Translations under genes and position numbers: made by a program | The notes under the pieces: generated by a model | Database searches by the model: none | Told to the model about the DNA's origin: nothing | What the model saw: the letters and a program-made list of their open reading frames with translations, nothing else | Part shown: positions 1 through 64,000 of the stretch, piece by piece | How positions within the stretch are numbered: the stretch's first letter is position 1 | How the letters are laid out: each line of letters opens with the position of its first letter | NCBI RefSeq assembly: GCF_008728835.1 | Contig: NZ_CP042582.1 | Location: forward strand, 2,507,001-2,571,000 | Length of the DNA stretch: 64,000 bases | Direction of reading: 5' to 3' | Origin: Hypericibacter adhaerens | GTDB lineage: Bacteria; Pseudomonadota; Alphaproteobacteria; Dongiales; Dongiaceae

Positions 1-2
1 CG

Positions 3-677
3 AAGATCGGCTATATGCGCACGCTCGCGGCCGAGCCGATCGTGGCGCTGTCGCCGGATCTGGTGATCGCGGTCGATCACGCCGGGCCAAAGAAGATCCT
101 GGACCAGATCGCCGCGGCCGGCGTGCCGGTGGTGATCGTGTCCGACCGGCCGACGGACGAGGGCGTCTCGGCCAAGATCCGGGAGGTGGCGAAGGCGGTG
201 GGGGCCGAGGCGCGCGGCGAGGAGCTGGTCGCGGGCATCGAGAAGACCTTCGCGCGGATCAAGGCCGTGCTGGGCCAGGAGCAGGCCCGGCCCAGCGTGC
301 TCTACATCCTCTCCGCGTCGGACGGCGCGCCGCTGGCCGCGGGCCAGAACACGGCCGCCGACGGCATGATCCGGCTGGCCGGCGGGCGCAACGCGATCCA
401 GGGCTATGACGGCTACAAGCCGCTCTCGCCCGAGGTGGCCGTCACCGCCAATCCCGACTATGTCGTCGTGGCGCAGCATGGCATCGATACCCTGGGCGGG
501 ATCGAGGGTTTGGCCAAGCGGCCCGATCTGGGGCTGGTCCCGGCCGTCAAGGAGGGCCGGGTCCTGGTGCTCGACGCCAACTATCTGCTGGGCTTCGGGC
601 CGCGCGCACCGCAGGCCACGGCCGAGCTCGCGTCGCATCTGCATCCGGCGCTGGCGTCGGATCTCGCGATACCATGA
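3..677 (+). CDS. hmuT: Haem ABC transporter, periplasmic haem-binding protein (5' truncated)
   Basis: The reading frame is open from the left edge (codon phase begins at base 3), so the true start lies outside the window and about 224 C-terminal residues remain. The segment KIGYMRTLAAEPIVALSPDL and the later VVVAQHGIDTLGGI-type strand match the bilobed PBP fold of HmuT/ChuT-like haem-binding proteins. It is followed with a 4-base overlap by a FecCD permease and then an ATPase, the standard hmuTUV order. The family delivers haem in the periplasm to the inner-membrane permease. Haem rather than siderophore specificity is inferred from resemblance and operon order. Confidence 0.85.
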   Translation, partial: KIGYMRTLAAEPIVALSPDLVIAVDHAGPKKILDQIAAAGVPVVIVSDRPTDEGVSAKIREVAKAVGAEARGEELVAGIEKTFARIKAVLGQEQARPSVLYILSASDGAPLAAGQNTAADGMIRLAGGRNAIQGYDGYKPLSPEVAVTANPDYVVVAQHGIDTLGGIEGLAKRPDLGLVPAVKEGRVLVLDANYLLGFGPRAPQATAELASHLHPALASDLAIP

Positions 678-1741
678 GCGAGCGCGCGATCGCCTGGGGC
701 ACGCGAAAAGGTTCCGACGGCCTGCCGTTCCTCGGCCTCGGCGCGCTGCTGGCCGTGGCCTTCGTCCTCGGCCTCGGCATCGGTGCCATGGCGATCCGGC
801 CGATGGAGATCCTCTCCCTGCTGTCCGACCGGATCGGGCTCGGCGGATGGATCGATGTCGGCGCCGCGGAGGAGTCCGTGCTGATCCATGTGCGGTTGCC
901 GCGCGTGGTGCTGGCGGTGCTGGTGGGGGCGAGCCTCGCGGTCTCCGGTGCCGCGCTGCAGGGGCTCTTCCGCAATCCGCTGGCCGATCCGGGGCTGCTC
1001 GGCATCAGCGGCGGGGCGACGGTTGCGGCGGCCAGCGCCATCATCTTCGGCGCGCCGCTCGCGGCGGCGCTGCCGGCCGGGCTCGCGCCCTGGTTCCTGC
1101 CGCTCTCGGCCTTCATCGGCGCCTCGATCGTGACGGCGATCATCTATGGCCTGTCGATCCGCCAGGAGGGGATGGATATCGCGACGCTGCTCCTGGCGGG
1201 CATCGCCATCAATGCGCTGGCCGCCGCCGCGCTCGGGCTGCTGACCTTCCTGGCGCCCGACGGGCAGCTGCGCGACATCATGTTCTGGCTCCTGGGCAGC
1301 CTCGCCGGCACCGGCTGGGCCCAGCTCTGGCCGGTGGCGGTCATGATCCTGGTCGCGGTCGGCCTCTTGATCCGCCTGGCCCGCCCGCTCAACGCGCTGC
1401 TGCTGGGCGAGGCTGAAGCGTTCCATGTCGGCTTCGCCGTCGAGCCCATCAAACGCCAGCTCGTGATTGTCACGGCGCTCGCCGCCGGAGCCGCGGTGGC
1501 GCTCACCGGCACCATCGGCTTCGTCGGCCTGCTGGTGCCGCATTTCGCCCGTTTCCTGGTGGGCCCCGATCACCGCCGCCTGTTGCCGGCGGCGGCCCTG
1601 CTGGGCGCCTCGCTGCTGCTCGTGGCCGACCTGATCGGGCGGCTCGTGGTGCTGCCGGCGGAGCTGCCGATCGGCGTCGTCACCAGCTTCGTCGGCGCGC
1701 CCTTCTTCCTCTGGCGGCTGCGCCGCCGGGAGGCGTTCTGA
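674..1741 (+). CDS. hmuU: Haem ABC transporter permease, FecCD family
   Basis: This 355-residue, very hydrophobic protein has the FecCD (BtuC-like) layout of about nine to ten membrane helices. The conserved family segments VRLPRVVLAVLVGASLAVSG and GLFRNPLADPGLLGISGGA lie near residues 72-115, and GTIGFVGLLVPHFARFLVGP near residues 279-298 is the coupling region that contacts the ATPase. ATG 674 overlaps the stop of hmuT by 4 bases and its own stop touches the hmuV start, so the three genes are translationally coupled. It forms the inner-membrane channel for haem import. Confidence 0.93.
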   Translation: MSERAIAWGTRKGSDGLPFLGLGALLAVAFVLGLGIGAMAIRPMEILSLLSDRIGLGGWIDVGAAEESVLIHVRLPRVVLAVLVGASLAVSGAALQGLFRNPLADPGLLGISGGATVAAASAIIFGAPLAAALPAGLAPWFLPLSAFIGASIVTAIIYGLSIRQEGMDIATLLLAGIAINALAAAALGLLTFLAPDGQLRDIMFWLLGSLAGTGWAQLWPVAVMILVAVGLLIRLARPLNALLLGEAEAFHVGFAVEPIKRQLVIVTALAAGAAVALTGTIGFVGLLVPHFARFLVGPDHRRLLPAAALLGASLLLVADLIGRLVVLPAELPIGVVTSFVGAPFFLWRLRRREAF

Positions 1742-2544
1742 TGCTGGCGCTCGAGCATGCGGTGCTGGCGCGGGGACCGCGCGTCATCCTGCCCGATGCC
1801 GATCTCGCGATCCGGCCGGGCGAGGTGCTGGCGCTGCTGGGACCGAACGGCGCCGGCAAGTCGACGCTGCTGAAGGCCTTGTCCGGCGAGCTCGCGCCGG
1901 CCTCGGGGCGCGCCGCGCTCGATGGGCGCGATCTCAAGGACTGGCCGGCGGCGGCGCTCGCCCGCCGGCGCTCGGTGCTGCCGCAGCATAACCACCTGGC
2001 CTTCGGCTTCGCGGTCGAGGATGTGGTGGCGCTCGGCCGCAGCGCGCATATCGACCATGCGGCCCGCGCCGACGACCAGCGCGCGATCACGGGCGCCCTG
2101 ACGGCGGTCGGCTTGGCCTCCTTCGCGGCCCGCGACTACCGCAAGCTTTCCGGCGGCGAGCAGCAGCGCGTCCATCTGGCGCGCGCGCTGGCGCAGATCT
2201 GGGAGGAGGGGCGTCCCACCGAGCCGCGCTACCTGCTGCTGGACGAGCCGGTCTCGAACCTCGATCCGGCCTATCAGCAGACCGTGCTCAGGACCGCGCG
2301 CCTGATGGCGGAGCGGGGCTGCGGCGTCGTCATCTCGCTGCACGATCTCAATCTCGCCGCCGCCTTCGCCGACCGCGTCCTGCTGATCGCCGAAGGCCGC
2401 TTCGTCGCGGAGGGCACGCCCGCCGAGGTGCTGACGCCGCAACAGGCAGGCGCCGTCTATGGCCTGCCGATGCTGGCGCTGCGCCATCCCGAGACGGGGG
2501 CGCCGGTGCTGCTGCCGGCGATGGGCGAGGCGCCCCGCGCCTGA
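1741..2544 (+). CDS. hmuV: Haem ABC transporter ATP-binding protein
   Basis: This 267-residue ABC ATPase has Walker A GPNGAGKST at residues 34-42, signature LSGGEQQRVHLARAL near 136-150, Walker B YLLLDEP followed by the D-loop SNLD, and the switch histidine in SLHDLNLA. The signature is the LSGGEQQRV form common in HmuV-type proteins. ATG 1741 starts on the last base of the permease stop codon. It supplies energy for haem import together with the two upstream genes. The haem assignment depends on operon context. Confidence 0.92.
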   Translation: MLALEHAVLARGPRVILPDADLAIRPGEVLALLGPNGAGKSTLLKALSGELAPASGRAALDGRDLKDWPAAALARRRSVLPQHNHLAFGFAVEDVVALGRSAHIDHAARADDQRAITGALTAVGLASFAARDYRKLSGGEQQRVHLARALAQIWEEGRPTEPRYLLLDEPVSNLDPAYQQTVLRTARLMAERGCGVVISLHDLNLAAAFADRVLLIAEGRFVAEGTPAEVLTPQQAGAVYGLPMLALRHPETGAPVLLPAMGEAPRA

Positions 2545-2600
2545 CACTCCTGGTGACACATATCCCGTTAAGCGGGGAGGTTTGCTTGCGGATTCTCCAT

Positions 2601-2619
2601 CGGGTTTACGGGGAACCCG
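2601..2619 (+). other. Hairpin downstream of hmuV
   Basis: CGGGTT (2601-2606) and AACCCG (2614-2619) form a perfect 6-bp stem with a 7-base loop, 57 bases after the hmuV stop. No T-run follows, so this is not a clear intrinsic terminator. It may stabilise the 3' end of the operon transcript. Confidence 0.3.
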
Positions 2620-2684
2620 TCACAACTATGACACCCCTCCCGCCGTTTCTCTTCGCGTAACCAGGAGCCAGTTCAGTTCCATGA

Positions 2685-2699
2685 CTGGTGGCCCACCAG
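2685..2699. promoter_or_regulatory. Inverted repeat upstream of the DUF4926 gene
   Basis: CTGGTGG and CCACCAG flank a single C, giving a 15-base near-perfect dyad ending 19 bases before the ATG at 2719. It could be a repressor site or a hairpin masking the ribosome-binding site GGAGGG at 2709-2714. No function is demonstrated. Confidence 0.3.
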
Positions 2700-2718
2700 C
2701 CTTGGCGTGGAGGGTCTC

Positions 2719-2910
2719 ATGGCGACGTTTTCGGAATATGACACGGTGATGCTGCGGACCTGCTACCCCGAGGTGCCGGTGCAGCGCATGACCAAAGGCA
2801 CCATCCTCGAAGCCTACGGCACGCCGCCTTCCGCCTATGAGGTGGAGTTTCCCGGCGTCGGCGGCGCCTATACCGTCCCGGCCGATGCGCTGGTGCTGAT
2901 CCGCGAATAG
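2719..2910 (+). CDS. Small DUF4926-like protein
   Basis: This 63-residue soluble protein has the pattern EYDTVMLRTCYPE, KGTILEAYGTPPSAYEVEF and YTVPADALVLI. That resembles the DUF4926 family, short beta-rich proteins often linked to toxin-antitoxin-like or stress loci. ATG 2719 is preferred because GGAGGG lies just upstream at 2709-2714; a GTG at 2707 would add four residues. It stands alone between the haem operon and a convergent DUF429 gene, and no toxin partner is visible beside it. Function unknown. Confidence 0.6.
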   Translation: MATFSEYDTVMLRTCYPEVPVQRMTKGTILEAYGTPPSAYEVEFPGVGGAYTVPADALVLIRE

Positions 2911-2918
2911 GCGGAGGC

Positions 2919-3734
2919 TCAAAGCTCGAAGAACACCTTCCCCTCGATCCGGTCGAGACCGGCGAGGGGCGTCTCGAGCTGCCGCAGGGTCGCCGCGGCC
3001 GCGAGGCAGGCGATGACGCTGTCGAGCGCGTCGCCGCCCCGATCCTCGATAAGGCGATCGCGCGCCGGTTTCGCCGGCGCCACCAGGAATCCGAGATCGA
3101 CAAGGGCCGCCAGGATGTCGCGGCGCATCTTGTGCGCGGCCGGAGCCCGGCCCTTGTACGGCCGGTAGAGATCCAGCCGCTTCAGCACCGAGGCGGGGCA
3201 GGTCTCGGCGATCCAGGCGCGGTCCGGCTGGGGCGGCTCGATCGAGACGATGCTGGCCAGGCCGTCGCGATGGAGCGGCGCCACGATGTCGGCGATGCCA
3301 TGGTAGGTCTGGCGGTAGAGCCGCAGGTTCCAGGCACAGAAGGGCGTCTTGGCGAGCTTGTCGGTCTCGCGGCGCAGCTCGCGTCCCTGGGCGATGCGCC
3401 GGCAGCCTTCGCGGAACGCTTCGGCATGCGCGTAGGCGCTGCCGAAGCCGGCGATGAAGGTCTTCCAGTCGGCGCCGTCGAGGACCAGGCTGGGCAGGCC
3501 CACGGGGAAGTCGCAACCGAAGATTCCGTCCGGCGTGGCCGCGATCAAGCGACGCAGGGCCGCCAGGGCCGGTGCGCGTTCCCTGCCGGAATCGGGCAGG
3601 GCCATCGCCGGATAGCAATCCACCAGCCTGACGCGCCGCCTGCCCTCGAGACGGCCTTCCGCGATCCAGATCGCCTGGCCCGCGGAGCGGGCGCCGCTGA
3701 AATCGATCCCGAAGGGCCGGCGCTTCCGCGTCAC
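2919..3734 (-). CDS. DUF429 domain protein
   Basis: This 271-residue protein begins with RPFGIDFSGARSAGQAIWIA, a D-x-S-G strand typical of the DUF429 family, which is predicted to have an RNase-H-like fold. Further conserved-looking blocks are IFGCDFPVGLPSLVL, a central AWNLRLYRQTYHGI and a C-terminal RGGDALDSVIACLAAA. Acidic residues in the first and last blocks suggest a metal site, which is an inference. The stop of this gene is downstream of pncC on the same strand, with a 4-base overlap of its start and the pncC stop. No biochemical role is established for the family. Confidence 0.75.
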   Translation of the reverse strand: MTRKRRPFGIDFSGARSAGQAIWIAEGRLEGRRRVRLVDCYPAMALPDSGRERAPALAALRRLIAATPDGIFGCDFPVGLPSLVLDGADWKTFIAGFGSAYAHAEAFREGCRRIAQGRELRRETDKLAKTPFCAWNLRLYRQTYHGIADIVAPLHRDGLASIVSIEPPQPDRAWIAETCPASVLKRLDLYRPYKGRAPAAHKMRRDILAALVDLGFLVAPAKPARDRLIEDRGGDALDSVIACLAAAATLRQLETPLAGLDRIEGKVFFEL

Positions 3735-4213
3735 CGGGAGAGAGCGTAGTCCAACAGCGACAGGGCCGTCGCGACCGCCTGTCGCCTCACGGCCGCGCGG
3801 TCGCCGGCGAAATTGCGCTTCTCGACCAGCGTGGGTCCGCCGCGCCTTGCGACACCGAACCAGACGAGCCCGACCGGCTTGGTGGGCGTGCCGCCGCCGG
3901 GGCCGGCGATGCCGGTGATCGATACCGCCATGTCGGCGCGGGAATGGGCAAGGGCGCCTTCCGCCATCGCCTGCGCCACTTCGGAGCTGACGGCGCCGAC
4001 GCGCGCGATAAGAGCGGCCGGCACGCCGATCAGCTCGGTCTTGGCCTCGTTCGAATAGGTGACGAAGCCGCGCTCGACCACGTCCGAGGAACCGGCGATG
4101 TCGGTCAGCGCCGCCGCGACCAGGCCGCCGGTGCAGGATTCCGCGGTCGCGATCTTCTTGCCGGCGCGGCGATAGCGCTCGAGCAGCTCGGTCGGTGCGA
4201 TCTCGGGCGTCAT
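3731..4213 (-). CDS. pncC: Nicotinamide-nucleotide amidohydrolase (CinA C-terminal family)
   Basis: This 160-residue stand-alone CinA C-terminal domain has [17 protein letters not shown] near residues 18-34, with the catalytic Ser/Thr region, and [20 protein letters not shown] near residues 100-119. Family members deamidate NMN to NaMN in pyridine-nucleotide salvage. ATG 4213 overlaps the ispDF stop by 4 bases, and the open frame extending further upstream only overlaps ispDF coding sequence, so the short start is chosen. The N-terminal CinA (MoaB-like) domain is absent, as in many Proteobacteria. Confidence 0.9.
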
Positions 4214-5379
4214 AGCGGCAGCGCCACGGTGGCGGTCGCCTGGGCCGCGATGCCCTCGGCCCGGCCGGTGAAGCCGAGCCCTTCGGTGGTCGTGGCCTTC
4301 ACGCTGACGCGGCCCTGGTCGAGCCCGAGGATCTGGGCGATCCGCTCGATCATGGCCGCGCGATGCGGCCCGACCTTGGGCCGCTCGCAGATGATCGTGA
4401 CGTCGAGATGGGCGATGCGCCCGCCCTTGGCGGCGACGAGCTCGCCCGCATGGGCGAGGAATTTCGAGGAATCGGCGCCGCGCCATCTCGGATCGCTCGG
4501 CGGGAAATGCTGGCCGATATCGCCGGCGCCGATACAGCCCAGAAGTGCGTCGGTCAGCGCATGCAAGCCCACATCGGCGTCGGAATGGCCTTCGAGGGCG
4601 GCACTGTGCGGCACGCGGATGCCGCAAAGCATGATCGCGTCGCCGGGCGCGAAGCGGTGGACGTCATAGCCGCTGGCGCTGCGATATTCCCAGGCCCCGC
4701 CGCCCAGCAGCCGTTCGGCACGCTGCAAATCGTCCTCCGTCGTGATCTTGAAGTTCTCTTCGCTGCCCATGACGAGCTCGACCGCGAGGCCGGTCGCCTC
4801 GGCGACCGCGGCATCGTCGGTATGCTCGGTGCCGGCGGCCGCGCGATGGGCCGCGAGGATGGCGTCGAAGCGGAAGCCCTGCGGCGTCTGCGCGCGCCAG
4901 AGCCGGTCGCGGCTCGTGGTGGTCTCGATCCGTGCCGTCGCGCCGGCTGCCTCCTTGGCGCGCTTGATGGTGTCGACGACGGGCAGCGCGGCGATGGCGC
5001 CCGGCGCCCGCGCGAGCCCCTCGATCACGCGGTCGATCACGCCGGCATCGAGGAAGGGCCGCGCCGCGTCATGGATCAGCACCGCATCGGGCTTGAGCGG
5101 GATCAGGCTTTCGAGCCCGTTGCGCACCGATTGCTGGCGCGTGGCGCCGCCCGCGACCGGCGGCAGCAGCCCGAGCCCGGCCACCGCCTCGTCATAGCGC
5201 GCGCGGTCGTCGGGCGAGATCACGACGCGCACCTGCGCGATGCCCGGATGCGATTGCAGCCGTTCCACCGCATGGCGCAGCACGGCACGCCCGCCGAGCC
5301 GGCGATATTGCTTGGGCACATCGCCGCCGAAACGGGCACCCCGCCCCGCCGCGACGATGAGCGCGACGGTGCCGCTCAT
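4210..5379 (-). CDS. ispDF: Bifunctional IspD/IspF isoprenoid enzyme
   Basis: This 389-residue fusion covers two non-successive steps of the MEP pathway. Residues 1 to about 228 are IspD (MEP cytidylyltransferase), with [20 protein letters not shown] near the N-terminus and [13 protein letters not shown] in the middle. Residues about 232 to 389 are IspF (MECDP synthase), with SGYDVHRF holding the D-x-H metal ligands and [19 protein letters not shown]. The ispDF fusion is common in Alphaproteobacteria. The gene leads an ispDF-pncC-DUF429 operon on the minus strand and is divergent from the CcsA-like gene. Confidence 0.95.
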
Positions 5380-5432
5380 GGGTAGACCTTATGGAGGGAT
5401 AGACGGGTCATGGTGCGGGCGAAGCTAAAGCG

Positions 5433-5484
5433 AAGGCGTCAAGGTATCAATGACACCTTGACTACTTGACTTCCTGACGCCCTT
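5433..5484. promoter_or_regulatory. Nested inverted repeats upstream of ispDF
   Basis: An inner perfect repeat GTCAAGGT (5438-5445) / ACCTTGAC (5455-5462) with a 9-base spacer lies inside an outer imperfect repeat AAGGCGTCA (5433-5441) / TGACGCCCTT (5475-5484). The block is 54-105 bases upstream of the ispDF start, in the divergent intergenic region. An operator or a leader hairpin are both possible. Confidence 0.35.
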
Positions 5485-5503
5485 GGCACGGTTTCCATTT
5501 AAT

Positions 5504-5616
5504 CCCCTCCCCCGGAACGGGGGAGGGCAGGGAGGGGGCTGCTCGGTGTTGGAAATCGCTCGCTGCCGAGACCGAGCAGCCCTCCCCCTGGCCCTCTCCC
5601 AGAAGTGGGAGAGGGG
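5504..5616. repeat. Family B GC-rich palindromic repeat, copy 1
   Basis: Outer CCCCTCCCCCGGAACGGGGG hairpin, then AGGGAGGGGGCTGCTCGGT, a short variable centre, and the reverse complement ACCGAGCAGCCCTCCCC followed by a closing CTCTCCCAGAAGTGGGAGAG hairpin. Closely related copies lie at 15411-15510 and 28978-29073. This copy is in the divergent space between ispDF and the CcsA-like gene. Confidence 0.85.
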
Positions 5617-5658
5617 ACAGCAAGACAAGGAATTGACCCGCCTCTATAGTGCCGCGCC

Positions 5659-6474
5659 ATGACGGGCGACGACGTTTCCTCCGGTTATCTCCTGAGCCTG
5701 GCCGCGGTGGTGGCGCTGCTGCCGGTGACGCTCCTGGCCTGGCGCCGGCCGGGCATCGGCACGCCTTCCTTCTGGATCCTGCTCGCGGTGGCGATCGCCG
5801 GAGCGGGGACGGTGGTGGCGGTGCATCAGGGCCATGGCTGGACGCCGGGCCTGTCGCAGGCGCTCTGGGCCACGATCGGCGCCTGCCTGCTGCTGTTCGC
5901 GGGGTTGGGGGCCCTGGTGCGCGAGAGCCTGCGGCTGTCGATCCTGCTGCTGCCCTATCTGCTGCTGCTGGGGCTGCTCGCCACCTGCGTGGCGGGGCTG
6001 CCGTCCTCGCCGATCTCGGTGGGACCCGCCACCGCCTGGCTCGATCTCCACATCATCGTCTCGGTCTCCACCTACGGCCTCGTCACGCTGGCGGCGGTGG
6101 CAAGCCTGGCGCTCTTCCTGCAGGAGCGCGCGCTCAAGGCGAAACGGCCGACCGCGATCACGCGCGCGCTGCCGGCCATGACCGATTGCGAAGCGCTCGA
6201 GGTGCGGCTGATGGCGGTCGGCCTCTTCGTGCTCGGCGTCGGGCTGCTGACGGGCATGGCGACCGAATACATGGAGCGGCACACGCTGCTCGTGCTCGAT
6301 CACAAGACCGTCTTCTCGCTGCTCGCCTTCCTCGCCATCGGCGCCTTGCTGCTGCTCCATCGACTCAGCGGTCTGCGCGGCCGCCGCGCGGCGCGAATCG
6401 CGCTGCTCGCCTATCTTTTCCTGACGCTCGCCTATCCGGGCGTGAAGGTCGTGACCCAGATCATCCTCGCCTGA
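5659..6474 (+). CDS. CcsA/YpjD-family inner-membrane protein
   Basis: This 271-residue protein has about eight hydrophobic helices. The central segment WLDLHIIVSVSTYGLVTLAA near residues 120-140 and the later LDHKTVFSLLAF near residues 214-225 match the cytochrome c assembly family (PF01578), close to the YpjD/CorE branch. The Trp-rich haem-handling WWD motif of true CcmC/CcmF/CcsA proteins is not evident, so direct haem delivery is uncertain. No other ccm genes are nearby. ATG 5659 lies just after the family B repeat; the start is plausible but has no strong Shine-Dalgarno. Confidence 0.75.
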   Translation: MTGDDVSSGYLLSLAAVVALLPVTLLAWRRPGIGTPSFWILLAVAIAGAGTVVAVHQGHGWTPGLSQALWATIGACLLLFAGLGALVRESLRLSILLLPYLLLLGLLATCVAGLPSSPISVGPATAWLDLHIIVSVSTYGLVTLAAVASLALFLQERALKAKRPTAITRALPAMTDCEALEVRLMAVGLFVLGVGLLTGMATEYMERHTLLVLDHKTVFSLLAFLAIGALLLLHRLSGLRGRRAARIALLAYLFLTLAYPGVKVVTQIILA

Positions 6475-6498
6475 TCCGGTTCGCGCGCGTTAGATAAC

Positions 6499-6536
6499 GC
6501 GCTGCAACATAAAAGAAATTCTATCTATTGCAGCGC
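6499..6536. promoter_or_regulatory. Inverted repeat overlapping the dusB-ntrBC promoter
   Basis: GCGCTGCAA (6499-6507) and TTGCAGCGC (6528-6536) are perfect 9-bp arms separated by 20 AT-rich bases. The right arm overlaps a candidate -35 (TTGCAG, 6528-6533). The position suggests an operator for the dusB-ntrB-ntrC transcript. A role as a stem-loop ending the upstream gene is the alternative. Confidence 0.4.
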
Positions 6537-6556
6537 AGCAAAGATCGCGCCATAGT
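6528..6556 (+). promoter_or_regulatory. Candidate sigma70 promoter for dusB-ntrBC
   Basis: TTGCAG (6528-6533) and CATAGT (6551-6556) are separated by exactly 17 bases. The predicted transcript start near 6563 gives a leader of roughly 30-50 bases before dusB. Confidence 0.4.
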
Positions 6557-6591
6557 AGGGCCGTGGCAGCGATTTGCCTAAAGTCTGAGCA

Positions 6592-7599
6592 GTGACGGGA
6601 GTTGCCCAATATATGGGCATTGAGATTGGAACGCATCGACTCGACGACCCGGTGATCCTGGCCCCCATGTCGGGTGTCACGGATCTGCCATTTCGCCGGC
6701 TCGTGAAGAGCTGGGGCGCGGGTCTCGTCGTGTCCGAGATGATCGCGAGCCAGGCGATGATCCGCCAGTCGCGCCAGTCGTTGAAGATGGCGGAGACCGT
6801 GCCGGAGGAATCGCCGATGGCGGTGCAGCTCGCCGGCTGCGAGCCCGAGGTGATGGGCGAGGCAGCGAAGCTCAACGAGGATCGCGGCGCCGCCATCATC
6901 GACATCAATTTCGGCTGTCCGGTGAAGAAGGTCGTCAACGGCCATGCCGGCTCGGCGCTGATGCGCGACGAGCTCCATGCGGCGCGAATCCTCGAGGCGA
7001 CGGTGAAGGCCGTGTCGCTGCCGGTGACGCTCAAGATGCGCATGGGCTGGGACGATGCCAACCGCAACGCGCCGCGCCTCGCGAAGATCGCCGAGGATTG
7101 CGGCATCCGCATGGTCACGATCCATGGCCGCACCCGCTGCCAGTTCTATGCGGGCTCCGCCGACTGGGCCTTCGTGCAGCAGGTCAAGGCGGCGGTGACG
7201 ATCCCGGTCGTGGTCAATGGCGACATCACCACGCTCGACGAGGCGGGCGAAGCGCTGCGCCTGTCCGGCGCCGACGGCGTGATGGTGGGGCGGGGCGCCT
7301 ATGGCCGCCCCTGGTTCCTCAAGCAGGTGATGCAGTTCCTGCGCACCGGCGAGCGCCTCCCCGACCCGCCGCTCTGGAAGCAGTTCGAGACGGTCATGGC
7401 GCATTACCGCGACATGCTGCTGCATTACGGCCGAGAGACCGGCGTCAAGATCGCGCGCAAGCATCTGGGCTGGTACTCGAAGGGCCTCTACGGCGCCGCG
7501 GAGTTCCGCACCGCCATCAATCATTGCGATCAGCCTGAGCAGGTAGAGCGGCTGCTGAGCGATTTCTATTCGCCGCTCCTCGAACGGGAGGCGGCGTAA
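6592..7599 (+). CDS. dusB: tRNA-dihydrouridine synthase B (NifR3)
   Basis: This 335-residue FMN TIM-barrel enzyme reduces uridine in tRNA D-loops. Visible family motifs are [33 protein letters not shown] with the catalytic Cys, [10 protein letters not shown] and [11 protein letters not shown]. The GTG at 6592 gives the length listed; an ATG at 6613 ([13 protein letters not shown]) has GGGAG 11 bases upstream and is equally plausible. dusB (nifR3) in front of ntrBC with a 3-base gap to ntrB is the classic alphaproteobacterial arrangement. Confidence 0.93.
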
Positions 7600-7602
7600 C
7601 CC

Positions 7603-8775
7603 ATGCGCGCGCGGACGGCTACCCTCATCCCGGTCCGCGCGGTCGCCGCGCGCGATCTGGCTTATGACGCGGGTCCCGACAACGGGCTTCCCAATCCCGC
7701 CAATCCGCAACTGCCGTCGGGCCTCGACCTGATCGAGGCGCTGCCGCTGCCGCTGATCGCGCTCGACGATCTCGACTGCATCGGGATGGTGAACGGCGCG
7801 GCCGAGCAGTTCCTCGGCGCCAGCGCGGCGCATCTGAGGGGCCGCGCGCTGGCCGAGATCCTGGTCGGGGATTCACCGCTGCTGACGCTGATCCATCAGG
7901 TGCGGCAGGACGGCGTGGCCCTTTCGGAAGAGGCCTGCGTCGTGGAATCCCCGCGCTTCGGAAGGCGCGAGGCGGCGGTCGATCTGGCGCCGCTGGCGAA
8001 CCGCCCGGGCTGGATCGCGGTCGTGCTGCGCGAGCGGCTGATCGCGCGCGGCCTCGACCGCCAGGCGCAGCAGCAGGGCGCGGTGCGCTCGCTCAACGCC
8101 ATGGCGGCGCTGCTCGCGCACGAGATCAAGAACCCGCTCTCCGGCATCCGCGGCGCGGCCCAGCTGATCGAGCCCGACCTGCCGCCGGGTCGGCAGATGC
8201 TGGCTTCGCTGATCCGCGAGGAGGCCGATCGAATCCGCGGCCTGGTCGACCGCATGGAGATGTTCGCGCAGGCCGCACCGGCCGCCTTCAGCGCCCTCAA
8301 CATCCACGAGGTGCTGGATCACGTGCGCCGCCTGGGCGAGGCCGGCGTCGCGGCCGAGCGCAGCATCGTCGCCGATTACGATCCCTCCCTGCCATCGCTC
8401 AACGGCCACCGCGACCTGCTGGTGCAGCTCTTCCTCAACCTGGTGAAGAACGCGGCCGAGGCGACCCAGCCCAAGACCGGGCGCATCCGTCTCATCACGC
8501 GCTACCGGCAGGGGGCGAAGCTGACCCGCCCGGGCGGCGGTGCGGCGCCTCATTTGCCGCTGGCCGTCTCGATCGAGGATAACGGCGCCGGCGTGCCCGA
8601 GGCGATGCAGGCCCGGCTCTTCGATCCCTTCGTCACCAGCAAGCCGACCGGCAAGGGGCTCGGGTTGGCTCTGGCTGCCAAGATCGTCGCCGACCACGGC
8701 GGCGCCATCGAGTTCGAAAGCGTGCCGGGCCGCACGGTCTTCACCGTGCTGCTGCCCGCCGCGCCCGAGAGCTGA
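7603..8775 (+). CDS. ntrB: Nitrogen regulation sensor kinase NtrB
   Basis: This 390-residue cytoplasmic histidine kinase has no membrane segment. An N-terminal PAS domain occupies about residues 40-125 (LPLPLIALDDLDCIGMVNGA). The H-box LLAHEIKNPLSGIRGAAQLI places the phosphoacceptor at His173. The N-box LFLNLVKNAAEATQP and G-boxes EDNGAGVPE and GKGLGLALAAKIV follow. NtrB phosphorylates NtrC when nitrogen is limiting, under PII control. It sits between dusB and ntrC in one operon. The first 35 or so residues are poorly conserved, so the exact start is less certain. Confidence 0.95.
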   Translation: MRARTATLIPVRAVAARDLAYDAGPDNGLPNPANPQLPSGLDLIEALPLPLIALDDLDCIGMVNGAAEQFLGASAAHLRGRALAEILVGDSPLLTLIHQVRQDGVALSEEACVVESPRFGRREAAVDLAPLANRPGWIAVVLRERLIARGLDRQAQQQGAVRSLNAMAALLAHEIKNPLSGIRGAAQLIEPDLPPGRQMLASLIREEADRIRGLVDRMEMFAQAAPAAFSALNIHEVLDHVRRLGEAGVAAERSIVADYDPSLPSLNGHRDLLVQLFLNLVKNAAEATQPKTGRIRLITRYRQGAKLTRPGGGAAPHLPLAVSIEDNGAGVPEAMQARLFDPFVTSKPTGKGLGLALAAKIVADHGGAIEFESVPGRTVFTVLLPAAPES

Positions 8776-8810
8776 GGTCGCAACGTTGATGATGGTGGAG
8801 ATCTGAAGCC

Positions 8811-10247
8811 ATGGCCGCGAACACCATTCTCGTCGCCGACGACGATCGTGCCATCCGCACCGTGCTGAGCGAGGCCCTGGGCCGGCTCGGCCATCAGGTC
8901 CGCACCGCGGGCGATGCCGCCACGCTCTGGCGCTGGGTCAAGGACGGGGCCGGCGACCTCGTCATCACCGACGTGGTGATGCCGGACGAGAACGGGCTCG
9001 ATCTGCTGCCGCGCATCCGCAAGCTGCGGCCCGACCTGCGCGTGATCGTGATGAGCGCCCGCAACACGCTGCTCACCGCGGTCAAGGCGACCGAGGGCGG
9101 CGCCTTCGAATATCTGGCGAAGCCTTTCGACCTGGGCGATCTGCGCAACGCCGTCGAGCGGGCCCTGTCGCGCCCGAAGCCGGTGCCGGCCAATGAATCG
9201 GCCGGCGATGAGGAGGCGCTCCCGATCGTCGGCCGCTCGCCCGCCATGCAGGAGATCTACCGGCTCCTGGCGCGCCTGATGACGAGCGACCTGACGGTGC
9301 TGCTCACGGGCGAGTCCGGCACGGGCAAGGAACTGATCGCGCGCGCGCTCCACGATTATGGGCGGCGGCGCAAGGGACCCTTCATCGCGGTCAACATGGC
9401 GGCGATCCCGCGCGACCTGATCGAGAGCGATCTCTTCGGCCATGAGCGCGGCGCCTTCACCGGCGCCATCAACAAGGCGACCGGCCGGTTCGAGCAGGCG
9501 GCGGGCGGCACGCTGTTCCTGGACGAGATCGGCGACATGCCGCTCGAGGCCCAGACCCGGCTGCTGCGCGTGCTGCAGGAGGGCGAGTTCACCACCGTGG
9601 GCGGGCGCGAGCCGATCCGGGCGGATCTGCGCATCGTCGCCGCGACCCATCGCGACCTGCGCGAGCAGGTCCGCCGCGGCCAGTTCCGCGAGGATCTCTA
9701 TTATCGCCTCAATGTCGTGCCGCTGCGCCTGCCGCCCCTGCGCGAGCGCATCGAGGACATCCCCGACCTGGTCCGGCATTTCCTCAACCGGGCGACGGAG
9801 GAGGGCGGCAGCCCCAAGATGTTCGACGCGGCCGCGATCGAGCGGCTGCAGCGCTATGAATGGCCGGGCAATGTGCGCGAGCTGGAGAACTTGGTGCGCC
9901 GCGTCGCCGTCATCTATGGCGAGGACGTCATCGGCGTCGACATCGTGGCCCGCGAGCTGGCGGCCATCGCCAATGCCGCCACGCCCAGCAAGCCGGCCGG
10001 CGAGTCGCTCGCCATGGCCGCCGAGCGCCATCTGCGCGACTATTTCTCGGCCCACACCCACGGGCTTCCGGCCCGGGGGCTCTACGATCGTGTCCTGCGG
10101 GAGATCGAGCGCCCGCTGATCCAGCTTTCGCTCGAGGCCACCCGCGGCAACCAGATCCGGGCGGCCGAGATGCTGGGGCTCAACCGGAACACATTACGCA
10201 AGAAAATCAGGGAATTGGACATCTCCGTCCTGCGCGGCCTAAAATAG
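8811..10247 (+). CDS. ntrC: Nitrogen regulation response regulator NtrC
   Basis: This 478-residue sigma54 activator has a receiver domain with phosphoacceptor Asp54 ([13 protein letters not shown]) and an AAA+ domain with Walker A GESGTGKE. It also has the intact sigma54-contacting loop GAFTGA (in [19 protein letters not shown]) and Walker [10 protein letters not shown]. The C-terminal Fis-type helix-turn-helix is [20 protein letters not shown]. NtrC-P activates nitrogen-assimilation genes. The presence of GAFTGA contrasts with its paralogue NtrX in the next operon. Confidence 0.96.
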
Positions 10248-10307
10248 CGTCCCCTCGGCGCTTCCGGACCCACCGCCGCCCGATATGACGATCTAGCCAG
10301 GGCCTGA

Positions 10308-12608
10308 ATGGCAATGCAGGCCGACGATACCGCGCCGACCGCCGCGGCAGGGCGCTCTTGGAGCCCTGAACCGCTTTATCGGTCGTTCATTCAGTGGACG
10401 CACCGGCATCACGTCGAGCGCAAGCTCTCGATCGCGCTGCTCGTGCTGGCCCTGGTTTCGGGCGTCGCCACCTTCTCGGCGATGAGCGGCAGCTTTGGTA
10501 TCCGCACCAATCCGCGCATCGTGCTGCTGCTGCTGCTGGTCGACCTCGTGGTCCTGCTGGCGCTGGGCGCGCTGGTGGCGCGCCGGCTGGTCGTGCTCTG
10601 GCTCGAGCGCCGCCGCGGTCTCGCCGGCGCCCGCCTCCATGCCCGGCTGGTGATGCTGTTCAGCCTGCTGGCGGTGACGCCCACCATCATCATCGCGCTG
10701 TTCTCGACGCTCTTTCTCAATCTCGGCATGGAAGCCTGGTTCTCGGACCGGGTGCGCACCGCGGTCCACGACTCCCTCGTGGTGGCGCGCGCCTATCTCG
10801 AGGAGCACCAGCGCAATATCGGCGGCGACGTGCTCGCCATGGCGGAGGATCTGCGCCGCGAAGGCCCGTTCCTCATGGTCAACCGCCAGCGCTTCGAGCG
10901 GCTGATGGATTTCCACGTGCGCGCCCGCGGCCTCAACGAGGCGGTGCTGATCAACAGCCAGGCCCAGGTCCTCGCCAGCGCGGGCTTCAACCTGGTAATG
11001 GAGTTCGACCCCGATTTACCCAACTGGGCGATCGCGCGCGCGCATCAGGGCGATCTGGTGCTGCTGCCCTCCGACACCGGCGACCGGGTGCGGGCGCTGG
11101 TGCAGCTCGATCCCGTGTCCGACACCTATCTCTTCGTCGGCCGGCTGGTCGATCCGCGGGTGATCGCGCATCTGAACGCGACCGAGGGCGCCGCCCAGCT
11201 CTATGAGGAACTGGAGGGACGGCGGTCGGGCTTGCAGATCACCTTCGTGCTGATCTTCATCGTGATCGCGCTGCTGATGCTGCTGGCCGCCGTCTGGCTG
11301 GCGCTCATCGTGGCGACCCAGCTCGCGCGGCCGATCGGCGATCTGGTCTCGGCCTCCGAGCGCATCGCGCATGGCGATCTGGCGGCCCGCGTGCCGGAGG
11401 CGGCGGCCGACGACGAGATCGGCGCCCTGTCGCACGCCTTCAACCGGATGACGGGACAGCTCGAGAGCCAGCATAACCAGCTGGTCTCGACCAACCGCGA
11501 GCTCGACGAGCGCCGCCGCTTCACCGAGCTGGTGCTCGCCGGCGTCTCGGCCGGCGTGATCGGGCTCGATGACGAAGGCCGCATCCGCCTGCCCAACCGT
11601 TCCGCCTCGCTGCTGCTCCATAGCGACCTCGTGGCCGCGGTGGGCAAGCCGCTGGGCGAGCTGATCCCCGAGCTGGCGCCGGTGATCGAGCAGGGGCGCC
11701 GCCGCCTGGGCCGCCCCGCCGAAGGCCAGATCCAGATCACGCGCGGCAGCGAGACCCGGACCATGATCGTCCGCGTGGTGAGCGAGCTCGACGAAGGCGA
11801 CCTGATCCGGCTGGTGGTCACGGTCGATGACGTGACGGAACTCATGTCGGCGCAGCGCAAGGCGGCCTGGGCCGACGTCGCGCGGCGCATCGCGCACGAG
11901 ATCAAGAACCCGCTGACGCCGATCCAGCTTTCGGCCGAGCGGCTGAAGCGGAAATATCTCAAGGAGATCACCAGCGATCCGGAGACCTTCCAGGTCTGCA
12001 CCGATACGATCGTGCGCCAGGTCGGCGATATCGGCCGGATGGTGGACGAATTCTCATCCTTCGCGCGGATGCCGGCGCCGGTGCTGCGGCCGGAGAACCT
12101 GCTCGATCTCTGCCGGCAGGCGCTGTTCCTGCAGCGCACCGCCAATCCCACCGTGCAATATCACACCCGCCTGCCGGACGAACCTGTCATCGTGACCTGC
12201 GATTCCCGGCAGGTGAGCCAGGCCCTGACCAACCTGCTGCAGAACGCGATCGACGCCATCGACGGCAGGTCCCCGCAGCCGGGAGAGACGCTGCCGCCGG
12301 GCGAGATCGAGCTCAGCCTCGAGGCGCAGGGAGACAAGGTGATTCTCGCCGTCGCCGACAATGGCCGCGGCCTTCCGTCCTCCGGGCGGGAGCGCCTGAC
12401 CGAGCCTTATGTCACGACACGCGCCAAGGGGACCGGCCTGGGTCTTGCCATCGTGAAGAAAATCATGGAAGACCATGGCGGCCAGTTGCAACTTGCCGAC
12501 CGGGCGGGCGGCGGAGCGGTGGTCCGACTTGTATTCCCGGCCGGGACCGAGAGAGCGGCCGAGCCGCAGACAGATGTGACGAGCAAGAGCATGGCCCATG
12601 GCACTTGA
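10308..12608 (+). CDS. ntrY: Membrane sensor kinase NtrY
   Basis: This 766-residue kinase has three N-terminal membrane helices (about residues 43-140), a periplasmic domain and a fourth helix (about 305-330). HAMP follows (LARPIGDLVSASERIAHGD), then a PAS domain (about 395-500) and a kinase core with phosphoacceptor His530 in RRIAHEIKNPLTPIQLSAE. The nucleotide-binding boxes are NLLQNAIDAI, ADNGRGLP and GTGLGLAIVKKI. NtrY/NtrX respond to nitrogen and redox state in Alphaproteobacteria. Its end overlaps the ntrX start by 11 bases. Confidence 0.95.
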   Translation: MAMQADDTAPTAAAGRSWSPEPLYRSFIQWTHRHHVERKLSIALLVLALVSGVATFSAMSGSFGIRTNPRIVLLLLLVDLVVLLALGALVARRLVVLWLERRRGLAGARLHARLVMLFSLLAVTPTIIIALFSTLFLNLGMEAWFSDRVRTAVHDSLVVARAYLEEHQRNIGGDVLAMAEDLRREGPFLMVNRQRFERLMDFHVRARGLNEAVLINSQAQVLASAGFNLVMEFDPDLPNWAIARAHQGDLVLLPSDTGDRVRALVQLDPVSDTYLFVGRLVDPRVIAHLNATEGAAQLYEELEGRRSGLQITFVLIFIVIALLMLLAAVWLALIVATQLARPIGDLVSASERIAHGDLAARVPEAAADDEIGALSHAFNRMTGQLESQHNQLVSTNRELDERRRFTELVLAGVSAGVIGLDDEGRIRLPNRSASLLLHSDLVAAVGKPLGELIPELAPVIEQGRRRLGRPAEGQIQITRGSETRTMIVRVVSELDEGDLIRLVVTVDDVTELMSAQRKAAWADVARRIAHEIKNPLTPIQLSAERLKRKYLKEITSDPETFQVCTDTIVRQVGDIGRMVDEFSSFARMPAPVLRPENLLDLCRQALFLQRTANPTVQYHTRLPDEPVIVTCDSRQVSQALTNLLQNAIDAIDGRSPQPGETLPPGEIELSLEAQGDKVILAVADNGRGLPSSGRERLTEPYVTTRAKGTGLGLAIVKKIMEDHGGQLQLADRAGGGAVVRLVFPAGTERAAEPQTDVTSKSMAHGT

Positions 12609-13995
12609 TATCCTGATCGTCGATGACGAGGCCGATATCCGGCTGCTGCTGGCTGGCGTGCTCAAGGACGAGGGCTACGAGACCCGCGAGGCGGCGGACA
12701 GCACGGGCGCGCTGGACGCGATCGCGCGCCGGCGGCCGAGCCTGGTGCTGCTCGACATCTGGCTTCAGGGCAGCGCGCTCGACGGCATGCAGCTCCTGAC
12801 GCTGATCAAGCGCGACCATCCCAACCTGCCGGTCGTGATGATCAGCGGCCACGGCAATGTCGAGACCGCGGTCGCGGCCATCAAGGAAGGCGCATACGAT
12901 TTCATTGAAAAGCCGTTCAAGGCCGACCGGCTGCTGCTGGTGGTGGCCCGCGCCATCGAGGCGATGCGCCTCAAGCGCGAGAACGACGAGCTGCGGCACC
13001 GCAGCGGCGGCGACACGGAGCTGATCGGGAACTGCTCGGTCATCGTGCAGCTGCGCCAGGCGATCGAGCGGGTGGCGCCCACCGGCAGCCGCGTCCTGAT
13101 CACCGGGCCCGCCGGTTCCGGCAAGGAGGTCGCGGCGCGCATGCTGCACCGCCTGTCGCGGCGCATCGACGGCCCCTTCGTGGCGCTGAATTGCGCCACC
13201 ATGCATCCCGACCGGCTCGAGGTCGAGCTCTTCGGCCATGAGGAGAGCGAGGAGCACGGGCCGGCCAAGATCGGCACGCTGGAGCAGGCCCATGGCGGCA
13301 CGCTGCTGCTGGACGAGGTCTCCGACATGCCGCTCGAGACCCAGGGCAAGATCGTGCGCGTGCTGCAGGAGCAGACCTTCAACCGCGTCGGCGGCAACCG
13401 TCGGGTCGAGGTCGATGTTCGGGTCATCGCCGCCACCAACCGCGACCTCGCCCAGGAGATCGTCCAGGGCCGCTTCCGCCAGGACCTCTATTACCGGCTG
13501 AACGTCGTGCCGCTGCGGGTACCGTCGCTCAAGGAGCGGCGCGAAGACATCCCGTTCCTGGCCGATTATCTCATGGCACGGGCGGCGGAGCTGGCGGGCG
13601 TTCCGGCGCGGCGCTTCGGCGAGGATGCGCTCGCCGTGCTCCAGACCTATGACTGGCCCGGCAATGTGCGCCAGCTGCGCAACGTCATCGACTGGCTGCT
13701 GATCATGGCGCCGGGCGACGCCACCGAGCCGATCGTGGCCCGGATGATGCCGCCGGAGATCGCCGGCGAGACCTCGGCCACGCTCGGCGCCTTCGGCAAC
13801 GGCGAGATCATGTCGCTGCCGCTGCGCGAGGCGCGCGAGCTGTTCGAGCGGCATTACCTGGATGCGCAGGTGGCCCGCTTCGGCGGCAACATCTCGCGCA
13901 CCGCCGCCTTCATCGGCATGGAACGTTCGGCCCTGCACCGCAAGCTGCGGGCGCTCGGCATCGTGACCAACGATCGAGAGCGGGTCGAAGGGTGA
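12598..13995 (+). CDS. ntrX: Response regulator NtrX (no GAFTGA loop)
   Basis: This 465-residue protein has a receiver domain with Asp53 (LVLLDIWLQGSALDG), an AAA+ domain with Walker A GPAGSGKE and Walker B TLLLDEVSD, and a C-terminal Fis-type HTH NISRTAAFIGMERSALHRKL. In place of GAFTGA the loop reads HEESEEHGPAKIGTLEQ. The protein is therefore unlikely to drive sigma54 open-complex formation and may act as a repressor or sigma70 regulator, as described for other alphaproteobacterial NtrX proteins. It is cotranscribed with ntrY, and trkA follows after 22 bases. Confidence 0.95.
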   Translation: MALDILIVDDEADIRLLLAGVLKDEGYETREAADSTGALDAIARRRPSLVLLDIWLQGSALDGMQLLTLIKRDHPNLPVVMISGHGNVETAVAAIKEGAYDFIEKPFKADRLLLVVARAIEAMRLKRENDELRHRSGGDTELIGNCSVIVQLRQAIERVAPTGSRVLITGPAGSGKEVAARMLHRLSRRIDGPFVALNCATMHPDRLEVELFGHEESEEHGPAKIGTLEQAHGGTLLLDEVSDMPLETQGKIVRVLQEQTFNRVGGNRRVEVDVRVIAATNRDLAQEIVQGRFRQDLYYRLNVVPLRVPSLKERREDIPFLADYLMARAAELAGVPARRFGEDALAVLQTYDWPGNVRQLRNVIDWLLIMAPGDATEPIVARMMPPEIAGETSATLGAFGNGEIMSLPLREARELFERHYLDAQVARFGGNISRTAAFIGMERSALHRKLRALGIVTNDRERVEG

Positions 13996-14017
13996 TCTGC
14001 GGCGGGCATCGCTGCCC

Positions 14018-15394
14018 ATGAAAGTCATCATCTGCGGCGCGGGGCAGGTGGGGTTCAACATCGCGCGCTACCTGTCGCGCGAGGAGAACGACGTCACCCT
14101 GATTGACACCGAGCCCAGGCTGATCGAGCAGATCAGCGATACGCTCGATGTCCAGGGCGTGGTTGGCTATGCCTCCCACCCGGACGTGCTGGAGCAGGCG
14201 GGCGCCCGCGACGCGGACCTGCTGATCGCGGTCACGCATTACGACGAAGTCAACATGGTCGCCTGCCAGGTGGCGCACGCGCTGTTCGAGGTGCCCCGGC
14301 GCATTGCGCGGGTCCGCTCGCAGAGCTACCTGCAGCGCGGCTATGCCGAGCTCTTCAACCGCCAGAACATGGCGATCGACGAGATCATCTCGCCCGAGAT
14401 CGAGGTGGCGCGCGCCATCGCCTACCGGCTGGGCATCCCCGGCGCCTTCGACGCGATCCCGCTCTGCGACGGGCGCATCACGCTGGTGGGACTGCGCTGC
14501 GACGAGGATTGCCCCGTCGTCGACACCCCCCTGCGCCAGCTCACCGAGCTCTTCCCCGATCTCGCCATGTCGGTGGTGGCGATCCGGCGCGGCGAGCGCG
14601 ACATCGTGCCGTCGGCCGAGGATCAGATGCTGGTGGGCGACGAGGTCTATTTCGTCGCCGACACCCGGCATCTGAAGCGGGCACTCGCCGCCTTCGGCCA
14701 TGAGGAGCCGGAGGCCCGCCGGCTGATCGTCGTCGGCGGCGGCAATATCGGCACCTTCCTGGCGGAGATCCTGGAACAGGAGTCGCCCGGCGTCGAGATC
14801 AAGCTGATCGAGATCAACCGGCAGCGGGCCGAGCGCGTGGCCCGGCTGCTGCCGGGCAGCGTGGTGATCCAGGGCGACGCGCTCGATCCCGAGATCCTGG
14901 CCGAGGCCAACGTGAAGGCGACCGAGACGATCGTCGCGGTCTCGAACGACGACGAGGTCAATATCCTGGCCTCGCTGCTCGCCGAGCGCCATGGCTGCAA
15001 GCGCTCGATCGCGCTCATCAACAAGCCGGTCTATGGCTCGCTCATTGGCCAGCTCGGCATCGACGCGGTGGTCAGCCCGCGCGCCATCACCGTCTCCACC
15101 ATCCTGCAGCATGTCCGCCGCGGGCGGATCCGCTCGGTCCATAGCGTCGGCGACGGGCTCGGCGAGATCATCGAGGTCGATGCCCTGCCGACATCGGCGC
15201 TGGTGGGCCGCCCCTTGCGCGAAGCCAAGCTGCCGCCCGGCGTCCTGATCGGCGCCATCCTGCGCGGCGACAGCATGATCGTCCCGCGCGGCGACAGCGT
15301 GATCAAGCCCGAGGACCGGGTGGTCATGTTCGCCATCGCCAAGTCCGTGCCGCTGATCGAGAAGATGTTCTCGGTGAAGCTGGAGTTCTTTTGA
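14018..15394 (+). CDS. trkA: Trk potassium uptake regulatory protein TrkA
   Basis: This 458-residue cytoplasmic protein has two RCK repeats. The first NAD-binding Rossmann motif is VIICGAGQVGFNIARYLS at residues 3-20; the second is IVVVGGGNIGTFLAEIL near residue 238. Each is followed by a TrkA-C domain. It gates the Trk/Ktr membrane channel according to NAD(H)/ATP. trkA after ntrYX is conserved in many Rhodospirillales and rhizobia. No trkH/trkG channel gene is present in the window, so the partner is elsewhere. Confidence 0.95.
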   Translation: MKVIICGAGQVGFNIARYLSREENDVTLIDTEPRLIEQISDTLDVQGVVGYASHPDVLEQAGARDADLLIAVTHYDEVNMVACQVAHALFEVPRRIARVRSQSYLQRGYAELFNRQNMAIDEIISPEIEVARAIAYRLGIPGAFDAIPLCDGRITLVGLRCDEDCPVVDTPLRQLTELFPDLAMSVVAIRRGERDIVPSAEDQMLVGDEVYFVADTRHLKRALAAFGHEEPEARRLIVVGGGNIGTFLAEILEQESPGVEIKLIEINRQRAERVARLLPGSVVIQGDALDPEILAEANVKATETIVAVSNDDEVNILASLLAERHGCKRSIALINKPVYGSLIGQLGIDAVVSPRAITVSTILQHVRRGRIRSVHSVGDGLGEIIEVDALPTSALVGRPLREAKLPPGVLIGAILRGDSMIVPRGDSVIKPEDRVVMFAIAKSVPLIEKMFSVKLEFF

Positions 15395-15410
15395 GACCAG
15401 AGGGATTTGT

Positions 15411-15510
15411 CCCCTCCACCGCGTCGCGGGGGAGGGTTAGGGAGGGGGCTGCTCGGTATCCGACATCGCGTCGTCCCCCTTCCTAACCTTCCCCCTCAAG
15501 GGGGGAAGGG
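15411..15510. repeat. Family B GC-rich palindromic repeat, copy 2
   Basis: CCCCTCCACC...GGGGGAGGG, then AGGGAGGGGGCTGCTCGGTATC and a partly degraded right arm ending CCTAACCTTCCCCCTCAAG with GGGGGGAAGGG. The central AGGGAGGGGGCTGCTCGGTA is shared with copies 1 and 3 apart from one or two bases. It sits between trkA and the aminotransferase, both on the plus strand. Confidence 0.8.
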
Positions 15511-15558
15511 ACATGATCTCGCTCGATTCCGTCACTGCCTCACGCCCAGGTCCGCTCC

Positions 15559-16422
15559 ATGCCCCGCATCGCCTACGTCAACGGCCGCTATGTCCCGATC
15601 GCCCAGGCCCAGGTCCATATCGAGGATCGCGGCTATCAGTTCGCCGACGGCGTCTATGAGGTGGTGCCGCTCTATCGCGGGCGTCTGATCGACGAGGAGC
15701 CGCATCTCGATCGCTTCGACTATTCGCTGGGCGAGCTCGAGATCGCGCGGCCCATGTCGCGCGCGGCCCTGAAGCTGGTGCTGCGCGAGCTGGTGCGCCG
15801 CAACGGCTTGAGTGACGCCCTGCTTTACTTCCAGGCGACGCGCGGCGTGGCGCCCCGCGATCACAAGTTCCCGGCCCGGGTGAAGACTGCTTTCGTCGCG
15901 ACCATCCGCCGCTCGCGGCCGCCCTCGGCCGCGGCGATCGAGCAGGGGGTCTCGGTGATCACGCTGCCCGATATCCGCTGGGAGCGCTGCGACATCAAGT
16001 CGATCGGCCTTCTGCCGAACCTGCTGGCGAAGCAGAAGGCCACGATGGCGGGTGCGTTCGAGGCCTGGCTCGTCGAGGCGGACGGAACGATCAGCGAAGG
16101 CAGCTCGACCAACGCCTGGATCGTCACGGCCGACGGCAAGCTGGTGACGCGCGACGCCGGCGCCGCGATCCTCAACGGCATCACCCGCCAGCGCGTCATC
16201 AAGCTGCTGGAGAACCAGGGCATCGCCTTCGAGCAGCGCGCCTTCAGCCGCGAGGAGGCGCTCGCGGCGCGCGAGGCCTTCCTCTCGAGCTCCTCGAGCT
16301 TCGTGCTGCCGATCACGAAGATCGACGGGCACGCGGTGGGCGAGGGCAAGCCCGGTCCCGTGACGCGCCGGCTGCGCGATGTCTATGTCGCGGCCGCGCT
16401 CGAAACCCCGGTCCTGATATGA
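15559..16422 (+). CDS. D-amino-acid aminotransferase-like PLP enzyme (fold IV)
   Basis: This 287-residue class IV aminotransferase has VHIEDRGYQFADGVYEVV near residues 20-37, the PLP lysine region RCDIKSIGLLPNLLAKQKA with the Schiff-base Lys in DIKS (about 146), and the phosphate/cofactor loop EGSSTNAWIV. The family covers D-alanine, branched-chain and aminodeoxychorismate activities; the early RGYQFADG block favours a D-amino-acid transaminase. Its end overlaps the next gene by 4 bases. The same gene after trkA is seen in related Alphaproteobacteria, but its physiological substrate is not shown here. Confidence 0.88.
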   Translation: MPRIAYVNGRYVPIAQAQVHIEDRGYQFADGVYEVVPLYRGRLIDEEPHLDRFDYSLGELEIARPMSRAALKLVLRELVRRNGLSDALLYFQATRGVAPRDHKFPARVKTAFVATIRRSRPPSAAAIEQGVSVITLPDIRWERCDIKSIGLLPNLLAKQKATMAGAFEAWLVEADGTISEGSSTNAWIVTADGKLVTRDAGAAILNGITRQRVIKLLENQGIAFEQRAFSREEALAAREAFLSSSSSFVLPITKIDGHAVGEGKPGPVTRRLRDVYVAAALETPVLI

Positions 16423-17096
16423 CGGCAGGCTTGGCCGGTACGGAACGGCTCACGCTGCCGCGCGCCGTCCTGTTCGACTGGGACAACACGCTGGTCGACA
16501 GCTGGGCCGTCATCGCCGACGCCCTCAATGCGGCGCTGGTGGCGATGGGGCACGAGCCCTGGACGCTGCAGCAGACCCGCGAGCGGGTGAAGGCGTCGCT
16601 GCGCGACAGCTTCCCCGGCATGTTCGGCGGGCGCTGGAAGGAAGCCGAAAAGATTTTCTATAGCCGCTTTCAATCGCACCATCTGGAGCGGCTCGAGGCG
16701 CTCGCGGGGGCGGAGGCTCTGCTGGCACGGCTGGCGGAGCGGGGGGTCTATCAGGGCGTGGTCAGCAACAAGCGCGGGGCCTTCCTGCGCAAGGAGGCGG
16801 ATCATCTCGATTGGACACGCTTTTTCGGCCGCGTCATCGGCGCCGGCGATGCCCCGCGCGACAAGCCGGCGCGCGAACCGGTCCTGATGGCGCTCGAGGG
16901 CGGCGCCATCGCGCCGGGCCCGGATGTCTGGTTCGTGGGCGATACCGATCTCGATATGATCTGTGCCAGGGACAGCGGCTGTGTTCCGCTTCTGGTGCGG
17001 GCGCAACCGCCGCAGCCTGGCGAATTCACGGCGATCATCGGTATGCGGCATTTCCATAGCTGCAATGAACTACGCCAACTCGTTGACAAACTTTAG
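16419..17096 (+). CDS. HAD-family phosphatase
   Basis: This 225-residue protein has HAD motif [12 protein letters not shown] near residues 18-28 (two catalytic Asp), motif [16 protein letters not shown], and motif [17 protein letters not shown] and [13 protein letters not shown]. The layout matches subfamily IA phosphatases of the phosphoglycolate-phosphatase type. Start ATG 16419 overlaps the upstream stop by 4 bases, so the two are coupled. The substrate cannot be told from sequence. Confidence 0.88.
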
Positions 17097-17260
17097 AGTT
17101 TCCGAAATCTGCCATTTTGTGCTACCTAATCGGGCTTTCCGGGACGGGTTTTACCGTTCCGGCGCCCGATAGGGATTGTCCATGGACCCAGGCCGGTTCC
17201 GCCGGCGTCAGGTCCCAACAAGACCGGGCCCCGAGAACACTTCAGAAAAAGAGGGAGCCG

Positions 17261-17512
17261 ATGGCTACGGAAAAGTCGCAGAACGTTCAGGACGTTTTCC
17301 TGAATCACATTCGCAAGGGCAAGGTGCCGGTCACCGTCTTCCTGGTGAACGGCGTGAAGCTGCAGGGCATCGTCACCTGGTTCGATAACTTCTCGGTGCT
17401 GCTGCGCCGGGACGCGCATTCGCAGCTCGTCTACAAGCACGCCATCTCCACCATCATGCCGGCCCAGCCGGTGCAGCTCTTCGAAGGCGCCAAGGAGGGC
17501 GACGAGGAGTAA
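17261..17512 (+). CDS. hfq: RNA chaperone Hfq
   Basis: This 83-residue protein has the Sm1 motif ([20 protein letters not shown]) and the Sm2 motif [10 protein letters not shown], the full Hfq core. The N-terminus [20 protein letters not shown] is typical. ATG 17261 has AGAGGGAG upstream at 17250-17257; longer in-frame extensions are not conserved and are rejected. Hfq pairs small RNAs with mRNAs, relevant to the candidate sRNA at 22650-22792. hfq-hflX adjacency is widely conserved. A TTGACA at 17083-17088 may mark a promoter, but no good -10 follows. Confidence 0.97.
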
Positions 17513-18835
17513 GTGGCGGAGACGATTTCCAACGGCAGCGGACCGGAGCTCACCCGCGGCGAACGTTGCCTGGTCCTGACCCCGGTCATGCGGGGCCCCG
17601 TGGCGCCGGGCCGCGAGCCCGAGGCCAGGCTGGCCGAGGCGATCGGCCTCGCGCGCGCGATCGATCTCGACGTGGTCCATGCGGAGACGGTCCGCGTCGC
17701 GGAGCCGAAGCCCGCGACCCTGATCGGATCGGGCGCGGTCGAGCGGCTGCAGGGCCTGATCGAAGCCGAGGCCATCAAGCTCGCGGTCGTCGACTGGCCG
17801 CTCTCGCCCGTGCAGCAGCGCAATCTCGAGCGCGCCTGGAGCTGCAAGGTCATCGACCGGACCGGGCTCATCCTCGAGATCTTCGGCGAGCGTGCGCGAA
17901 CGCGGGAAGGCCAGCTTCAGGTCGAGCTCGCGGCGCTCAGCTATCAACGCAGCCGCCTGGTGCGATCCTGGACCCACCTGGAACGCCAGCGCGGCGGCTT
18001 CGGCTTCATCGGCGGTCCCGGCGAATCCCAGCTCGAGATCGACCGCCGCCTGATCGGCGAGCGCATCGGCCGGCTGAAGAAGGACCTGGCCGAGGTCAAG
18101 CGCACGCGCGGGCTGCATCGCGAGGCGCGCCGGCGCGTGCCTTATCCGGTGGTGGCGCTGGTCGGCTATACCAACGCCGGCAAATCGACCCTGTTCAATC
18201 GCCTGACCCGGGCGACGGTGATGGCGAAGGACCTGCTGTTCGCGACGCTCGATCCGACCATGCGGGTGGTGAAGCTGCCCTCGGGCCGCGACATCATCCT
18301 GTCGGACACGGTGGGGTTCATCTCCGACCTGCCGACCGACCTGGTGGCGGCCTTCCGCGCCACGCTCGAGGAGGTCAGCGCCGCCGATATCATCCTCCAT
18401 GTGCGCGACGTGGCCCATCCCGAGACCACGCTGCAGCAGCAGGAGGTGATCAAGGTCCTCAAGGACCTCGATCTCGAGCCGCGGCTGGACCACGACCTGA
18501 TCGAGGTCCTGAACAAGATCGACCTGCTCGCGCCGGCCGATCGCGAGACCCTGCTGCGACAGGCCGGCCGTCAGACGCATGCGGTCGCGTTGTCGGCGCT
18601 GACGGGCGAGGGCACGGCGGCGCTGCTGACGGAGATCGACCGCCGCCTGGCCGCGCAGCGCCAGATCGGCCATTTCAAGGTGCCGCATGGCGAAGGCGCG
18701 GCGCTGGCCTGGCTCTACAGCCATGGCGAGGTGCTGACCCGGCGCGACGACGAGGGTTTCGCCTATGTCGATGTGCGGCTCGATCCGGCCGATCTCGGCC
18801 GCTATCAGCGGCTCTATCCGGTCGCCCGCGCGTGA
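17513..18835 (+). CDS. hflX: GTPase HflX
   Basis: This 440-residue GTPase starts at GTG 17513 directly after the hfq stop. The N-terminal HflX domain includes ATLIGSGAVERLQGLIEAE and a coiled linker with RGGFGFIGGPGESQLEIDRR. The G domain has G1 VGYTNAGKSTLFN near residue 219, G3 DTVGFISDLPTDLV and G4 NKID. HflX splits or rescues stalled ribosomes. Head-to-tail contact with hfq indicates one transcript, and the inositol-phosphatase gene overlaps its stop by 4 bases. Confidence 0.95.
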   Translation: MAETISNGSGPELTRGERCLVLTPVMRGPVAPGREPEARLAEAIGLARAIDLDVVHAETVRVAEPKPATLIGSGAVERLQGLIEAEAIKLAVVDWPLSPVQQRNLERAWSCKVIDRTGLILEIFGERARTREGQLQVELAALSYQRSRLVRSWTHLERQRGGFGFIGGPGESQLEIDRRLIGERIGRLKKDLAEVKRTRGLHREARRRVPYPVVALVGYTNAGKSTLFNRLTRATVMAKDLLFATLDPTMRVVKLPSGRDIILSDTVGFISDLPTDLVAAFRATLEEVSAADIILHVRDVAHPETTLQQQEVIKVLKDLDLEPRLDHDLIEVLNKIDLLAPADRETLLRQAGRQTHAVALSALTGEGTAALLTEIDRRLAAQRQIGHFKVPHGEGAALAWLYSHGEVLTRRDDEGFAYVDVRLDPADLGRYQRLYPVARA

Positions 18836-19653
18836 GGCTCGATATCGACAAGGTCTCGGCCCTGATCGCGCAAGCGGCGGCCGAGGAGGTCATGCCCCGC
18901 TTCACCAACCTGCGCTCGGGCGACGTGCGCGAGAAGGGGCCGGGCGATCTCGTCACGGTGGCCGACGAGGCGATGGAACGTCGCCTGGCGCCCCTGCTGG
19001 CCGCCTTGCTGCCGGAGGCGCTGATGGTAGGCGAGGAGGCCGCCGCGGCCGATCCGACCCTGCTGGCCCAGCTCGATACGGCCCGGCTGGCCTGGGTCAT
19101 CGATCCCATCGACGGCACCGCCAATTTCGCCGCCGGCAAACCCCTGTTCGGCGTGATGGTGGCGCTGCTCGATCATGGCGAGCCGGTCGCGGCCTGGATT
19201 CACGACCCGGTCGCGCGCAGCACCGCGACGGCGGCGAAGGGCGAGGGGGCCTGGCTCGATGGCCATCGCACCGGCCGAAAGCTCAAGGTCTCGAGCCCGC
19301 CGGCCGACCCGCATGAGCTGACGGGGACGCTCCATTCCGGCTTCTTCGGCGATCGCCAGCTCGATCATCGGGTGCAGGCCCACCGCAACCGGGTCAAGCC
19401 GATCAAGTCGCTGCGGGCCGCCGCGCATGAATATCTGCGCCTCGCCAAGGGCGAGGTCGACTTCACGCTCTTCACCAAGCTGATGCCCTGGGACCATGCA
19501 CCGGGCGTGCTGATCCACCGCGAGGCGGGCGGCGCCGGCCATTATCTCGATGGCAGGGACTATCACGCGGCCCAGACCCAGGCCGTCGGGCTGCTGATGG
19601 CGCCCGACCGCATGAGCTGGACCGCGCTGCGCGGCCTGCTGCTGGACGAGTAG
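18832..19653 (+). CDS. Inositol monophosphatase family protein
   Basis: This 273-residue protein has the Mg-binding family motifs PGDLVTVADEAMERRL (about residues 38-53), the E in GEEAAA, and WVIDPIDGTANFAAG (about 88-102); a second metal motif MPWDHAPG lies near residue 222. The family dephosphorylates inositol phosphates, PAP or similar; activity on 3'-phosphoadenosine nucleotides is possible. The start GTG 18832 overlaps the hflX stop. The same frame is open far upstream through hflX, but that part is only a shadow. Confidence 0.88.
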   Translation: MRLDIDKVSALIAQAAAEEVMPRFTNLRSGDVREKGPGDLVTVADEAMERRLAPLLAALLPEALMVGEEAAAADPTLLAQLDTARLAWVIDPIDGTANFAAGKPLFGVMVALLDHGEPVAAWIHDPVARSTATAAKGEGAWLDGHRTGRKLKVSSPPADPHELTGTLHSGFFGDRQLDHRVQAHRNRVKPIKSLRAAAHEYLRLAKGEVDFTLFTKLMPWDHAPGVLIHREAGGAGHYLDGRDYHAAQTQAVGLLMAPDRMSWTALRGLLLDE

Positions 19654-19659
19654 GGCTCT

Positions 19660-20745
19660 CTACTTCGCCGCCTGCGCGTAAGCCGGATAGTCGGTGTAGC
19701 CCTTGGCGTCGCCGCCATAGAAGGTATTGCCGTCCGGCGTGTTGAGCGGCCAGCCCTGGCGGAAGCGCTCGGCCAGGTCGGGATTGGCGATGTAGCTGGC
19801 GCCGAACGAGATCATGTCGGCATCGCCGCGCGCGATCGTGGCCTCGGCCTTCTCCAGCGTATAGCCGCTGTTGGTCATGATGGGCCCGTGGAAATGGCTC
19901 CGCATCTCGCGCGGCAGGATATAGCCGCCGGCCGGCTCCGGATCGTCCGGGAAATGATCGATGAGATGCAGATAGGCGAGGCCGAAGCCGTCGAGCACCT
20001 TGGCCGCGTGATGGAAGATCGCGCGCCGGTCGGTGTCGGCCGAGCTGCCGAACACGCCGTTGGGCGAAAGCCTGACGCCGACACGATTGGCGCCCCAGAC
20101 CTCGGCGACGGCCGTGGTCACCTCGGCCAGGAAACGCGTGCGATTCTCGACCGAGCCGCCATAGATGTCGGTGCGCTTGTTGGTGCCGTTCACCAGGAAC
20201 TGCTCGACCAGGTAGCCATTGGCGCCGTGGATCTCGACGCCGTCGAAGCCCGCCTCGAGCGAGCAGCGCGCGCCATGGCGGAAATCCTCGACCACCTTCT
20301 TCACCTCGGCCGTGCCGAGCGCGCGCGGCGCGACATAGGGCTTCATGCCCTCGAAGGTGTAGATCTCGCCCTCGGGCGCGATCGCGGAGGAGGAGATCGG
20401 CAGCTCGCCGTTCGGCTGCATGCTGGGATGCGAAGTGCGGCCCACATGCCAGAGCTGCAGGAAGATGCGCCCGCCCGCTGCATGCACCGCGTCGGTGACG
20501 GCGCGCCAGCCCTTGACCTGCTCGGCCGTATGGATGCCGGGCGTGTTGGGATAGCCCACGCCTTGCGGCGAGACCTGGGAGCCTTCGGTGATGATCAGGC
20601 CCGCGCCCGCGCGCTGGCGGTAATAGAGAACATTGAGCGGGGTGGGGACGTTGCCGGGGCCGGCGCGGTTGCGCGTCATCGGCGCCATGGCAATGCGGTT
20701 GGGCAGGGTCAGGCGGCCGATCTTGATGGGCTCGAACAGTTTCAT
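19660..20745 (-). CDS. Old-yellow-enzyme family alkene reductase
   Basis: This 361-residue FMN oxidoreductase of the NemA/OYE class begins KLFEPIKIGRLTLPNRIAMA. The substrate/flavin motif HGANGYLVEQFL (about residues 184-195) contains the paired His and Asn that bind phenolic or carbonyl groups. Further motifs are QLWHVGRTSHPSMQPNGELP and YGGSVENRTRFL. Members reduce activated C=C bonds or nitro compounds using NADPH. ATG 20745 matches the family N-terminus; an upstream start would add 14 unrelated residues. It is a single gene convergent to the phosphatase. Confidence 0.92.
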   Translation of the reverse strand: MKLFEPIKIGRLTLPNRIAMAPMTRNRAGPGNVPTPLNVLYYRQRAGAGLIITEGSQVSPQGVGYPNTPGIHTAEQVKGWRAVTDAVHAAGGRIFLQLWHVGRTSHPSMQPNGELPISSSAIAPEGEIYTFEGMKPYVAPRALGTAEVKKVVEDFRHGARCSLEAGFDGVEIHGANGYLVEQFLVNGTNKRTDIYGGSVENRTRFLAEVTTAVAEVWGANRVGVRLSPNGVFGSSADTDRRAIFHHAAKVLDGFGLAYLHLIDHFPDDPEPAGGYILPREMRSHFHGPIMTNSGYTLEKAEATIARGDADMISFGASYIANPDLAERFRQGWPLNTPDGNTFYGGDAKGYTDYPAYAQAAK

Positions 20746-20927
20746 GATGTCTCGCATCCCGTTCCGGTGAGGGCGGCATGGAGCCATAGCGGCCCCCTCC
20801 GCATCAATCCCACCAGGATGACAGCGACTTACTCCGAAGTGACTGCCAGGGAATTCAGCCAGGGTTGCAGCGCCAGGGCTCGCCGGTAAGATGCCGGCCG
20901 CTTCATTCCAGCGGGAGAACGGACGCC

Positions 20928-21800
20928 ATGTCGAACAACGTCGCCTTCCTTGGCCTCGGGGTCATGGGCTTTCCGATGGCGGGCCATCTGGTCAAGGCCG
21001 GCCATCAGGTGACGGTCTATAACCGGACGGCGGCGCGGGCCCAGAATTGGGCGGCGAAGCATGGCGGCAAGGCGGCGCCGACGCCGGCGGCCGCGGCCAA
21101 GGGCGCCGAGATCGTGTTCGCCTGCGTCGGCAATGACGACGACCTGCGCTCGATCCTGCATGGCCCCGAGGGCGCTTTCGCGGGCATGGGGAAGGGCGCT
21201 GTCTTCGTCGACCACACCACCGCCTCGGCCGAGGTGGCGCGCGAGAGCGCCGGCAAGGCGGCCGAGCAGGGGCTGGGCTTCCTCGACGCGCCGGTGTCGG
21301 GCGGCCAGGCCGGCGCGGAGAACGGCAAGCTCACCGTCATGGTGGGCGGCGAGCCCAAGCTGTTTGAGCGGGTGAAGCCCGTGATCGACGCCTATGCCCG
21401 GGCCTGCACCCTGATGGGCCCCGTGGGCGCCGGCCAGCTCGCCAAGATGGTCAACCAGATCTGCATCGCGGGGCTGGTGCAGGGGCTCTCCGAAGGCGTG
21501 AATTTCGCGCTCAAGGCGGGCCTCGATCCCAAGCTCGTCATCGACACCATCTCCAAGGGCGCCGCCCAGTCCTGGCAGATGGAGAACCGGGCCCTGACGA
21601 TGGCCGAAGGCAAGTTCAATTTCGGGTTCGCGGTCAATTGGATGCGGAAGGATCTTGATATCTGCATGAACGAGGCGAAGCGCAATGGCGCGCGCCTCCC
21701 GGTGACCGTCCTGGTGGATCAGTTCTATGCCCAGGTCCAGGCCCGCGGTGGCGGCCGTTGGGACACCTCGAGCCTGATCCATCTGCTGATGAATGATTGA
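20928..21800 (+). CDS. 3-hydroxyisobutyrate dehydrogenase-like NAD(P) oxidoreductase
   Basis: This 290-residue beta-hydroxyacid dehydrogenase has the Rossmann start NVAFLGLGVMGFPMAGHLVK, VFVDHTTASAEVAR, the substrate loop LDAPVSGGQAGAENGKLTVM and the catalytic lysine helix GAGQLAKMVNQICIAG. ATG 20928 is chosen because GCGGGAG lies 10 bases upstream and the fold begins immediately. The family oxidises 3-hydroxyisobutyrate, reduces tartronate semialdehyde or detoxifies succinic semialdehyde; the substrate is not resolved. The upstream OYE gene is divergent. Confidence 0.9.
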   Translation: MSNNVAFLGLGVMGFPMAGHLVKAGHQVTVYNRTAARAQNWAAKHGGKAAPTPAAAAKGAEIVFACVGNDDDLRSILHGPEGAFAGMGKGAVFVDHTTASAEVARESAGKAAEQGLGFLDAPVSGGQAGAENGKLTVMVGGEPKLFERVKPVIDAYARACTLMGPVGAGQLAKMVNQICIAGLVQGLSEGVNFALKAGLDPKLVIDTISKGAAQSWQMENRALTMAEGKFNFGFAVNWMRKDLDICMNEAKRNGARLPVTVLVDQFYAQVQARGGGRWDTSSLIHLLMND

Positions 21801-21828
21801 TCACTTTAAGATCGATCTATAAGACATT

Positions 21829-22446
21829 ATGATAGATAAAGAAAAATTCATTGGCGACGGGTACTGGCTGCTGCCGCCGGGCAAGCTGGCCAATGTCGTC
21901 GTCTGCCTCGAGATGACGGCGAAACCGACCCAGCGACCGGTGCCGCAGCGGGACAGACCCTTCGCGTTGGAGCGGATGCCGGGCCCGGATCTCGGCGCCT
22001 ACCGGGCCTTGTTCCGGCGCATCGGCGAGGACTGGATGTGGTTCTCGCGGCTCAAGATGCCCGACGACCGGCTGCACGCGATCCTGGCCGATCCCGCGGT
22101 CGAGGTCTTCGTGCTGAAGGAAGACCAGATCCATATCGGGCTGCTGGAGCTGGATTTCCGCGAGGAGGGCCAGTGCGAGCTGGCGTTCTTCGGGCTGGTG
22201 CCGGAGGCGATCGGCCAGGGCGCCGGGCGCTTCCTCATGGACCAGGCCATCCAGAAGGCCTGGGCGCGGCCCATCCGGCGGCTCTGGGTCCATACCTGCA
22301 GCTTCGATCACCCGGGCGCGTTGGGCTTCTACCGCCGCTCCGGCTTCGTGCCTTACGCCTATGCGGTCGAGGTCCATGACGATCCGCGGCTGACGGGCCA
22401 TCTGCCGCGCACGGCTTCGCCGCAGATTCCGCTGATCGAGAAGTAG
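21829..22446 (+). CDS. GNAT-family N-acetyltransferase
   Basis: This 205-residue protein has GNAT motif A in ELAFFGLVPEAIGQGAGRFL, with acetyl-CoA loop QGAGRFL, and a typical C-terminal LWVHTCSFDHPGALGFYRRS strand-helix. The closing FYRRSGFVPYAY is also family-like. No Shine-Dalgarno precedes ATG 21829. A TATAAG at 21818-21823 would put transcription at or after that ATG, so a leaderless start or a start at ATG 21913 is possible. The substrate is unknown. Confidence 0.8.
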   Translation: MIDKEKFIGDGYWLLPPGKLANVVVCLEMTAKPTQRPVPQRDRPFALERMPGPDLGAYRALFRRIGEDWMWFSRLKMPDDRLHAILADPAVEVFVLKEDQIHIGLLELDFREEGQCELAFFGLVPEAIGQGAGRFLMDQAIQKAWARPIRRLWVHTCSFDHPGALGFYRRSGFVPYAYAVEVHDDPRLTGHLPRTASPQIPLIEK

Positions 22447-22649
22447 TCGCCCGGTCAGAACGCGGAGTTCGCGGCGGCATGAGAGGTCTCCGACCGCAGA
22501 GGACGCCATGAGAATTGCAAGGACGGGCGGCTCTTGACGGCCGGATCGCCTGAGAACAGGGCCTTTGCAGGGATCCGCCGGCATCAGCATTTCCCAAGCC
22601 GCTGGAGATACGTCTTTTTTCAAACACCACTCAGTTTATGGGGCGCCCC
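22447..22649. other. Intergenic stretch with no gene
   Basis: This is the left half of a 402-base gap between the GNAT gene and the 3' end of mazG. It contains a GGGGCGCCCC palindrome (22640-22649) and scattered short repeats. Open frames here are antisense extensions or have poor composition, and I see no supported gene. Confidence 0.6.
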
Positions 22650-22674
22650 AAAAACAGGCCCGGAACAGGGCCCT
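22650..22674 (-). terminator. Intrinsic-terminator-like hairpin for the candidate sRNA
   Basis: On the minus strand GGCCC, a 6-base loop and GGGCC (plus-strand 22657-22672) form a GC stem, extended by one G-U pair. A U-rich TGTTTTT tail follows (plus-strand A run 22650-22654). The T run exists only on the minus strand, so the terminator is directional. Confidence 0.5.
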
Positions 22675-22792
22675 ATCAGGCAAGGAACAGGCGCTTGACG
22701 GTGGCCCGCCGGTCCCTCGGGATCGCCCCGGAGCGATCGTGAATGCCGGGATCCGACCTTGTCCGATCTCCGCGGGCCGGGTCTTTCTCTCT
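22650..22792 (-). ncRNA. Candidate SOS-regulated small RNA
   Basis: A promoter containing a LexA-type box (22799-22827) points into a region with no ATG on the minus strand that ends at an intrinsic-terminator-like hairpin, giving a transcript of about 140 nt. Its interior can fold: a 7-bp long-range stem (plus-strand 22703-22709 with 22772-22778) encloses a 6-bp hairpin (22721-22726 with 22733-22738). No minus-strand gene lies downstream for more than 1.7 kb, so this is not a leader of a protein gene. The call is inference from signals; no homologue is recognised. Hfq is encoded nearby. Confidence 0.4.
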
Positions 22793-22798
22793 TCTCGC

Positions 22799-22827
22799 AG
22801 CTTAGAACAAAAAGAGAACAATATCAA
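22799..22827 (-). promoter_or_regulatory. Candidate SOS promoter with LexA box (GTTC-N7-GTTC)
   Basis: On the minus strand TTGATA (22827-22822), exactly 17 bases, then TAAGCT (22804-22799). The spacer holds GTTCTCTTTTTGTTC (22805-22819), fitting the alphaproteobacterial LexA box. It agrees with the lexA box at 47490-47504 in all 8 fixed bases and 4 of 7 spacer bases. The -10 is a weak match, and a box of 8 fixed bases can occur by chance in this length of DNA. Confidence 0.5.
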
Positions 22828-22848
22828 GCGAAGGTGCGTCTCGGCCGC

Positions 22849-23685
22849 TTAACGCTCTTCCTGTTTGACCGCTTGCCAGAGCGCCTCCAGCGCATCGAGC
22901 CCCGGCCGGGTGCCGGGGTCATGGCGCTGGGCCAGCAGCGCCTCCAGCCGGCGGAAGCGGCGCTCGAACTTGGCATTGGCGCCGCGCAGGGTCTGCTCGG
23001 GATCGAGCTCCAGATGGCGGGCGAGGTTGGTGACGGCGAAGAGCAAGTCGCCGACCTCGTCGGCCAGCCGGTCCCGGCCGCTGCCCTGGACCAGCTCCGC
23101 TTTGATCTCGTCGACCTCCTCGACGATCTTGTCGAGCACCGGGGCGGCCTCGGGCCAGTCGAACCCGATCCGCGCGGCGCGCTTCTGCAGCTTGGCGGCG
23201 CGGGTCAGGGCCGGCAGCCCCAACGGCAGGCCGTCGAGCTGGCTGGCGGCCGCGCCCTTGGCGGCGGCCTCGGCGGCGCGTTCGCCGGCCTTCTGTTCCT
23301 CCCAGGCGAGGGTCTGGGCGTCGGCGCTGTCCACGGCGCCGTCCGCGAAGACATGCGGATGGCGGCGGATCATCTTGTCGTTGAGGGTCCGGACGATGTC
23401 GTCGAATTCGTAGAGGCCGCGCTCGCGGGCCATCTGAGCGTAGAAGATCACCTGGAACAGGAGATCGCCGAGCTCGCTCTTGAGCTCGTCCATCCGGCCG
23501 CGCTCGATGGCGTCGGCCACCTCGTAGGCTTCCTCGATCGTGTGCGGGACAATGGTGGGGAAGTCCTGCTCGAGATCCCAGGGACAGCCGGCCGCCGGAT
23601 CGCGCAGCCGCGCCATGATGGCCAGCAGCCGGTCGATCGGCGCCAGGTTTTCGGACGGGGCGGCCTTGAGCTTGGATGGGGTCAT
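22849..23685 (-). CDS. mazG: Nucleoside triphosphate pyrophosphohydrolase MazG
   Basis: This 278-residue protein has two MazG repeats. The first shows AAGCPWDLEQDFPTIVPHTI, EEAYEVADAIE and ELKSELGDLLFQVIF, with the E-x2-E...E-x2-D Mg-binding pattern. The second repeat carries EVDEIKAELVQG and RLADEVGDLLFAVTN. The enzyme hydrolyses NTPs to NMPs, clearing aberrant nucleotides or lowering (p)ppGpp-linked pools. ATG 23685 fits the family length; the frame extends 19 codons further upstream without conservation. A run of 14 G lies about 90-103 bases upstream. Confidence 0.93.
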   Translation of the reverse strand: MTPSKLKAAPSENLAPIDRLLAIMARLRDPAAGCPWDLEQDFPTIVPHTIEEAYEVADAIERGRMDELKSELGDLLFQVIFYAQMARERGLYEFDDIVRTLNDKMIRRHPHVFADGAVDSADAQTLAWEEQKAGERAAEAAAKGAAASQLDGLPLGLPALTRAAKLQKRAARIGFDWPEAAPVLDKIVEEVDEIKAELVQGSGRDRLADEVGDLLFAVTNLARHLELDPEQTLRGANAKFERRFRRLEALLAQRHDPGTRPGLDALEALWQAVKQEER

Positions 23686-23774
23686 CGCGCGACTCTTGGG
23701 AGGGTTCAGGGGCAACTTAGCGAGGGTCGAAGCAGGCCCCAAGCGGCAGTCCGATAACGGAGGAGAAGAGCCGC

Positions 23775-23788
23775 GGGGGGGGGGGGGG
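23775..23788. repeat. Homopolymer tract of 14 G upstream of mazG
   Basis: Fourteen consecutive G on the plus strand (C on the mazG sense strand), 90-103 bases upstream of the mazG ATG and 87 bases beyond the end of the EamA gene. Such tracts are prone to slipped-strand length change in the cell and to length errors in sequencing. Confidence 0.9.
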
Positions 23789-23834
23789 CCTGGAGAGCCG
23801 CAAGAACCGGCCGTTTCGGCCTATCTGTAAGTCG

Positions 23835-23850
23835 CATAATACATATTATG
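23835..23850. promoter_or_regulatory. AT-rich inverted repeat upstream of mazG
   Basis: CATAATA and TATTATG flank CA, a 16-base dyad in an otherwise GC-rich region, 150 bases upstream of mazG and 25 bases past the end of the EamA gene. It may be an operator or -10 region for mazG. No matching -35 was identified with confidence. Confidence 0.3.
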
Positions 23851-23874
23851 GAAAATTATGAATGGGCCGGGAAT

Positions 23875-24774
23875 TCACGCGGATCGGTGCTGCCGGCTCC
23901 CCAGGACCTGCCACAGCACCGCGAACAGAACCACCGCCCCGCCCAGCAGCGTGGCGCCGCGCGGCACCTCGGCGAAGAAGATCCAGACCCAGAGCGGCGC
24001 GACCGGCGTCTCGAGGATGCTCAGGAGCGCCGCCTCCACCGCCGGAATGTGTTTGGCGCCCATCACGTAGAGCGCCAGGCCGAGGCCCATGTTGAGGATG
24101 CCGAACAGCGCCAGATTGACGAAATCGAGCGCGGTGATTCCGCTCGCCGGCCCTGCCATCGGAAAGCAGATCGCGGAGCCCGCGAAACAGGCCAGGCAGG
24201 CCGCCTGGATCATCGGCACGCCCGGATAGCGCCGGGTGATGCTCGTGGTGAGCGCCATGGTCGTCGTCATGACGAACGCGAGGAAGCAGCCCAGGAGGCT
24301 GCTGCCGCCATGGCCCAAGGCGCCGCCGACGGTGATGACCACGCCACCCAGGGCCAGCAGCCCTGCCAGCATGGTGCGGCGCGTGGGCCGCTCCTTGAAC
24401 CAGAGCCAGGCGATCGGCGCCGTCAGGAACGGCAGGATCGCATAGATGACCGTGACGTCGGCCACCGCGGTCAGCCGCAGCGAACCGATGAAGAGCAGCA
24501 TGCCGCCGGTGTTCAGCAGCATGACGATCAGGCCCGGCCAGCCCATCGGCCGCCACAGGCGACGCCCGGGCGCTCTCGCATCCCAGGCCATGAACAGCAG
24601 GATGCTCAAGCCGCCGAAGAGACCGCGCCAGGCCAGCATGGTCCAGAGATCGAGCGGGATGAGCCGGGTGAAGAAGCCGCCGCTGCTCCAGAAGATGGCC
24701 GAGGCCGTGACCATGGCCAGGCCGAGCCGATGGCGCGACCTCGCCTCGCCGGCTGTCAGGGCGGCATCGGGCAT
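23875..24774 (-). CDS. EamA/DMT-family transporter
   Basis: This 299-residue protein has ten predicted helices in two EamA repeats. The first begins LAMVTASAIFWSSGGFFTRL and carries LDLWTMLAWRGLFGGLSILL; the second repeat contains EAALLSILETPVAPLWVWIF, the classic DMT C-terminal helix pair. It lies 87 bases downstream of the BenE-family gene on the same strand and could share its GntR-controlled transcript. The substrate is unknown; EamA proteins commonly export amino acids or metabolites. Confidence 0.88.
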   Translation of the reverse strand: MPDAALTAGEARSRHRLGLAMVTASAIFWSSGGFFTRLIPLDLWTMLAWRGLFGGLSILLFMAWDARAPGRRLWRPMGWPGLIVMLLNTGGMLLFIGSLRLTAVADVTVIYAILPFLTAPIAWLWFKERPTRRTMLAGLLALGGVVITVGGALGHGGSSLLGCFLAFVMTTTMALTTSITRRYPGVPMIQAACLACFAGSAICFPMAGPASGITALDFVNLALFGILNMGLGLALYVMGAKHIPAVEAALLSILETPVAPLWVWIFFAEVPRGATLLGGAVVLFAVLWQVLGSRQHRSA

Positions 24775-24861
24775 GGCGGAGGATGATCCTGCGCGGGAAG
24801 TGATCGTCGTCTGGGTCTGGAGCCACGGGAGCGCGTGGCCGTTCGGGTCTGCGTCTCAGAA

Positions 24862-26049
24862 CTACGGCTTCAGGCGGCGCAGCGCCAGCATGATTCCGCC
24901 CGCCAGCAACCCCCAGAAGGCGGAGCCGATACCGGCGAAGGACATGCCGGATGCGGTGGCGATCAAGGTCACCAGCGCCGCGTCGCGCTCGCCCGGGCTC
25001 GTGAGCGCGTTGCCCAGGGCCGAGCCGAAGGCGCCCAGCAGGGCCAAGCCCGCCACCGCCTCGATCAGCAAGGGCGGCGAGGCGCTGATCCAGGCCGTGG
25101 CGGCGACCGCGATCATGCCGAAAAGGATGTAGCCGACGCCGGTCGCGACCGCGGCGATATAGCGCCGGCCCGGATCGGGATGCGCATCGGGTCCGGCGCA
25201 GAGCGCCGCGGTGATCGCCGCGAGATTGATCGCATGGCCGCCGAACGGCGCCGCCAGGATGGTGCCGACGCCGGTCGTGACGATGAGCGGCCGCGAGGGC
25301 GGCTGGAACCCGTTGGCCTGCAGCACGGCGAAGCCCGGGATGTTCTGCGAGGCCATGGTCACGAGGAAGAGCGGCAGCGCGATGCTCACCATGGCGCTCC
25401 AGGAAAAGACCGGCGGCACGAGAGTGAGTTGGGGCCAGAGCTGGCCCACGGGCGGCGAGGGCCCTGCCCCCTGCCAGAACATCAGCGCCACCGCCAGCAG
25501 CACGGCCGCCGGCACCGCATAGAGCCGCCAGAAGCGCGCCACCACCGCCCAGAGCAGCACCACCGGCAGCGCCAGCGCGGGGATCTCGGCGATGGCGAGG
25601 AACGGCGCCACGCAGAGATGGAACAGCACGCCCGCCAGCATCGCGTTCGCGATCGAGGACGGGATCGAGGCCACGAGGCGCCCCAGCGGCTTCCAGAGTC
25701 CGGCCAGGACGATGAGCGCGCCCACGACCAGGAAGGCGCCGACGGCGGCGGCGAAGCCACCCTCGGGCGCGCCCGTCGAGGCCAGCAGTGCCGCGCCCGG
25801 CGTCGACCAGGCGACGCTGATCGGCATGCGGTAGCGGAGGCTCAGGAGGATGCCGAGCAGGCCCATGCCGACGCTCAGGACCAGCAATCCCGAGGCCGAC
25901 TGGGCCGGATCGGCGCCGACGCCGACCAGGCCCTGCACCACCACCGCGAAGGAGCTGCCGAACCCGACGAAGGAGGCCAGCAGGCCCGTGGTGATCGCCT
26001 GGCCCGGCGCCGCGGCCGCGGACAGCTCGGACACACGGTGTTGATCCAT
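24862..26049 (-). CDS. benE: BenE-family (benzoate/H+ symporter-like) transporter
   Basis: This 395-residue membrane protein has about twelve helices. Family blocks are GLLASFVGFGSSFAVVVQGL, YRMPISVAWSTPGAALLAST, FLVTMASQNIPGFAVLQANG and PFGGHAINLAAITAALCAGP. BenE relatives are classed as benzoate/proton symporters, but most are uncharacterised and no benzoate genes are in the window, so the substrate is open. ATG 26049 is preceded by AAAGGA at suitable spacing; an upstream in-frame start would add 21 charged residues. Its promoter interlocks with that of the divergent gntR gene. Confidence 0.85.
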   Translation of the reverse strand: MDQHRVSELSAAAAPGQAITTGLLASFVGFGSSFAVVVQGLVGVGADPAQSASGLLVLSVGMGLLGILLSLRYRMPISVAWSTPGAALLASTGAPEGGFAAAVGAFLVVGALIVLAGLWKPLGRLVASIPSSIANAMLAGVLFHLCVAPFLAIAEIPALALPVVLLWAVVARFWRLYAVPAAVLLAVALMFWQGAGPSPPVGQLWPQLTLVPPVFSWSAMVSIALPLFLVTMASQNIPGFAVLQANGFQPPSRPLIVTTGVGTILAAPFGGHAINLAAITAALCAGPDAHPDPGRRYIAAVATGVGYILFGMIAVAATAWISASPPLLIEAVAGLALLGAFGSALGNALTSPGERDAALVTLIATASGMSFAGIGSAFWGLLAGGIMLALRRLKP

Positions 26050-26105
26050 GGGCGATCCTTTTGCGAGATCCCTTCGAGAGCGGTCGGCCGGTTTCAGCCC
26101 CCGGC

Positions 26106-26134
26106 TTGGCACACCCCGCCCCGGCCTCTATAGT
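26106..26134 (+). promoter_or_regulatory. Candidate sigma70 promoter for the gntR gene
   Basis: TTGGCA (26106-26111), 17 bases, TATAGT (26129-26134) on the plus strand. The predicted start near 26141 falls inside the palindrome at 26138-26149, which fits autorepression. Confidence 0.55.
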
Positions 26135-26155
26135 TGAATTGGATCCAATCGACAA
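26127..26155 (-). promoter_or_regulatory. Candidate sigma70 promoter for benE
   Basis: On the minus strand TTGTCG (26155-26150), 17 bases, TATAGA (26132-26127). The palindrome ATTGGATCCAAT fills most of its spacer, and its -10 overlaps the -10 of the opposite promoter. Confidence 0.5.
26138..26149. promoter_or_regulatory. Putative GntR operator ATTGGATCCAAT
   Basis: A perfect 12-bp palindrome between divergent benE and gntR, within the benE-direction promoter spacer and at the predicted gntR transcript start. FadR/VanR-type GntR proteins commonly bind short dyads of this kind beside their own gene. Binding is inferred. Confidence 0.55.
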
Positions 26156-26163
26156 TCCACCCC

Positions 26164-26844
26164 ATGACCGCGACCCTCGCCCAGCTCGTCGATCAGGCCC
26201 GGCCCCGCTTCCGCACCGCGACCGAGTTCGTCGAGGCGACCCTGCGCCAGGCGATCCTGAACGGCACGCTGGCGGGCGGCACGCCCCTGCGGCAGGAGGA
26301 GCTGGCCGCGACCTTCGGGGTGAGCCGGATGCCGATCCGCGAGGCGCTGCGTCAGCTCGAGGCGCAGGCGCTGGTCGATTTCTATCCGCATCGCGGCGCC
26401 ATCGTGGCGGAGATCTCGGCCGAGGACGCCGCCGACAACTACACGATCCGCCTCGCCCTCGAACCCGTGGCCCTGCGGCTCTCGATCCCCCACCTGTCGG
26501 GCGCCGATCTGGACCGGGCGGCGGAGCTCCTGGCCGAGCTCGATGGCGAGCCGGACCAGAACCGCCTGGGCGAACTCAACCGGCGCTTCCACATGACGCT
26601 CTATGCCCGGGCCGGCCGCCCTCGCCTGCTCGCCCTCGTCGAGCAGCATCTGGCGCAGGCGGACCGCTATCTGCGCTTCCATCTCGCCGCCATGGGCCGC
26701 CATCACATCTCGCAGGGCGAGCATCGGGCGATGCTCGAGGCTGCGAAGGCGCGCAAGCCCGCGCTCGCCTGCCGCATCCTCGTCGCGCATATCGGCACCG
26801 CGGCGCAGACGCTCGAGCGCTTCCTCGAGGGCCGCGATCGCTGA
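26164..26844 (+). CDS. GntR-family transcriptional regulator (FadR/VanR type)
   Basis: This 226-residue protein has an N-terminal winged HTH with GTPLRQEELAATFGVSRMPI and REALRQLEAQALVDFYPHRG, the GntR signature. A helical FCD-type ligand-binding domain follows, with RLALEPVALRLSIP and conserved His positions RRFHMTLYA and RHHISQGEHRAML that may bind metal plus a carboxylate ligand. ATG 26164 is preferred over an in-frame TTG at 26134, which lies within the promoter. It likely controls itself and the divergent benE-EamA pair. Confidence 0.9.
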   Translation: MTATLAQLVDQARPRFRTATEFVEATLRQAILNGTLAGGTPLRQEELAATFGVSRMPIREALRQLEAQALVDFYPHRGAIVAEISAEDAADNYTIRLALEPVALRLSIPHLSGADLDRAAELLAELDGEPDQNRLGELNRRFHMTLYARAGRPRLLALVEQHLAQADRYLRFHLAAMGRHHISQGEHRAMLEAAKARKPALACRILVAHIGTAAQTLERFLEGRDR

Positions 26845-26861
26845 AGCGGGCCTTCGTGCTC

Positions 26862-27008
26862 GCTCTCTTTTTCCTCTCCACCTGCAAAGCGGGGAGAGAG
26901 GTCAGGTGAGGGGGCCCCGATGGCCAGCGACATGTCGAAGGGCTCGCCCCGTTTTGCGACGCCCCTCACCCTCCCCTCTCCCCCGCTCTCGTGGGGGAGA
27001 AGAAGAGG
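26862..27008. repeat. Family B-like pyrimidine/purine palindromic element (divergent copy)
   Basis: This occupies about half of the 301-base gap between gntR and the antiporter gene. TTTTTCCTCTCCACCTGCAA with GGGGAGAGAGGTCAGGTGAG forms the left part, and CGCCCCTCACCCTCCCCTCT with GTGGGGGAGAAGAAGAGG the right. GGTGAGGGG (near 26905) pairs with CCCCTCACC (26962-26970). It shares the layout, but not the GGGCTGCTCGGT core, of the three family B copies. No gene is seen in the rest of the gap. Confidence 0.55.
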
Positions 27009-27145
27009 AAGTGGTGGCGAGCGCGCGCCGATCAGGATGGCGGCACACGCTCTGCGGTTGCACGGCGGTGGGGAATCTTTGCCGCACTCGTTGAAAAAAA
27101 TCGCGCCGATGAACGCGAAGCCTCGCGAAGCGGCGCGCATCGGTT

Positions 27146-28942
27146 ATGGTGGCCGATATGGAATCGATCTCGGTCACATTGCTCGTGGGCGCCGGCCTGG
27201 TGGCGCTCAGCATCCTGGCGGGCGCCTATGCCACCCGCCTCGGGGCGCCGGTGCTGCTGATTTTCCTGGTGCTCGGCATGCTGGCCGGCCAGGACGGGCC
27301 GGGCGGCATCGTCTTCGACGATTTCCATCTGACCTACATGGTCGGCAGCGTCGCACTGGCGGTGATCCTGTTCGACGGCGGGTTGCGCACGACACGTACC
27401 GTCTTCCGGCTGGCGCTGTGGCCGGGCCTTTCGCTGGCGACGGTGGGCGTCCTGGTCACGGCGGCGATCGTGGCGGTCGTGGCCTACGAGGTCCTGAGCT
27501 TCGGCACGGTCGAGGGTCTGCTGCTCGGCGGGATACTGGCTTCCACCGATGCGGCCGCCGTGTTCCTGCTGCTGTCGCGCGGCAACCGCGTCCTGAACCA
27601 GCGCGTGCAGGCGACGCTCGAGGCGGAATCCGGCATGAACGATCCCATGGCGGTGTTCCTGACGATTTCCTGCGTCGAATGGCTGCTGCAGTCGGGCGAG
27701 GCCGGCGCCTTGCGGGTGGCCCTGTCGCTGGTGCTGCAGATGGCGGGCGGGGCCGCCTTCGGGCTTCTGGGCGGCTGGGCGATGCGCTGGCTGATCGACC
27801 GGGTCGAGCTGGCGGTCGGGCTCTACCCGATCCTGGTCGCCGCCGGCGCGCTGGTGCTGTTCTCGGCCGCCAACGTGGTCGGCGCCTCGGGTTTCCTCGC
27901 GGTCTATCTCGCCGGCATCGTGATGGGCAGCAAGCCCTTCCGCGCCCAGCAGATGGTGATCCGTTTCCATGACGGGCTGGTCTGGCTGGCGCAGGTGGTG
28001 ATGTTCCTGCTGCTGGGTTTGCTGGTGACGCCGACCGAGTTCTTCCCCTTGACCGTTCCCGCGCTCGTCATCGCGCTCGTGCTGATGCTGGTGGCGCGGC
28101 CGGTGGCGGTGCTGCTGTCGCTGCTGCCCTTCCGGTTCGATCGTCCTTCCCTCGCCTTCATCAGCTGGGTGGGCCTGCGCGGCGCCGTGCCGATCTTCCT
28201 CGGCTGCCTGCCGGTGCTGGCGGGGCTGCCCAACGGACGCGCCTATTTCGACGTGGCCTTCGTGATGGTGCTGCTGTCGCTGGTGGTGCAGGGCTGGACG
28301 GCGCCGGGCCTGGCCCGCGCGCTCGGCCTCGAGGTGCCGGCGGCGCCGGAGCCCGAGGCGAGCCGGCTGTTCGAGCTGCCCGACGCGGCCGATCGCGACA
28401 TCCTCGGCTGGCGCGTCGTCGAGGACAGCAGCGCGCTCGAGCATTCGCCCTCGACGCTGCCGCTGCCGCCGCGCACCGGCAGCCTGGGCGTCGTGCGCGA
28501 GGGCCGCATCCTGCCGCCGACCGAGCCCGGCAAGCTCGAGCCGGACGATTATGTGATTCTGCTGGTGCCGCCCGAGCAGCGCCACGAGGTGGACAAGCTC
28601 TTCGCCCCGGCATCCGCCGGCGAGCCCGTCGAAGGGCTGGGCGAGTTCATGTTCGATCCCTCGGCCCCGTTCGAGCTCATCGCCAAGGAATACGGCCTGC
28701 CCTTCCCCGCCGACGCCAAGGGCCTCACTGTCGGCGACTGGCTCGCGCGGCGCATCGGCCGGCTGCCGGTGGTGGGCGATCGCGTGAAGCTCGCGCCTGT
28801 CGAGCTGACGGTGCGCGCCACCCAGGGCGACCGCATCACGCTGGTCGGCCTCGAGCTCGAAGAGGCGCGCACCCGCCTGCCGCTCCTGCGCTGGCTCGAG
28901 CGGATGCGCCGCAAGTTCGGCGGCGGGACGGCGAAGGCGTAG
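27146..28942 (+). CDS. K+/H+ antiporter of the NhaP2/CvrA type (CPA1)
   Basis: This 598-residue protein has about thirteen membrane helices (residues 5-395), including the ion-binding region LLLGGILASTDAAAVFLLLS and the LEAESGMNDPMAVFLTI block. The hydrophilic C-terminus carries an RCK-C/TrkA-C domain (about 400-490) and a CorC/HlyC-like end. The family exchanges cytoplasmic K+ for H+ and is gated by nucleotides. ATG 27146 and ATG 27158 (four codons later) are both possible starts. It is convergent with eno across a family B repeat. Confidence 0.9.
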   Translation: MVADMESISVTLLVGAGLVALSILAGAYATRLGAPVLLIFLVLGMLAGQDGPGGIVFDDFHLTYMVGSVALAVILFDGGLRTTRTVFRLALWPGLSLATVGVLVTAAIVAVVAYEVLSFGTVEGLLLGGILASTDAAAVFLLLSRGNRVLNQRVQATLEAESGMNDPMAVFLTISCVEWLLQSGEAGALRVALSLVLQMAGGAAFGLLGGWAMRWLIDRVELAVGLYPILVAAGALVLFSAANVVGASGFLAVYLAGIVMGSKPFRAQQMVIRFHDGLVWLAQVVMFLLLGLLVTPTEFFPLTVPALVIALVLMLVARPVAVLLSLLPFRFDRPSLAFISWVGLRGAVPIFLGCLPVLAGLPNGRAYFDVAFVMVLLSLVVQGWTAPGLARALGLEVPAAPEPEASRLFELPDAADRDILGWRVVEDSSALEHSPSTLPLPPRTGSLGVVREGRILPPTEPGKLEPDDYVILLVPPEQRHEVDKLFAPASAGEPVEGLGEFMFDPSAPFELIAKEYGLPFPADAKGLTVGDWLARRIGRLPVVGDRVKLAPVELTVRATQGDRITLVGLELEEARTRLPLLRWLERMRRKFGGGTAKA

Positions 28943-28977
28943 AGGGAAGAAGCAAAACGAGGAAGGGAAGACACCAT

Positions 28978-29073
28978 CCCCTCCCCCGTTCTGGGGGAGG
29001 GTCAGGGAGGGGGCTGCCCGGTATCGGACATCGAGCAGCCCCCTCCTTAATCCTCCCCCGAAGACGGGGGAGG
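28978..29073. repeat. Family B GC-rich palindromic repeat, copy 3
   Basis: The best-preserved copy. CCCCTCCCCCGTTCTGGGGG starts it, AGGGAGGGGGCTGCCCGGTA follows, and after GGACATCGAGCAGCCCCCTC the closing hairpin is CCTCCCCCGAAGACGGGGGA. It lies between the convergent antiporter and eno genes, where it could act as a two-way transcription terminator. Confidence 0.85.
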
Positions 29074-29096
29074 AGATTGTAGCGCGGCGCTACTCC

Positions 29097-30434
<1,338 letters not shown>

Positions 30435-30460
30435 CTACCCCGGCCGCCGCTTCCGGGCCG

Positions 30461-30489
30461 CTTATAGGGCCGGCCTCACGGCAACTCAA
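30461..30489 (-). promoter_or_regulatory. Candidate sigma70 promoter for eno
   Basis: On the minus strand TTGAGT (30489-30484), 17 bases, TATAAG (30466-30461). It begins within the last codons of the DinB-like gene and gives a leader of about 75 bases before the eno start. Confidence 0.5.
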
Positions 30490-31015
30490 GCGCGGCCAGG
30501 TCGGGCGCGCGCAGGGGCTGGTCCTCGACCAGGAAGAACTCGTCGAGCTGCGGCGGCGGCACGGCGGTGCCGGCCAGCATGGCATGGACCTGCCCGCGGT
30601 GATGGATCTGATGGACGAAGAGATGGGTCAGCACCGCCGAGGCGGGATTGACCGGCCGGTATCCGTTGGCCCGGCGGATGGTGACGGGGGCATCGACCGT
30701 CTGCGGCGTCAGCCGCTCGCAATAGGCGATGAGCCTCAGGTCCATGGCGCGCTGCGCCGGCGTCAGCTCGGCGAGCGTCCGGTAGGGAAGATTGTAGTCC
30801 ATGGCATCGCGGTCGGTCGGCGTCGCCTCGAGCTGGTCCAGATAGAGCCAGTCGACCTCGAGGATATGGAGCAGCGTCTCGGGCAGCGAGGGAAAGAAGC
30901 TGGTCCGCTTCTTGTTGAACTCGGCCTCCGTCAAGCCGGCGCAGGCCTTGTGCAGCCGGTAGTTGGACCAGGCGTTGTTGCGCGCCATGGCCCGGAAGTG
31001 CTGGACCATCTCCAT
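30476..31015 (-). CDS. DinB-family (DUF664-like) metal-binding protein
   Basis: This 179-residue four-helix-bundle protein begins MEMVQHFRAMARNNAWSNYR. HILEVDWLYLDQL supplies the first histidine and THLFVHQIHHRGQVHAML the paired histidines of the DinB/YfiT metal site. Such proteins are not the DinB polymerase; many are thiol- or mycothiol-type transferases or of unknown role. ATG 31015 begins at the conserved helix; the frame is open 39 codons further upstream with low-complexity Arg-rich sequence and is rejected there. No LexA box was seen upstream. Confidence 0.85.
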   Translation of the reverse strand: MEMVQHFRAMARNNAWSNYRLHKACAGLTEAEFNKKRTSFFPSLPETLLHILEVDWLYLDQLEATPTDRDAMDYNLPYRTLAELTPAQRAMDLRLIAYCERLTPQTVDAPVTIRRANGYRPVNPASAVLTHLFVHQIHHRGQVHAMLAGTAVPPPQLDEFFLVEDQPLRAPDLAALELP

Positions 31016-31179
31016 GATCGATGTCCTCTCTCGGGATTGCGATGCTCGACGACGGCGAAGCGGATGGGACGGGGCCGGAACCGGCCGGTTCGACAGGAGC
31101 CTCAGCCTCGCGCTAGTTTGGCGCCGCCGCAAGCCCGAGCCTGGGGCCTGCCCATGTGGCTTATTGGAGGTAAGACGCG

Positions 31180-31893
31180 ATGTTGCCCGTTGGCCCCACC
31201 TTGACGAAATTTCCGTCCGGCAAGCCGCCGGTCCACGGATCGCTCGCGGGCCGCTATGTCACGCTCGAGCTGGTGGTCCCGAAGAAGCACGGGCACCTTC
31301 TCTACGCGCAGAGCCATGTTGACGAGGCGACCAAACAACTCTGGACCTACATGCCCTACGGGCCCTGGGCCAGCGAGCCCGAGTTCATGGATTGGCTCGA
31401 GGCCCAGGCGCCGCTGACGGAGCCGCAGTTCTATGCCGTGATCGACAATGCGACCGGCGAGCCGAAGGGCATGGTGAGCTTCCTCAACATCCGCCCCGGC
31501 CAGGGCGTGATCGAGGTCGGGCATATCTGGTACGAACCCAGGACGCAGCACACGCGCCTTCCGGTCGAGGCGATGTATCTCATGTTCCGCCATGTGTTCG
31601 AGCTGGGCTATCGCCGGCTCGAATGGAAATGCGACGCGCTCAATGCCCCGTCGCGCTCGGCGGCCTTCCGCTTCGGCTTCCGCTTCGAAGGCCTCTTCCG
31701 CCAGCACATCATCTACAAGAACCGCAACCGCGACACCGCCTGGTACGCGATCATGGATCACGAATGGCCGGCGCTGCGCGCCAATTTCGAGCGCTGGCTC
31801 GAGCCTGCGAACTTCGACGCGGCCGGCCGGCAGAAGAGCTCGCTGGGCGACGCGAACCGCGCGCTGACGGGCGAAGGCAAACCGTCGCGATAA
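31180..31893 (+). CDS. GNAT acetyltransferase of the RimJ/RimL type
   Basis: This 237-residue protein has RYVTLELVVPKKHGHLLYAQ at the start, IRPGQGVIEVGHIWYEPRTQ, LPVEAMYLMFRHVFELGYRR as the cofactor helix region, and the family-typical CDALNAPSRSAAFRFGFRFE. It resembles ribosomal-protein-Ser/Ala acetyltransferases, but small-molecule substrates are also common. A strong TTGGAGGTAAG precedes ATG 31180. It is divergent from the DinB-like gene and convergent with the hydrolase gene. Confidence 0.88.
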   Translation: MLPVGPTLTKFPSGKPPVHGSLAGRYVTLELVVPKKHGHLLYAQSHVDEATKQLWTYMPYGPWASEPEFMDWLEAQAPLTEPQFYAVIDNATGEPKGMVSFLNIRPGQGVIEVGHIWYEPRTQHTRLPVEAMYLMFRHVFELGYRRLEWKCDALNAPSRSAAFRFGFRFEGLFRQHIIYKNRNRDTAWYAIMDHEWPALRANFERWLEPANFDAAGRQKSSLGDANRALTGEGKPSR

Positions 31894-31900
31894 GGCCGGC

Positions 31901-32683
31901 TCACTTCAGGAGCTTGAGCCAGTCCTGCACGGCGGGAATGGCGGCGTCGGGCGTGCCGACATGGTCGGCCTCCACGGCGACATGGCGATCGAGCGGATTG
32001 TGCGGCACGGTCGCGAAGGCCTTGCCCGCGATACCCTGGCTGGCATCGCGGTCGCCCGAGACCCACAGCAGCGGTTCCGCCAGTTTCGGCAGCACGGTCG
32101 TCATCATCGCCTTGATCGTGACGATCGGGCTGTCGGGTCCGTGGAAGCTCAGGAAGTTCTGCGGTGTGGCATGGACGGTGATGGTCTTGCCGTTCACGAT
32201 GTCGTTGAAGTCGGTGGCGGTTTCAGCTTGGCCGGCTTCCATCATCGGCTGCGCCGATTTGATGCTGCGCTGCAGGTCGGCATAGTTCGAGAGGCCGGTG
32301 GGATCGGCCGCGGGCGCCAGCGCGATGATGCCGGCGAGCTCGGGGTGGCGGGCGCCATAGGCGAGTGCCACGGCACCGCCCTGGCTCATGCCGAGGACCA
32401 CGATCCGGCCGGCACCGCGGCTCTTCAGATCGGCCGCGGCCTTGTCGATCTCGGCCATGCAGTCGTCGAGCGGCTTGTCGAAAATCCGATTCTTCGACCA
32501 GCACATCTCCGGCGCGTCGACGAGATAGCCCGAGGCCGTCAGCGCCGCGCCGAGCTTGGCGAGCTGCGATGGCATCCCCGTCTTGCCATGCATCAGCACC
32601 AGCCCGATGGTGCCGGCAGCATCTGCGCTCGTGGCACCGAGCAACGCCGCGCACAACCCGGCAACCGCCAACAGTCGACGCAT
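31901..32683 (-). CDS. Exported alpha/beta hydrolase
   Basis: This 260-residue protein has a signal peptide (MRRLLAVAGLCAALLGATSADAA, likely cleaved after ADA). IGLVLMHGKTG forms the oxyanion strand, IVVLGMSQGGAVALAYGARH holds the nucleophile Ser in GMSQGG (about residue 100), and a late LLWVSGDRDASQG and VEADHVG supply Asp and His. It resembles dienelactone-hydrolase or DUF3530-like periplasmic esterases. The substrate is unknown. It stands alone between a convergent GNAT gene and kdsA. Confidence 0.82.
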   Translation of the reverse strand: MRRLLAVAGLCAALLGATSADAAGTIGLVLMHGKTGMPSQLAKLGAALTASGYLVDAPEMCWSKNRIFDKPLDDCMAEIDKAAADLKSRGAGRIVVLGMSQGGAVALAYGARHPELAGIIALAPAADPTGLSNYADLQRSIKSAQPMMEAGQAETATDFNDIVNGKTITVHATPQNFLSFHGPDSPIVTIKAMMTTVLPKLAEPLLWVSGDRDASQGIAGKAFATVPHNPLDRHVAVEADHVGTPDAAIPAVQDWLKLLK

Positions 32684-32778
32684 GACGAACGGTCCCCTCT
32701 CCCGGATCTCCGATCCTAGGGGGACGAGGAAGGCCGCTGCAAATTACGGCGCGGACAGGCGGGCCGCCGTGGCGCGGA

Positions 32779-33609
32779 TCAAGCCGCCTTCGCGAGCCGG
32801 TCGAATTCCATCAGCCGCTGGAGCAGTGCCGGCATCTGCTTGATCGGCACCATGTTGGGGCCGTCGGAGGGCGCATGATCGGGATCCTGGTGCGTCTCCA
32901 TGAAGACGCCGGCGACGCCGACGGCAACGGCGGCGCGTGCCAGCACCGGCACGAACTCGCGCTGGCCGCCCGACGAGGTCCCCTGCCCGCCCGGCTGCTG
33001 CACCGAATGGGTGGCGTCGAACACGATCGGATAGCCGGTCTCGGCCATGATCGGCAGGCTGCGCATGTCGGAGACGAGCGTGTTGTAGCCGAAGGAGGCG
33101 CCGCGCTCGGTGAGCAGCAGATTCTGGTTGCCGGTCGAGGCGATCTTGTCGGCGACGTTCTTCATGTCCCAGGGCGCCAGGAACTGCCCCTTCTTCACAT
33201 TGATGGTCTTGCCGGTCTCGCCGGCGGCGAGCAGCAGATCCGTCTGGCGGCAGAGGAAGGCCGGGATCTGCAGGATGTCGACCGCCTCGGCGACCGGCTT
33301 GCACTGCTCGATCGAATGGACGTCGGTGAGGACCGGACAGCCGAAGGTCTCGCGCAGCTCGGCCATGATCGGCAGGCTCTTCTCCATGCCGAGGCCCCGC
33401 TGGCCCTTGAGGCTGGTGCGGTTGGCCTTGTCGAAGGAGGTCTTGTAGACGAGGCCGATGCCGAGCTTGCCGGTCAGCTCGGTCAGCGCCTGGCACATCT
33501 CATGCGCATGGGCGCGGGATTCGAGCTGGCAGGGCCCCGCGATCAGCGACAAGGGCTTGTCGTTGCCGAAGGTCACCTGGCCGACATGGACATGGCGTTG
33601 CTGGGTCAT
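32779..33609 (-). CDS. kdsA: 3-deoxy-8-phosphooctulonate synthase
   Basis: This 276-residue enzyme condenses PEP with arabinose-5-phosphate for the Kdo unit of lipopolysaccharide. [44 protein letters not shown] and [15 protein letters not shown] are typical of KdsA. The Cys in AGPCQLES marks the metal-dependent class; the metal-independent E. coli type has Asn there. Kdo synthesis indicates a Gram-negative outer membrane. A family A palindromic repeat separates it from pyrG. Confidence 0.96.
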
Positions 33610-33655
33610 GGGTCTCGTCCGATCAAGCGGGAAGTTGTGGCTCGGTTCGCTCTGC

Positions 33656-33738
33656 CGTCATCCCCGCGAAAGCGGGGATCCATCCTGATCCAGCGCGCCT
33701 GAGCGGAACCATGGGGCCCCGCTTTCGCGGGGATGACG
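33656..33738. repeat. Family A palindromic repeat, copy 1
   Basis: Perfect 22-bp inverted arms (33656-33677 and 33717-33738) beginning CGTCATCCCC and ending GGGGATGACG. Each arm is itself a hairpin, CCCCGCGAAAGCGGGG, with a GAAA tetraloop on one strand. The interior CATCCTGATCCAG is also seen in copy 2. It lies between kdsA and pyrG, both on the minus strand. Confidence 0.9.
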
Positions 33739-33827
33739 ATGGGAGGGCGGCATCATGGTCCGGCGCCCTCTGTCCGGCAATGGGCATATCCGCACGGGAA
33801 CGCCATGGAAGCCGGCTCCCGCCCGCC

Positions 33828-35453
33828 TTACACCAGCCGGCTCTGCTCCAGCGCCGCGTGGATGAAGGAGGTGAAGAGCGGGTGCGGGTCGAAGGGCTTG
33901 GATTTGAGCTCCGGGTGGAACTGCACGCCGATGAACCAGGGATGTTCCGGGATCTCGACGATCTCGGGCAGGACCCCGTCCGGCGACATGCCGGAGAAGC
34001 GCAGGCCCACCTGCTCCAGCCGGTCCTTGTAGTTGATGTTGACCTCGTAGCGGTGCCGGTGGCGCTCGCTGATATGGCGCTTGCCGTAGATGTCCGCCAC
34101 CTGGCTGCCCTCGGCCAGGTTGCAGTCATAGGCGCCGAGCCGCATGGTGCCGCCGAGGTCGCTGTTGGAGGTGCGCCGCTCGACCTGGTTGCCCTTGACC
34201 CACTCGGTCATGAGCCCGACCACGGGATCGGCGCAGGGGCCGAACTCGGTGGAGCCGGCCTTCTCGATGCCCGCCAGGTGGCGCGCGGCCTCGATCACCG
34301 CCATCTGCATGCCGAAGCAGATGCCGAAATAGGGCACCTTGCGCTCGCGCGCGAACCGCGCCGCGGCGATCTTGCCTTCCGAGCCGCGCTCGCCGAAGCC
34401 GCCCGGCACCAGGATTCCGTTCACATCCTCGAGGTGATAGACCGCGTCCTCGCGCTCGAAGATCTCGGAATCGATCCAGTTGAGCTTGACCTTGGCGTTG
34501 TTGGCGATGCCGCCATGGGTCAGGGCCTCGGCCAGCGACTTGTAGCTGTCGAGGAGCGCGGTGTATTTGCCGACCACCGCGATCTGCACGTTGCTCTCGG
34601 GCTCGCGCACGCGGTTGACGACATGGTGCCAGTTGGCGAGCGCCGGCTCCTTGGCCTCGAGCTTGAAATGCCGGCAGACCTCGGTATCGAAGCCCTGCTC
34701 GTGATAGGCGATCGGCACCTGGTAGATCGTGTCGACATCGAGCGCCGGGATCACGGCCTCGGGGCGCAGGTTGCAGAAGAGCGCGATCTTGCGGCGCGAT
34801 TCCGGCGAGATCGGCCGGTCGCAGCGGCAGAGCAGGATATCGGGCCGGATGCCCACGCCCTGCAGCTCCTTGACCGAATGCTGCGTCGGCTTGGTCTTGA
34901 GCTCGCCGGCCGACGGGATCCAGGGCACCAGCGTCAGATGCACGAACATCGAGCGCTCCGGCCCCAGCTCGTTGCCGAGCTGGCGGATCGCCTCGAGGAA
35001 GGGCAGGCTCTCGATGTCGCCGACCGTGCCGCCCACCTCGCAGATCAGGAAATCCTCGCCGTGAAGATCGGCGGTGACGAATTCCTTGATCGCATCGGTG
35101 ACGTGCGGAATGACCTGAACGGTGGCCCCCAGGTAATCGCCGTGCCGCTCGCGCGCGATCACCGTCGAGTAGATGCGGCCCGAGGTGACGTTGTCGCTGC
35201 GCCGCGAGGCGACGCCGGTGAAACGCTCGTAATGGCCGAGATCGAGATCGGTCTCGGCGCCGTCGTCCGTGACATAGACCTCGCCATGCTGGGTCGGGCT
35301 CATCGTGCCCGGATCGACGTTGAGATAGGGGTCCAGCTTGCGCAGGCGCACTTTGAATCCGCGCGCCTGAAGAAGCGCGCCGAGGGCCGCTGCGGAGAGG
35401 CCTTTACCGAGAGAGGAAACCACGCCGCCGGTGACAAATATGAACCGCGTCAT
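33828..35453 (-). CDS. pyrG: CTP synthase
   Basis: This 541-residue protein aminates UTP to CTP. It starts [20 protein letters not shown] (ammonia-ligase P-loop) and includes [20 protein letters not shown]. The C-terminal class I glutaminase has [20 protein letters not shown] with the nucleophile Cys and [20 protein letters not shown] with catalytic His and Glu. secG lies upstream on the same strand and kdsA downstream, an arrangement conserved in Alphaproteobacteria. Confidence 0.97.
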
Positions 35454-35500
35454 GGGAACCCTTTATCACCCGAATTTAATGCCGGTCGCAAGCGCGGCCG

Positions 35501-35521
35501 CGCGCATGGCGCCCATGCGCG
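35501..35521. other. Strong palindrome between secG and pyrG
   Basis: CGCGCATGG and CCATGCGCG flank CGC, a 21-base dyad in the 105-base space between the secG stop and the pyrG start. Surrounding GGCC/GGCC sequence could lengthen the stem. No T run follows on either strand, so it is more likely an operator, processing site or leader hairpin than a terminator. Confidence 0.4.
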
Positions 35522-35558
35522 ACGCGGGCCCGCGGAAAGCCTTGAAATTCCGGAGCGG

Positions 35559-35936
35559 CTACTGCTGTCCGAGCGGGACGCTCGGCGCCGAAGGAGTCGT
35601 CGGCGCGGTGGTTCCGGTGCCGGTGCCCGAGTCGGCGGGTGCCGCCGGCTGCTCCTGCGTGGTCGGCGCCGGCGCCTGGTCGAAGATCGAGACCGGGCCC
35701 GTGCCGTGGCGCGCGAGCAGCGCCAGCAGGATGCTGGTGGCGATGAAGCAGGCGGCGATCACCGCCGTGGTCCGCGTCAGCAGGTTCGCCTGGCCGCGAC
35801 CGGAGAGGAATCCCGACATGCCGCCGCTGCCCGCCGTGCCGAGCCCGAGGCCGCCGCCCTCGCTGCGCTGCATCAGCACGACCGCGATGAGCGCGATCGC
35901 GAGCATCAAGTGAATCACCAGCACGACCTGTTGCAT
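35559..35936 (-). CDS. secG: Preprotein translocase subunit SecG
   Basis: This 125-residue protein has two membrane helices: VLVIHLMLAIALIAVVLMQR (about residues 5-24) and the second near 55-75 (TRTTAVIAACFIATSILLAL). Between them is the family loop SEGGGLGLGTAGSGGMSGFL. The Thr/Pro/Ala-rich tail of about 45 residues is longer than in E. coli SecG, which is common in Alphaproteobacteria. It joins SecYE in the inner-membrane translocon. Confidence 0.94.
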   Translation of the reverse strand: MQQVVLVIHLMLAIALIAVVLMQRSEGGGLGLGTAGSGGMSGFLSGRGQANLLTRTTAVIAACFIATSILLALLARHGTGPVSIFDQAPAPTTQEQPAAPADSGTGTGTTAPTTPSAPSVPLGQQ

Positions 35937-36196
35937 CGAAGAACCTTGGGCCAGGACCAGAGAGACGGGCGGCAGGCCGCCCGGAAACCATCAACGGCAG
36001 ATAGGCATGCCCGCCGGGTGCGCCAAGGGCGCCCGCAGGGGGTCATGAAGCGGCGCCGTTCTACCCGCTTCCCGCCGCCGATGCCAGCGGCAAGTTTGCC
36101 GCGTTCGGGCAATAACTTAGAGCGCGCCGCTCGCTGCTACCGGCAGCCTGTGGCGCCAACCGGCCGGAGCCGGGCCGGGGGCCCGGCCGCCCGCGA

Positions 36197-36319
36197 TCAG
36201 GATTTCGGCGGGCTCGGCGGCTTGCCGCCCTTCACCGGCCCTTGGGCGGGCTTGGAACTAGGCGCCTGCGAGCTCTTCGGCGTCGGGGTCGAGGATGGGG
36301 GTTTGGGCGTGGTGGCCAT
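36197..36319 (-). CDS. Possible 40-residue Pro/Ser/Lys-rich small protein
   Basis: ATG 36319 to a TGA at 36197-36199 encodes 40 residues beginning MATTPKPPSSTPTPKSSQAP and ending PPSPPKS. GGAG lies 5 bases before the ATG, a good ribosome-binding site. Composition is low-complexity and probably disordered. It sits between tpiA and secG on the same strand. No homologue is recognised; conservation of the frame in relatives would be needed to call it real. Confidence 0.4.
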   Translation of the reverse strand: MATTPKPPSSTPTPKSSQAPSSKPAQGPVKGGKPPSPPKS

Positions 36320-36387
36320 GGGGGCTCCGTCTCGAGCAAGGCCGGATCAGTCCGGCCGACGGATCATGTACCGGGCGCCCTTTTGCG

Positions 36388-37152
36388 TCATCTGCTCGCT
36401 TGAGCGATGGCGAGGAATTCGTCGGCCTTGAGGCTGGCGCCGCCCACGAGCGCGCCATCCACGCCCGGCACCGCCAGGATCTCGGCGGCGTTGCTGCCCT
36501 TGACCGAGCCGCCATAGAGGATGCGGGTGCGCTCGGCCTCGGTTCCCATATGCCGCTTCAGCTCCGCCCGCAGCGCCTGGTGCATGGCGCCGATATCGGC
36601 CGTGGTGGGCGTGCGGCCGGTGCCGATCGCCCAGACCGGCTCATAGGCCACCACCAGCGTCTCGCCATCGGCACCCGCCGGCAGCGAGGCCGCGAGCTGC
36701 GCCGCCACGACGGCGAGCGCATCGCCGCGGTCGCGCACCGCCAGGGTCTCGCCGACGCAGAGGATGGGGATCAGGCGGGCCGCCCTCGCCGCCTCGGCCT
36801 TGGCCTTCACCAGCGCGTCGCTCTCGCCATGATCGGCGCGGCGCTCGGAATGGCCGACGATCACGAAGCGGCAGCCGAGATCGGCCAGCATGGGGGCCGC
36901 GATATCGCCGGTATGGGCGCCGCTCGGCTTGGGATGGCAATCCTGCGCGCCCAGATGGATGGCCGAGCCCTTGAGCCGCTCGCCGACCAGGGCGAGGAGC
37001 GTTGCCGGCGGGCAGACCAGGAGCTCGCCGCGCCCGCCCGCGCCACCCGCCCCGGCCAGGAGCGCATCGGCCAGCGCCAGCGCCTCGCGCTTGAGGCCGT
37101 TCATCTTCCAGTTTCCGGCAATCAGAGGCCGGCGTCCGGCGGGCTCGGTCAT
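36388..37152 (-). CDS. tpiA: Triosephosphate isomerase
   Basis: This 254-residue TIM barrel has [20 protein letters not shown] with the substrate Lys, [18 protein letters not shown] with catalytic His, [20 protein letters not shown] with catalytic Glu and phosphate-loop residues, and [20 protein letters not shown]. It interconverts DHAP and glyceraldehyde-3-phosphate. It is divergent from the PpiD-like gene, and the possible small gene and secG follow on the same strand. Confidence 0.96.
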
Positions 37153-37337
37153 GGCATTCCCTCGAGGCGGGTTGGATCGGCGTTCGCGTGGGGTCCTAGC
37201 ATGCGTGGCGGCGCGGCGCCACCCGCCCTATCCGCCTGGAATCCCGCAGGCTTTCCCCTGTTGCCCGGTCCGGGGGCGGCCCCTATGATGCCGGCCGTTT
37301 TTCCGCGCCCCAGACGGCGCTTCCGGATCCCATCCTC

Positions 37338-39224
37338 ATGCTCATTGCGCTTCGCAGCAAGGCCGCCACCTGGGTCGTCAAGATCCTGTTCGTCTTCCTG
37401 ATCCTCACCTTCGGCGTCTGGGGTGTCGGCGACATGTTGCGCCAGCGCGTCCAGGCTCCCGACATGGCCGAGGTGGGCGACGTCAAGATCACCGGCCAGG
37501 AGCTGCGCACCGAGTTCGACCGCCAGATGCGGCAGTATCGCCAGGTCTTCGGCGAGAACTTCGACAACGAGCAGGCGAAGAAGCTGGGGCTTCTCGACCG
37601 GACGCTCGCCAACATCGTGGCGCGCAACCTGTTCGACATCTACGCGCAGAAGCTCGGCCTGACCGCCAGCGAGGCGCAGATCCGCGAGCAGATCAAGAAG
37701 GACCGGCTCTTCCAGAACAGCGTCGGCGAGTTCGATCTGGGCCGGTTCGCGGCCTTCCTGCAGCAGATCCAGAGCAGCGAAGCCGCCTATGTGGAGCAGG
37801 TCCGCCACGAGATGATGCGCCAGTCGGTGGCGGACGCCGTCGCTGTCGGCGCGGTCGCGCCGAAGGCCCTGGTCGAAAGGCTCTACCGCTATCGCAACGA
37901 GACCCGCGTGGCCGAGACCTTCCTCGTCACCGACAACGCGATGCCCGAGCCGGCCGATCCCACCGACGACGATCTGAAGGCCTTTCACGACGCCCACCAG
38001 GAGCTGTTCCAGGCGCCCGAATATCGCAGCCTGCTGCTGGTGCATATGACCCCGGACCAGTTCGCGGCCGGCCTGACCGTGCCGGACGACAAGCTCCAGG
38101 CGGCCTATCAGGAACGTTCCAAGGAATTCGACCAGCCCGAGCGGCGCGAGGTCGAGCAGATGGTGTTCTCCGACGAGGCCAAGGCGAAGGAAGCCGTCGA
38201 CAAGCTCGCGGCCGGCGCGGATTTCGCGCAAGTCGCGCAGGACATGACCGGCGCCGCACCGGTGCCGCTGGGCAAGATCGAGAAGAGCGGCTTCGTCACC
38301 GACCTGCAGCCCCTGACCGACGCGGCCTTCGCGACCGACGCCGGCCAGACCGCGGGTCCGATCCAGACGCCGCTCGGCTGGCATGTGATCCATGTTCTGA
38401 GCATCGAGCCCGAGCAGAAATCGACCTTCGAGGAGGCCCGTCCGCAGCTCCAGCAGGAGCTGGTCAAGGAGCTGGCCATCAACAAGATGATCGATACCGC
38501 CAATCAGCTCGACGACGCGATGGCGGGCGGCGCTTCGCTCGACGACGCTGCCAAGGAGCTGGGGCTGCCGGTCGCCAAGATCGACCAGGTGGATGCCCAG
38601 GGGCTGGGCCCGGACGGCAAGGCCATCCCGGAGGTCGCCGGCAATCAGCTCGTGCAGGGTCTGGCCTTCTCGACCGAGGTCGGGACCACCTCGAGCCTGA
38701 CCGAGGATCCCAATGGCGGCTATGTGATCGTGCGGGTGGACGGCTCGACGCCGCCGGCGACCCGCCCGCTCAAGCAGGTGCATGCGCAGGTCGCTGCCGC
38801 CTGGAAGAGCGCCGAGCGCGACAAGGCCGCCGCCGCGCGTGCCGGGGAGCTGGCGGGCAAGCTGGGGCTCGGCGGCGACATCCAGGCGATCGCGGCGGAG
38901 GTCCAGGCGACGGTCGCGACCTCGAAGCCGGTCACGCGCAGCGGCACCGATGCGGATGCCCATGTGACCCAGGAACTCGCGGGCAAGCTCTTCACGCTGC
39001 AGCCCGGGCAGACGGCGACCGTGGCCGTGGATGGCGGGCAGGTCGTGGCCCGGCTCAAGACCGTGAACGACGCCAACCCCACGACCGACAGCGCCGGCGT
39101 CGACGCGCTGCAGAAGCAGCTCGACGGCGCCTATCAGGGCGACGTGGCCGAGGAGTTCGGCGAGGCGCTGCGCCGCGAGATCGGCGTCACCATCCACCAG
39201 TCCGCCGTCGACGCGATGTTCTGA
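37338..39224 (+). CDS. PpiD-like membrane-anchored periplasmic foldase
   Basis: This 628-residue protein has one N-terminal membrane helix (VVKILFVFLILTFGVWGVGD) and a SurA-N-like chaperone region (about residues 35-200). A parvulin PPIase domain follows (about 235-350; REVEQMVFSDEAKAKEAVDK, then IQTPLGWHVIHVLSIEPEQK). A second helical/PPIase-like half completes the SurA/PpiD architecture. It assists folding of exported and outer-membrane proteins. trpE starts 5 bases after its stop, so the two are likely co-transcribed. Confidence 0.9.
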   Translation: MLIALRSKAATWVVKILFVFLILTFGVWGVGDMLRQRVQAPDMAEVGDVKITGQELRTEFDRQMRQYRQVFGENFDNEQAKKLGLLDRTLANIVARNLFDIYAQKLGLTASEAQIREQIKKDRLFQNSVGEFDLGRFAAFLQQIQSSEAAYVEQVRHEMMRQSVADAVAVGAVAPKALVERLYRYRNETRVAETFLVTDNAMPEPADPTDDDLKAFHDAHQELFQAPEYRSLLLVHMTPDQFAAGLTVPDDKLQAAYQERSKEFDQPERREVEQMVFSDEAKAKEAVDKLAAGADFAQVAQDMTGAAPVPLGKIEKSGFVTDLQPLTDAAFATDAGQTAGPIQTPLGWHVIHVLSIEPEQKSTFEEARPQLQQELVKELAINKMIDTANQLDDAMAGGASLDDAAKELGLPVAKIDQVDAQGLGPDGKAIPEVAGNQLVQGLAFSTEVGTTSSLTEDPNGGYVIVRVDGSTPPATRPLKQVHAQVAAAWKSAERDKAAAARAGELAGKLGLGGDIQAIAAEVQATVATSKPVTRSGTDADAHVTQELAGKLFTLQPGQTATVAVDGGQVVARLKTVNDANPTTDSAGVDALQKQLDGAYQGDVAEEFGEALRREIGVTIHQSAVDAMF

Positions 39225-39229
39225 TCCCC

Positions 39230-40744
39230 ATGCGCGTCGAACCCAGCCTGGAAGCCGTCGAAGCCCGCTACCGCGCCGGCCAGCCGACCGTCGTCTGGAC
39301 CCGGCTCGTGGCCGACCTGGAGACGCCGGTCTCGGCGATGCTCAAGCTCTGCAACGGCAAGCCGAACAGCTTCCTGCTGGAATCCGTCGAGGGCGGCGCC
39401 GTGCGCGGGCGCTATTCGCTGATCGGCCTGCAACCCGATCTGATCTGGCGCTGCTTCGGCGACAAGCCCGAGATCAACCGCCAGGCCCGCTTCGACACGG
39501 GCCGCTTCGAGCCCGTGGCCGGCGGCGCCATCGCCTCGCTGCGCGCGCTGATCGAGGAATCGAAGATCGAGCTGCCGGAGGGCCTGCCGCCGATGGCCGC
39601 GGGGCTTTTCGGCTATCTCGGCTACGACATGGTGCGGCTGATGGAGACGCTGCCGGACATCCAGCCCGACAAGCTGGGACTGCCCGACGGCATCTTCCTG
39701 CGGCCGACCATCATGGCCGTGTTCGACAATGTCGAGGACATCGTCACGGTGGTGACGCCGGTCCGGCCGCAGGCCGGGATCGATGCGCGCGCCGCCTACA
39801 ATCTCGCCTGCGAGCGCCTCGCGGCGGCGGTCGAGCTGTTCGACCGCAACCTGCCGCAGCTGCGCGAGGCCAGCGAGGACCAGGCCGGGCTGCCTGAGCC
39901 CCGCTCGAACATGACGCCCTCCCGCTTCCACGAGATGGTGCAGAAGGCGAAGGAATATATCCTTGCCGGCGACATCTTCCAGGTGGTGCTCTCGCAGCGC
40001 TTCGCCCTGCCCTTTAAGCTTTCGCCCTTCGCGCTCTACCGCTCGCTGCGGCGCCTCAACCCCTCGCCCTTCCTCTTCTTCCTCGATTTCGGCGGCTTCT
40101 CGGTCGTCGGCTCGAGCCCCGAGATCCTGGTGCGGCTGCGCGACAGGAAGGTCACGATCCGCCCGATCGCGGGCACCCGCCGCCGCGGCGCCAACCCGGC
40201 CGAGGACAAGGCCCTGGCCGAGGATCTGCTGGGCGATCCCAAGGAGCGGGCCGAGCATCTGATGCTGCTCGATCTCGGCCGCAACGATGTCGGCCGCGTG
40301 GCCAAGATCGGCACCGTCAAGGTGACCGAGAAATACGTGATCGAGTATTACTCGCACGTCATGCATATCGTCTCGAACGTCGAGGGCGAGATCGATCCCA
40401 AGCATGACGCGATGGACGCGCTGATCGCAGGCTTCCCCGCCGGCACCGTGTCGGGCGCGCCCAAGGTGCGCGCCATGGAGATCATCGAGGAGCTCGAGCC
40501 CGAGCGCCGCGGCCTCTATGGCGGTGCGGTCGGCTATTTCGCGGCCGACGGGGCGATGGACACCTGCATCGCGCTCCGGACCGCCGTGGTGAAGGACGGC
40601 GTGATGTATGTCCAGGCCGGCGGCGGCATCGTCTATGACAGCTCGCCCGAGGGCGAGTTCCAGGAGAGCGTCAACAAGGCCAAGGCCCTGGTGCGCGCGG
40701 CGCAGGAAGCGGTGCGGTTCGCGTCGGGGGGACGGAACCGGTAA
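39230..40744 (+). CDS. trpE: Anthranilate synthase component I
   Basis: This 504-residue protein has an N-terminal domain (residues to about 170) with the Trp-feedback LLES element in SFLLESVEGGAVRGRYSLIG. The chorismate-binding core has GDIFQVVLSQRF, SPEILVRLRDRKVTIRPIAG and FPAGTVSGAPKVRAMEIIEE. It makes anthranilate from chorismate with TrpG. No leader peptide with clustered Trp codons was seen upstream, where only 5 bases separate it from the foldase gene. Its partner trpG is about 2.5 kb downstream, across two unrelated genes. Confidence 0.96.
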   Translation: MRVEPSLEAVEARYRAGQPTVVWTRLVADLETPVSAMLKLCNGKPNSFLLESVEGGAVRGRYSLIGLQPDLIWRCFGDKPEINRQARFDTGRFEPVAGGAIASLRALIEESKIELPEGLPPMAAGLFGYLGYDMVRLMETLPDIQPDKLGLPDGIFLRPTIMAVFDNVEDIVTVVTPVRPQAGIDARAAYNLACERLAAAVELFDRNLPQLREASEDQAGLPEPRSNMTPSRFHEMVQKAKEYILAGDIFQVVLSQRFALPFKLSPFALYRSLRRLNPSPFLFFLDFGGFSVVGSSPEILVRLRDRKVTIRPIAGTRRRGANPAEDKALAEDLLGDPKERAEHLMLLDLGRNDVGRVAKIGTVKVTEKYVIEYYSHVMHIVSNVEGEIDPKHDAMDALIAGFPAGTVSGAPKVRAMEIIEELEPERRGLYGGAVGYFAADGAMDTCIALRTAVVKDGVMYVQAGGGIVYDSSPEGEFQESVNKAKALVRAAQEAVRFASGGRNR

Positions 40745-40792
40745 AGAGGGCGACGCGCGCCCTCATTCCGTCATTCCGCGAAGCCAGTCTTT

Positions 40793-40874
40793 CGTCATCC
40801 CCGCGAAAGCGGGGATCCATCCTGATCCAGCACACCAGGCTTGCGGTTGGATCCCCGCTTTCGCGGGGATGACG
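40793..40874. repeat. Family A palindromic repeat, copy 2
   Basis: Perfect 27-bp inverted arms (40793-40819 and 40848-40874), longer than in copy 1, with the same CCCCGCGAAAGCGGGG hairpin in each arm and the interior CATCCTGATCCAG. A degraded fragment CGTCATTCCGCGAAG lies just upstream (40769-40783). It sits between trpE and the EamA gene. Confidence 0.9.
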
Positions 40875-40917
40875 AGAGGGGGAACGGGCTCATGAACGCA
40901 AGAAGAGCCTCCCTCTC

Positions 40918-41802
40918 ATGAAATCCGGCGCCCTGGCCCTCACCGTCTCCGATCGCCCCCTGCTCGGCGCCGCCATCCTGGTGGGAGCGCTGGCGATGCT
41001 GCCGGGCATGGACGCGATCGCGAAGCATCTCTCGGGCCATCTGCCGGTGCTCGAGATCGTCTGGGCGCGTTACTTCGTCTATGCGCTCCTGCTTCTGCCT
41101 GCGGCTGTCCGGCGCCATGGCCCGGGCCTGCTCAGGCCGAGCCGCCCGTTCTGGCAGCTCCTGCGCGGCGGGCTGATGGCGTTGTCGGCGCTGATGTTCT
41201 TCTCGGCCATCGCCCGCGTCCCGCTCGCCGACGCGATGGCGGTTTTCTTCATCTACCCGCTTCTCATCCTCGTCATCTCGGCGCTGTTCATGGGCGAGAC
41301 CATCGGCTGGCAGCGCTGGCTGCTGGTCCTCTTCGGCTTCATCGGCGCGATACTGGTCATCCGGCCGTCGATCCAGGGTGTGTCGCCGGGCGTGCTGTTC
41401 GCGCTCGCCTCGGGCGCCGCCTACGGATCGGCGCTGGTCGTGACCCGCAAGCTCGCCGTGCACGACCCCGGGCTCGTGACCGCGACGATCTCCGCCCTCG
41501 TGGGCGCCGCCGCCTATTCGCTCATTGTGCCCTTCGTCTGGGTAATGCCCGCGCCGGCGGATTGGCCGATGATGGCGCTGATCGGCGCCATCGCGACGGC
41601 CGGCCATTTCCTGATCATCGCCGCGCACCGGATGGCGACGGCTTCGCAGCTGGCACCCTACGGCTATACCGAGATCGTCGCCGCCATCCTGTTCGGGTTC
41701 ATCGTCTTCGGCGACATTCCCGATCCGATCGTCTGGCTCGGCATCGCCGTCATCATCGCGAGCGGAATCGCCGTCACCTGGTCGCATCGCAAGCCGGCCT
41801 GA
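40918..41802 (+). CDS. EamA/DMT-family transporter
   Basis: This 294-residue protein has ten predicted helices. LPVLEIVWARYFVYALLLLP is the first-repeat signature region and PLADAMAVFFIYPLLILVIS the central DMT segment. The C-terminal repeat has YGYTEIVAAILFGFIVFGDI. It is placed between trpE and the trpGDC group, so export of an aromatic compound is conceivable, but this is inference from position only. It is convergent with the polysaccharide deacetylase gene. Confidence 0.88.
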   Translation: MKSGALALTVSDRPLLGAAILVGALAMLPGMDAIAKHLSGHLPVLEIVWARYFVYALLLLPAAVRRHGPGLLRPSRPFWQLLRGGLMALSALMFFSAIARVPLADAMAVFFIYPLLILVISALFMGETIGWQRWLLVLFGFIGAILVIRPSIQGVSPGVLFALASGAAYGSALVVTRKLAVHDPGLVTATISALVGAAAYSLIVPFVWVMPAPADWPMMALIGAIATAGHFLIIAAHRMATASQLAPYGYTEIVAAILFGFIVFGDIPDPIVWLGIAVIIASGIAVTWSHRKPA

Positions 41803-41816
41803 GCGGCGGTCGGCGG

Positions 41817-43052
41817 CTAGCCCGTCACCCCGTTCGTCCGCCGCACGATCGTGCTGATCGGGACCAGCGCGAAGCCGCGCTGGGCAAGCGTCGGCAACCA
41901 GCGCTGCAGGGCCGCGATCGTCGCCGGGTGCGGATGGCCGATGCCCACGGCGTAGCCGCGCTTGTGGGCGATGCGCTCGAGCTGGGCCAGCATCTCGTCG
42001 ATCTTAGCCGGGCTCTGGTCGTCGTCGAGGAAGACGTCGCGGTCGGTATGCGGCACGCCATAGGCGGCCGCCTCCTTCGAGCCGACGCTATCCGCGATGG
42101 TGCGGGAATCGAGGAAGAGCAGCCCGCGATCGCGCAAGGCCTGCATCACCAGGCTCATGCCTTCCGTCGAGCGGCTGAACTTGCTGCCCATATGGTTGTT
42201 GATGCCGACGATGCCCGTAAGGCGGCCCAGGTCCCAGTCGATCCGGCGCTTCAGCTCGTCGGGCGCCAGGTCGGTGCGCAGCGCCTCGGGGCCCGCGTCG
42301 AGGCTCGCATCCATGGGCTCCATCGGCACATGCAGCATCAGCTCATGACCATGCTCGTGCGCGAGCGCCGATTGCTGGTCGAGATGCTCGGCATAGGTCA
42401 TGAAGGAGATGGTCAGCGGACCCGGCAAGGCGATGGCGCGCGCGGAGTTGGCGCGGTCGAGCCCGACATCGTCGATCACGATCGCGATCATCGGCCGTCC
42501 CTGCGTATCGGGCACCGGCACCGCATAGGCGAGCCAGGTCGCGGGCGCGCCGCCCGTCGTTGCCGGCGGGGTCGCCGGTGCCGATCTCGCGACCGGCGGC
42601 GGCGCGGCGGTCGCGACGCTTGGGCTCTCGGGCGTGGGATCCAGGACCGCGGGCGCGCTGGAGGATTCCTCATAGGCCGGCAGCGGCTGTGCGACAGGTG
42701 GTGCGACGGCAGCCGTCGGGGGTGCCGGCGGCTTGGCCAGGGGCTCGGGGATGAAGGCGGTGACGGCCGGACCGTTCGAGGTGGCGCTCGGCGCCGAGGC
42801 GACGGGGTGCGGCTTGGGCGGCGCGATGAACCAGCCCAGGCTGACGCCGACGGCGACGGCGCCCAGCAGGATGCCGAGGGAGAGCCAGAGCGGCACGCCC
42901 GCGAGGCGCAGCAGCGTGTCGCGCCAGCCGGGCTTGTGGGCCCGGCCCCGCCGCCGCGGCCCGATCGGGAAGATCGACGCGCGCGCCGGGCGGCGGCCCG
43001 GCGAACGCCCTTTGCCTCCTGCCCCGCGGCTGCTGCGCCGGCGTGCCGTCAT
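41817..43052 (-). CDS. Divergent polysaccharide deacetylase (PF04748 family)
   Basis: This 411-residue protein has an Arg/Gly-rich cytoplasmic N-terminus, one membrane helix (about residues 58-80, [20 protein letters not shown]) and a Pro/Ala-rich periplasmic linker to about residue 175. The catalytic-like domain has [44 protein letters not shown] and [11 protein letters not shown]. This divergent deacetylase family often sits near peptidoglycan hydrolase genes such as envC and ctpA, which are absent here. ATG 43052 is chosen; an upstream in-frame GTG adds 46 unlikely residues. Confidence 0.85.
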
Positions 43053-43144
43053 GCCCGATCGTCTGCCTCTGTCGCTGGGAACGTCCGCGCTTTTATCATA
43101 CCCGCTCCCGAGTCTGGGGCCCCGTGGCCGGCGGTGGGCCGGCC

Positions 43145-43174
43145 TTGGACCCGCCCTTCCCGCCCTGCTATAAC
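43145..43174 (+). promoter_or_regulatory. Candidate sigma70 promoter for trpGDC-moaC-moeA
   Basis: TTGGAC (43145-43150), 18 bases, TATAAC (43169-43174). The predicted transcript start near 43181 lies about 48 bases before the trpG ATG. Confidence 0.5.
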
Positions 43175-43228
43175 GAAGCCCCACGGCCATTCGCAGGGCG
43201 CTGCAGCCGCTGGCGCCAAGGATTTGAA

Positions 43229-43828
43229 ATGTTTCTGTTAATCGACAACTACGACAGCTTCACCTACAACCTCTATCACTATCTGGGCGAGCTCGGCGCC
43301 GAGATGCTGGTGCGGCGTAATGACAAGATCGGCGTGGCCGAGGCGATCGCGCTCAAGCCGCAGGGCATCATCATCTCGCCCGGCCCCTGCGATCCCGACC
43401 GTGCCGGCATCTGCCTCGAGCTGATCGACGCCGCCAAGGGCAAGCTCCCGATCCTCGGCGTCTGCCTGGGCCATCAGGCGATCGGCCAGGCCTTCGGCGG
43501 CAAGGTGATCCGCGCGCCGCTGCCGATGCATGGCAAGGTCAGCCGCGTCCTGCATCGCGGCACCGATATCTTCGAGGGCATTCCCAGCCCCTTCACCGGC
43601 ACGCGCTACCACTCGCTCGTGGTCGAGCGCGACAGCTTCCCCGAGGCGCTCGAGATCACGGCCGAGACCGAGGACGGGATCGTGATGGGCCTGGCCCATC
43701 GCGAGCTGCCGATCTTCGGGGTCCAGTTCCATCCCGAAAGCATCGCCTCGGAGCATGGCCACCGTCTGCTCGCCAACTTCCTGCGGCGTTGCGGCCACAA
43801 CGCCCAGGCCATGAGGCTCTCGGCATGA
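43229..43828 (+). CDS. trpG: Anthranilate synthase component II (glutaminase)
   Basis: This 199-residue class I glutamine amidotransferase has [20 protein letters not shown] at the start, [20 protein letters not shown] with nucleophile Cys84 or so, and [20 protein letters not shown] with catalytic His and Glu. It supplies ammonia to TrpE and may also serve PabB. ATG 43229 has AAGGA upstream; the open frame before it is not conserved. trpD overlaps its stop by 4 bases. Confidence 0.96.
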
Positions 43829-44877
43829 CGGCTGCGCCCGCGCCGGCGCCCGTCGGCGACCTGAAACCCCTGATCGGAACGGTCGCCGCCGGCAAGACGC
43901 TGAACGAAGCCGAGGCGGAGCTGGCCTTCGACATCATGATGTCGGGCAACGCCACGCCTTCGCAGCTCGGCGGCTTCCTGATGGGCCTGCGGGTGCGCGG
44001 CGAGACGGTCGAGGAGATCACCGGCGCCGTGCGCGCCATGCGCGCGAAGATGACCCGCATCGAGGCGCCGCCGGGCGCCATCGATACCTGCGGCACCGGC
44101 GGCGACCAGTCCGGGAGCTGGAACATCTCGACGGGCGCGGCCCTGGTCGTGGCGGCGGCGGGCGTGCCGGTCGCCAAGCACGGCAACCGCGCCATGTCGT
44201 CGAAGACCGGCACGGCCGATGTGCTGCAGGCGCTGGGCGTCAATATCGAGGCCGACATGAGCCTCGTGAAGAGATCGCTGTGGGAGGCGGGCCTCTGCCT
44301 GATGCTGGCGCCGCGCCATCACAGCGCCATGCGCCATGTGGGCCCGACCCGCGTCGAGCTCGGCACCCGGACCATCTTCAATCTGATGGGGCCCCTCTCC
44401 AACCCCGCGGGCGCCCGGCGCCAGCTCATCGGCGTCTTCTCGCGCGACTGGATCGAGACGCTGGCGACGGTGCTGGGCCGGCTCGGCACGGAGAGCGCCT
44501 GGGTCGTGCATGGCTCGGACGGGATGGACGAGATCACCACGACCGGCCCCACCCATGTGGCGGAGCTCAAGGACGGCAAGGTGCGCCGCTTCGAGGTGGC
44601 GCCCGAGGATATCGGCCTCAAGCGGGCCAGCGCCGCCGACCTCAAGGGCGGCGATGCCGCCACCAACGCGCTGGCGCTGACCGCCCTCCTCGACGGTCAT
44701 CCCGGTCCCTATCGCGACGTGGTGCTGTTCAATGCCGCGGCGGCGCTGATGCTGGCCGGCAAGGCGGCCGACCTCAAGGCCGGCAAGGCGCTGGCCGAGG
44801 CCGCGATCGATTCCGGCAAGGCCCGCGCGGTGCTGGCCAAGCTCGTCGCCATCAGCAACGAGCCGGTGCCCGCATGA
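43825..44877 (+). CDS. trpD: Anthranilate phosphoribosyltransferase
   Basis: This 350-residue protein has the PRPP-binding [60 protein letters not shown] and [20 protein letters not shown], all typical of TrpD. It transfers a phosphoribosyl group to anthranilate. ATG 43825 overlaps the trpG stop, and the trpC ATG overlaps its own stop, so the three are translationally coupled. Confidence 0.96.
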
Positions 44878-45689
44878 GCGACGTGCTGCAGAAGATCTGT
44901 GCCGACAAGCGTGCCCATGTGGCGCGGCGCAGGGCCGAGCGGCCGCTGGCTGCGGTCGAGGCGGCGGCCAAGGCGCAAGGGCCCGTGCGCGGCTTCGGCG
45001 ACCGCCTGGCGGCGGCCGTCGCCGCCGGGCGCTATGGCCTCATCGCCGAGATCAAGAAGGCCTCGCCCAGCAAGGGGCTGATCCGCGCCGATTTCGATCC
45101 GCCGCAACTGGCCAAGGCCTATGCGGCGGGCGGCGCCACCTGCCTCTCGGTCCTGACCGACGAGCCCTATTTCCAGGGCCGCGACGAGTATCTCACGGCG
45201 GCGCGCGCCGCTTGCGATCTGCCGGCGCTGCGCAAGGACTTCATGCTCGAGCCCTATCAGATCGCCGAGGCGCGGGCGCTCGGTGCCGATTGCGTGCTGC
45301 TGATCATGGCCGCGCTCTCGGATGCGCAGGCGGCCGAGCTCGAGGCCGCCGCGCAATCCTGGAAGATGGACGTGCTTGTCGAAGTTCACGATCAGGATGA
45401 GCTCGAGCGCGCGCTCAAGCTGAAGGCGCGCCTGCTCGGCATCAACAACCGCAATCTCAAGACCTTGTCGGTCGATCTTGCGACGACCGAAGCGCTGGCG
45501 CCGCTTGTGCCGAAGGATCGGCTGGTGGTGGCCGAGAGCGGCCTCAACAGCCCGGCCGATCTCGCGCGCATGCGCAAGGTGGGCGCCTCGATCTTCCTGA
45601 TCGGCGAATCGCTGATGCGCCAGGCGGATGTGACGGCCGCCACGGCGGCGCTGCTCGCGGGCGCCGGTCCCGCGCGGCGCAGCGCCTGA
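44874..45689 (+). CDS. trpC: Indole-3-glycerol-phosphate synthase
   Basis: This 271-residue TIM barrel starts [20 protein letters not shown]. Catalytic elements are [77 protein letters not shown] and VVAESGL. It is monofunctional and not fused to trpF. A longer open frame running through trpD from 44280 is a shadow. moaC starts 11 bases downstream. Confidence 0.96.
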
Positions 45690-45700
45690 GTTCCGCTTTC

Positions 45701-46210
45701 ATGGCGAGAAAAACCCGGGTGACGAAGACGCCGGCACGCCTCACCCATTTCGACGAGGCGGGTCGCGCTCATATGGTCGACGTGTCGGCCAAGGCGGCGA
45801 CCAGGCGCGTGGCGGTCGCTTCGGGCCATGTCACGGTCTCGAAGGAGACGATGCGCCTCATCCGCGCGGGACAGGTCAAGAAAGGCGATGTGCTCTCGGT
45901 CGCGGAGCTGGCCGGGATCATGGGCGCCAAGAAAACCTCCGAGCTGATTCCGCTCTGCCACCCGCTGGCGCTGAGCGCCGTGTCGGTGGTGCTGAAGCCC
46001 AACCCGCGCCAGAGCCGGATCGAGATCACGGCAACCGTCAGGACCACCGGGCCGACGGGTGTCGAGATGGAAGCGCTGACAGCGGTTTCCGTGGCGGCCC
46101 TCACCGTCTACGACATGTGCAAGGCCGCCGACCGCGCCATGGTGCTGGGCGATATCCGGCTCGAGCATAAGAGCGGCGGCAAGTCCGGGGTTTACGAGCG
46201 GACGCGATGA
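45701..46210 (+). CDS. moaC: Cyclic pyranopterin monophosphate synthase MoaC
   Basis: This 169-residue protein has [20 protein letters not shown] at the start, [18 protein letters not shown] with the active-site Cys-His, and [20 protein letters not shown] with KSGGKSG at the C-terminus. MoaC converts the GTP-derived intermediate from MoaA into cPMP in molybdenum-cofactor synthesis. It overlaps moeA by 4 bases. The trpC-moaC-moeA-lexA order is common in Alphaproteobacteria. Confidence 0.96.
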
Positions 46211-47418
46211 TTCCGGTCGAGCAGGCGCAAAAGCAGATCTGCGCGGCCTTCCGGCCTCTGCCGGCCGAACAGGTCGGCTTGGCCGAGGCGCTGGGTCGCG
46301 TGCTGGCCGAGGAGGTGACGGCGCGCGTCAGCCATCCGCCCTTCGCCGTCTCGGCAATGGACGGCTATGCCGTGCGCGCCGCCGATGTGGCGACGGTGCC
46401 GGTGCGGCTCAAGCTGGTCGGTACGGCGCCGGCCGGCGGTCACTATGAGGGCCGCGTCGGGCCCGGCGAGGCGGTACGGATCCTGACGGGCGGTCCCCTG
46501 CCCGAGGGCGCCGACAGCATCGTCATCCAGGAAAACGCCCGGCGTGACGGCGACAGCGTCGAGCTGACCGCCGCGGCCGAGCCCGGCCGCCATATCCGGC
46601 CCCAGGGCCAGGATTTCGAGGCGGGCAAGCCGATCTTCCGGGCCGGGACGCGGATGACCGTGCGCGACATCGGGCTGGCGGCCGCCGCCAACCGCCCGTG
46701 GCTCAAGGTGCGCCGCCGCCCGCGGGTGGCGATCCTCAGCACCGGCGACGAGCTTTCCATGCCGGGCGAGCCGCTGGGGCCGGCCGGCATCGTCGGCTCC
46801 AACGGGCTGGCCCTCTCGGCCTTCGTGCGGGCCTGCGGCGGCGAGCCGGTCGATCTCGGCATCGCGCGCGACGACAGCGGCGTGCTCGCGGAGATGCTGG
46901 CCGGGGCCGCCGGCGCCGATCTCCTGCTCACCACCGGGGGCGCCTCGGTCGGCGATCACGACCTGGTCCAGGAGACGCTCCAGGCCCAGGGCATGAAGCT
47001 CGCTTTCTGGAAGATCGCCATGCGGCCGGGCAAGCCCGTCATGTTCGGACAGCTCGGCAGCACGCCGGTGCTGGGCCTGCCGGGCAACCCGGTTTCGGCC
47101 CTGGTCTGCTCCCTGCTCTTCGTGAAGCCCGCCTTCGCCGTCATGGAAGGCCGCGCGCCCGGTGGCGAGACCGAGACCGCCATCCTGGGCAGCGACCTCA
47201 AGGCCAACGACCAGCGCCAGGATTACCTGCGAGCCCGGCTCGGCCGCGATGCCGAGGGCAAGCTGGTCGCCCACCCCTTGGCGCGCCAGGACAGCGCCAT
47301 GATGGCGTTCCTCGCCCAGGCCGACGGGCTGGTGATCCGGCCGCCCCACGCGCCGGCCGCCAAGGCGGGCGAGATCGTCCCGGTCATCCGCTTCCCCAGC
47401 GACCTGCTGGGCATCTGA
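46207..47418 (+). CDS. moeA: Molybdopterin molybdenumtransferase MoeA
   Basis: This 403-residue protein has [20 protein letters not shown] near residues 40-60, [20 protein letters not shown], the central [20 protein letters not shown] and [20 protein letters not shown]. The Mo-inserting domain follows with [20 protein letters not shown] and [10 protein letters not shown]. It inserts molybdate into adenylated molybdopterin. It is coupled to moaC by a 4-base overlap and ends 71 bases before the LexA box. Confidence 0.95.
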
Positions 47419-47475
47419 CATCGCCGCGACGGCCCTGGCCGCCCCTGGCAGGCCCCGGTGGGCTGTGGAAAACCC

Positions 47476-47504
47476 TTGACCCCTGTCAGGAACCAAACTA
47501 GAAC
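47476..47504 (+). promoter_or_regulatory. lexA promoter with LexA box (GTTC-N7-GTTC)
   Basis: TTGACC (47476-47481), 17 bases, TAGAAC (47499-47504). GAACCAAACTAGAAC at 47490-47504 is the reverse-strand form of the alphaproteobacterial SOS box GTTC-N7-GTTC and covers the -10. LexA bound here would block its own transcription. Confidence 0.8.
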
Positions 47505-47574
47505 GTGTGTCGTCGTTTAGGTTTTGTTCCATATCTTGGGGTGCCGGTTCATCCGGTCGCGAGGGAAGCCATCC

Positions 47575-48282
47575 ATGCTGACGCGCAAGCAGAACGAGCT
47601 CCTGCATTTCATCAACAAACGCCTGACCGAAGCGGGCGTTTCTCCCTCGTTCGATGAGATGAAGGAAGCGCTGGGGCTGAAATCCAAGTCCGGTATCCAC
47701 CGCCTGATCACGGGCCTCGAGGAGCGCGGCTTCATCCGCCGCCTGCCCCACCGGGCCCGGGCGCTGGAGGTGCTCAAGCTGCCCGATGCGGTCGGGATCA
47801 CCGCCTCGACCCGGCCGACCGCCACCGGCTTCGCGCCGACCGTCATCCGCGGCGACTTCGCCGGCGCGCTTCCGGGCGCGCCCCTCGCCCGCGATGCCGA
47901 AGCCGTGCAGCTTCCCCTCTATGGCCGGATCGCGGCCGGCACGCCGATCGAGGCGCTGCGGGACAGCTCGAACTTCGTCGACATCCCCGCCGGCCTCCTG
48001 GGCCGCGGCGAGTATTACGCCCTCGAGGTCGACGGCGATTCGATGATCAATGCCGGCATCCTCGACGGCGACACGGTCGTGATCGAGCGCTGCGACAATG
48101 CCGATAACGGCACCATCGTGGTGGCCCTGGTCGACAACAACGAGGCCACCTTGAAGCGGTTGCGCCGCAAGGGTGATTCGATCGCGCTCGAGCCCGCCAA
48201 CCCGACCTACGAGACCCGCATCTTCGGCCCCGACCGGGTCCGGGTGCAGGGCCGTCTGATCGGGCTGCTGCGCCGCTACTGA
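47575..48282 (+). CDS. lexA: LexA repressor/protease
   Basis: This 235-residue protein has an N-terminal winged HTH ([39 protein letters not shown]). The C-terminal S24 peptidase domain has the Ala-Gly cleavage site [13 protein letters not shown], the catalytic Ser in [16 protein letters not shown] and Lys in [18 protein letters not shown] 47575 has GAGGGAAG upstream. It represses SOS genes, including itself through 47490-47504, and may act at the second box at 22805-22819. Confidence 0.97.
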
Positions 48283-48313
48283 GCGGCGACCTGTCCCCGC
48301 TCCTGCCCTTATT

Positions 48314-48393
48314 GCCATCCCCGCGAAAGCGGGGACCCATCTCGATCCAGGTCACCAAGCTTGGAGTTGGAGTCCCGCTTTCGCGGGGATGAC
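48314..48393. repeat. Family A palindromic repeat, copy 3
   Basis: GCCATCCCCGCGAAAGCGGG (left) and GTCCCGCTTTCGCGGGGATG (right) form imperfect arms with the same GAAA-capped hairpins; the interior has CATCTCGATCCAG. It lies between the convergent lexA and hyfI genes and could end transcription in both directions. Confidence 0.85.
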
Positions 48394-48472
48394 ATTGGAA
48401 GGTAGCCCTGCAGCGGCAGCCAGCGCTGGGCTCTCCCGCCACGGGGAAGGGAAAACTACGGCGCCGGCTGCC

Positions 48473-49000
48473 TCAGCGGTTCCGGACCTTGTCCATGTCG
48501 AGCAGCGCGATCAGCCCCTTGAGGAGCTGGAGCGGGCTCGGCGGGCAGCCGCGGATATGGAGGTCGACCGGGATCGCGGCCGAGACCCCGCCCAGGCAGG
48601 CATAGCCGCCCGCGAACATCCCGCCATCGAGCGCGCAATCGCCGGCCGCCACGACCCATTTGGGATCGGGCGTCGCGCGATAGGTGCGCTCGAGGGCCGT
48701 CTGCATGTTGCGCGTCACCGGTCCCGTCACCAGCAGCACGTCGGCATGGCGCGGCGAGGCCACGAAACGCAGGCCGAAGCGCTCGAGATCGTAGAACGGG
48801 TTGCCCAGCGCATGGATCTCGAGCTCGCAACCGTTGCAGGAGCCGGCATCGATCTCGCGGATCGAGAGGCTGCGGCCGAGCTTGCGCCGGGCGCTGCGCT
48901 GGAGGGCGGCCGCCAGTTCGGCCAGCGCCGCGTCCTCGGGCTCGGGCGCCGGCTCCGTCAGCGCGCCCTTCACGAGGTTGTCGAACAGGATCCGGTGCAT
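48473..49000 (-). CDS. hyfI: NuoB/HyfI-like small subunit of an energy-converting complex
   Basis: This 175-residue protein has a 4Fe-4S ligand set like complex I NuoB: GSCNGCELEIHALGNPFYDL near residues 53-72, AAGDCALDGGMFAGGYACLG and HIRGCPPSPLQLLKGLIAL. It should hold the terminal Fe-S cluster next to the large subunit. ATG 49000 is 10 bases past the stop of the large-subunit gene. It is last in a six-gene operon. Electron donor and acceptor are not encoded nearby. Confidence 0.88.
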   Translation of the reverse strand: MHRILFDNLVKGALTEPAPEPEDAALAELAAALQRSARRKLGRSLSIREIDAGSCNGCELEIHALGNPFYDLERFGLRFVASPRHADVLLVTGPVTRNMQTALERTYRATPDPKWVVAAGDCALDGGMFAGGYACLGGVSAAIPVDLHIRGCPPSPLQLLKGLIALLDMDKVRNR

Positions 49001-49010
49001 GCCGATCGCC

Positions 49011-50516
49011 TCAGAGGTCGTGCCCCGAATAGGAGCAGTTGAAGGACTTATTGCAGAGCGGGAAGTCGGCGACGATGTTGCCCTCGATCGCCGCCTCCAG
49101 CAGCGGCCACTGGAACCAGGAGGGATCGCGCAGATGGCAGCGCGCGACCTTGCCGTCCGCGCCCAGCCGCAGCCAGGCCAGGATGTCGCCGCGGAAGCCT
49201 TCGACCATCGCCATGCCCTCGCCACCGGCGCCGGGGAGCGCCGTCCGAAGCTCACCCGCGGGCAGGCGGTCGAGGATCTGCTCGATCAGCGCCAGGCTCT
49301 GCTCCACCTCCCGGATCCGGATCCAGACCCGAGCGTTCACGTCGCCTTCGGTAAGCACCGTCACCTCGAAGGCGAGCTGGTCGTAAGGCGCATAGGGCAA
49401 GCTGCGCCGCGTGTCGAAATCCCGGCCCGAGGCCCGACCGATATAGCCGCCGCAGCCGAAACGCCGCGCCAGCTCCGGCTTCACCACGCCGGTGCTGACG
49501 GTGCGGTCCTGGAGCGAGGCGCTGTTGTCGTAGAGCTTGATCAGGGTCGGGAATTGCCGCCGCGCCTCGGCGACCAGGGCGCGGATCGCCGCGATCCCGT
49601 CGCTGCCGAGATCGGCCGCGACGCCACCGGGCAGGATGCGGTCGCGCATCAGGCGATGGCCGAAGCCGGTATTGGCCGCGCGCAGCACTTGCTCGCGCAG
49701 GGTCTGGCAATGGGCCTGCATCACGCTGAAGGAGGCATCGTTGCAGATGGCGCCGATATCGCCGAAATGGTTGGCAAGACGCTCCATCTCGGCCATGAGG
49801 GCCCGGAGCCAGACGGCGCGGGCCGGCGGCGCGATCTCCAGCGCGGCTTCGGCCGCCCGCGCGAAGGCCAGGGCATAAGCGACCGTGCTGTCGCCCGAGA
49901 CCCGGCCCGCGAGCTTGGCGGCGCGCTCCAGATCGGCACCCATCATCAGGCCGTCGATGCCTTTGTGGGTGTAGCCGAGGCGTTGCTCGAGGCGCACCAC
50001 GGCTTCGCCGTTCGCGGTGAAGCGGAAATGGCCGGGCTCGATGATGCCGGCGTGGACCGGCCCCACGGGGATCTGGTGCAGGCCCTCGCCTTCCGCGGCC
50101 AGGAACTCGTAAGGCCGCGCGGCCGCGGCCTCGCTGCGGTCCCCCAGCGGATGGCCATGGCCCCAGCGGCCATGATCGAGCCAGGGACGCTCGTCGGCAG
50201 CACCCTGGGGCGCCAGGCCGAAGAGGTCGTTCATCGTGCGTTCGAGCCGGATCGCCGGCGCATGCAGCGCGCCGATCGAGGGGAAGCGGCGGTCGGTGCA
50301 ATCGAGGGAGAGGACCGCGATCATTCCTTCCTGCGGATCGCGAAGCGCCATATGGGCCGCCGCCGCCTCGCCCCAGAGGCTGAGCAGCGTCCAGTCTCCC
50401 TCGGCGAGCCGCTGGCCCGCGAGCCGCCAGCGCTCGGCATCGACGGTGGCGCGCGGCCAAGGGCGGTGGTCCGGTGCGGGGCGGCCCTGTCGGATCAGCT
50501 CGGCCAATGTCGTCAT
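49011..50516 (-). CDS. hyfG: HyfG-like (NuoCD-type) large subunit lacking N-terminal Ni ligands
   Basis: This 501-residue fusion has an N-terminal NuoC-like domain (to about 130) and a NuoD/49-kDa-like domain with HQIPVGPVHAGIIEPGHFRF and LGYTHKGIDGLMMGADLERA. Where [NiFe] enzymes have R-x-C-G-x-C, this protein reads RVSGDS at residues 205-210, so both cysteines are replaced. The C-terminus has only PLCNKSFNCSYSGHDL, without the CxxC form. A hydrogenase reaction is therefore unlikely. The frame stays open upstream through hyfF, but ATG 50516 (MTTLAELIRQG) starts the family domain. Confidence 0.88.
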   Translation of the reverse strand: MTTLAELIRQGRPAPDHRPWPRATVDAERWRLAGQRLAEGDWTLLSLWGEAAAAHMALRDPQEGMIAVLSLDCTDRRFPSIGALHAPAIRLERTMNDLFGLAPQGAADERPWLDHGRWGHGHPLGDRSEAAAARPYEFLAAEGEGLHQIPVGPVHAGIIEPGHFRFTANGEAVVRLEQRLGYTHKGIDGLMMGADLERAAKLAGRVSGDSTVAYALAFARAAEAALEIAPPARAVWLRALMAEMERLANHFGDIGAICNDASFSVMQAHCQTLREQVLRAANTGFGHRLMRDRILPGGVAADLGSDGIAAIRALVAEARRQFPTLIKLYDNSASLQDRTVSTGVVKPELARRFGCGGYIGRASGRDFDTRRSLPYAPYDQLAFEVTVLTEGDVNARVWIRIREVEQSLALIEQILDRLPAGELRTALPGAGGEGMAMVEGFRGDILAWLRLGADGKVARCHLRDPSWFQWPLLEAAIEGNIVADFPLCNKSFNCSYSGHDL

Positions 50517-50527
50517 GACCGTCCTCC

Positions 50528-51976
50528 CTAGCCCAGCTGCGCCGCGACATGCTGGAACCAGGTCACCAGCGGCGGCGGCAGATAGACGCCGGCGATGCAG
50601 ACCAGGCTCAGATGCGCGAACATCGGCACGTAAGAGGCTTCGACCGGCGCCAGGCTGCCGGTGGGTTCGCCGAAGGCGAGCCCGCTCAGCCGCAGGAACA
50701 ACGCGCCGAAGGCGACCAGTATCCCGAACACCAGCGGGAGCGCCAGCAGCGGCTCGCGGGCGAAGGTCGAGCTCACCACCAGGAACTCGCTCATGAAGAT
50801 GCCGAGCGGCGGCATGCCGGCGATGGCGACGACGCCCAGCACCAGGCCCCAGCCCAGCACGGGATGGCTCTGAGTCAGGCCGCGGATGTCGGCGATCTTC
50901 TGCGTGCCCTTGACCTGGGCGATATGGCCGACCGCGAAGAAGATCGCCGATTTGGTCAGGCTGTGCATGGTCATGTGCAGGAGCCCGGCGAAATTGGCGA
51001 GCGGACCGCCCATGCCGAAGGCGAACGCGATGATGCCCATATGCTCGATCGAGGAATAGGCGAACATGCGTTTGATGTCGCGCCGGCGATAGAGCATGAA
51101 GGCCGCGAAGATCAGCGAGGTCAGTCCCATCGTGACCATCAGCGGGCCGGGATCGATCGCCGCGGGATTGGCCGCCAGCAGGATCTTGAAGCGCAGCACC
51201 GCATAGAGCGCCACGTTGAGGAGCAGGCCCGAAAGCACCGCCGAGATCGGCGTCGGGCCCTCGGCATGGGCATCGGGCAGCCAGGCATGGAGCGGCGCCA
51301 GGCCGACCTTGGTGCCGTAGCCGAGGATCAGGAAGATGAAGGCGACGTTGAGCAGCGCCGGATCGAAGCCCGCGACCTTCTGCACCACGACCGTCCAGAC
51401 CATGGCGTCGAGCCCTTCGCCGATGACGGGCCGCGCCGCCATATAGACGAGGATCGTGCCGAACAGCGCCAGCGCGATGCCGACGCTGCCGAGGATGAAA
51501 TATTTCCAGGCCGCCTCGATCGCCTCGTGCGTGCGGTAGATGCCGACCATCAGGATCGTGCTGAGGGTCGCGAGCTCGACCGCCACCCACATCAGGCCCA
51601 GATTGTTCGACAGCAGCGCCAGATTCATGCCGAACATCATGATCTGGTAGATCGCATGGTAGAACCGCAGATAGGCGGGCGTCAGCCGCCCGATCTCCAG
51701 CTCGTGCGCGATGTAGGTGGCGCTGAAGACCGAGGTGGTGAACCCCACGAAGCTGTTGAGCGCCAGGAAGACGATGTTGAGGTCGTCGACGAAGAGATAG
51801 CTGTCGGGCTCGGGCCGCTCGACGAACAGGAACAGGGCCGAGAGCAGCGTCAGCAGGCTCGCCAGCACGTTGAGCTGGGACGAGAGCCGGTAGCCCGGCA
51901 GCAGCGCCAGGACGCCCGCCGCGATCAGCGGGATGAAGAGAATGCCGGCCGTCGCGTCCACGTGAAAAGGGCTCAT
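50528..51976 (-). CDS. hyfF: HyfF-like (NuoN/Mrp-type) proton-channel subunit
   Basis: This 482-residue protein has about fourteen membrane helices. The antiporter-like core shows LGYGTKVGLAPLHAWLPDAH with conserved Lys and His, AEGPTPISAVLSGLLLNVAL and YSSIEHMGIIAFAFGMGGP. The charged residues in these helices form the ion path in complex I and related enzymes. It overlaps hyfE by 4 bases and lies 11 bases before hyfG. Confidence 0.9.
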   Translation of the reverse strand: MSPFHVDATAGILFIPLIAAGVLALLPGYRLSSQLNVLASLLTLLSALFLFVERPEPDSYLFVDDLNIVFLALNSFVGFTTSVFSATYIAHELEIGRLTPAYLRFYHAIYQIMMFGMNLALLSNNLGLMWVAVELATLSTILMVGIYRTHEAIEAAWKYFILGSVGIALALFGTILVYMAARPVIGEGLDAMVWTVVVQKVAGFDPALLNVAFIFLILGYGTKVGLAPLHAWLPDAHAEGPTPISAVLSGLLLNVALYAVLRFKILLAANPAAIDPGPLMVTMGLTSLIFAAFMLYRRRDIKRMFAYSSIEHMGIIAFAFGMGGPLANFAGLLHMTMHSLTKSAIFFAVGHIAQVKGTQKIADIRGLTQSHPVLGWGLVLGVVAIAGMPPLGIFMSEFLVVSSTFAREPLLALPLVFGILVAFGALFLRLSGLAFGEPTGSLAPVEASYVPMFAHLSLVCIAGVYLPPPLVTWFQHVAAQLG

Positions 51977-52635
51977 TGCTGCTCGCCCCGGAACTCGTCG
52001 AGCGCGCCCACATCCACCGTGTCGAACCGCTCCCGGATCCGGAACAGGAAGACGCCGATCACGATGAAGGCGATGAGGATCGAGAAGGCGACGCTGATCT
52101 CCACCACGAGCGGCATGCCCTTGGCACCCGTGGCCGCCAGGACCAGGCCGTTCTCCAGCGACATGAAGCCCACCACCTGGCTCACCGCGTTGCGCCGGGT
52201 GACCATGATGAGCAGGCCCAGCAGCAGCACGGAGAGCGCGAAGGCCAGGTCCTCGCGCGCCAGCGGGTCGGCCTCGGGCGTCACCCGCAGCATGACCACC
52301 ATGGAGAGACCCACCAAGGCCATGCCCGCCAGCATGGTCGAGCCGACCCCCACCACCGTCTCGATCTGCCGGTGGATGCCGAGACGGCTGATGATGCGGT
52401 GGAGCGCGATCGGGATCGCCATGCCCTTGAAGAAGAGCGCGATGGCGGCCGTGACATAGAGATGCGGCGCGTGCTGGACATAGGCCTGCCAGGCGACCGA
52501 GGCCGTCAGCACCACGGCATGCAGCGCGAACACGTTGAGCAGCGCGTAGAGCCGGTCCTGATAGAGCATCATGAAGCTCACCAGGACCAGGCTGCCGGCC
52601 AGCAGATGGGCGACGTCGAAGGAAAGGGTCCCCAT
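51973..52635 (-). CDS. hyfE: HyfE-like membrane subunit
   Basis: This 220-residue protein has about six to seven helices with AHLLAGSLVLVSFMMLYQDR at the start and a MALVGLSMVVMLRVTPEADP middle, plus VVGFMSLENGLVLAATGAKG, which resembles the NuoK-like part of HyfE. Its ATG directly abuts the hyfC stop. It probably joins the membrane arm between the pumping subunits. Confidence 0.88.
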   Translation of the reverse strand: MGTLSFDVAHLLAGSLVLVSFMMLYQDRLYALLNVFALHAVVLTASVAWQAYVQHAPHLYVTAAIALFFKGMAIPIALHRIISRLGIHRQIETVVGVGSTMLAGMALVGLSMVVMLRVTPEADPLAREDLAFALSVLLLGLLIMVTRRNAVSQVVGFMSLENGLVLAATGAKGMPLVVEISVAFSILIAFIVIGVFLFRIRERFDTVDVGALDEFRGEQQ

Positions 52636-53592
52636 CTAGAGGCTCCGCGAGACGAAGAGAAGCAGGGTGCCGAGCAGGCCCAGCATCAGGGCCGCGCCCA
52701 GGAATTCGGGAACACGGAAAACACGCATCTTGGCGATCGAGGTCTCGAACAGGGCGAGCAGGAAGCCGCCGACCGCGAGCTTGCCGAGGAAGGCCAAGGT
52801 GCCGATGGCATAGGCCGCGATCCCCTCCCCGTCCCGCGCCAGGCCCCAGGGCGCGAAGACGCAGGCGATCAGCGCGACATAGAGCTGGAGCTTCAAGGCC
52901 GAGGCCAGCTCGATCATGGCCAGGTGCCGGCCGGAATATTCCAGCACCATCGCCTCATGCACCATGGTGAGCTCGAGATGCGTCGCGGGATTGTCGACCG
53001 GGATGCGCGCATTCTCGGCGATCGCGACCATCACCAGCGCGATCAGCGCCAGGCCCAGCGAGACCCTGAGGCCCACGCCCGGCACGAGCATATGCTCCGC
53101 CATGGTCGCGAGCTGGGTCGAGCCGACGACGAGGGCCAGCGTGAACACGATCATGATCATGGCGGGCTCGGCCAGCGTGCCGATCAGCATCTCGCGGCTC
53201 GAGCCGATGCCGCCGAAGCTGGTGCCGATATCGAGGCCCGCCAGCGCCAGGAAGAACCGGGCGCTGCCCAGGAGCGCGATGATCGCGATCAGATCGGCCG
53301 ACCAGCTGAAGACGAGGCCCGTCGCGAAGGTCGGCACCAGGGCGGCCGCGACCCAGGTGGCGGCGAAGATCAGGTAGGGCGCCACGCGGAACAGCCAGGA
53401 GGCGTTCTCGGCCAGCACCACCTCCTTGCGCAGCAGCCGCAGCAGGTCGCGATAGGGTTGGAAGATCGACGGGCCCCGGCGGCGCAGCAGGCGGGCCTTG
53501 AGCTTGCGCACGAGCCCGGTGAAGAGCGGCGCCAGCACCAGCACCAGCACCATCTGGGCGCCCTGAACCGCGATGTCGGCGATCACGTCCAT
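52636..53592 (-). CDS. hyfC: HyfC-like (NuoH-type) membrane subunit
   Basis: This 318-residue protein has about eight helices. GLVRKLKARLLRRRGPSIFQ followed by PYRDLLRLLRKEVV is the conserved NuoH/HyfC cytoplasmic loop, and ARIPVDNPATHLELTMVHEA the later acidic loop that contacts the large subunit. ATG 53592 (MDVIADIAVQ) is chosen; the longer open frame into hyfB is a shadow. It overlaps hyfB by 10 bases. Confidence 0.9.
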   Translation of the reverse strand: MDVIADIAVQGAQMVLVLVLAPLFTGLVRKLKARLLRRRGPSIFQPYRDLLRLLRKEVVLAENASWLFRVAPYLIFAATWVAAALVPTFATGLVFSWSADLIAIIALLGSARFFLALAGLDIGTSFGGIGSSREMLIGTLAEPAMIMIVFTLALVVGSTQLATMAEHMLVPGVGLRVSLGLALIALVMVAIAENARIPVDNPATHLELTMVHEAMVLEYSGRHLAMIELASALKLQLYVALIACVFAPWGLARDGEGIAAYAIGTLAFLGKLAVGGFLLALFETSIAKMRVFRVPEFLGAALMLGLLGTLLLFVSRSL

Positions 53593-55589
53593 ATCGCGAC
53601 CACCAGCAGCAGGGAGATGAGGGCGAGGAAGACCAGGCTCAAGTAGCGGCGGATCGTCAGGAACTGGAGCCGGTTGAGCCGGTCGGCCGCCCACCAGATC
53701 GCATCGGCGACGGGCGCGTAGAGGAGCTCCCAGATGAGATCGCGGAGCCGCACCTGCAGCCGCGCCGGACGGAGATCGCCGGGAGCCGGCATCTCGACCC
53801 GCTCGCGGGCCCGGAACACGAGCGCGCCGAAGACGCGACGGATCGGCTGCGCGAAGCTGCTGGCGCTGTATTGCGTGACGGGGCTGGCCGAGGGGAAGCC
53901 GCAATCCCAGGCGGGCCCGCGCCGCAGCGCATGCGAGGCCAGGCGATGGATGCCGAGCACCGTGACCGAGGTCGAGAGCGCGATGAAGACGAAGACCAGG
54001 AGCCCGTTATAGGAGCTGCGGCTTTCGGCGATCGGCACGATCGAGAGCCATTCGCGCCCGAGCTGATGCGGCATCACATCGCCCGTCAAGAGCAGGACGG
54101 CGGGCCGCATGAAATCGATCAGCAGCCCCGGCAAAACGCCGGCGAAGAGACAGAGCGCCGCGAGCAGAATCATGGCCGCGAGCGAGAACCGATCCACCTC
54201 GTGCGCCGCGCCCACGGCCGGGCTGCGCGGGCGGCCGAGGAAGGTGATGCCGAAGGCGCGCACGAAGCAGGCGCCGGCCAGCGTCGCCGCCAGCGCCAGC
54301 AGGCCGCCGACCGCGGGAATCGCGAGCTTGAGCCCCCATTGCGGGATCTCGGGGCTCAGCAGGATGGCCTGGAAGGTCAGCCATTCGGAGACGAAGCCGT
54401 TGAGCGGCGGCAGGGCCGCGATGGCGGCCGAGCCGACGAGGAAGGTGAAGCTGGTGACCGGCATGCGGTGGATCAGCCCGCCGAGCTGCTCGATGTCGCG
54501 CAGTCCCGTCGCGGACAGGACCGATCCGGCCCCGAAGAAGAGCAGGCTCTTGAAGATCGTGTGGTTGAGGACGTGAAGCAGCGCCGCTGTCAGGGCCAGC
54601 GCCGCCGCCCAGTTCATCGCGTTGGCACGGAAGGCCAGCGCCAGGCCGATGCCGATGAAGATGATGCCGACATTCTCGACCGTGCTGTAGGCCAGCAGGC
54701 GCTTCAGATCCTGCTGCATCAGCGCATAGAGCACGCCCAAGGCCGCGGTGATGCCGCCCAGCGTGATCACGAGCAGGCTCCACCACCAGGCCGGCGCTCC
54801 CAGCAGGTCGAGCACGATGCGCAGGAACCCATAGATGGCGACCTTGGTCATGACGCCGCTCATCAGCGCCGAGACCGGGCTGGGGGCCGCGGGATGCGCC
54901 AGCGGCAGCCACACATGGAGCGGCACGAGGCCGGCCTTGGAACCGGCGCCCAGCAGCACGAGGATCAGGACCAGCGCCGCCACGCCGGGGGCAGGCTGGC
55001 CGGCGCGGATCGCGGCGAAGCTGTAGCCGCCATCGGGACCGGCCAGGAGGCCGAAGGCCAGCAGCAGGCAGAGCGTGCCGAAGCTCGCCATCAGCAGATA
55101 GATGGTCGCCGCGCGCCGGTTCTCGGGCTCGTGGTGATGCGCCATGACCAGCGCCCAGGAGGTCAGCGACATGAACTCCCAGGTGAGCAGGAAGGTGAAG
55201 GCGTCGTCGGCCATCACCACGAGATTCATGCCGGCCAGGAAGACCGGGAAGAACGGCATGACGCGTTGAGGCGCCGATTCATGCCGGCCGTAACCCATCG
55301 AGTAGAGGCTGGCGGCGGCACCGCCCAGATTGACGACCAGCAGGAAGAAGGCCGAGAGGGCGTCGATGCGGAAATGCGCGCCGAGCCAGGGCAGCGCCAG
55401 CGGCAGGGTCGTGGCCCAGGCCTCTTCCGCAGCGACGCGCAGGAAGGCGTTGGCGCCCGCCACGACGGATGCGATCAGGCAGAGCCCGTAGACCAGGCCA
55501 GTACTCGCCCTCGACCGCCCGAGAATGACGGCAAGCACCGCCACGCCCATCAGGACAGCGACACAACCCAGTCCGACGGCGGGCGGCAT
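53583..55589 (-). CDS. hyfB: HyfB-like (NuoL-type) proton-channel subunit
   Basis: This 668-residue protein has about sixteen helices. The antiporter core has LLTWEFMSLTSWALVMAHHH, GAGSKAGLVPLHVWLPLAHP (Lys and His), PSPVSALMSGVMTKVAIYGF and AYSTVENVGIIFIGIGLALA. It is first in the operon hyfB-C-E-F-G-I. Two inverted repeats lie upstream at 55606-55640 and 55710-55724. The same six-gene set is known in M. tuberculosis (Rv0082-Rv0087 region) and in Ehr-type loci of Proteobacteria. Confidence 0.9.
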   Translation of the reverse strand: MPPAVGLGCVAVLMGVAVLAVILGRSRASTGLVYGLCLIASVVAGANAFLRVAAEEAWATTLPLALPWLGAHFRIDALSAFFLLVVNLGGAAASLYSMGYGRHESAPQRVMPFFPVFLAGMNLVVMADDAFTFLLTWEFMSLTSWALVMAHHHEPENRRAATIYLLMASFGTLCLLLAFGLLAGPDGGYSFAAIRAGQPAPGVAALVLILVLLGAGSKAGLVPLHVWLPLAHPAAPSPVSALMSGVMTKVAIYGFLRIVLDLLGAPAWWWSLLVITLGGITAALGVLYALMQQDLKRLLAYSTVENVGIIFIGIGLALAFRANAMNWAAALALTAALLHVLNHTIFKSLLFFGAGSVLSATGLRDIEQLGGLIHRMPVTSFTFLVGSAAIAALPPLNGFVSEWLTFQAILLSPEIPQWGLKLAIPAVGGLLALAATLAGACFVRAFGITFLGRPRSPAVGAAHEVDRFSLAAMILLAALCLFAGVLPGLLIDFMRPAVLLLTGDVMPHQLGREWLSIVPIAESRSSYNGLLVFVFIALSTSVTVLGIHRLASHALRRGPAWDCGFPSASPVTQYSASSFAQPIRRVFGALVFRARERVEMPAPGDLRPARLQVRLRDLIWELLYAPVADAIWWAADRLNRLQFLTIRRYLSLVFLALISLLLVVAIWT

Positions 55590-55605
55590 TGCGTTACCTC
55601 TATCC

Positions 55606-55640
55606 GTCCGAAATGTCGCCCGGCGTCACCCGTTTCGGAC
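55606..55640. promoter_or_regulatory. Inverted repeat 17 bases upstream of hyfB
   Basis: GTCCGAAA (55606-55613) and TTTCGGAC (55633-55640) are perfect 8-bp arms with a 19-base spacer. It may be an operator or a leader stem for the hyf operon, which reads leftwards from 55589. Confidence 0.4.
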
Positions 55641-55709
55641 ATCCGGACAGGGCAGCTCTCCCCCCTTGCGGGGCCATCTCGGTCTTTTCACCGCCCATCG
55701 ATGCATTTC

Positions 55710-55724
55710 ACATATAACATATGT
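55710..55724. promoter_or_regulatory. AT-rich inverted repeat in the hyfB/methyltransferase intergenic region
   Basis: ACATAT and ATATGT flank AAC, an isolated AT-rich dyad in very GC-rich surroundings. It lies 121 bases upstream of hyfB and 134 bases before the methyltransferase start, so it could serve either promoter. Confidence 0.35.
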
Positions 55725-55857
55725 TGTTTGCTGTCCAGGATGCGGGTTGCTGGAAGAAGGCGACATCTCGAAGGTAATCGGCCCCGCAGCCGAGCGGAAC
55801 CCTCAAGCCGCACTACCGGGCTGCATCCTGCCACCGATCGACGAGCATGATCTTGTG

Positions 55858-56646
55858 ATGAATCTCGACGACGTCTCTCCGCTGATCACCTTGGCCCGGA
55901 CCACGACCCCGTTCGGCGAGATCACCATTTTCCGGAACCGCGAGACGGGTGCGGTGGCCTATTGCCATGGCGACCACTACCAGAGCGAGGCCGATCCGGC
56001 CGGGATCAGCCTGGCGGCCTATGTCCATGCCTTGCACGCCCTGGTGGTACAGACACAGGCGCATGAGGTGCTGATGATCGGCTGCGCCGGCGGGACGCTG
56101 GCGACCATGCTCGCCGCGACGGGCCAGGCCGTGACGGTCGTCGATATCGATCCGGAAGCCATCCGTTTGGCCCGGCAGTATTTCGCCTTGCCGCCCGGCG
56201 TCGAATGCCATGCCAGCGAAGGTCAGGTTTTCCTGGAACGCAGCCCGCACCAGTTCGACGCCATCGTCGTCGACGCCTTCGCCGGCGACAGCGTGCCGGC
56301 CAATCTTCGCTCGCCGGTCTTCTTCCGGCTCGCGCGCGAGCGGCTGGTGCCGGGCGGCTGCCTTTTCTTCAACATGTTCGTCGCGCATGACCTGGACGCC
56401 GATGCAGACCGGGTCGCGGCCCTCATGGCCGAGGCCGGCTTCACGGTGCGGCTGCTCGATTCGCCGGGGCGCACCGAGCGCAACGTCATCGTGATGGGCG
56501 GTGCGGTGACCGGGCTCACATCGCCCGGGATCCTCCTCAGGCCGACGATCAGCGCCGACGATATCGTGACCGAGCTGGCGCAGATGCGGTTCCGCAGCGC
56601 CCGGCGGCGCGCGGCGCGGGCGGACGAGCCTGCCAGCAAAGGATAG
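55858..56646 (+). CDS. Spermidine-synthase-like methyltransferase-fold protein
   Basis: This 262-residue protein has a Rossmann core: EVLMIGCAGGTLATMLAATG (the SAM/dcSAM loop), AVTVVDIDPEAIRLARQYFA, and FDAIVVDAFAGDSVPANLRS as the active-site strand. It resembles short spermine/spermidine-synthase-domain proteins, whose role is usually unknown. Start choice: ATG 55858 (MNLDDVSPLITLA) precedes the conserved region; an in-frame ATG at 55525 would overlap the divergent hyfB gene and is rejected. The Shine-Dalgarno is weak. It is convergent with the glycosyltransferase pair. Confidence 0.75.
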   Translation: MNLDDVSPLITLARTTTPFGEITIFRNRETGAVAYCHGDHYQSEADPAGISLAAYVHALHALVVQTQAHEVLMIGCAGGTLATMLAATGQAVTVVDIDPEAIRLARQYFALPPGVECHASEGQVFLERSPHQFDAIVVDAFAGDSVPANLRSPVFFRLARERLVPGGCLFFNMFVAHDLDADADRVAALMAEAGFTVRLLDSPGRTERNVIVMGGAVTGLTSPGILLRPTISADDIVTELAQMRFRSARRRAARADEPASKG

Positions 56647-56652
56647 CGCGTC

Positions 56653-58791
56653 TCAAGAGGTCCCCTCTTCCGCCGGCAGATCGAAGGTGTGCGGCGGCGC
56701 GCCCGAGACATGGATGCGCCACATCTCGGCATAGGCGCGCTCGAGGCTGCGGGCGAAGCGCGGCGGATCGAACAGGATGGAACGCGGCCGTGCGGTTGCC
56801 AGCCGGGACTTCACCGCCGCGAGGGCGACGGGGTCGCGGCCGAGCGCCACGGCCAGCCGCTCGTATTCGTCGAGATCCGCCACGATCAGGTCCGGCAGGC
56901 CCAGCGTCGTCAGCAGGCTGGCGCCGACACGGCCGGCGAAATCCTCGCCGAGCCGCGCGATCGCGGGAACGCCCGCCAGCAGCGCGTCGCTGACGGTCGT
57001 GTGGCCGCCATAGGTGATGGTGTCGAGCATCAGGTCGGCGAGGCCGATACGCGCCAGATGATCGGGCTTGGGTTTCCGGGCGGCGAAGATCAGGCGCGCC
57101 GGATCGATCCCCGCAGCCCTGGCCGCGCCCTCCAGCCGTGCCAGCATGGCGGGATCGCCGGACAGGAGCCACAGCACCGACCCGGGAACGGCATCCAGGA
57201 TCGTCATCCAGCGCCGGAACGTCTCCCGCTCGATCTTGTACGGGACGCAGAAGCAGCAGAAAACCATGCCCGCCGCGGGCAAGCCCTCGGCTTCGCGGCT
57301 GCCGGGCGGTCCCATGTCCGGCGGCCAGCGATCGTTGGGGAAGTAGGTGTGCGGCAGGCGGCAAAGCCGCTCGCCATAGAGCGGCTCCGCCGCGGGCGGC
57401 GCCACCACCGCATCGGCGATCGCATAGTCGTAGAAGGCGGCGCCGGTGGCGCCCGGGAATCCGATCCAGGTGGCGGTGATCGGCGCCGGCCGCATGGCGG
57501 TGATTTCCTGGCGCGCGAGCCGCGTGGGGCCGTTGAGGTCGATCAGGATGTCGACCCCGTTCTCGTGGATCAGCCGCGCGGCGTCGACATTGCCGACCTC
57601 GCGCAGATCGACGAAGCGGTCGGCGTCCTGCGCGATGCGCCGGCGATAGACGCTGCCATCGTCGGGGCCGATCGCATAGACATCGACCGAGACCCGGCTG
57701 CGGTCATGCGCGCCGAACAGATAGCCGATGAGATGGCTCATCGGATGCTCGCGCAGATCGGAGGAGAGATAGCCGACCGTCAGGCGCTCGCGCGAGGCCG
57801 TGCCGAAGGTGAAGGGTGCTGCCCCTCGCCGCTCGGTCCGGGCGCGCTGGAGCATGCGTTTCGACTGGGCGCGCGCCACGGCGGCATGTTCTGCCGCCGA
57901 GACCGGCAACGACAAGGCGAAGAAGGGCGTGATGGCGCAGGGCTGACCCGCGACCGCCTTCGCGAATTCCGCCCGGAGCTGGGGCATCAGCCGATCGAGC
58001 TCGTCCCAGGCGCAGATGGCCTGGTAGCAGCGCGCGAGCTCGCAGACGGCCTCGCTCAGGTCGGGGTCGAGCTTGTGCGCCTCCTCCAGCTCGGCAATCG
58101 CCCCCGCAATATTGTTCGCATGGCGCAAGGTGCCGCCCAAGGTGAGGCGGAGCTGCGCGTTGCGGGGTTCGGCCTCGATGGCCTTGCGCAGTTCCCGTTC
58201 GGCGCCGGTGAAATCGTTGCGATTGCGGAGATCGTTGGCGAGGCCGAGGCGCGCCACGGCCAGATGCGGTGCCTGGCGCAGCGCGTCCTTCCACAGCGCG
58301 ACGGCCTCGGCTCGTTCGCCGAGGCGATAGAGCGCCGTCCCGAGATTGGCCATGAGGCCGGGATGGCGGGCTTGCGCCCGCAGGCCCGCCCGATAGGTCG
58401 AGACGGCGTCCGCGAGCTCGTCGCATGACGCCAGCAGATTGCCGAGCTCGAGATGATGCTCGGCCGCGTTCGGCGCGAGCTTCACCGCCTGTCTCAAATA
58501 AGTCTTGGCGGCGTCGGTCTCGCCGGCTTCCGCCAGCAGGCGGCCCAATGCGTAGTGGGCGCCGCCATGGTTCGGCGAAACCTTGATGGTCTCCATCATG
58601 ACCCGGCGGCCCTCGTCGCGCCGGCCCATCTCGAGAAGGCAGAGGCCGAGGAGGAAGAGATAGCGCCCGTCCTTGGGGTGAGCCGCGACCGCGCGCCGGT
58701 AGAGCGGCTCGGCCTGGGCGCGCTGGCCGGCCCGGTGAAGAGCCATGGCCTTGACCAGCAGGGGATCGGGCGCGTCGGAAGACGGGGTCAT
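56653..58791 (-). CDS. TPR/O-GlcNAc-transferase-like glycosyltransferase (family 41), second of two
   Basis: This 712-residue protein has TPR repeats over about residues 10-290. A GT41 catalytic half follows: LTVGYLSSDLREHPMSHLIG with the conserved His, ATWIGFPGATGAAFYDYAIA, FCCFCVPYKIERETFRRWM with the UDP-binding Lys region, and TYGGHTTVSDALLAGVPAIA. The pattern matches SPINDLY/OGT-like enzymes that put a sugar on Ser/Thr of proteins. ATG 58791 overlaps the stop of its upstream paralogue by 4 bases. Donor sugar and target are unknown. Confidence 0.88.
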   Translation of the reverse strand: MTPSSDAPDPLLVKAMALHRAGQRAQAEPLYRRAVAAHPKDGRYLFLLGLCLLEMGRRDEGRRVMMETIKVSPNHGGAHYALGRLLAEAGETDAAKTYLRQAVKLAPNAAEHHLELGNLLASCDELADAVSTYRAGLRAQARHPGLMANLGTALYRLGERAEAVALWKDALRQAPHLAVARLGLANDLRNRNDFTGAERELRKAIEAEPRNAQLRLTLGGTLRHANNIAGAIAELEEAHKLDPDLSEAVCELARCYQAICAWDELDRLMPQLRAEFAKAVAGQPCAITPFFALSLPVSAAEHAAVARAQSKRMLQRARTERRGAAPFTFGTASRERLTVGYLSSDLREHPMSHLIGYLFGAHDRSRVSVDVYAIGPDDGSVYRRRIAQDADRFVDLREVGNVDAARLIHENGVDILIDLNGPTRLARQEITAMRPAPITATWIGFPGATGAAFYDYAIADAVVAPPAAEPLYGERLCRLPHTYFPNDRWPPDMGPPGSREAEGLPAAGMVFCCFCVPYKIERETFRRWMTILDAVPGSVLWLLSGDPAMLARLEGAARAAGIDPARLIFAARKPKPDHLARIGLADLMLDTITYGGHTTVSDALLAGVPAIARLGEDFAGRVGASLLTTLGLPDLIVADLDEYERLAVALGRDPVALAAVKSRLATARPRSILFDPPRFARSLERAYAEMWRIHVSGAPPHTFDLPAEEGTS

Positions 58792-60923
58792 GGGCCCGCC
58801 TCCTCGCCGATCCGGATCGGACGCGGCGGGCCGCCCTCGCGATGGATCCGCCACATCTCGGCATAAGCGCGCTCGAGATCGCGCGCGAAGCGGTCCGTGT
58901 CGAACAGAGGCGCCGTCGGCAGGGCGGCGGCCAGCTTCGCCTTGAGCCGGTCGAGCGCGGGGCGATCGGATCCCAGCCGGATCGCCAGGGCCTCGTAGCT
59001 TCTGCCGTCCTCGCAGATCAGCTCGTCAAGACCGACGGCAGAAAGCAGGCTGGCGCCGACGCGGGCTGGGAAGTCGTCGCCGCATCGGGTGATGGCCGGG
59101 ACGCCGGCCGCCAACGTGTCGCTGATGGTGGTATGGCCGCCATAGGTGAAGGTGTCGAGCATGAGGTCGGCCAAGCCCATGCGCGCCAGATGGTCGGGCT
59201 TCGGTTTGTGGGGAGCGAAGATCAGCCGCTCTGCCGCGATGCCTGCTTCCGCGGCCGCGGCACGCAGATTCCGGAGCTGGATGTCGTGGCCCGCCATGAG
59301 CCAAAGAACCGAGCCCGGCACGCGATGGAGGATGCTCATCCAGAGCCGGAAGGTCTCGCGCTCGATCTTGTAGCCCGTGCAGAAGGAGCAGAAGGCCATC
59401 GCTTCTTTCGGCAGGCCTTCGGCCTTCCGCGTCGTTGCCGGACCCAGGACCGGCGGCCAACGGTCATTCACCTGATAGCTGTGCGGCAGCCGGCAGAGGC
59501 GCTCGGCATAGAAGCGTTCGCTCGCCGCCGGCACGACGATCCCGTCCACGATGACATAATCGTAGAAATCGGCGCCTGATGTGCCCGGGAAGCTGAGCCA
59601 CGTCGCCACGACCGGTGCCGGGCGCATGGCGGCGATCTCAGTGCGTGCCATGGCGGTCAGCCCGTTGATGTCGACCAGGATATCGATGCCATCGGCATGG
59701 ATGCGGCGCGCTGCTTCGACATTGTTCAGGTCGCGCAGGTCGATGAACCGATCGGCGTCCGCTTCGAACCGCCGGCGATATCGGCTGCCGTCGTCGGGCC
59801 CGAGCGAATAAGCCGATACCGTCACACGACGGCGATCATGCGCGCCGAACAGGCTGGCGAGGAGATGCCCACCGGCGTGATCGCGCAAATCCGACGAAAG
59901 ATAACCGATCGAGAGCCGGTCGCGCGAGCGGTCAGGGAAGGTCAGCGGCGGCATGCCCCGCCATTCCGCGGTTGCCTGGGCCGAGACCTGTCGGGCGCGA
60001 ACCCGCGCGACGGCCGCTCTTTCCTCTGCCGTCGCTGGTAGCGCCAGGGCGAAGAAAGGAGGAATGCCGCATTCTCGCCCCGCCAGGGCCTTGGCGAACT
60101 CCGCGCGGATGTCGGGCATCAACCGGTCGAGATCGTCCCAGGCGCAGATCGACTGGTAGCAGCGCGCGAGCTCCCCGACCGTGTCGCCCGACCGGGGATC
60201 GAGCGCCCTTGCCGCCTCCAGCTCCACGATCGCCGCCGGCGCATCGTCGCGATAGCGCAGCAGGCGGCCGAGGCTCGACCGGATCTGCGGATTGCGCGGC
60301 TCGGCGGCCGCGGCGAGGCGGAGCTCGCGCTCGGCGCCCGCCAGATCGTTGCGGCTGCGCAGATCGTTGGCGAGCCCGAGACGGGCCACCCCCAGGCTGG
60401 GCATCCGCTGCAGGGCTTCATTCCAGAGCGCCAGGGCTGTCGCGCGCTCGCCGTAGCGATAGAGCGCGGTGGCGAGGTTGGACTGGATGCCCGGATGTCC
60501 GGGCGCGATGCGCAGCGCCGCGTCGAACGCCTCGATGGCACCTGGGAGATCGTTCATCCGGGCCAGCAGATTGCCGAGCTCGACATGATGCTCGGCGACA
60601 TTCGGCCCCAGGGCCACGGCTTGCAGGAGATGGGTCCTGGCAGGCTCATCCTCGCCGTCCTGCGCCAGCAGGCGCCCCAGCGCATAGTGAGCGCCGGCAT
60701 GCAGCGGTGCCGTCGCCACCGTCTCGGCCATGACGGTGCGGCCCTCGGCGAGCTTGCCCTGCTGCAGGAGGCAGAGCCCGAGGAGATAGTGATAGCGCCC
60801 GTCCCGCGGATGGGCGGCCGCGGCTTGGCGATAGAGCGGCTCGGCCTCGGCGGTACGCCCCGCCTTGTGCAAGGCCATCGCCTGGGTCAGCAGCGGATCG
60901 GCTGTTGCGGAACTCGACGTCAT
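58788..60923 (-). CDS. TPR/O-GlcNAc-transferase-like glycosyltransferase (family 41), first of two
   Basis: This 711-residue paralogue of the next gene downstream is collinear along its whole length and nearly identical in size. N-terminal TPRs (about residues 10-290) precede the GT41 half with LSIGYLSSDLRDHAGGHLLA, ATWLSFPGTSGADFYDYVIV, FCSFCTGYKIERETFRLWM and TYGGHTTISDTLAAGVPAIT. REHPMSH of the other copy is RDHAGGH here, so the catalytic-pocket sequence differs. The two likely arose by tandem duplication and may differ in substrate. Confidence 0.88.
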   Translation of the reverse strand: MTSSSATADPLLTQAMALHKAGRTAEAEPLYRQAAAAHPRDGRYHYLLGLCLLQQGKLAEGRTVMAETVATAPLHAGAHYALGRLLAQDGEDEPARTHLLQAVALGPNVAEHHVELGNLLARMNDLPGAIEAFDAALRIAPGHPGIQSNLATALYRYGERATALALWNEALQRMPSLGVARLGLANDLRSRNDLAGAERELRLAAAAEPRNPQIRSSLGRLLRYRDDAPAAIVELEAARALDPRSGDTVGELARCYQSICAWDDLDRLMPDIRAEFAKALAGRECGIPPFFALALPATAEERAAVARVRARQVSAQATAEWRGMPPLTFPDRSRDRLSIGYLSSDLRDHAGGHLLASLFGAHDRRRVTVSAYSLGPDDGSRYRRRFEADADRFIDLRDLNNVEAARRIHADGIDILVDINGLTAMARTEIAAMRPAPVVATWLSFPGTSGADFYDYVIVDGIVVPAASERFYAERLCRLPHSYQVNDRWPPVLGPATTRKAEGLPKEAMAFCSFCTGYKIERETFRLWMSILHRVPGSVLWLMAGHDIQLRNLRAAAAEAGIAAERLIFAPHKPKPDHLARMGLADLMLDTFTYGGHTTISDTLAAGVPAITRCGDDFPARVGASLLSAVGLDELICEDGRSYEALAIRLGSDRPALDRLKAKLAAALPTAPLFDTDRFARDLERAYAEMWRIHREGGPPRPIRIGEEAGP

Positions 60924-60966
60924 GGCGGGCGCAGTCTATCGGCCCGACTCCGACGCGGCCAGCCGC

Positions 60967-63111
60967 CTAATTCTCCTCGTCCGTCGCGGAATCGCCATCG
61001 GTGAGCGGGCGCGCCACCCAAGGACGGTTGCCCCGGCTCTCCGCCACGGTCTCGACCTCGACCGCGCCCGGCTCGAGCCAGATCGCATGGCCGCCTTGCC
61101 GCCACAGATCGAAGCGATCGATGACGCGGCCGGCCGAAGGACATGGCGTGCGCACCGGCTCGAGCGCGATGACGAGGTCGGCGCGGTTGCAATCCTCCGG
61201 CAGCGCCTCGGTGCTCCAGGCCAGCGCCACCAGATGGCCCTCGTTCCGATAAAGGCATCCGAGCGGGTCGCAGGCGAGCCGGCCCCCGGCCCCTGCTCCC
61301 TGGCCAGGCCAGCGGTCGCTCTCGCTCTGACCCGCCCGCCGCAACCAGGTTTCCGCGGCGAGGCTGCTGCGTTGCGTGTTGAGCACCAGCTCCCCGTCGG
61401 GCGCCTTCACCGCGAGGAGCTTGCCATCCTCGGCGACCAGGATGTCGGGGGTCTGCGTCAGCAGCATCGTCGCCATGCCGGCCAGGATCGGGACGATCCC
61501 GGCATAGCGCCAGGGTCGATGCCAGAGGCAAAGCCAAAGCCCGCCGAGCGTGACCATGATCAGCCCCGCGAGCGGCATGGCGGGCAGCATGAGGACCGCA
61601 CCCGGCAGGGCCGCGACCGTTTGCGCGATCCAGATGATGCCGTCGATGCCCCAGCCCATCGGAACGAGCGCCAGCGCCTCCAGCCCGAAGGGCATCAGCA
61701 GGCAGGCGGCGACGGCCCAGGGCATGACCCAGAATCCGGTCAGCGGTATCGCCATGAGATTGGCGAGCACACTGTATTCGCTGAAACGGTTGAAGTGATA
61801 GATCGCGAAGGGCGCCGTGGCGGCACCGGCGATCAGGCTCGTCGCGACCAGACCACCGAGATAGAGGGACGTGCGTCGGATCGGCCCCGCATCGGCGCGC
61901 AAGCCCGCCCGCCATTCGCGGCTGCCCTCGTAGGCCGCGATCAGCGCCATGACGGCCGCGAAGGACATCTGGAAGCTGGGACCGATCATCGCGTCCGGCC
62001 GGATCAGAAGCACGACGAAGGCGGCCCAGGCGATCAACCGCATCGAGAAAGCGACACGGTCGACCAGCACCGCCAGCAGCACGAGCCCGGTCATGAGGAA
62101 GGCGCGCTGGGTCGGGATCGGGCTGCCGGCCAGCAGCGTGTAGAATCCGGCGCCGAGGATCGCTGCGAGTGCCGCCCATTTCTTGATCGGGTGGCGCAGC
62201 GCCAGGGAGGGCCACAGCGCCATCAGGGCCCGAGTGCAGAAGAACAGGATCGCCGCCACGAAGCCCACATGAAGGCCGGAGATCGACAATAGATGCGCGA
62301 GGCCGGAATCGCGCATCGCGGTCATGACCGGCTTGTCGATCGCGGTCTGCGTACCGGTGACGAGGGCGACCGCCATCGCGCCCTCCTGATCCGGCAGCAC
62401 GGCCAGGATCCGCGCCGAGATCGCCGCGCGGATATCGGCAATGACGGTGTCGAGCCGGCCGGCCGCGATCTCGCCCGGTGTTTCGACCTCGGCACCGCCG
62501 AACGCGAAGCCGATGGCGCCGATGCCGTTGAAGAACGCATCGCGCTGGAAATCGAACCCGCCGGGCGCGAAGGGCGGTGCCGGCGGCGAGAGCTTGCCCA
62601 GCAGGGAAACGCGGTCTCCCGGCGTCAGCCCGGGCGTCTCGCGCATCAGCTTGATGCGCAGGCGTGCGGGGGTTGCGTCGGGGGCGATCCCGGCGATGAC
62701 GGGATCGGCCAGCACCAGCCGCTGGCCCGACGGCAGCGGCTCGATATCGAGGATGCGCCCCGCGATCCGGACAGGCCCGATATCGCGCTCGAGGATCGGG
62801 GCCGCCACCCAGGCGGTGCGAAGGCCGGCGGCGCCGAACCCGAGCGCCACCAAGGTCATCGCGGCGGCGAGCCCCATCAAGCCTGGCTGCCGCCGGCAAA
62901 GGAGGCAGAGCAGGATTCCCAGAACGGCCAAGCCCGGCCCGAGCCAGAGCGGCGGCTCCTCCCGCAGGCCGAAATAGACCGCCACGCCGGTTCCGAGCGC
63001 CACGGGCGCCCAAAGCAGCCACTGGTCGCGCTCGGCCGCGAACCAGCGGCCCAGGCGCAGCCCGATCCGACCCAGTCCCAGGGTCGGGATGGTCAAGGCG
63101 GTCCCGCTCAT
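60967..63111 (-). CDS. comEC: ComEC/Rec2-family membrane protein
   Basis: This 714-residue protein has an N-terminal helical/OB-like DUF4131 region (about residues 35-200) and a competence domain with multiple helices (about 225-510) containing GLAHLLSISGLHVGFVAAIL and AGSPIPTQRAFLMTGLVLLA. The C-terminal beta-lactamase-like part (about 530-714) lacks a visible HxHxDH metal motif. Bacterial ComEC carries single-stranded DNA across the inner membrane. No other competence genes are in the window. ATG 63111 is preferred over an upstream TTG. Confidence 0.88.
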   Translation of the reverse strand: MSGTALTIPTLGLGRIGLRLGRWFAAERDQWLLWAPVALGTGVAVYFGLREEPPLWLGPGLAVLGILLCLLCRRQPGLMGLAAAMTLVALGFGAAGLRTAWVAAPILERDIGPVRIAGRILDIEPLPSGQRLVLADPVIAGIAPDATPARLRIKLMRETPGLTPGDRVSLLGKLSPPAPPFAPGGFDFQRDAFFNGIGAIGFAFGGAEVETPGEIAAGRLDTVIADIRAAISARILAVLPDQEGAMAVALVTGTQTAIDKPVMTAMRDSGLAHLLSISGLHVGFVAAILFFCTRALMALWPSLALRHPIKKWAALAAILGAGFYTLLAGSPIPTQRAFLMTGLVLLAVLVDRVAFSMRLIAWAAFVVLLIRPDAMIGPSFQMSFAAVMALIAAYEGSREWRAGLRADAGPIRRTSLYLGGLVATSLIAGAATAPFAIYHFNRFSEYSVLANLMAIPLTGFWVMPWAVAACLLMPFGLEALALVPMGWGIDGIIWIAQTVAALPGAVLMLPAMPLAGLIMVTLGGLWLCLWHRPWRYAGIVPILAGMATMLLTQTPDILVAEDGKLLAVKAPDGELVLNTQRSSLAAETWLRRAGQSESDRWPGQGAGAGGRLACDPLGCLYRNEGHLVALAWSTEALPEDCNRADLVIALEPVRTPCPSAGRVIDRFDLWRQGGHAIWLEPGAVEVETVAESRGNRPWVARPLTDGDSATDEEN

Positions 63112-63260
63112 GTCCGGCTCCCCTGAAGCCAGACTAGCCCATTCCAGGGGCCGGGTCCCCAAAGGGGCGCTGGTTGGGCGCGCCGGATTCAGCCAGAATT
63201 GGCCCTTTCCGGCGGTGGGGCGGGCGTGTCCGGCCCCCGCAGCGAGGGAGAGAGACGGCC

Positions 63261-64000
63261 ATGCTCAGCGAGGCGCAGATCGACCAGTTCTGGCGCGACG
63301 GATATCTGGTGGTCCCGAATGCGGTGACGCCGGACCAGCTCGACGGGCTGCGCCGGGAGGTCGCGGGCTGGGTCGAGGAGAGCCGGCATCACCGCTCGCC
63401 CTTCGGTCCCCCCACCCTCGACGGACGGCCGCGCTTCGACATGGGCGAGGAGCATTCGGCCGAACGGCCGGCGCTGCGGCGGATCAACAATCCCTCCGAC
63501 ATCTCCGCCGCCTATATGGAGGTGGTGAAGAATTCCGCCATGACCGACATGGTGGCGGACCTGATCGGCCCCGATGTGAAGTTCCATCACTGCAAGATCA
63601 ATCTCAAGCTGCCGGGCACCAACACCGAGGTCGGCTATCACCAGGACTTCGCTTATACGCCCCACACCAACGACGACCTGGTCACGTCGCTGCTGATGCT
63701 CGACGACATGACCGCCGAGAATGGCTGCCTCAAGGTCATTCCCGGCAGCCATCGGGGACCGCTCTACTCGCTCTATGACGGCGAGCGCTTCACCGGCGCG
63801 GTCGCTCCGGCGGTCGAGCGCCGCTTCAAGCCCGAGGAGGTCTCGGTGATGGGGCCGGCCGGCAGCGTCTGTTTCATGCATACCTGCCTGCTGCACGGGT
63901 CGGACGCGAACCGCTCGACCCGGTCGCGCGGCCTCTATATCTGCGTCATGAGCGCCGCCGACGCCTTCCCGCTTTCCAGGAACGTGATGGCCAATCCCAA
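63261..64000 (+). CDS. Phytanoyl-CoA dioxygenase family protein (3' truncated)
   Basis: The frame from ATG 63261, preceded by GCGAGGGAGAGA, stays open to the window end (246 codons). IDQFWRDGYLVVPNAVTPDQ is the typical start. VGYHQDFAYTPHTNDDLVTS supplies the Fe(II)-binding His-x-Asp pair and NGCLKVIPGSHRGPLYSLYD the family hairpin. HTCLLHGSDANRSTRSRGLY carries the distal His and the Arg for 2-oxoglutarate. It is an Fe(II)/2-oxoglutarate hydroxylase; the substrate is unknown. The C-terminal end is outside the window. Confidence 0.88.
   Translation, partial: MLSEAQIDQFWRDGYLVVPNAVTPDQLDGLRREVAGWVEESRHHRSPFGPPTLDGRPRFDMGEEHSAERPALRRINNPSDISAAYMEVVKNSAMTDMVADLIGPDVKFHHCKINLKLPGTNTEVGYHQDFAYTPHTNDDLVTSLLMLDDMTAENGCLKVIPGSHRGPLYSLYDGERFTGAVAPAVERRFKPEEVSVMGPAGSVCFMHTCLLHGSDANRSTRSRGLYICVMSAADAFPLSRNVMANP

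Follow-up and report, generated by a model that had tools for sequence, protein, structure and literature searches.

A short DNA element is present in nine paralogous copies (A-I) scattered over the 5.87-Mb genome of Hypericibacter adhaerens (G000) and, among the genomes searched, is restricted to it. Copy A occupies positions 22540..22827 on the minus strand of the window (the whole 64,000-nucleotide stretch of DNA that was analysed) and is composed of a LexA-box promoter, a leader, and a core. On balance, the family is best regarded as an SOS-controlled, probably phage-derived dispersed element that is noncoding in most copies and whose core is more likely a protein-binding DNA site or a spacer than an RNA. 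Each copy would constitute a solitary transcription unit, laid out as promoter, variable-length leader, and core of approx. 158 bp, the last including four short repeats and a 36-bp terminal block; LexA, bound to the box in the spacer, would keep the sigma-70 promoter closed, and DNA damage, by removing LexA, would allow transcription through the core. The presumed ancestor is the control region, under SOS regulation, of a phage-type gene; most copies would have lost the ORF of that gene or never had it, and would now make noncoding RNA alone. A dispersed, mostly geneless family that has a LexA box and promoter among its best-kept features is unusual; if the reading is true, the genome contains nine coordinated noncoding units controlled by DNA damage. 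The initial annotation had proposed a LexA-controlled small RNA between 22650 and 22827. The promoter and LexA box that it placed there are borne out, but the unit runs on to approx. 22540 and is part of a dispersed family that the annotation had not seen.

A nine-copy family found in one of the genomes searched

The nine copies were found by DNA search; when they were used to build a covariance model, it retrieved these loci from the genome and no others. Their pairwise identity is 55-80%, and their tree is star-like. Neither the DNA search nor the covariance model found the element in the same-genus genome G001. It was also not found in 15 other genomes of the family (17 were searched, including the two already named) or in the rest of a 385-genome sample of the class (approx. 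380 further genomes), which was searched under stricter filters than the family genomes. No element DNA was found in phage and plasmid records, an Rfam search gave 0 matches at E values up to 5, and no description of the family was found in the open-access literature searched. A pattern scan of the genomes of 84,980 species and of IMG/VR returned 37 + 1 stretches; in the 27 of these 38 to which the covariance model was applied, the best score was 18.9 bits compared with 120-170 bits for true copies, and the stretches were therefore treated as chance matches.

Copy A is preceded by the co-oriented mazG gene (22849..23742, minus strand; PF03819) and followed by a convergent GNAT acetyltransferase gene (21829..22446, plus strand; PF00583), and no minus-strand gene follows closely, as had been claimed. 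This setting is typical of the family: most copies sit 3' of a co-oriented gene, and for most of them the next recognised downstream gene is convergent. The gap between mazG and the GNAT gene measures approx. 47 bp in G001 versus 400 bp in G000; G001 is too diverged to provide clean empty sites for comparison. Like MITEs and REP-type elements, the element is short, dispersed, and mostly located between convergent genes. It differs from them in carrying its own putative LexA-controlled promoter; visual inspection of the aligned flanks of all nine copies recognised neither terminal inverted repeats nor target duplications. Copies C, D, and E (L040, L041, and L042) have approx. 120 bp 5' of the promoter in common, with GCTGTCCGATC and a stretch resembling GATGACGTCGCTGTTCCGCTTCGCC among them; thus, the full element may be longer.

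Some neighbouring genes deserve mention. In L040, a TumE-type toxin gene and, after it, a gene for an HVO_A0114-type regulator lie approx. 300-940 bp beyond the point where copy C begins; directly 3' of copy C, these two genes are likely a toxin-antitoxin pair. Near copy G lies a ThiF/E1-like gene (L042:1007-2360, minus strand; PADLOC E1-E2, Pfam ThiF), which adjoins a gene whose 86-aa product gives a weak ubiquitin-like match.

The promoter and its LexA box

The minus-strand promoter of copy A consists of a -35 hexamer, TTGATA (22822..22827; read from the sequence and the nine-copy alignment), and a -10 hexamer, TAAGCT (22799..22804; nine-copy comparison), separated by 17 bases. The spacer is occupied by a LexA box, GTTCTCTTTTTGTTC (22805..22819, minus strand), of the GTTCN7GTTC type. 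Both features are present exactly where the initial annotation had placed them (22827-22799 and 22819-22805, respectively), and both are kept in the nine paralogues. In copies C, D, E, and F, the -35 hexamer is TTGACA. The TA of the -10 hexamer is invariant across copies, and the remainder is nearer to consensus elsewhere, e.g., TAAAAT in copy B and TATGAT in copy G; the hexamer of copy A departs too far from consensus to be picked up by the promoter scan, and 0 promoters were called.

Taken alone, the LexA box of copy A is weak evidence because GTTCN7GTTC occurs three times in the window versus 0.79 expected. The two further matches lie at 47490-47504 (minus strand) and 50229-50243 (plus strand). 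What raises promoter and box above chance is that the nine paralogues keep both and that the composite string is restricted to the family. A sigma-70 promoter encloses the box in 9/9 copies. Both half-sites are intact in eight copies and the second in all nine, so that 71 of the 72 half-site bases are kept, and the first three bases of N7 vary freely. The string TTGAYATTGTTCN7GTTCTA has seven matches in the genome, every one within the element family, and was found in none of the 384 other class members examined; a reversed-pattern control gave 0. Moreover, the region upstream of recA in the same genome contains GTTCTCTTTTTGATC, which is nearly identical to the copy A box. Judged from the sequence, the promoter and LexA box of copy A are well supported as real features, and LexA would be expected to bind and repress at all nine putative boxes.

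The box agrees with those of alphaproteobacterial LexA/SOS promoters in sequence (GTTCN7GTTC), spacing, and position within the promoter. However, what follows the promoter of the element is not a repair gene but a dispersed unit, in most copies without an ORF. Nine IMG/VR contigs have a similar promoter string, and none of them contains the core. The string TTGAYATTGTTCNNNNTTTGTTCTA recurs in IMG/VR contigs L125, L126, L127, and L129-L132, in some of which ORFs with signal-peptide-like starts come next. Another relevant comparison is with the damage-induced sRNAs of Caulobacter (e.g., ChvR), near which no SOS box was found (PMC6237742); the same is true of the alphaproteobacterial damage-induced sRNAs found in the literature. 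The element would resemble these sRNAs as an alphaproteobacterial noncoding transcript raised by DNA damage, a response predicted here from its promoter, but differs from them in having the box built into the promoter and in being present in nine copies.

The putative transcribed region and its probable phage origin

Identity over the nine copies is highest in three blocks, namely the promoter (0.88), the 5' block of the core (0.87), and the terminal block R2 (0.89), and lower in the middle (0.71), after R2 (0.73), and in the upstream flank (0.66). The conserved core extends approx. 110 bp past the terminator claimed in the initial annotation, and the nine copies share no ORF in it. In the nine-copy alignment, its 5' block (22653..22691, minus strand) comprises four CYTGWT direct repeats with an exact 11-bp spacing, which is found in eight copies (E and F deviate by one base) and is imperfect in copy I. 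The repeat columns are more conserved than the intervening bases (0.935 versus 0.789). As the spacing corresponds to one helical turn, the arrangement suggests that the repeats are a protein-binding site on DNA. The 36-bp block R2 (...CAAAGGCCCTGTTCTCAGGC; 22548..22583, minus strand) is likewise conserved in the nine-copy comparison. Pair counts pointed to a small, imperfect palindrome of the TCCA...TTGG type (22592..22607, minus strand), one pair of which is changed on both sides in two copies. R2 and the 5' block of the core (here 22640-22680) resemble a diverged internal duplication (CCTGNNAAGGCCCTGTTC), whose score exceeds that of shuffles in several copies, most clearly in A, B, and E.

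The RNA proposed initially was to end at an intrinsic terminator near 22650 and to contain a long-range stem enclosing a hairpin. A terminator-like hairpin with a GTTTTT tail is indeed present at 22656..22673 on the minus strand (the terminator scan found one such site versus 0.4 expected), but it is not shared by the family as a whole: it is fully paired in copy A alone, 66.7% of its cells are paired over the nine copies, and terminator-like sites occur at this position in three of them (A, G, and H). The claimed stems lie in 22675-22798, and a segment of similar length is kept by copy D alone. Most of that interval is a variable leader (22698..22798, minus strand), which in the nine-copy comparison can be aligned with copy D and partly with copy H and is mostly missing in the others; stem and hairpin are thus not conserved. 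The covariation check that had been suggested yielded nothing in the terminator hairpin. RNAalifold and pair counts gave a single pair with two-sided changes, and compensatory changes did not exceed those in shuffles, in a comparison whose power is limited to that of nine paralogues. Folding-energy z-scores were -0.9 and -1.2. Given that terminator and stems are unconserved, that the core lies mostly downstream of them, that covariation is lacking, and that copy D leads into an ORF, a discrete, terminated sRNA of approx. 120-140 nt ending at 22650 is not supported. The part of the proposal that survives, well supported by the nine paralogues, is a promoter predicted to be under LexA control, with no conserved ORF behind it.

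A broader version of the RNA hypothesis would make the copies a multicopy family of SOS-induced, trans-acting sRNAs of approx. 150-260 nt that base-pair with mRNAs, perhaps with Hfq. Promoter and core are conserved in ORF-less copies, and most copies have no close co-oriented gene downstream, as this hypothesis would predict. The folding and covariation results, the unconserved terminator, and the lack of an Rfam family nevertheless make it unlikely, as does the absence of the element from every relative searched, which is contrary to what is seen for most regulatory sRNAs. A trans-acting sRNA function is possible, and conservation in the ORF-less copies could equally reflect a functional RNA; still, the core is more likely to be a protein-binding DNA site or a transcribed spacer than a base-pairing sRNA.

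The suggestion of a phage-type ancestor comes from copy D, in which the core is followed by GGGAGTGAAATCC, an ATG, and an ORF of 101 aa. The ORF matches Pfam PF18932 (DUF5681) over a short stretch at 28.0 bits versus a cut-off of 27.5, is also matched in PHROG, and shares 41-50% identity with phage proteins over 60-80 aa. Relatives of the ORF in IMG/VR contigs and in Acetobacter phage phiAX1 lie directly 5' of a terminase-large-subunit-like gene, which was recognised by its sequence and by the portal gene that comes after it rather than by a profile search; this is the position of the small terminase. The copy D ORF is related to these proteins, but copy D itself is not beside a terminase large subunit gene, and neither this nor any other phage gene was recognised next to it. 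Conversely, copy D has the core, which was not found in the loci of the phage relatives. Because copy D continues into an RBS and a DUF5681 ORF, descent from the control region of a phage-type gene appears most likely, with the proviso that the argument draws on one copy, with the sole intact ORF and a short match close to the cut-off. Copy D could instead have captured the ORF later, and the star-like tree does not decide between the two.

Copies B and E keep traces of the start of the DUF5681 ORF, which is thus lost or broken in eight of the nine copies. Together with the star-like tree and the location of many copies in gaps between convergent genes, where an insertion does little harm, this might indicate that the copies are functionless, decaying remnants of a single SOS-controlled gene region of phage type, their conservation being due to recent spread and not to selection. 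Such an explanation is less probable still than a family of trans-acting sRNAs, since promoter, 11-bp repeats, and R2 stand at 0.87-0.89 identity against 0.66-0.71 for the middle and flank, and the retention of 71 of the 72 half-site bases departs widely from neutral expectation at such divergence. An SOS-controlled element of probable phage descent remains the preferred reading.

Copy H and the resident CRISPR-Cas9 locus

In copy H (L044; genome positions 3898695-3898927), the R2 homologue serves as the repeat of a small array. Four 36-nt repeats, identical but for one first-base difference, are spaced 65-66 nt apart by unique spacers of 29, 30, and 30 nt; near-identical direct repeats with unique spacers of near-equal length are what defines a CRISPR array. 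The third spacer (S3) matches genome positions 5546802-5546831 exactly over 30 nt, inside a chromosomal gene that by eye is TPR/glycosyltransferase-like. S1 and S2 have no good match in the genome or in the parts of IMG/VR searched, and the copy H spacers gave nothing above chance against a phage collection and no match in those parts of IMG/VR.

The genome also contains a resident type II-C-like locus (5284174-5301130; L050 and L051), the end of whose array lies approx. 1.5 kb from copy D. Its array has 185 copies of one 36-nt repeat, separated by spacers that with few exceptions measure 30 nt; the locus further comprises Cas9, the only Cas1 in the genome, and a tracrRNA candidate bearing an anti-repeat upstream of cas9. 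Copy H and the resident array have the same 36/30 geometry but different repeat sequences: alignment scores between the R2/H repeat and the resident repeat are no better than those of shuffles. No convincing similarity was found between the core and the resident tracrRNA or array flanks. One borderline similarity, to the terminator end of the resident array, was reached by 1 of 300 shuffles in one of ten tests and was taken as chance. The resident spacers share no 18-nt match with the element loci, and about two thirds of the resident array, compared with phages, gave no match. A search for TnpB/Cas12f (PF07282) found none in the genome, with positive controls; IscB RRXRR (PF14239) also gave no match, in a search whose controls were silent as well.

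These findings make it very unlikely that the element is itself a CRISPR-related unit, i.e., a promoter, tracr-like leader, and single repeat forming an empty mini-array or guide RNA of which copy H is the filled version: the array of copy H, its exact self match, and the geometry shared with the resident type II array favour such a unit, but its repeat and core resemble neither the resident repeat nor tracrRNA, the genome has a single Cas1 and no TnpB/Cas12f zinc-ribbon match, and eight of the nine copies have one repeat and no spacer. Integration of spacers at off-target sites is a known phenomenon, and the simplest account of the copy H array is off-target integration by the resident Cas1-Cas2; alternatively, it is what is left of a CRISPR system since lost. 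More tentatively, R2 might offer the resident type II-C Cas1-Cas2 an integration site; copies of the element could then seed arrays on an SOS promoter, and copy H would be a natural neo-CRISPR array at an early stage, with a self spacer, a scenario that is unlikely. Ectopic (neo-) CRISPR arrays are similar in that a non-CRISPR sequence is duplicated, here at 36 bp, around inserts of 29-30 nt, one of them self-derived. Copy H differs from them in being natural, in lying on a dispersed element, and in having a repeat unrelated to the resident one. It is thus a natural case of a CRISPR array on sequence of non-resident type and bears on the question of how arrays originate.

Follow-up and report, generated by a model that had tools for sequence, protein, structure and literature searches.

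VanR of Caulobacter and Acinetobacter is a GntR-type repressor of vanAB (PMC6888825), and in Caulobacter the 12-mer ATTGGATCCAAT is present in the common 5' part of two vanillate-promoter-driven constructs, as these are given in PMC6538847. VanR2 of Pseudomonas sp. NGC7, which its description likens to the GntR-type FadR and which we infer to be of GntR type itself, also shifts probes that carry just one GGGATCCC repeat; the repeat that is crucial is located directly downstream of a -10 (PMC12314914). For the FadR subfamily, 96 divergons holding the regulator gene have been described with a single site, located roughly mid-intergenic (Suvorova et al., 2015; PMC4494728), a study whose main text makes no mention of VanR. 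BenE-family proteins have been placed in MocR-type PdxR regulons, one of them as a putative pyridoxine transporter (PMC5320631), and also under the LysR-type CatM/BenM (PMC5320631, PMC6449761). Literature searches on the operator word, on its core together with GntR and on BenE together with GntR returned no title or abstract opening that describes the divergon analysed here, which is weak evidence of absence.

The window (the whole stretch of Hypericibacter adhaerens DNA that was analysed, 64 kb in length) carries ATTGGATCCAAT in the intergenic region between benE and a divergent gene for an FCD-type GntR regulator, within two overlapping sigma-70-like promoters. As in the single-site FadR/FCD divergons of PMC4494728, the regulator is divergent from its target with one palindrome in the shared intergenic region, whereas the common operator described there, TKGT/ACMA with GT and AC boxes 2-3 nt apart, differs from the TTGG-AT-CCAA of the window. 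VanR shares the 12-bp word with the window site but belongs to a separate clade, with vanAB as neighbours where the window has benE. VanR2 is likewise a repressor with GGATCC-centred inverted repeats, although with three operators and syringate catabolism genes (PMC12314914). The PdxR and CatM/BenM regulons resemble this locus in that the same transporter family stands under a local regulator, which there is of MocR or LysR type. The unit is best read, from its sequence and that of its relatives, as a single-site self-regulating divergon of an ordinary, known kind, newly supported.

Gene arrangement and predicted overlapping promoters

The genes and sequence elements of the locus, with the evidence for each in brackets, are as follows:

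23875..24774, minus strand: EamA-family exporter gene following benE and probably transcribed with it as second gene (profile; pair seen in the genus only)
24862..26049, minus strand: benE, BenE-family membrane transporter of 395 aa, the divergent target (profile, orthologue loci)
26106..26111, plus strand: -35 hexamer TTGGCA of the regulator promoter (sequence, promoter scan; identical in the congener G014 amid a diverged stretch)
26126..26158, no strand: 33-bp block identical in G014, spanning the whole predicted benE promoter, the regulator -10 and the operator (comparison of the window with G014)
26127..26132, minus strand: -10 hexamer TATAGA of the predicted benE promoter, 17-bp spacer, weak, lacking T at position 6 (sequence)
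26129..26134, plus strand: -10 hexamer TATAGT of the regulator promoter, 17-bp spacer (sequence, scan, geometry in relatives)
26138..26149, no strand: putative operator, perfect 12-bp palindrome ATTGGATCCAAT (sequence, orthologue conservation, genome-wide counts)
26150..26155, minus strand: -35 hexamer TTGTCG of the predicted benE promoter (sequence; geometry enriched in relatives)
26164..26844, plus strand: GntR-family regulator with FCD domain, 226 aa (P0001), likely a repressor (start ATG at 26164; domain profiles)

The regulator is a member of the FCD (FadR-subfamily) GntR proteins, with scores of 64.3 bits for PF00392 (cut-off 27) and 80.8 bits for PF07729 (cut-off 24.3), and the benE product matches the BenE family profile PF03594 with 358.7 bits. 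Among 37 orthologues (own included), the pocket residues D91, H143 and H187 of the FCD domain are present in all 37 and H209 in 36; these positions probably correspond to the Asp and the three His that bind the metal in FCD proteins, a family whose pocket holds a metal and a carboxylate effector.

Re-reading of the sequence confirmed the coordinates that the sequence-only reading had assigned to both promoters and to the palindrome. TATA at 26129-26132 is common to both -10 hexamers, and polymerase could hardly occupy both promoters simultaneously. With respect to the regulator promoter, the palindrome overlaps or abuts the -10; in the predicted benE promoter it occupies the spacer separating the two hexamers. 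The regulator transcript would be expected to start near 26141, within the palindrome. The default scan calls the plus-strand promoter only (10/12; shuffle mean 0.0), and the benE promoter, with 8/12, is nonetheless the best minus-strand candidate within 26050-26200. Besides the 33-bp block, GCTTGGCA (26104-26111) is also identical in G014, while 4 of the 14 bases between the two are kept and the remaining intergenic region has diverged. These identical islands are the best local evidence for the reality of both promoters.

The palindrome had been proposed to lie in the spacer of the benE promoter and at the predicted start of the regulator transcript, and both geometries are enriched in relatives when the palindrome is held fixed and the 60-bp flanks are shuffled, the benE one less strongly. 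A plus-strand promoter whose -10 abuts or overlaps the palindrome reached a mean of 8.49/12 compared with 5.42 in shuffled flanks, with scores of at least 8 in 29 of 37 loci (own included), whereas a minus-strand promoter with the palindrome in its spacer reached 6.84 compared with 4.69 and scored at least 8 in 12 of 37 loci (9 of 37 when the last T was required). In a thinned set of one locus per genus or unnamed lineage (n = 15), the regulator promoter gave 8.13 versus 5.39, with 11 of 15 loci at 8 or above, and the benE promoter 7.00 versus 4.72, none of 500 shuffles being as high in either case. As for the control geometries, a -10 adjacent to the palindrome on the minus strand was not enriched (234 of 500 shuffles as high), and the palindrome in a plus-strand spacer was somewhat enriched (1 and 3 of 500 shuffles as high); a small share of the geometry signal is therefore non-specific. 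Overall, strength and a conserved geometry characterise the regulator promoter, and the benE promoter falls behind it in both respects.

Conservation of the palindrome across loci and genomes

At up to two mismatches, the only match to the palindrome in the window is the copy at 26138-26149, against a chance expectation of about 1. The window contains 41 perfect 12-bp palindromes, and 596 of 20,000 mononucleotide shuffles (about 3%) of the 114-bp intergenic region contain one, as would suit a chance feature of an AT-rich promoter region; taken alone, the palindrome and its promoters are no more than suggestive. They lie beyond chance because the word is kept in 36 of 36 other orthologue loci as opposed to 1 of 42 loci with distant FCD regulators. 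With the word conserved at all 36 loci and in single copy per genome, a chance origin is already refuted and retains a practically negligible probability.

The loci were gathered through protein similarity alone and comprise 64 named loci and 16 places (own included) in 17 own-family genomes. Regulators with at least 60% identity define the orthologue set of 36 loci (L003-L035, L037, L068 and L069), from which the own copies L001 and L067 were left out; L066, where no regulator matched, is counted neither among these nor among the 42 distant-FCD loci. Genera among the 36 loci are Skermanella, Azospirillum, Chelatococcus, Kaistia, Novispirillum, Roseomonas, Paracoccus, Mesorhizobium and Pleomorphomonas. 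The core TTGGATCCAA is located upstream of the regulator in all 36, in a single copy per stretch taken; the full 12 letters are present in 34 loci, and 11 of the 12 in L031 and L035. Loss of the palindrome between divergent orthologues had been named as the outcome that would speak against an operator, and no such loss is seen. In the alignment of 37 loci (own included), the site reads TTGGATCCAA in every row, and outside the palindrome few letters per side are kept in the consensus. With divergent benE in 35 of the 36 loci (the exception being L009) and one site each, the arrangement of a regulator divergent from its target with one conserved palindrome between them is general in this set. 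Among the 42 distant-FCD loci (29 named, 13 own-family), the one with the word is L082, where the site lies 158 bp upstream of the regulator, a 35% relative; benE is absent from the stretch examined there.

The exact word occurs once in 33 of 35 whole genomes searched, the genome of L035 not being among them; it occurs twice in G420 and not at all in G425, whose local site differs by one letter. A control pattern, the word read backwards, gave no copy in any of the 35 genomes. As every one of these loci carries one copy next to the regulator gene, a genome's only copy is that of the locus, and because the word occurs once per genome, the regulator looks like a local switch. The second exact copy in G420 lies within the ORF of a LytTR response regulator and was discounted as a promoter site, even though no copy arose in shuffles of that stretch.

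The own genome contains the exact word once, in addition to one site with one mismatch at 3993473. The latter, ATTGAATCCAAT (G000:C1:3993473-3993484; L002:1501-1512), lies between an EutQ/cupin-like gene and an amidase gene, near -10-like words, and among the fetched loci is found elsewhere only in the overlapping L115; it is a possible weak second site. As a separate observation, the regulator-benE pair is scattered over several alphaproteobacterial families, yet among the 17 own-family genomes, with the own one counted, no more than 3 encode a regulator of at least 70% identity; horizontal transfer and repeated loss are both possible.

Relatives of the regulator and their sites

The VanR-like loci came from the plasmid collection, and five of them were fetched (L136, L137, L138, L139 and L143). 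Their regulators likewise carry GntR and FCD domains. L136 and L138, unlike L137, L139 and L143, have TTGGATCCAA immediately upstream of vanA (VanA_C profile). The window regulator is 34% identical over 148 residues to Caulobacter VanR, with which it also has VSRMP in common in the recognition helix. In the tree, a branch supported at 98/92 sets the VanR-like rows apart from the benE clade, the loci with the TTGTATACAA palindrome described below falling on the benE side; the VanR-like_TTGGATCCAA group of this tree includes L137, with no site in its fetched stretch, and Caulobacter VanR itself is not one of the rows. An orthologue of VanR would be placed in the same clade, next to vanA and vanB; the window regulator is not, and its orthologues have benE as neighbour in 35 of 36 loci. 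The window site nevertheless reads ATTGGATCCAAT, the word that in the Caulobacter vanillate-promoter constructs we take to be the VanR operator. Judged from these sequences, the same operator word is combined with a different regulator, of the benE clade and not VanR. Two further searches across 385 genomes of the class, one with a VanR sequence at E 1e-60 and one for paired operators, returned nothing and, being run without a positive control, are uninformative.

Own-family FCD regulators at 37-41% identity have the perfect palindrome TTGTATACAA some 13-92 bp upstream in 7 of 13 loci (L070-L082); these sites are probably operators of another FCD clade. In L036, from a Chloroflexota MAG, the 46% identical regulator is preceded by ATTGGATACAAT, a form midway between TTGGATCCAA and TTGTATACAA. 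The recognition helices suggested a Met/Ile code, with SRMP in all 37 orthologues with TTGGATCCAA and SRIP in the seven TTGTATACAA loci, but it fails as a rule: in L138 the helix reads SRQP and TTGGATCCAA is nonetheless found upstream of vanA, and L082 (SRIP) has the site, while L140, L142 and the VanR-like L137, all with SRMP, are without such a site in the fetched stretch. The comparison of helices within the own genome is incomplete, as the motif used recognised a helix in 4 of the 20 paralogue regions that were fetched. A GGAT..GGAT element found downstream of the palindrome in some loci, and absent from the window, was likewise rejected as a second operator, a ribosome-binding site with start codon fitting better.

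Genes adjoining benE

The sequence-only reading had extended co-repression to the EamA exporter gene. Support for this is confined to the genus: neither a promoter nor a terminator was called in the interval separating benE from eamA, and the congener G014 retains the gene pair, its EamA protein being 79% identical. Other lineages have other genes after benE. Beyond the genus, no other match to the EamA protein was found among the loci compared, the majority of them ending about 1.6 kb past benE. In G005, of the same family, benE is followed by a response-regulator gene with GGDEF and EAL domains. In L009 (Pleomorphomonas), an AlaX-like tRNA-editing gene (PF07973; L009:2172-2897, minus strand) replaces benE as the divergent gene, and in L027 (Paracoccus) a 53% identical AlaX-like gene (L027:977-1693, minus strand), its frame interrupted as assembled, comes directly after benE. 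In four loci, three of Kaistia and one of Mesorhizobium (L015, L017, L025 and L030), benE is immediately followed by a MobA-like nucleotidyltransferase gene, and 0.6-0.7 kb past benE there is a gene for a family-3 extracellular solute-binding protein. With four loci each, these are the most frequent downstream families, further lineages carrying still others, and no family is shared by all as part of a common operon downstream of benE (132 ORFs, up to four per locus, in 33 loci, the count leaving out L001, L068, L069 and L009).

In the own genome, the benA model gave 17 matches, none above the model cut-off, and the boxB model gave no match, an absence that says little as this model passed its cut-off in no control genome. 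Benzoate is unproven as the cargo of this BenE branch and should not be assumed, because other lineages have other genes after benE and BenE proteins also occur in MocR-type regulons. Since an AlaX-like gene replaces benE in L009 and an EamA exporter follows benE in this genus, the branch might instead handle a compound resembling an amino acid, one with which tRNA can be mischarged, the regulon being a sense-and-clear module. We hold this for quite improbable, the odds being lowered because it is the MobA-like gene, and not the solute-binding protein, that directly follows benE in Kaistia and Mesorhizobium, and because the alaX frame in L027 is interrupted.

Discussion

Sequence, domains, conservation, once-per-genome distribution and promoter geometry in relatives are direct observations at these loci. 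With a probability of about 0.8, the FCD-type GntR regulator encoded next to ATTGGATCCAAT has this palindrome as its only operator, from which one dimer would repress both the regulator gene and benE. Bound to ATTGGATCCAAT, the dimer would lie over the -10 and start region of the promoter from which the regulator itself is expressed and, at the same time, over the -35/-10 spacer of the divergent benE promoter. The predicted outcome is negative autoregulation together with repression of benE, and in this genus eamA would be repressed via read-through, provided that it is co-transcribed. Release of the dimer would follow from binding of a small-molecule effector, which is probably a carboxylate held at the FCD metal site.

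A site controlling one side only, either the regulator or benE, with the other gene under an uncontrolled or different promoter, would agree with the far better conservation of the regulator promoter and with the absence of a benE promoter among the default scan calls. We nonetheless consider such control unlikely, because the block identical in G014 spans the entire predicted benE promoter while the surrounding intergenic region has diverged, no better benE promoter is found within 26050-26200, and benE is still divergent in 35 of 36 loci. Some GntR proteins activate, and the regulator might activate benE from the palindrome; however, repressors are the proteins that bind within a 17-bp spacer or over a start point, and the alignment of 37 loci shows no separate conserved upstream site, which leaves activation hardly credible.

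The palindrome might also be read not by the neighbouring protein but by another GntR protein of the cell, for instance a VanR-type vanillate repressor, in keeping with the identical word in the Caulobacter constructs driven by the vanillate promoter (PMC6538847) and with the two VanR-like loci, of five fetched, in which TTGGATCCAA immediately precedes vanA. Such a reader is very improbable, given that the site accompanies the regulator gene in 36 of 36 loci and is found nowhere else in 33 of 35 genomes, that TTGGATCCAA is present in none of the 20 own-genome FCD regions fetched (of 22), and that the VanR-like proteins form a separate clade.

Because it is kept near letter-for-letter in dozens of relatives, the palindrome is very probably the switch by which the regulator turns down both genes. 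As two separate FCD clades share the core while benE-side relatives have TTGTATACAA, operator sequence does not simply follow clade, and where VanR and ATTGGATCCAAT are used as a switch in these bacteria, a check for cross-talk is advisable. An alphaproteobacterial regulator found in several families gains a firm candidate operator and a main target, and its effector, hence the real cargo of this BenE branch, becomes testable with one reporter.
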